Below, piece by piece: positions 1 through 11,300 of a stretch of 11,300 bases of DNA. The position numbers and the translations under genes were made by a program. The notes under the pieces were generated by a model. The model did no database searches. It worked only from the letters and a program-made list of their open reading frames with translations, and was not told the DNA's origin. Each line of letters starts with the position of its first letter. The stretch's first letter is position 1. Source of the DNA: Capsulimonas sp. (lineage in GTDB: Bacteria; Armatimonadota; Armatimonadia; Armatimonadales; Capsulimonadaceae). Location of the stretch: the NCBI GenBank assembly GCA_025963815.1, contig JAOQAA010000209.1, positions 1 through 11,300 on the forward strand. Direction: 5' to 3'.

Positions 1-1764
1 CATACTTGGAGCCGCGCTTACGAGGAGCGGATATTTGCATACGATGCATTTCTGAGTCACCGATGGGGCGACGAGCAGGCGCTGCAGCTAAAACACGAAC
101 TTGATACGGCCGGTGTATTTGTCTGGCATGACGAGTATTACGATTTGTCGAATCAAGAGGCGGCGTCTAAAGTGACGCGAGCGCTCTTCCATTCTCGATA
201 TGTGGTCGTGTGTGTCGGGAAATTCGATATGACTACCTCTTGGATACAAGCGGAGTGCATGCCAGCGTTGTCATGCGAAAAAACGGTCTCGGCTTGCCGT
301 GTAGTTGTAGCCATTACCGATCCTCAAGCCCAGGTTCCCGCTTTTCTTTCAGAGTGCATTCAATTCGTATGTTATGACGCCTCGGAGACGGGCGTCAGCC
401 TGTCTGCCGTTCTTCCCCTTGCCGAATACCTGCTTAAAGGCAATATGCTTCCGTTCTCTTTGAAGAAACTTGCGTTGAGCGGACCATTGCTCTCTGTGGA
501 GGAGCAAAACGCTCTTTTTCGAGATGTCAATGAGATTTTGTCTCCCCACGATCAGAGATATCGTCAACGACAGATTCCTGCATCTGAAGAAGCGGATGAA
601 CACACTCTATCCACTTTTATTATCGATATTTATGAAGAATATTTAAACGCCGCGACGCCCGCGCTGATCGCGTCTTGTTTACGTGATGTACAACATAGTG
701 ATCGCATGGTAGCCAAGATGCTTCATCCACAGTGGCTAGGTATGATCCGCCAACAAATTAAAGAGAATGTTAATATCTTTTGCGAACACCGTGACATTGC
801 GAAGTTTCTTTGCTCGGCGGCGCTATTTCTAGCGGACTGTACGGATAGCGATCAACGAGCCAATGCAAGCATGATCCTCACCGCCTTTGCTAACGGTAGC
901 AATGCGGATGTCAAGGAATTCGCCGAAGCGCTCCTCACAAGATATTTGCGATGGGAGACCGACGAAGCACTCTTACAACTCGCGCTTTTATGGATTCAGC
1001 TAAATTATAAGTCAATGTCTGATGCTGCGAAACAGATCGCATGCCTCGTGGCGATCCAATGTCCACGTGCATTGGAGGTCGGTGATTCATATATTATTGC
1101 CGATATGCCAGAGGTCATTCGAGTTCGTATCTTCCTAAAATGTGTATTAAGCAAACCTCATCTCGGCATTGACGAACAATTAAAACTTATCACGAGGCGA
1201 ATTACTTATATTTGCCAGATGCCGATTGACAATAAGACTGCGTACGAAGTAGATCTGGAGGTTGTGATACGTGAACTTTGGGCATGCGCTTTTCCTGGAA
1301 TACCTAGCCCTGGTATTGATGATCTCGACTCTTATGCGCTCCTTTTGGACATGCCATCCGAAATTTTTACGCAATTTATAGAGAGTTTTCAGTTCATTGT
1401 GAGTTCAAGCGAAAAGAATAGAGGGCAACCACTAGTTTTTTTAGGATTATTTCTATTCGACTGGTTTCTAGTTCCATTGTTGTACTTCTTGAATATTCCC
1501 ATTTATCGGGAAGCCGCTATCCATACCTATAACAGCGCGTGTAGTATAATCGATGAATGGAGTGAATATAATCGCGAGGTTGGCTTATATCGTGATGTTT
1601 TGTCTGCAAGAGAACACGGAAGAAGCGCCAGGGAGCTTCAAATGCAGATAATACAGTCGTTCTCAGCACTACGCAGGACCGCTGCTTTTGAGGAGCTTTT
1701 TGATCGTGGACTTATTGAGCCATGGGGCGACAGCGCGTCTGACGCTGGTCAAGGCGCCCAATGA
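1..1764 (+). CDS. TIR-domain protein with large helical C-terminal region (5' end missing)
   Basis: The reading frame is open from base 1, so the true start lies upstream; 587 residues are visible (numbered here from base 1). Residues 14-132 read as a TIR domain: box 1 YDAFLSH (14-20), then VFVWHDEYYDL, then SWIQAECMPAL, where E85 sits at the position of the catalytic glutamate of NAD-cleaving TIR domains such as SARM1 (DWVHKE). NADase activity is therefore plausible, as in bacterial immune TIR proteins. The remaining ~450 residues are mostly predicted-helix-like and I recognise no family; HEAT/TPR-like repeats are possible. A hydrophobic stretch at 478-499 could be a membrane or buried helix. 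Two 60-base samples of this gene contain 23 and 24 G+C, against 40 in a sample of the sigma gene, which suggests horizontal acquisition. A TTG at 145 is only an internal codon because the TIR box lies upstream of it. The 3' end may be frameshifted (see findings). Confidence 0.8.
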   Translation, partial: HTWSRAYEERIFAYDAFLSHRWGDEQALQLKHELDTAGVFVWHDEYYDLSNQEAASKVTRALFHSRYVVVCVGKFDMTTSWIQAECMPALSCEKTVSACRVVVAITDPQAQVPAFLSECIQFVCYDASETGVSLSAVLPLAEYLLKGNMLPFSLKKLALSGPLLSVEEQNALFRDVNEILSPHDQRYRQRQIPASEEADEHTLSTFIIDIYEEYLNAATPALIASCLRDVQHSDRMVAKMLHPQWLGMIRQQIKENVNIFCEHRDIAKFLCSAALFLADCTDSDQRANASMILTAFANGSNADVKEFAEALLTRYLRWETDEALLQLALLWIQLNYKSMSDAAKQIACLVAIQCPRALEVGDSYIIADMPEVIRVRIFLKCVLSKPHLGIDEQLKLITRRITYICQMPIDNKTAYEVDLEVVIRELWACAFPGIPSPGIDDLDSYALLLDMPSEIFTQFIESFQFIVSSSEKNRGQPLVFLGLFLFDWFLVPLLYFLNIPIYREAAIHTYNSACSIIDEWSEYNREVGLYRDVLSAREHGRSARELQMQIIQSFSALRRTAAFEELFDRGLIEPWGDSASDAGQGAQ

Positions 1765-1813
1765 ATTGCGTGAAGAATTGCTTGGAAGGCGCCAATGAAG
1801 AGCGCGTAGCGCT

Positions 1814-1843
1814 TTGCGGGATTTCATCATCGTATTCTAGTAT
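1814..1843 (+). promoter_or_regulatory. weak candidate sigma-70 promoter before the HD-GYP gene
   Basis: TTGCGG (1814-1819) and TAGTAT (1838-1843) are 18 bases apart in the 81-base gap after the TIR gene. If real, transcription would start near 1850, so translation would have to begin at one of the later ATGs (1921 or 1933). The match is modest and the site overlaps a small AGCGC/GCGCT inverted repeat (1801-1813). Confidence 0.25.
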
Positions 1844-1845
1844 AT

Positions 1846-2940
1846 ATGCCTAGGATTCGCAGACATATCCTCCGAACCTTAACAGGTAAGATCGAAGCTC
1901 GCGCCCCCGATAATTGCTGTATGCCGACAGCAATGCCCAATCTCAATTATACTGAAGCGCTGACCGCGCGTCCTCGTGTGCTCGTGGTGGATCATGAGCC
2001 GATGAGCCGGACGCTGATCGACGCCATTCTGCGCCGGGGGAACGACTACAACGTTCTCATGGCCAGTGACGCCGAGGAAGGTCTGGGGGTGGCCCGGCGC
2101 GACCGACCGGACCTGATGCTGCTCAGCACGTTTTTGCCGGGGGCGGACGGGTATTCGCTTTGCCGGACGCTGAAGTCCGAAGCGCGCACGCGGCGCATTC
2201 CCGTGGTGATGGTGACCGCGCATGCGGGAACCCAGGAGCGGGTGCAGGGGATTGAGGCCGGCGCGGATGATTTTATCGTCAAGCCGTTCAACCGTGTGGA
2301 ACTTTTGGCCCGTGTTCGCTCGCTTATCCGTATTAAGGCCCTGAACGATCAGTTGGACGAAGTCGAGGATGTGATCTATTCCCTCAGCCGCGCCGTGGAA
2401 GCGCGTGAGGGCGGCGACCATGAGGCGCATACCGAGCGTGTGGTGATCTTCGCGCTGGCGATCGGGCAGGAACTGGGCCTGACGGACGAAGCCCTGCGCG
2501 TGCTGCGCCAGGCGGCCATGCTGCGCGACGTCGGTAAGATCGGAATCCCGGACCGCATCCTCAATAAGCCCGGCGCGCTGGACGACGACGAGCAGAAATG
2601 GATGCAGGGACATGTCGCGCTCGGCGAGCAGATCATCTCGCCACTGCGCTCGACGGCGGCCCTGCTGCCGATCATTCGGCATCATCACGAGCGGATCGAC
2701 GGCAAGGGATATCCCGACGGACTCGCTGGCGACGACATCCCGCTGGGCGCCCGGATCGTCGCGATCGCCGACTCCTACGACGCCATGCTTTCTAACCGGC
2801 CTTACCGGCCGGCGCTGTCTCCCAGCAAGGCGCTCGCCACGCTGCGGGCCGGCGCAGGTAAGCAATGGGACAGCCGATTGGTCAATCTTTTGGTCCAATG
2901 GTCCCTGCGTCAGCCCGGCGGCGTGCCGCAAACAAAATAG
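1846..2940 (+). CDS. RpfG-like response regulator: degenerate receiver + degenerate HD-GYP
   Basis: A 364-residue two-domain protein of the family that degrades cyclic di-GMP in the cytoplasm. The receiver (about 43-165) starts with PRVLVVDHEP, has VTAHA and ends with the conserved IVKPF lysine, but the phosphoacceptor position is serine: LLSTFLP, S94 in place of Asp. The HD-GYP domain (about 180-345) keeps EAHTERV, KIGIPD, GHVALGEQI, HHHERIDGKGYPDGL and AIADSYDAML, but the HD pair reads LRDVGK, with Arg227-Asp228 where His-Asp is expected. Both changes argue against ordinary phosphorylation and metal-dependent phosphodiesterase activity, so a c-di-GMP sensor or protein-binding role is possible (inference). 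The start is uncertain: no good ribosome site precedes 1846, 1921 or 1933, and conserved sequence begins only at residue 43, so the protein may be 25-29 residues shorter. Base composition is that of the host genome, unlike the TIR gene. Confidence 0.88.
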   Translation: MPRIRRHILRTLTGKIEARAPDNCCMPTAMPNLNYTEALTARPRVLVVDHEPMSRTLIDAILRRGNDYNVLMASDAEEGLGVARRDRPDLMLLSTFLPGADGYSLCRTLKSEARTRRIPVVMVTAHAGTQERVQGIEAGADDFIVKPFNRVELLARVRSLIRIKALNDQLDEVEDVIYSLSRAVEAREGGDHEAHTERVVIFALAIGQELGLTDEALRVLRQAAMLRDVGKIGIPDRILNKPGALDDDEQKWMQGHVALGEQIISPLRSTAALLPIIRHHHERIDGKGYPDGLAGDDIPLGARIVAIADSYDAMLSNRPYRPALSPSKALATLRAGAGKQWDSRLVNLLVQWSLRQPGGVPQTK

Positions 2941-3015
2941 CGGCCGCCCGTATCTTATCGATTTTCCTGGAACGATTCCTTCCCCGCTTGACGTAAAATA
3001 ATCAGGTTTACTCCC

Positions 3016-3027
3016 CCCACATGTGGG
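3016..3027. repeat. perfect 12-base palindrome
   Basis: CCCACATGTGGG is a perfect palindrome placed 14 bases upstream of the -35 box at 3042, about 50 bases before the expected transcription start. The position suits an activator or repressor operator, but no known regulator can be named from it. Confidence 0.4.
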
Positions 3028-3041
3028 TATATGGAATGGGC

Positions 3042-3070
3042 TTGACGAGATTTATCAAAATATTGATAAT
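3042..3070 (+). promoter_or_regulatory. sigma-70 promoter of the sigma factor gene
   Basis: TTGACG (3042-3047) and GATAAT (3065-3070) are separated by exactly 17 bases, each one mismatch from the sigma-70 consensus. Start of transcription is expected near 3077, which leaves a leader of about 220 bases before the coding sequence. This is the best promoter match in the region. Confidence 0.7.
3052..3069. promoter_or_regulatory. inverted repeat overlapping promoter spacer and -10 (candidate operator)
   Basis: TTATCAA (3052-3058), four bases, TTGATAA (3063-3069): a perfect 7-base dyad lying between the -35 and -10 boxes and covering most of the -10. A dimeric regulator bound here would block RNA polymerase, so repression is the natural reading. 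The 7-4-7 spacing is like a Rex site, but the bases differ from the Rex consensus. Confidence 0.45.
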
Positions 3071-3300
3071 TTTTATATAAATGTAATGGAAGTTACAGCG
3101 TTTTGAATGAAAATTTGAGACAATTAATAACTTGTTTGCGTATAGGACTCAGAAAGCGCTTTTTTGCGCCGTTTTGATACTTTGTGAATAATGTTTCAAT
3201 GTCACAGCACGAAGATGTGAGTTAGCCCCACGGTGGAACCGCACGGCATGGCGCGTGGTTATATGAGAGGGTGGCGTGATTTATGATAAAGGGGAAGGCA

Positions 3301-4392
3301 ATGGCGAATAGCACAGCTTTGATGGATAAGCCAAACGCGGCGCGGGCGCCTCGATCAGTGAGCTCGGTCGACCACGACGAGCGGAGTGTATTTCCGGCGG
3401 ATGAGGCGGCTGGCGCGTTGGATGATCCCGATGCCGTTCGCTTCTTAAGCCTTGCGGCGTCCGGCGAGGACGACGGCGGAGCGCCGCTGCTCGACGCCGG
3501 CGTTGCGGACGACGATGTGGAGGATGAGGACGCCGAGGAAGAGAAGCCTCAGGTGTACCCGCCGGTTGAAGAGAACTCGCGTGACGAGTCGCTCCAGATG
3601 TGGATGCGCAAAACCAAGAGCACCAAACTTTTGAGCGCCTCCGAGGAAATGGACCTGGCTCGCCGCGTCGCCGAAGGCGATCAGCGCGCGAAGGACATCC
3701 TGACCGAAGCGAATTTGCGACTGGTTGTGAGCATCGCGCGTCGGTACTCGGTCCCGGGCATCAGCCTGGCCGACTTGATCCAGGAAGGCAACATCGGATT
3801 GATCCGGGCGGTCGAGAAGTTCGACTACAACAAGGGATTCCGATTCAGCACCTATGCGACCTGGTGGATCCGCCGGGCGATTGCGCGCGCCGTCATCAAC
3901 CAGGGCCGCACGATCCGCATTCCGGTCTATGTCGCCGAGACGATCCACAAGCTGGTTCGCACCTCGGGCCTGCTGCGTCAGCAGCTGTCCCGCGAACCAA
4001 CCCAGGAAGAGCTCGCGGCCGAGATGGAAGTTCCGGTTGAGCGCGTGAACGAGATCATGCGCATCGCCAGCGAGCCGCTCTCGCTGGAGACTCCGGTCGG
4101 CGAAAAGGATTCGGCGCAGCTCGCGGACTTTATTCAGAGCAACGCGAACCAGTCGCCGTCGGATGCGGCCGTCAATCTGATCCGGCGCGAACAGCTCGAC
4201 GCCGTTCTGGACAAGCTCACCCCGCGTGAGCGTGATGTCGTCCGCATGCGCTTCGGCCTGGACGACGGCTACGCGCACACGCTCGAAGAAGTCGGTCAGC
4301 GCTTCCAGGTCACCCGCGAGCGCGTCCGCCAGATCGAGCTGCGCGCGCTGAAGAAACTGCGCCGCATGGGACCGGTCGATATCCGGGCCTAG
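3301..4392 (+). CDS. rpoD: RNA polymerase sigma-70 factor, primary type (RpoD/SigA-like)
   Basis: A 363-residue sigma factor that directs RNA polymerase to promoters. Residues 1-90 form an acidic, low-complexity N-terminal extension rich in Asp and Glu. Region 1.2 starts near DESLQMWMRK (about 95). Region 2 follows with DLIQEGNIGLIRAVEKFDY, FRFSTYATWWIRR (W188-W189) and GRTIRIPVYVAETI. Region 3 carries TQEELAAEM. Region 4 ends the protein with LTPRERDVVRMRFGLDDG and the helix-turn-helix TLEEVGQRF-VTRERVRQIE (327-354). Length and region 1.2 fit group 1 or group 2; the short tail after LRRMG lacks the usual primary-sigma ending, so a group 2 paralogue is possible. An upstream in-frame ATG at 3283 would add six residues. 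I chose 3301 because AAAGGGG (3288-3294) lies six bases before it, though 3283 also has a purine-rich stretch upstream. The gene has its own promoter and terminator, so it looks monocistronic. Confidence 0.92.
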   Translation: MANSTALMDKPNAARAPRSVSSVDHDERSVFPADEAAGALDDPDAVRFLSLAASGEDDGGAPLLDAGVADDDVEDEDAEEEKPQVYPPVEENSRDESLQMWMRKTKSTKLLSASEEMDLARRVAEGDQRAKDILTEANLRLVVSIARRYSVPGISLADLIQEGNIGLIRAVEKFDYNKGFRFSTYATWWIRRAIARAVINQGRTIRIPVYVAETIHKLVRTSGLLRQQLSREPTQEELAAEMEVPVERVNEIMRIASEPLSLETPVGEKDSAQLADFIQSNANQSPSDAAVNLIRREQLDAVLDKLTPRERDVVRMRFGLDDGYAHTLEEVGQRFQVTRERVRQIELRALKKLRRMGPVDIRA

Positions 4393-4412
4393 CTTCGATT
4401 GCGATAGAAAAT

Positions 4413-4454
4413 AAAAAAAACGCCCCCGCCGATTTCTCGGCGGGGGCGTTTTTT
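4413..4454 (+). terminator. intrinsic terminator of the sigma factor gene
   Basis: A perfect 12-base stem, CGCCCCCGCCGA (4421-4432) with its complement at 4437-4448, closes a TTTC loop and is followed by six T (4449-4454). A run of eight A (4413-4420) on the left side would also let it work in reverse. Confidence 0.95.
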
Positions 4455-4465
4455 GTTGTCAATCG

Positions 4466-4519
4466 TTAACGATTTCTTAATGTGAATTTAATGCGCTCTT
4501 AACACTCGCCCGGCATAAT
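4466..4519 (+). promoter_or_regulatory. candidate Pho box array and -10 element
   Basis: Four half-sites sit at an exact 11-base period with 5-base spacers: TTAACG (4466-4471), TTAATG (4477-4482), TTAATG (4488-4493) and TTAACA (4499-4504). A -10-like CATAAT follows at 4514-4519, and no -35 box can be found at the right distance because the repeats occupy that place. Bacillus PhoP boxes are TT(A/T/C)A(C/T)A repeats with about 5-base spacing, and E. coli PhoB boxes also repeat every 11 bases and replace the -35. The downstream gene encodes a secreted nuclease, a typical phosphate-starvation product. Assignment to PhoB/PhoP is inference; the repeat itself is directly visible. Confidence 0.65.
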
Positions 4520-4594
4520 GGGCGCGTCATTGGCGATCTTCCTGATTCGCGAATATGGCGATACGCTCTCTTATGTCGAAAGGAGCCAACATTG

Positions 4595-7500
4595 ATGTTC
4601 TCTGATAATCGGAAAAGACAGTTTTATTGCTTGGCGCCGTTAACGGTTCTCGCAATTTTGGGCGGCTTGGGGCAGCCGGCGGCGCACGCCGCCGGTTCTC
4701 CCTCGATTGTGATCAGCCAGGTCTATGGTGGCGGCGGCAACAGCGGCGCGACGTACACCAATGACTATGTCGAGCTGTTCAACCACAGCTCTTCCGCCGT
4801 GAATGTGACGGGATGGTCCGTACAGTACGCGTCCTCCGCCGGCAGTTCGTGGCAGAAGACGACGCTCTCCGGAACGATCGCTCCGGGACATTACTATCTG
4901 GTGCAGGAAGCGCAGGGGACGGGTGGGACGACCAGCCTGCCGGCGCCGAACGCCACTGGAACGATCGCTCTTTCCGCGACGGCCGGCAAGGTCGCGTTAA
5001 TCAGTGACAGCACAACGATCACGAGCGGCACGGTTTGTCCGGTCGACGCCGCCGACGTAGTTGACTTCGTCGGGTTCGGTCCCGCGACGACCTGTTCCGA
5101 GACCGCTCCCACTGCGGCGCTCAGCAACACAACGGCGGCCCTGCGCGCGCAGAATGGCTGCACGGATACGGACAACAATTCGTCCGACTTCGCGGTCACG
5201 GGGCCGATCCCGCGCAACGACGCGACGGCGGCGAATATCTGCTCCGCCAGCACGGCTCCGACCGTCACCACGACCACTCCGGCGTCCGGCGCGACTTCGG
5301 TCGCGGTCAACGCCAATATCACGGTCTTCTTCAGCGAGCCGGTCAATGTGAGCGGCGCCTGGTTTACCATTATGGGGGCATCGAGCGGCGCGCATACGGC
5401 GAGTGTCAGCGGCGGCCCGACGATGTACACGCTCAATCCGGACGCGGACTTTACTCCCGGCGAATCCGTGACCGTGAAGATCGTCGGCGCGCAGGTGACC
5501 GCCCAGACCGGCGGAGCGGCGATGGCGTCGGATTACACAACGAGCTTCACCACGCAGGCCGTCACGACGGTCACTCATATCCATGACATCCAGGGCGCCG
5601 CGCACATCTCGCCGCTCAATAACACCCAGGTCACGAATGTCCAGGGCATAGTGACGGCAGTCGATAGCAACGGCTTCTACATGCAGGACATGGCGCCGGA
5701 CGCAAACGACGCCACTTCGGAAGGCATCTTTGTCTTCACGTCCTCGGCTCCCGGCCAGACGGTCGGCAACTTAGTTGCCGTGTCCGGCCGCATCTCCGAG
5801 TTCCGCCCAGGCAACGCGGCGACGAATCTGACCACGACGGAGATTGGTTCTCCGACGGTGTCCACGATTTCCAGCAGCAACCCCCTGCCGACGCCCATCG
5901 TCATCGGCCTTGGCGGCCGCGTTCCTCCGACGACCATCATTGAAGACGATGCGAGCAATGTTGAGACCAACGGCGTGTTCGATATCGCCAATGACGGGAT
6001 CGACTTCTATGAGAGCCTGGAAGGAATGCGCGTGCAGGTGAACGATCCTGTCGCGTCCGGCCCGACCAACTCCTTCGGCGAAGTTTCAGTGCTGCCGGAC
6101 AATGGCGTGAACGCTTCGGTTCGCACGCCGCGTGGCGGCATTATCATTCGCCCGACGGACTTCAACCCTGAGCGGATCATCCTAGGCAGCGCTCTGACGT
6201 CCGTGCCCAGCGTCAATGTCGGCGACCACTTCAGCGGCCCCGCAATTGGTGTTCTTTCCTACAACTTCGGCAACTTCATGCTGGAAGTGACCTCCCCGCT
6301 GACCGGGGTCTCAGGTGGTCTGACGCGGGAAATCACCGACGCACCGTCTTTGGGCCAGCTAACGGCGGCGACGTTCAACTTTGAGAACCTCGCGCCAAGT
6401 GATCCGCAGTCGAAGTTCGACCGGCTTGCTTCCCTGATCGTTAACAACCTGCGCGCCCCAGACGTGATTTCCGCCGAGGAAATCCAGGACAATACGGGCG
6501 CGACGGACAACGGCGTCGTGGATGCTTCCACAACGGTCGGCAAGCTTGTCGCCGCCATTCAGGAGGCCGGCGGCCCGACTTATCAGTACCGCAGCATCGA
6601 TCCTGTAAACGACCAGGACGGCGGCCAGCCGGGCGGCAATATCCGCGTCGGCTTCCTTTATCGCACCGATCGCGGCCTGAGCTTCATCGAACGGCCCGGC
6701 GCGGGATCGCTCACGCCCAACGCCGTCATCGGCTCGGGCGCCGCGACGCAGCTCCAGTACAGCCCCGGCCGTATCGATCCGACCAACTCGGCGTTCAACA
6801 GCAGCCGCAAGCCGCTGGCGGGCGAGTTCGTTTACAATGGCCGGAAGCTGTTTGTGATCGTGAATCACTTCAACTCCAAGGGCGGCGATGAGCCGCTTTA
6901 CGGCCCGAACCAGCCACCGGCGCGCATCTCCGAGACGCAGCGGCATCAGCAGGCGCAGATCGTCAACAGCTTCGTCGCCAATCTTCTGACGGCAGATCCC
7001 AAGGCGAATGTTATCGTGCTCGGCGACCTGAACGACTTCGAATTCTCCGACACGCTTACCATTCTGACGAGCGGCGGCGTGCTGGCCGACCTTGTCAATA
7101 CGCTGCCCCAGCTGGAGCGCTACACCTACGTGTTTGAAGGCAATTCTCAGGTTCTTGACCATATCCTGGTCAGCCCGAATCTGGTGAACACAGCGGCTCC
7201 TGTTTACGACATCGTACACGTGAACTCTGAGTTTGCCGATCAAGCCAGCGACCATGAGCCTTCGCTCGTTCGTCTTGGCGTTCCGACCGCGGGCGTAGTC
7301 ACCGGCAACGGCGCCTTCGCCTCGGCTGCCGGCGCCGCTCCCGGCTCGCCCACGGCGTCGGGTTCGGCGCGCTTCTCCGTGACGGCGCAATATGCGTCCG
7401 GCGCGGCGCAGCCGTCCGGCAAAGTACAGCTCAATCTGGCTTCGGCGAACCTGAACTTCCAGAGCACGTCGGTGCAGTCCCTGATCACAACGGGCGCCAC

Positions 7501-7726
7501 GGCGCTCATCCAGGGCGTCGGTACGGTCAACGGCGTGAGCGGATACCAGTTCTCGGCCACGGTGACGGACGCGCAGGCGACCGGCGGCGGTGGCGGCTCG
7601 GACAAGATCCGTGTGCGCATTACCGGCTTCGGCGTGATTGTGTACGACAACCAGTCTGGAGCAGCGGTGAGCGCCGCCCCGACCCAGCCGATCTCCAGCG
7701 GATCGATTATGGTCAGCGGGAATTAG
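4595..7726 (+). CDS. secreted multidomain nuclease (LTD, Ig-like, OB-like, exo/endonuclease/phosphatase)
   Basis: A 1043-residue exported nuclease of the ExeM/NucH-like type, likely to degrade extracellular DNA. Residues 1-32 are a Sec signal peptide (NRKR, hydrophobic core, AHA before the cut). A lamin-tail domain spans about 35-200 (IVISQVYGGGG, NDYVELFNHSS, GWSVQY). A Big_5-like Ig domain spans 221-320. An OB-like region starts near 328 (QVTNVQGIVTAVDSNGFYMQD). The exo/endonuclease/phosphatase domain (about 590-890) has its expected residues: N598 (FNFEN), E629 (AEEIQDN), H758 (VIVNHFNSKGG), D811 and N813 (VLGDLNDFE), D886-H887 (ASDHEP). The last ~150 residues are a beta-rich domain with a glycine run, which I do not recognise. 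ATG 4595 is preferred over the adjacent TTG 4592 because AAAGGAG (4579-4585) sits nine bases upstream. Phosphate control is suggested by the repeats at 4466-4504. No cell-wall or PEP-CTERM anchor is present, so it is probably released. Confidence 0.9.
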   Translation: MFSDNRKRQFYCLAPLTVLAILGGLGQPAAHAAGSPSIVISQVYGGGGNSGATYTNDYVELFNHSSSAVNVTGWSVQYASSAGSSWQKTTLSGTIAPGHYYLVQEAQGTGGTTSLPAPNATGTIALSATAGKVALISDSTTITSGTVCPVDAADVVDFVGFGPATTCSETAPTAALSNTTAALRAQNGCTDTDNNSSDFAVTGPIPRNDATAANICSASTAPTVTTTTPASGATSVAVNANITVFFSEPVNVSGAWFTIMGASSGAHTASVSGGPTMYTLNPDADFTPGESVTVKIVGAQVTAQTGGAAMASDYTTSFTTQAVTTVTHIHDIQGAAHISPLNNTQVTNVQGIVTAVDSNGFYMQDMAPDANDATSEGIFVFTSSAPGQTVGNLVAVSGRISEFRPGNAATNLTTTEIGSPTVSTISSSNPLPTPIVIGLGGRVPPTTIIEDDASNVETNGVFDIANDGIDFYESLEGMRVQVNDPVASGPTNSFGEVSVLPDNGVNASVRTPRGGIIIRPTDFNPERIILGSALTSVPSVNVGDHFSGPAIGVLSYNFGNFMLEVTSPLTGVSGGLTREITDAPSLGQLTAATFNFENLAPSDPQSKFDRLASLIVNNLRAPDVISAEEIQDNTGATDNGVVDASTTVGKLVAAIQEAGGPTYQYRSIDPVNDQDGGQPGGNIRVGFLYRTDRGLSFIERPGAGSLTPNAVIGSGAATQLQYSPGRIDPTNSAFNSSRKPLAGEFVYNGRKLFVIVNHFNSKGGDEPLYGPNQPPARISETQRHQQAQIVNSFVANLLTADPKANVIVLGDLNDFEFSDTLTILTSGGVLADLVNTLPQLERYTYVFEGNSQVLDHILVSPNLVNTAAPVYDIVHVNSEFADQASDHEPSLVRLGVPTAGVVTGNGAFASAAGAAPGSPTASGSARFSVTAQYASGAAQPSGKVQLNLASANLNFQSTSVQSLITTGATALIQGVGTVNGVSGYQFSATVTDAQATGGGGGSDKIRVRITGFGVIVYDNQSGAAVSAAPTQPISSGSIMVSGN

Positions 7727-7735
7727 AGCTAGGAT

Positions 7736-7816
7736 GGCCCCTCCGCCCCCACTATGGGGAACCCAGAAAATGCCTTCGTCAAAAATCTGGTCCCCCAGAA
7801 TTGGGGCGGAGGGGCC
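7736..7816. repeat. 81-base quasi-palindrome between nuclease and PEP-CTERM genes
   Basis: GGCCCCTCCGCCCC (7736-7749) is repeated inverted without a mismatch at 7803-7816. Inside it, 7755-7767 pairs again with 7786-7797 (TGGGG-ACC-AGA type arms with small bulges), so the whole element can form one long hairpin with an AT-rich tip. Alternative small hairpins, CCCC-GGGG on each side, are also possible. No T run follows, so it is not a standard terminator. It may be a REP/MITE-type element, an mRNA-processing hairpin or an attenuator. Confidence 0.7.
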
Positions 7817-7861
7817 GAATGCCCACTTCTCAAGCAAGTTTCGCAGAAAGATCATTCACCC

Positions 7862-8581
7862 ATGAAATTCTTACGCTTCGCGCCGGCCGCCGCGTTTGTC
7901 GCCGGCGCTGCATTCTGCCTCACCCTCACGCCCGCCGCACAGGCCGCGCCGTTCTCATGCACCGTCAGCGGCGTCATCACTTCGGATTCTGATCTCACGG
8001 CGTTCACCGACGCGCATATCGGGGATGTGTTTACCTCGACTTTTACGCTGAACACGAGCACGCCGTTCACGGCGTCCGGCGGATACCGGGAGTATGAATC
8101 GTTCTCGTCCCTGGACGGCGCGACTGTGACGTTCAGCGGTTTCACGGTCACTCCCGACGCGCTGCTGCAGCAGGACCAATACCTGCTGGCCCGAAATGAG
8201 ATCAACACGGGCGGCGTCTTTGTCGATCCGCACGACGCGATCTTCACACAAAGCTCCAACGCGAGCGGCTCCGGTCTGACTGACGCCTACTCATCGATCG
8301 ATCTCAGCAGCGCTCCCGGACACGATCCGCTGTTCGCAACGACGCTTCCATTGACTGGCTCTGGCCTGAATGATATTAGCCAGTGGGACGTCCATAGCTT
8401 TACGTTCTACGCGACGAACACCTCGAACAATCAGGTCGGTTACTTTACCGGCGACATTACCGCGATCTCATCAGCGGCTCCCGCCGTTCCGGAACCGTCG
8501 CAAAGCGCGGCGATCGTTCTGGGCGTGGTGTGTCTCGCCGTTTGCGCCGCGCGGCGGCGACGCGCGCAGCCCATGGCGTAA
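7862..8581 (+). CDS. PEP-CTERM sorting domain protein, surface-exposed or matrix-linked
   Basis: A 239-residue exported protein. Residues 1-28 are a Sec signal peptide (MKFLRF, hydrophobic core, AQA). The C-terminus has the full PEP-CTERM tripartite signal: VPEPS at 209-213, a hydrophobic segment at about 215-230 and an RRRR stretch at 231-234. This class is processed by an exosortase in the inner membrane and ends up outside the cell, often with exopolysaccharide. The middle (about 29-205) is a beta-rich domain with no family I recognise. An upstream in-frame ATG at 7754 lies inside the palindrome and would put about 36 residues before the signal peptide, so 7862 is preferred, although its ribosome site is weak (AGAAAGA). 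No separate promoter is visible, so it may be read through from the nuclease gene. No exosortase gene lies in the window. Confidence 0.85.
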   Translation: MKFLRFAPAAAFVAGAAFCLTLTPAAQAAPFSCTVSGVITSDSDLTAFTDAHIGDVFTSTFTLNTSTPFTASGGYREYESFSSLDGATVTFSGFTVTPDALLQQDQYLLARNEINTGGVFVDPHDAIFTQSSNASGSGLTDAYSSIDLSSAPGHDPLFATTLPLTGSGLNDISQWDVHSFTFYATNTSNNQVGYFTGDITAISSAAPAVPEPSQSAAIVLGVVCLAVCAARRRRAQPMA

Positions 8582-8616
8582 TCCATCGGCCTGCCCTTGA
8601 AACCACCTCGTTCATG

Positions 8617-8653
8617 AAAAGCGTCCCGCCGATTACCGGCGGGGCGTTTTTTT
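8617..8653 (+). terminator. intrinsic terminator after the PEP-CTERM gene
   Basis: CGTCCCGCCG (8622-8631) pairs with CGGCGGGGCG (8637-8646) around a 5-base loop, with one T-G wobble, and seven T follow (8647-8653). Four A precede the stem. It ends the transcript 35-70 bases after the PEP-CTERM stop. Confidence 0.9.
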
Positions 8654-8758
8654 ATGGGAGGCGGTTGGGATGAAAATCCGCAGTCAGACTATTTTAAAGC
8701 GATGGCTCCAAACTGGCTCTATAATAGGGGCGTGCGGCGCCAGAGATGCAAATTTTTC

Positions 8759-8787
8759 TTGACAGTCAAACTGATGAGTGTTATCAT
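8759..8787 (+). promoter_or_regulatory. strong sigma-70 promoter of the glycosidase operon
   Basis: A perfect TTGACA (8759-8764) and TATCAT (8782-8787) are exactly 17 bases apart. Transcription should begin near 8794, giving a leader of about 70 bases to the ATG at 8865. The rest of the 283-base gap holds the terminator at 8617-8653 and a lone TATAAT at 8720-8725 with no convincing -35. Confidence 0.75.
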
Positions 8788-8864
8788 AAGGCGCAAGGAA
8801 ATCCAAAACAAAACCGGATGCTTCGTCGCAGCCGGTAAGAAGACAGAAGACAAGGGAGTATTTT

Positions 8865-10166
8865 ATGTCTCAAGGTGTGAATTGCAATCTATGGAAATTT
8901 GCCGCCGGCGTCGCCGTCGCGCTGCCGTTCTTTGGCGCCGTTGCTCCGCAGCGGGCGGACGCGGCGAGCGCGGGTGTCTATGGCAGCGAACGGTTTTTCA
9001 CAATGAACGCCGCAGATACTGCGGGGATCCGAGCGTCGGGAATGTCGTCGCTGTTTCTGTTCGCGATGTCCGTCAATCCCAATGGCGATTTTTACTATGG
9101 CGGCCACGTGCTCTGCCAGAACGGCGCTTATACCGGCGACGCCGGCTGGCGCTCGCGCATCGATGGGTGCCGCACGCTGCCGACCGGCGTTAATCGCATT
9201 GAGATGGCGATTGGCGGATGGGGTTCGCCGACGTTCCAGAATATCAAGGACCGTATTGCCGCCGATGGAACCGGGACCAATACCGTTCTTTATCGCAATC
9301 TGAGTGCATTGAAGAATGCTTTAGGAATTAATGCTATTCAGTTCGATGACGAGACGACCTATGATGTGGGCTCGGCGTCGGCGTTTGGCAATATGGTCGC
9401 CGCCGTGGGCATGAAAGTGACGCTGTGTCCCTACACCAACGCGGGGTACTGGCAGAGCGTCAAGGCGCAGCTTGGGGCTAAGGTGGACGCGGTCTACCTC
9501 CAGTGTTACGACGGTGGCGCGGCCAACAATCCAGCCAGCTGGAACAATCTTTTTGGTGGCCTGAAGGTCCAGGTCGGATACTGGGAGCGGGAGCGCGACG
9601 CGACGTTTCAGACCAAGATGCTGAATCTGGGACGCGCCAACGGCTGCACGGGCGGCTTCCTCTGGACGGACGACGTGGTGGACACTTCCTCGGAACTGCT
9701 GAAGTACTCCGACTGGATCCATACCAGCCTGGATAACAACGGGACTTCGACCAATGTGATCCTGAACCGCGCCACGCTGATGGCGCTGGACGCGAGCGGC
9801 GCGGGAACCGTGAACGGTACGCCGCTGATCCAATCGACCCTGCACGGCGGCAGCAACCAGCAGTGGATTAGCACCTATAGCGGCGGGCAGGGCAGTTTCA
9901 TCGGCGTCGGCAGCGGCCGAGCGGCGACGGTGGACGGTTACCAATACGGCGATAACGTCGGCGTCAGCCTCTGGGACAACATTGGCGCATTACACCAGAA
10001 ATACACCGTCCAGTACCAGGGCGCGGGCTTCTATAGCATCGTGTTTGCCCATTCCGGCAAGGCGATGCAGGTTCAGAACGCCTCCACCGCTTCCGGTGCG
10101 CGCGTGGTGCAATACACGCTGAACGCCAACGGCTACAACGCCCAGTGGGCGTTCCGCTGCCCATAA
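8865..10166 (+). CDS. secreted GH18-like glycosidase with C-terminal RICIN lectin domain
   Basis: A 433-residue exported protein. The signal peptide ends near residue 33 (RADA before the cut). Residues 35-285 resemble a GH18 (chitinase or chitin-binding) barrel: MAIGGWGS (114-121) matches the SxGG strand, INAIQFDDE (155-163) stands where DxxDxDxE is expected, YLQCYD (211-216) matches the MxYD strand, and GGFLWTDD (263-270) matches the last barrel strand. D161 and the acid E163 are kept, but the first two Asp of the motif are Asn and Gln, so activity may be altered. Residues 297-432 are a RICIN-type beta-trefoil lectin (LMALDASGAGTVNGTPLIQ, QQWI, NAQWAF) that binds carbohydrate. AAGGGAG (8852-8858) lies six bases before the ATG, and a strong promoter precedes it. 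The next gene follows after 32 bases. Family assignment is by motif only. Confidence 0.8.
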   Translation: MSQGVNCNLWKFAAGVAVALPFFGAVAPQRADAASAGVYGSERFFTMNAADTAGIRASGMSSLFLFAMSVNPNGDFYYGGHVLCQNGAYTGDAGWRSRIDGCRTLPTGVNRIEMAIGGWGSPTFQNIKDRIAADGTGTNTVLYRNLSALKNALGINAIQFDDETTYDVGSASAFGNMVAAVGMKVTLCPYTNAGYWQSVKAQLGAKVDAVYLQCYDGGAANNPASWNNLFGGLKVQVGYWERERDATFQTKMLNLGRANGCTGGFLWTDDVVDTSSELLKYSDWIHTSLDNNGTSTNVILNRATLMALDASGAGTVNGTPLIQSTLHGGSNQQWISTYSGGQGSFIGVGSGRAATVDGYQYGDNVGVSLWDNIGALHQKYTVQYQGAGFYSIVFAHSGKAMQVQNASTASGARVVQYTLNANGYNAQWAFRCP

Positions 10167-10198
10167 GGCTTTTTACGAATAGGATTTGAGAAACCACA

Positions 10199-11300
10199 AT
10201 GAAACTCAAGAATACGCTTCTTTTGCTTCTCGCTGTGAGCTTGCTGCTGGGCGTGGGAACTTCGGCGCGGGCGTTTACCCAGGCCGACGCCAATACCGCC
10301 TGGCAGTCGTACAAGCAGCAGTTCTTTTACGTGATTAACGGCAGCGAGGGATATTTTCGAAACCAGCAAGGGGGCGGTAACACCACGACGACCTATCAGC
10401 TCGCATACGATATCGAGGCGGCGGTGGACGCTAGGGACGTCACCGTGGTCAACCAAACGATCAACGGGTTTGTCGCGCTTTATGGAACCAATCCGGCGTC
10501 GTGGGATGTCGCCGAAGACGACAATATGACCTTCGCACTGGTCTTTGCCGCTGCCTATCAGCTGACCGGGAACCCAAGCCATCTGGCCATGGCGAAGAGT
10601 AATTTCGACACCTGCTATAACCGCGCCTGGGATTCGGCGAATGGCGGAGGGCTTATGCGCATTGTCCCCGGCGTCAAATCCGCGCAGGTCAACGGCCCTG
10701 GGTGCCTGGCCGCATATTTGATCTATCAAAGCGGGGGAGGAAGCGCGTATTTGACCAAGGCGCAAAACATCTACAACTGGATGCTGGCGAATGTTTGGAA
10801 CGCATCGACCGGCCAGGTGAACGCCACCCCCGGGGACACCACGAACCCTTTGTCGGCGGATGTCTCCTATTTTGCCGCGTGCTCCTACTACCTAGGATAC
10901 CCGGCAAACGTGACGCTGGCGGGCAACTTTGTGAAGAACCGCTGGGGAACCGGGATGCAGGGGTTTGGACCGGGATCCTTTCTTGGCAGCGTGAATAGCG
11001 TCAACCTGCGCTGGCTGGCGAAATCCGGCTTCGATCCCGCTTTCCTGCGCGCATGCTGTGATCGGGGGCTGACGTGCATGAATACGTCCGGTCTCGTCGG
11101 ACCGGATTTCAATCAGCCGACTTCCAACAGTCCCGCCTACTCATTTGACTGCACCAACATCATCGCCGGACTGATGTGCGCGCCTCCCGCCATCGGCCCA
11201 GGGACGTACGCCCTGTTCGTGCGCTCCACAAACCTGGCGCTCGACGCCAATCTCGCCGGAACGGCAAACGGCACGCCCGTGGTTCAGTCAGGGTATCACG
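10199..11300 (+). CDS. secreted GH76-like glycoside hydrolase with RICIN domain (3' end beyond window)
   Basis: The frame is open to the window end; 367 residues are visible. Residues 1-25 are a Sec signal peptide (MKLKNT, leucine-rich core, ARA). Residues 30-330 resemble the (alpha/alpha)6 barrel of GH76, the alpha-1,6-mannanase family: AEDDNMTFALVFAAAYQLTG carries the Asp pair D107-D108 at the place of the GH76 catalytic aspartates, WDSANGGGLMR (144-153) matches the W-GGG motif, and a later helix has YLTKAQNIYNWM. From about 337, YALFVRSTNLALDANLAGT begins a RICIN lectin domain like that of the upstream gene, cut off after about 31 residues. The gene follows the GH18-like gene by 32 bases with no terminator, so the two are probably one operon. 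The ribosome site is poor (AGGA 18-15 bases upstream), so translation may depend partly on the upstream gene. An activity against fungal mannan-type glycan is inference. Confidence 0.82.
   Translation, partial: MKLKNTLLLLLAVSLLLGVGTSARAFTQADANTAWQSYKQQFFYVINGSEGYFRNQQGGGNTTTTYQLAYDIEAAVDARDVTVVNQTINGFVALYGTNPASWDVAEDDNMTFALVFAAAYQLTGNPSHLAMAKSNFDTCYNRAWDSANGGGLMRIVPGVKSAQVNGPGCLAAYLIYQSGGGSAYLTKAQNIYNWMLANVWNASTGQVNATPGDTTNPLSADVSYFAACSYYLGYPANVTLAGNFVKNRWGTGMQGFGPGSFLGSVNSVNLRWLAKSGFDPAFLRACCDRGLTCMNTSGLVGPDFNQPTSNSPAYSFDCTNIIAGLMCAPPAIGPGTYALFVRSTNLALDANLAGTANGTPVVQSGYH

Follow-up and report, generated by a model that had tools for sequence, protein, structure and literature searches.

A predicted phosphate-starvation promoter with four 11-bp repeats ahead of a NucH-like nuclease gene in Capsulimonas (Armatimonadota)

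The segment 4465-4519 of a Capsulimonas sp. DNA stretch of 11,300 nucleotides (the window) very probably is a class II activator-dependent promoter of the phosphate-starvation response, at which a regulator of the PhoB/SphR type would control the gene of a secreted nuclease. This reading is built on features that can be read from the DNA: the repeats, their orientation, their preferred distance to the -10 element and the fact that they recur ahead of phosphate genes and of homologues of the nuclease.

Promoter region and neighbouring genes

The four TTAA cores of the array are located on the plus strand at positions 4466, 4477, 4488 and 4499, as TTAACG, TTAATG, TTAATG and TTAACA, with an exact period of 11 nt. 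Oriented according to the unit obtained by EM from 65 sites, the plus-strand units are GTTAACGA (4465-4472), CTTAATGT (4476-4483), TTTAATGC (4487-4494) and CTTAACAC (4498-4505), the last being nearest to the -10 element. An exact oriented triple (4476-4503) begins at the second unit. The putative -10 hexamer CATAAT (4514-4519, plus strand) is found 9 bases past TTAACA and 15 nt from the start of the last TTAA, the commonest spacing in the 52 sites described below. No -35-like hexamer is present 16-18 bp upstream of CATAAT, where the hexamers are TGCGCT, ATGCGC and AATGCG. The window thus contains a tandem array of four direct repeats which replaces the -35 box at the preferred -10 distance. 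The first-pass annotation, which had described four half-sites with identical spacers and an exact 11-base period, nine bases before CATAAT and without a -35 box, was correct in all of these points.

The interval between rpoD and the array contains an intrinsic terminator hairpin (4415-4454, plus strand) with an 18-bp stem and an MFE of -34.9 kcal/mol (z -7.97); by reading, it has T runs on both strands. Because this strong hairpin follows rpoD, the array is assigned to a promoter region of its own, that of the nuclease. A ribosome-binding site, AAAGGAG (4579-4585, plus strand), can be read 9 nt ahead of the ATG at 4595. An Rfam search of the window gave no match.

The gene at 3283-4392 (plus strand) codes for an RpoD/SigA housekeeping sigma factor of 369 amino acids with Sigma70 regions 1.2, 2, 3 and 4; the RpoD models fit best, with scores below their curated cut-offs. 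Among named records, an uncultured Armatimonadetes bacterium is closest to it (79%, locus L179) and the other 79 loci kept of 589 are at 61% or less, in a scan that may omit records very near the window's genome. Neither the nuclease nor the box was found in the 7.3-kb locus L179. The window also codes for a TIR-domain protein (PF13676, 1-1764), cut by the contig start and with weak PADLOC matches only (PDC-S66 and SAVED_TIR), and, upstream of rpoD, for an HD-domain (HD_5) response regulator (1846-2940). After the nuclease, at 7754-11299, there are a PEP-CTERM-like protein (weak), a ricin-lectin protein and a GH76 protein.

The nuclease and its homologues

The gene behind the promoter (4595-7726, plus strand) codes for a protein with LTD, Big_5 and endonuclease/exonuclease/phosphatase domains (PF00932, PF13205, PF03372 and PF19580), which resembles the ExeM/NucH nucleases. 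The start was taken at ATG 4595; the list of open reading frames gives TTG 4592. The LTD and EEP nuclease domains PF00932, PF03372 and PF19580 score above their cut-offs. The ExeM_NucH model NF033681 aligns with residues 350-880, behind the lamin-tail domain, at 152.9 bits with a cut-off of 300, and the protein is therefore called NucH-like here and not filed as a member. The PDB entries 9sf9 (E 6e-108) and 9sf8 (8e-108) match the protein. Its N-terminus and the names of its homologues suggest that it is secreted.

Homologues of the nuclease (E<=1e-20) are present in five of 61 genomes including the host, the others being G017, G020, G047 and G060 from three other families. By reading, all five genes are preceded by TTAA-type units, some of them degenerate, with a -10-like hexamer at +15. 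The box scores are 35.5 for the host, 38.7 for G017, 26.9 for G060, 14.6 for G020 and 9.3 for G047, compared with a highest score of 14.8 and a 99th percentile of 7.8 in 263 control chunks. Among 1000 block shuffles the observed score was reached 0 times for the host, G017, G060 and G020 and 16 times for G047. Three of the nuclease boxes are thus strong and two (G020 and G047) are weak. Some of the best 120 of 7359 listed homologues carry names from other phyla (Gaiellaceae, Chloroflexota and Limnocylindria), and horizontal spread of the gene is therefore possible.

Distribution of the repeat

The host belongs to the Armatimonadota, that is, outside Firmicutes and Proteobacteria, the case in which the annotation had foreseen a phosphate box for a little-studied phylum. 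Its assembly (4.77 Mb in 734 contigs, 69% complete, the window being the whole contig C69) contains five four-unit arrays at up to 1 mismatch, four of them perfect, versus 0 for the reversed control. In the congener G001 there are 7 four-unit arrays with up to 1 mismatch versus 0 in the reversed control. Summed over 61 genomes, 133 such arrays were found versus 15 reversed, and a match is present in 31 of the 61. Dinucleotide shuffles of the window (200) gave a mean of 0.00 array matches even with 3 mismatches; the window itself has three matches at this level, two being the array and one (position 1147, 3 mismatches) located within the TIR gene.

Loose matching of the host assembly was rejected as uninformative. 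With up to 3 mismatches of the four TTAA, the reversed control gave 21 matches and the pattern 12 per strand. Since the control exceeds the pattern, only near-perfect arrays are informative.

The EM unit from the 65 listed sites is (C/T)TTAA(C/T), followed mostly by A or C, then T and T. The base frequencies are 0.69 for C before TTAA and 0.88 for C or T after it, values that are partly built in, since the EM itself picked the orientation of each site. In 291 Armatimonadota genomes, 172 matches were obtained with the exact oriented triple YTTAAY-N5-YTTAAY-N5-YTTAAY and 5 with the reversed control, overlapping registers being included in these counts, so that a four-unit array gives two matches. 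The triple occurs in 52 of the 291 genomes and is absent in 239, with a concentration in some families. The idea of a phosphate box for the phylum holds in that many relatives have boxes, but their distribution is uneven. In 14 genomes picked largely for known arrays the oriented triple gave 76 matches versus 0 in the control, with none in G005 and G022. The scoring matrix was built from the sites of the 61-genome array search, and its training set includes the pstS locus L044 and the nuclease sites of the host and G017. Block-shuffled sequence from six loci, 764 kb in all, contained no matrix score above 18.

The distance from the last TTAA to a TANNNT hexamer was determined for 52 distinct sites. 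It is 15 nt in 22 sites, 16 nt in 2, 26 nt in 9 and 27 nt in 7, so that 40 of the 52 have the hexamer at one of these distances, versus 0-16 for ten shifted frames. These peaks are located one and two helical turns downstream; smaller ones are seen at 10 nt (6 sites) and 20 nt (8 sites). The window's CATAAT, also at 15 nt, is outside the 22 sites, since its first base is C. Such phased spacing is what would be expected if the -35 contact were taken over by an activator.

Boxes before phosphate genes

Scored on the sense strand over 1.6 kb of upstream sequence, the best match was above 18 in 9 of 30 PstS loci, one of the nine (L044) being a training site of the matrix, and above 15 in 12 of 30. 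The SBP_bac_1 control loci of the same genome set gave 0 of 30 at both thresholds (Mann-Whitney p 9e-5 versus PstS). The PstS loci come from 25 of 26 genomes; some are cut by contig ends, and L066 is below the family cut-off. On the antisense strand, with TTAA being palindromic, 1 PstS locus scored above 18 and 4 above 15. No box above 15 was found in the 1.6 kb upstream in 18 of the 30 PstS loci. PhoU was used as a second phosphate marker, and a box was found in only 2 of 30 loci, some of which share one gene.

Immediately upstream of the two pstS genes of the host there is no box. However, one of the two follows a porin gene, and it is this porin gene that is preceded by the box CTTAATATTCTC TTAACATTCGC and then TAAACT at +15 (score 24.1). 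According to Pfam, the boxed operon codes for Porin_O_P with an SLH domain, then PstS and two BPD_transp_1 proteins. The same two-unit box with TAAACT at +15 is conserved before the porin gene of G001 (score 24.8). The second pstS has no box in the host, nor in G001.

Further examples come from the relatives. In G004, one box is located ahead of a pstCAB-like operon that begins with a PF00528 gene (the first gene alone was scanned), and others are found before a pstS with a PhoU_div gene, before a PF04185 gene and before a putative porin-like gene. G003 has a box ahead of a PF04185 gene. In G001 a box is followed by a small ORF and then PhoA (PF00245), and another by a DUF1559 gene and then a PF04185 protein; behind the G001 site at 2138784, the coordinates suggest a 1284-aa PF04185 frame. 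The PF04185 loci were used for distances only; the match starts deep in the gene and a flank of 1.5 kb is often short of the promoter.

The box is thus found ahead of phosphate genes in the host genome and in relatives, though not before all pstS genes. The enrichment before phosphate genes on which the first-pass annotation had made its Pho regulon promoter depend was examined here by comparison, and the result was positive. The Pho reading gains support from the boxes before the porin O/P-pstS genes of host and congener, before pstS, pstCAB-like and PhoA genes of relatives, and before PF04185, PF01663 and phytase-like genes.

Candidate regulator and proposed mechanism

On contig C515 of G000 a response regulator of 237 amino acids adjoins a histidine kinase of 377 amino acids, and a like pair is present in G001. 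The best NCBIfam model for the G000 regulator is PhoB (239.6 bits, below the curated cut-off of 296.2), and for the kinase PnpS (351.1 bits, below the curated cut-off of 400), with PhoR second. In each of three genomes the PhoB-like regulator is the top TIGR02154 match, at least 30 bits ahead of the next. A search for autoregulation found no box at the phoB-like genes (best scores 8.9-10.9, both strands). A pair of this type may act on the boxes.

The following mechanism can be proposed from the sequences. When phosphate is scarce, which is the presumed signal, a PhoR-type kinase would phosphorylate a response regulator of the PhoB/SphR type. Dimers of the regulator would bind head-to-tail to the four 11-bp direct repeats, which all face the same side of the helix, and the downstream subunits over the -35 region would bring the sigma-70 RNA polymerase to CATAAT. 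The cell would then secrete the NucH/ExeM-like nuclease, whose putative role is to obtain phosphorus from extracellular DNA.

Other genes behind the boxes

Forty loci with exact oriented triples were fetched, and 38 of them have an ORF within 700 bp (L324 and L325 have none); the longest such ORF was taken, which is not always the first. Sites at contig ends without downstream room (G002:C90, G017:C333, G017:C370 and G018:C243) were left out. A DUF1559-type pilin-like N-terminus was found behind 21 of the 38 sites (loci among L319-L357), the call being made by the N-terminal pattern; Pfam gave PF07596 in all 5 of the 21 that were scanned. The background of DUF1559 is about 1-2% of genes, estimated from at least 44-119 PF07596 matches per genome in eight genomes and from gene numbers derived from genome size, and the binomial value for 21 of 38 is about 4e-26 at 2%. 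Behind the other 17 sites are PF04185 (two), PF01663 (two), PF00245, PF13449, SpoU (two), SBP_bac_11, GntR and a sugar transferase; four have no Pfam match and two (L321 and L337) are without a Pfam scan. Phosphate-ester hydrolases, namely the PF04185, PF01663 and PF00245 proteins and the phytase-like PF13449 protein, are thus located behind 6 of the 38 sites.

Four of the 21 boxed DUF1559 genes (G008:C50, G014:C93, G014:C97 and G015:C255) are followed within 5 kb on the same strand by a PF04185 gene, and G001 has one further case; this distance survey is without G039, which holds three of the 21, and intervening genes were left out of the comparison.

Several features of the boxed genes were seen in passing. 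DUF1559 pilin-like genes are also the commonest behind near-perfect boxes (L075, L073 and L082 as well), several being followed by a PF04185 phosphoesterase. Near-perfect boxes precede a SpoU-type methylase gene in four of the family's genomes (L072:405-443, L079:5561-5599 on the minus strand, L346 and L353). Three of the four were assigned by Pfam and the G001 gene by likeness; G000 and G001 are both boxed. Genes of the GntR family of regulators follow strong boxes in two genomes (L074:637-675 on the minus strand, and L328, with a sugar-binding-type domain), and a bacterial sugar transferase (PF02397) follows one at L343:476-1150. Two secreted-looking proteins of about 490-510 amino acids, L335:982-2457 in G015 and L083:5429-6892 in G001, start with VVFG..GSSALF and are located behind strong boxes. 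Pfam gave no match for the G015 protein (492 amino acids) or its G001 look-alike, and the G015 protein has one single weak PDB match. They are possibly a new phosphate-binding or surface protein.

The box targets suggest a phosphate role for DUF1559. We tentatively propose that the Armatimonadota Pho regulon could be largely built on DUF1559 (PF07596) pseudopilins or surface proteins, which would be induced by phosphate starvation and aid the export or display of phosphatases, the window nuclease being one member. If true, this would give a large family of unknown function its first link to a biological role. Rhodopirellula baltica has 74 DUF1559 genes, and such genes are described to rise under salt, cold and heat stress, phosphate limitation being absent from that account (PMC2754498).

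Alternative explanations

The array could be the target of a different response regulator of the OmpR family, perhaps one that controls DUF1559 pilin-like proteins or surface secretion, with phosphate genes as minority targets. The share of DUF1559 genes behind the sites, far above their 1-2% background, is in agreement with this, as are the boxes at SpoU, GntR and sugar-transferase genes, none of them a classical Pho target. A box is also missing from the phoB-like genes and from 28 of 30 PhoU loci. However, phosphate-ester hydrolases make up 6 of the 17 targets other than DUF1559, and boxes are found elsewhere at genes for pst, porin O/P, PhoA, phosphoesterases and the nuclease. In addition, some boxed DUF1559 genes (4 of 21 and one in G001) themselves precede PF04185 genes, and the box agrees in unit and period with that of cyanobacterial SphR (PMC1906773). 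Such a regulator is considered unlikely.

It is still less probable that the box is a true Pho box to which the nuclease promoter of this strain no longer responds, the response being lost or overridden. Several confirmed PHO boxes are known at genes without obvious phosphate regulation (PMC4415409), and the nuclease is patchy, in 5 of 61 genomes. However, the promoter has four intact units, a good -10 element and the commonest spacing, and a similar arrangement is found before the homologues in four other genomes. As for an origin by chance or from DNA structure (a phased, AT-rich UP element or curvature, for example) with no operator function, TTAA is indeed palindromic and AT-rich, and with loose matching the reversed control exceeds the pattern in the host. 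This explanation is hardly credible and is already contradicted by the oriented exact triples (172 versus 5), by the oriented flanking bases (in part a product of the EM), by the preferred -10 distances of one and two helical turns and by the 764 kb of block-shuffled sequence, in which no score exceeded 18. The phosphate-starvation promoter is therefore the preferred reading. It provides a searchable phosphate box for the Armatimonadota, from which part of the regulon can be predicted by sequence alone, and a testable proposal for the abundant, functionally uncharacterized DUF1559 proteins.

Comparison with known systems

Among the open-access papers listed in literature searches, none was found to describe a Pho box in Armatimonadetes or Armatimonadota. 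The Bacillus subtilis PhoP box consists of TTAACA direct repeats. It shares with the window the TTAAC core, the period of about 11 bp and the location in the -35 region; the window unit differs in that its TTAA is flanked by C or T on the 5' side and by T or C on the 3' side, and it is from another phylum. The Fimbriimonas genome paper links a PhoB-PhoR pair to exopolysaccharide under phosphate limitation, in an account that presents no box or regulon (PMC4072686). In the present set, one of the boxed genes (L343) codes for a sugar transferase.

PHO boxes in general are 11-nt direct repeats with a species-dependent consensus (PMC4415409). The E. coli PhoB box has 11-nt direct repeats 10 bp ahead of a TAN3T/A -10 element and a core of CTGTCAT or CTGTACTA, compared with CTTAAC here (PMC1906773, PMC4415409); the gap between the last 8-mer and the -10 element is 8 nt in the window versus those 10 bp. 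The PhoP/PhoB geometry suggested by the first-pass annotation is retained as regards the 11-nt repeats that replace the -35 box, but the unit is closest to that of SphR and not to E. coli PhoB.

The cyanobacterial SphR box is described as at least three direct 8-bp repeats CTTAACCT with 3-bp linkers; Synechocystis PCC 6803 phoA-nucH has four copies, and nucH of four other cyanobacteria has predicted SphR sites upstream (PMC1906773). The EM unit of the 65 sites, (C/T)TTAA(C/T)(A/C)T plus 3 bases, corresponds to this unit and linker. The window agrees with that description in the unit, the period of 11, the number of units and the type of target, the SphR targets including pst, phoA and the extracellular nuclease nucH (PMC1906773). 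It differs in that the box is from another phylum with a looser unit, the targets also include DUF1559 and SpoU genes, and the regulator here is a candidate only. The pairing of a CTTAAC box with a NucH-like nuclease may extend beyond cyanobacteria. As judged from the sequences, the known box nearest to that of the window is the one of cyanobacterial SphR and not the one of E. coli PhoB; the design of this predicted Pho box is already known, and its occurrence in the Armatimonadota is new as far as the listed open-access papers show, with strong comparative support.
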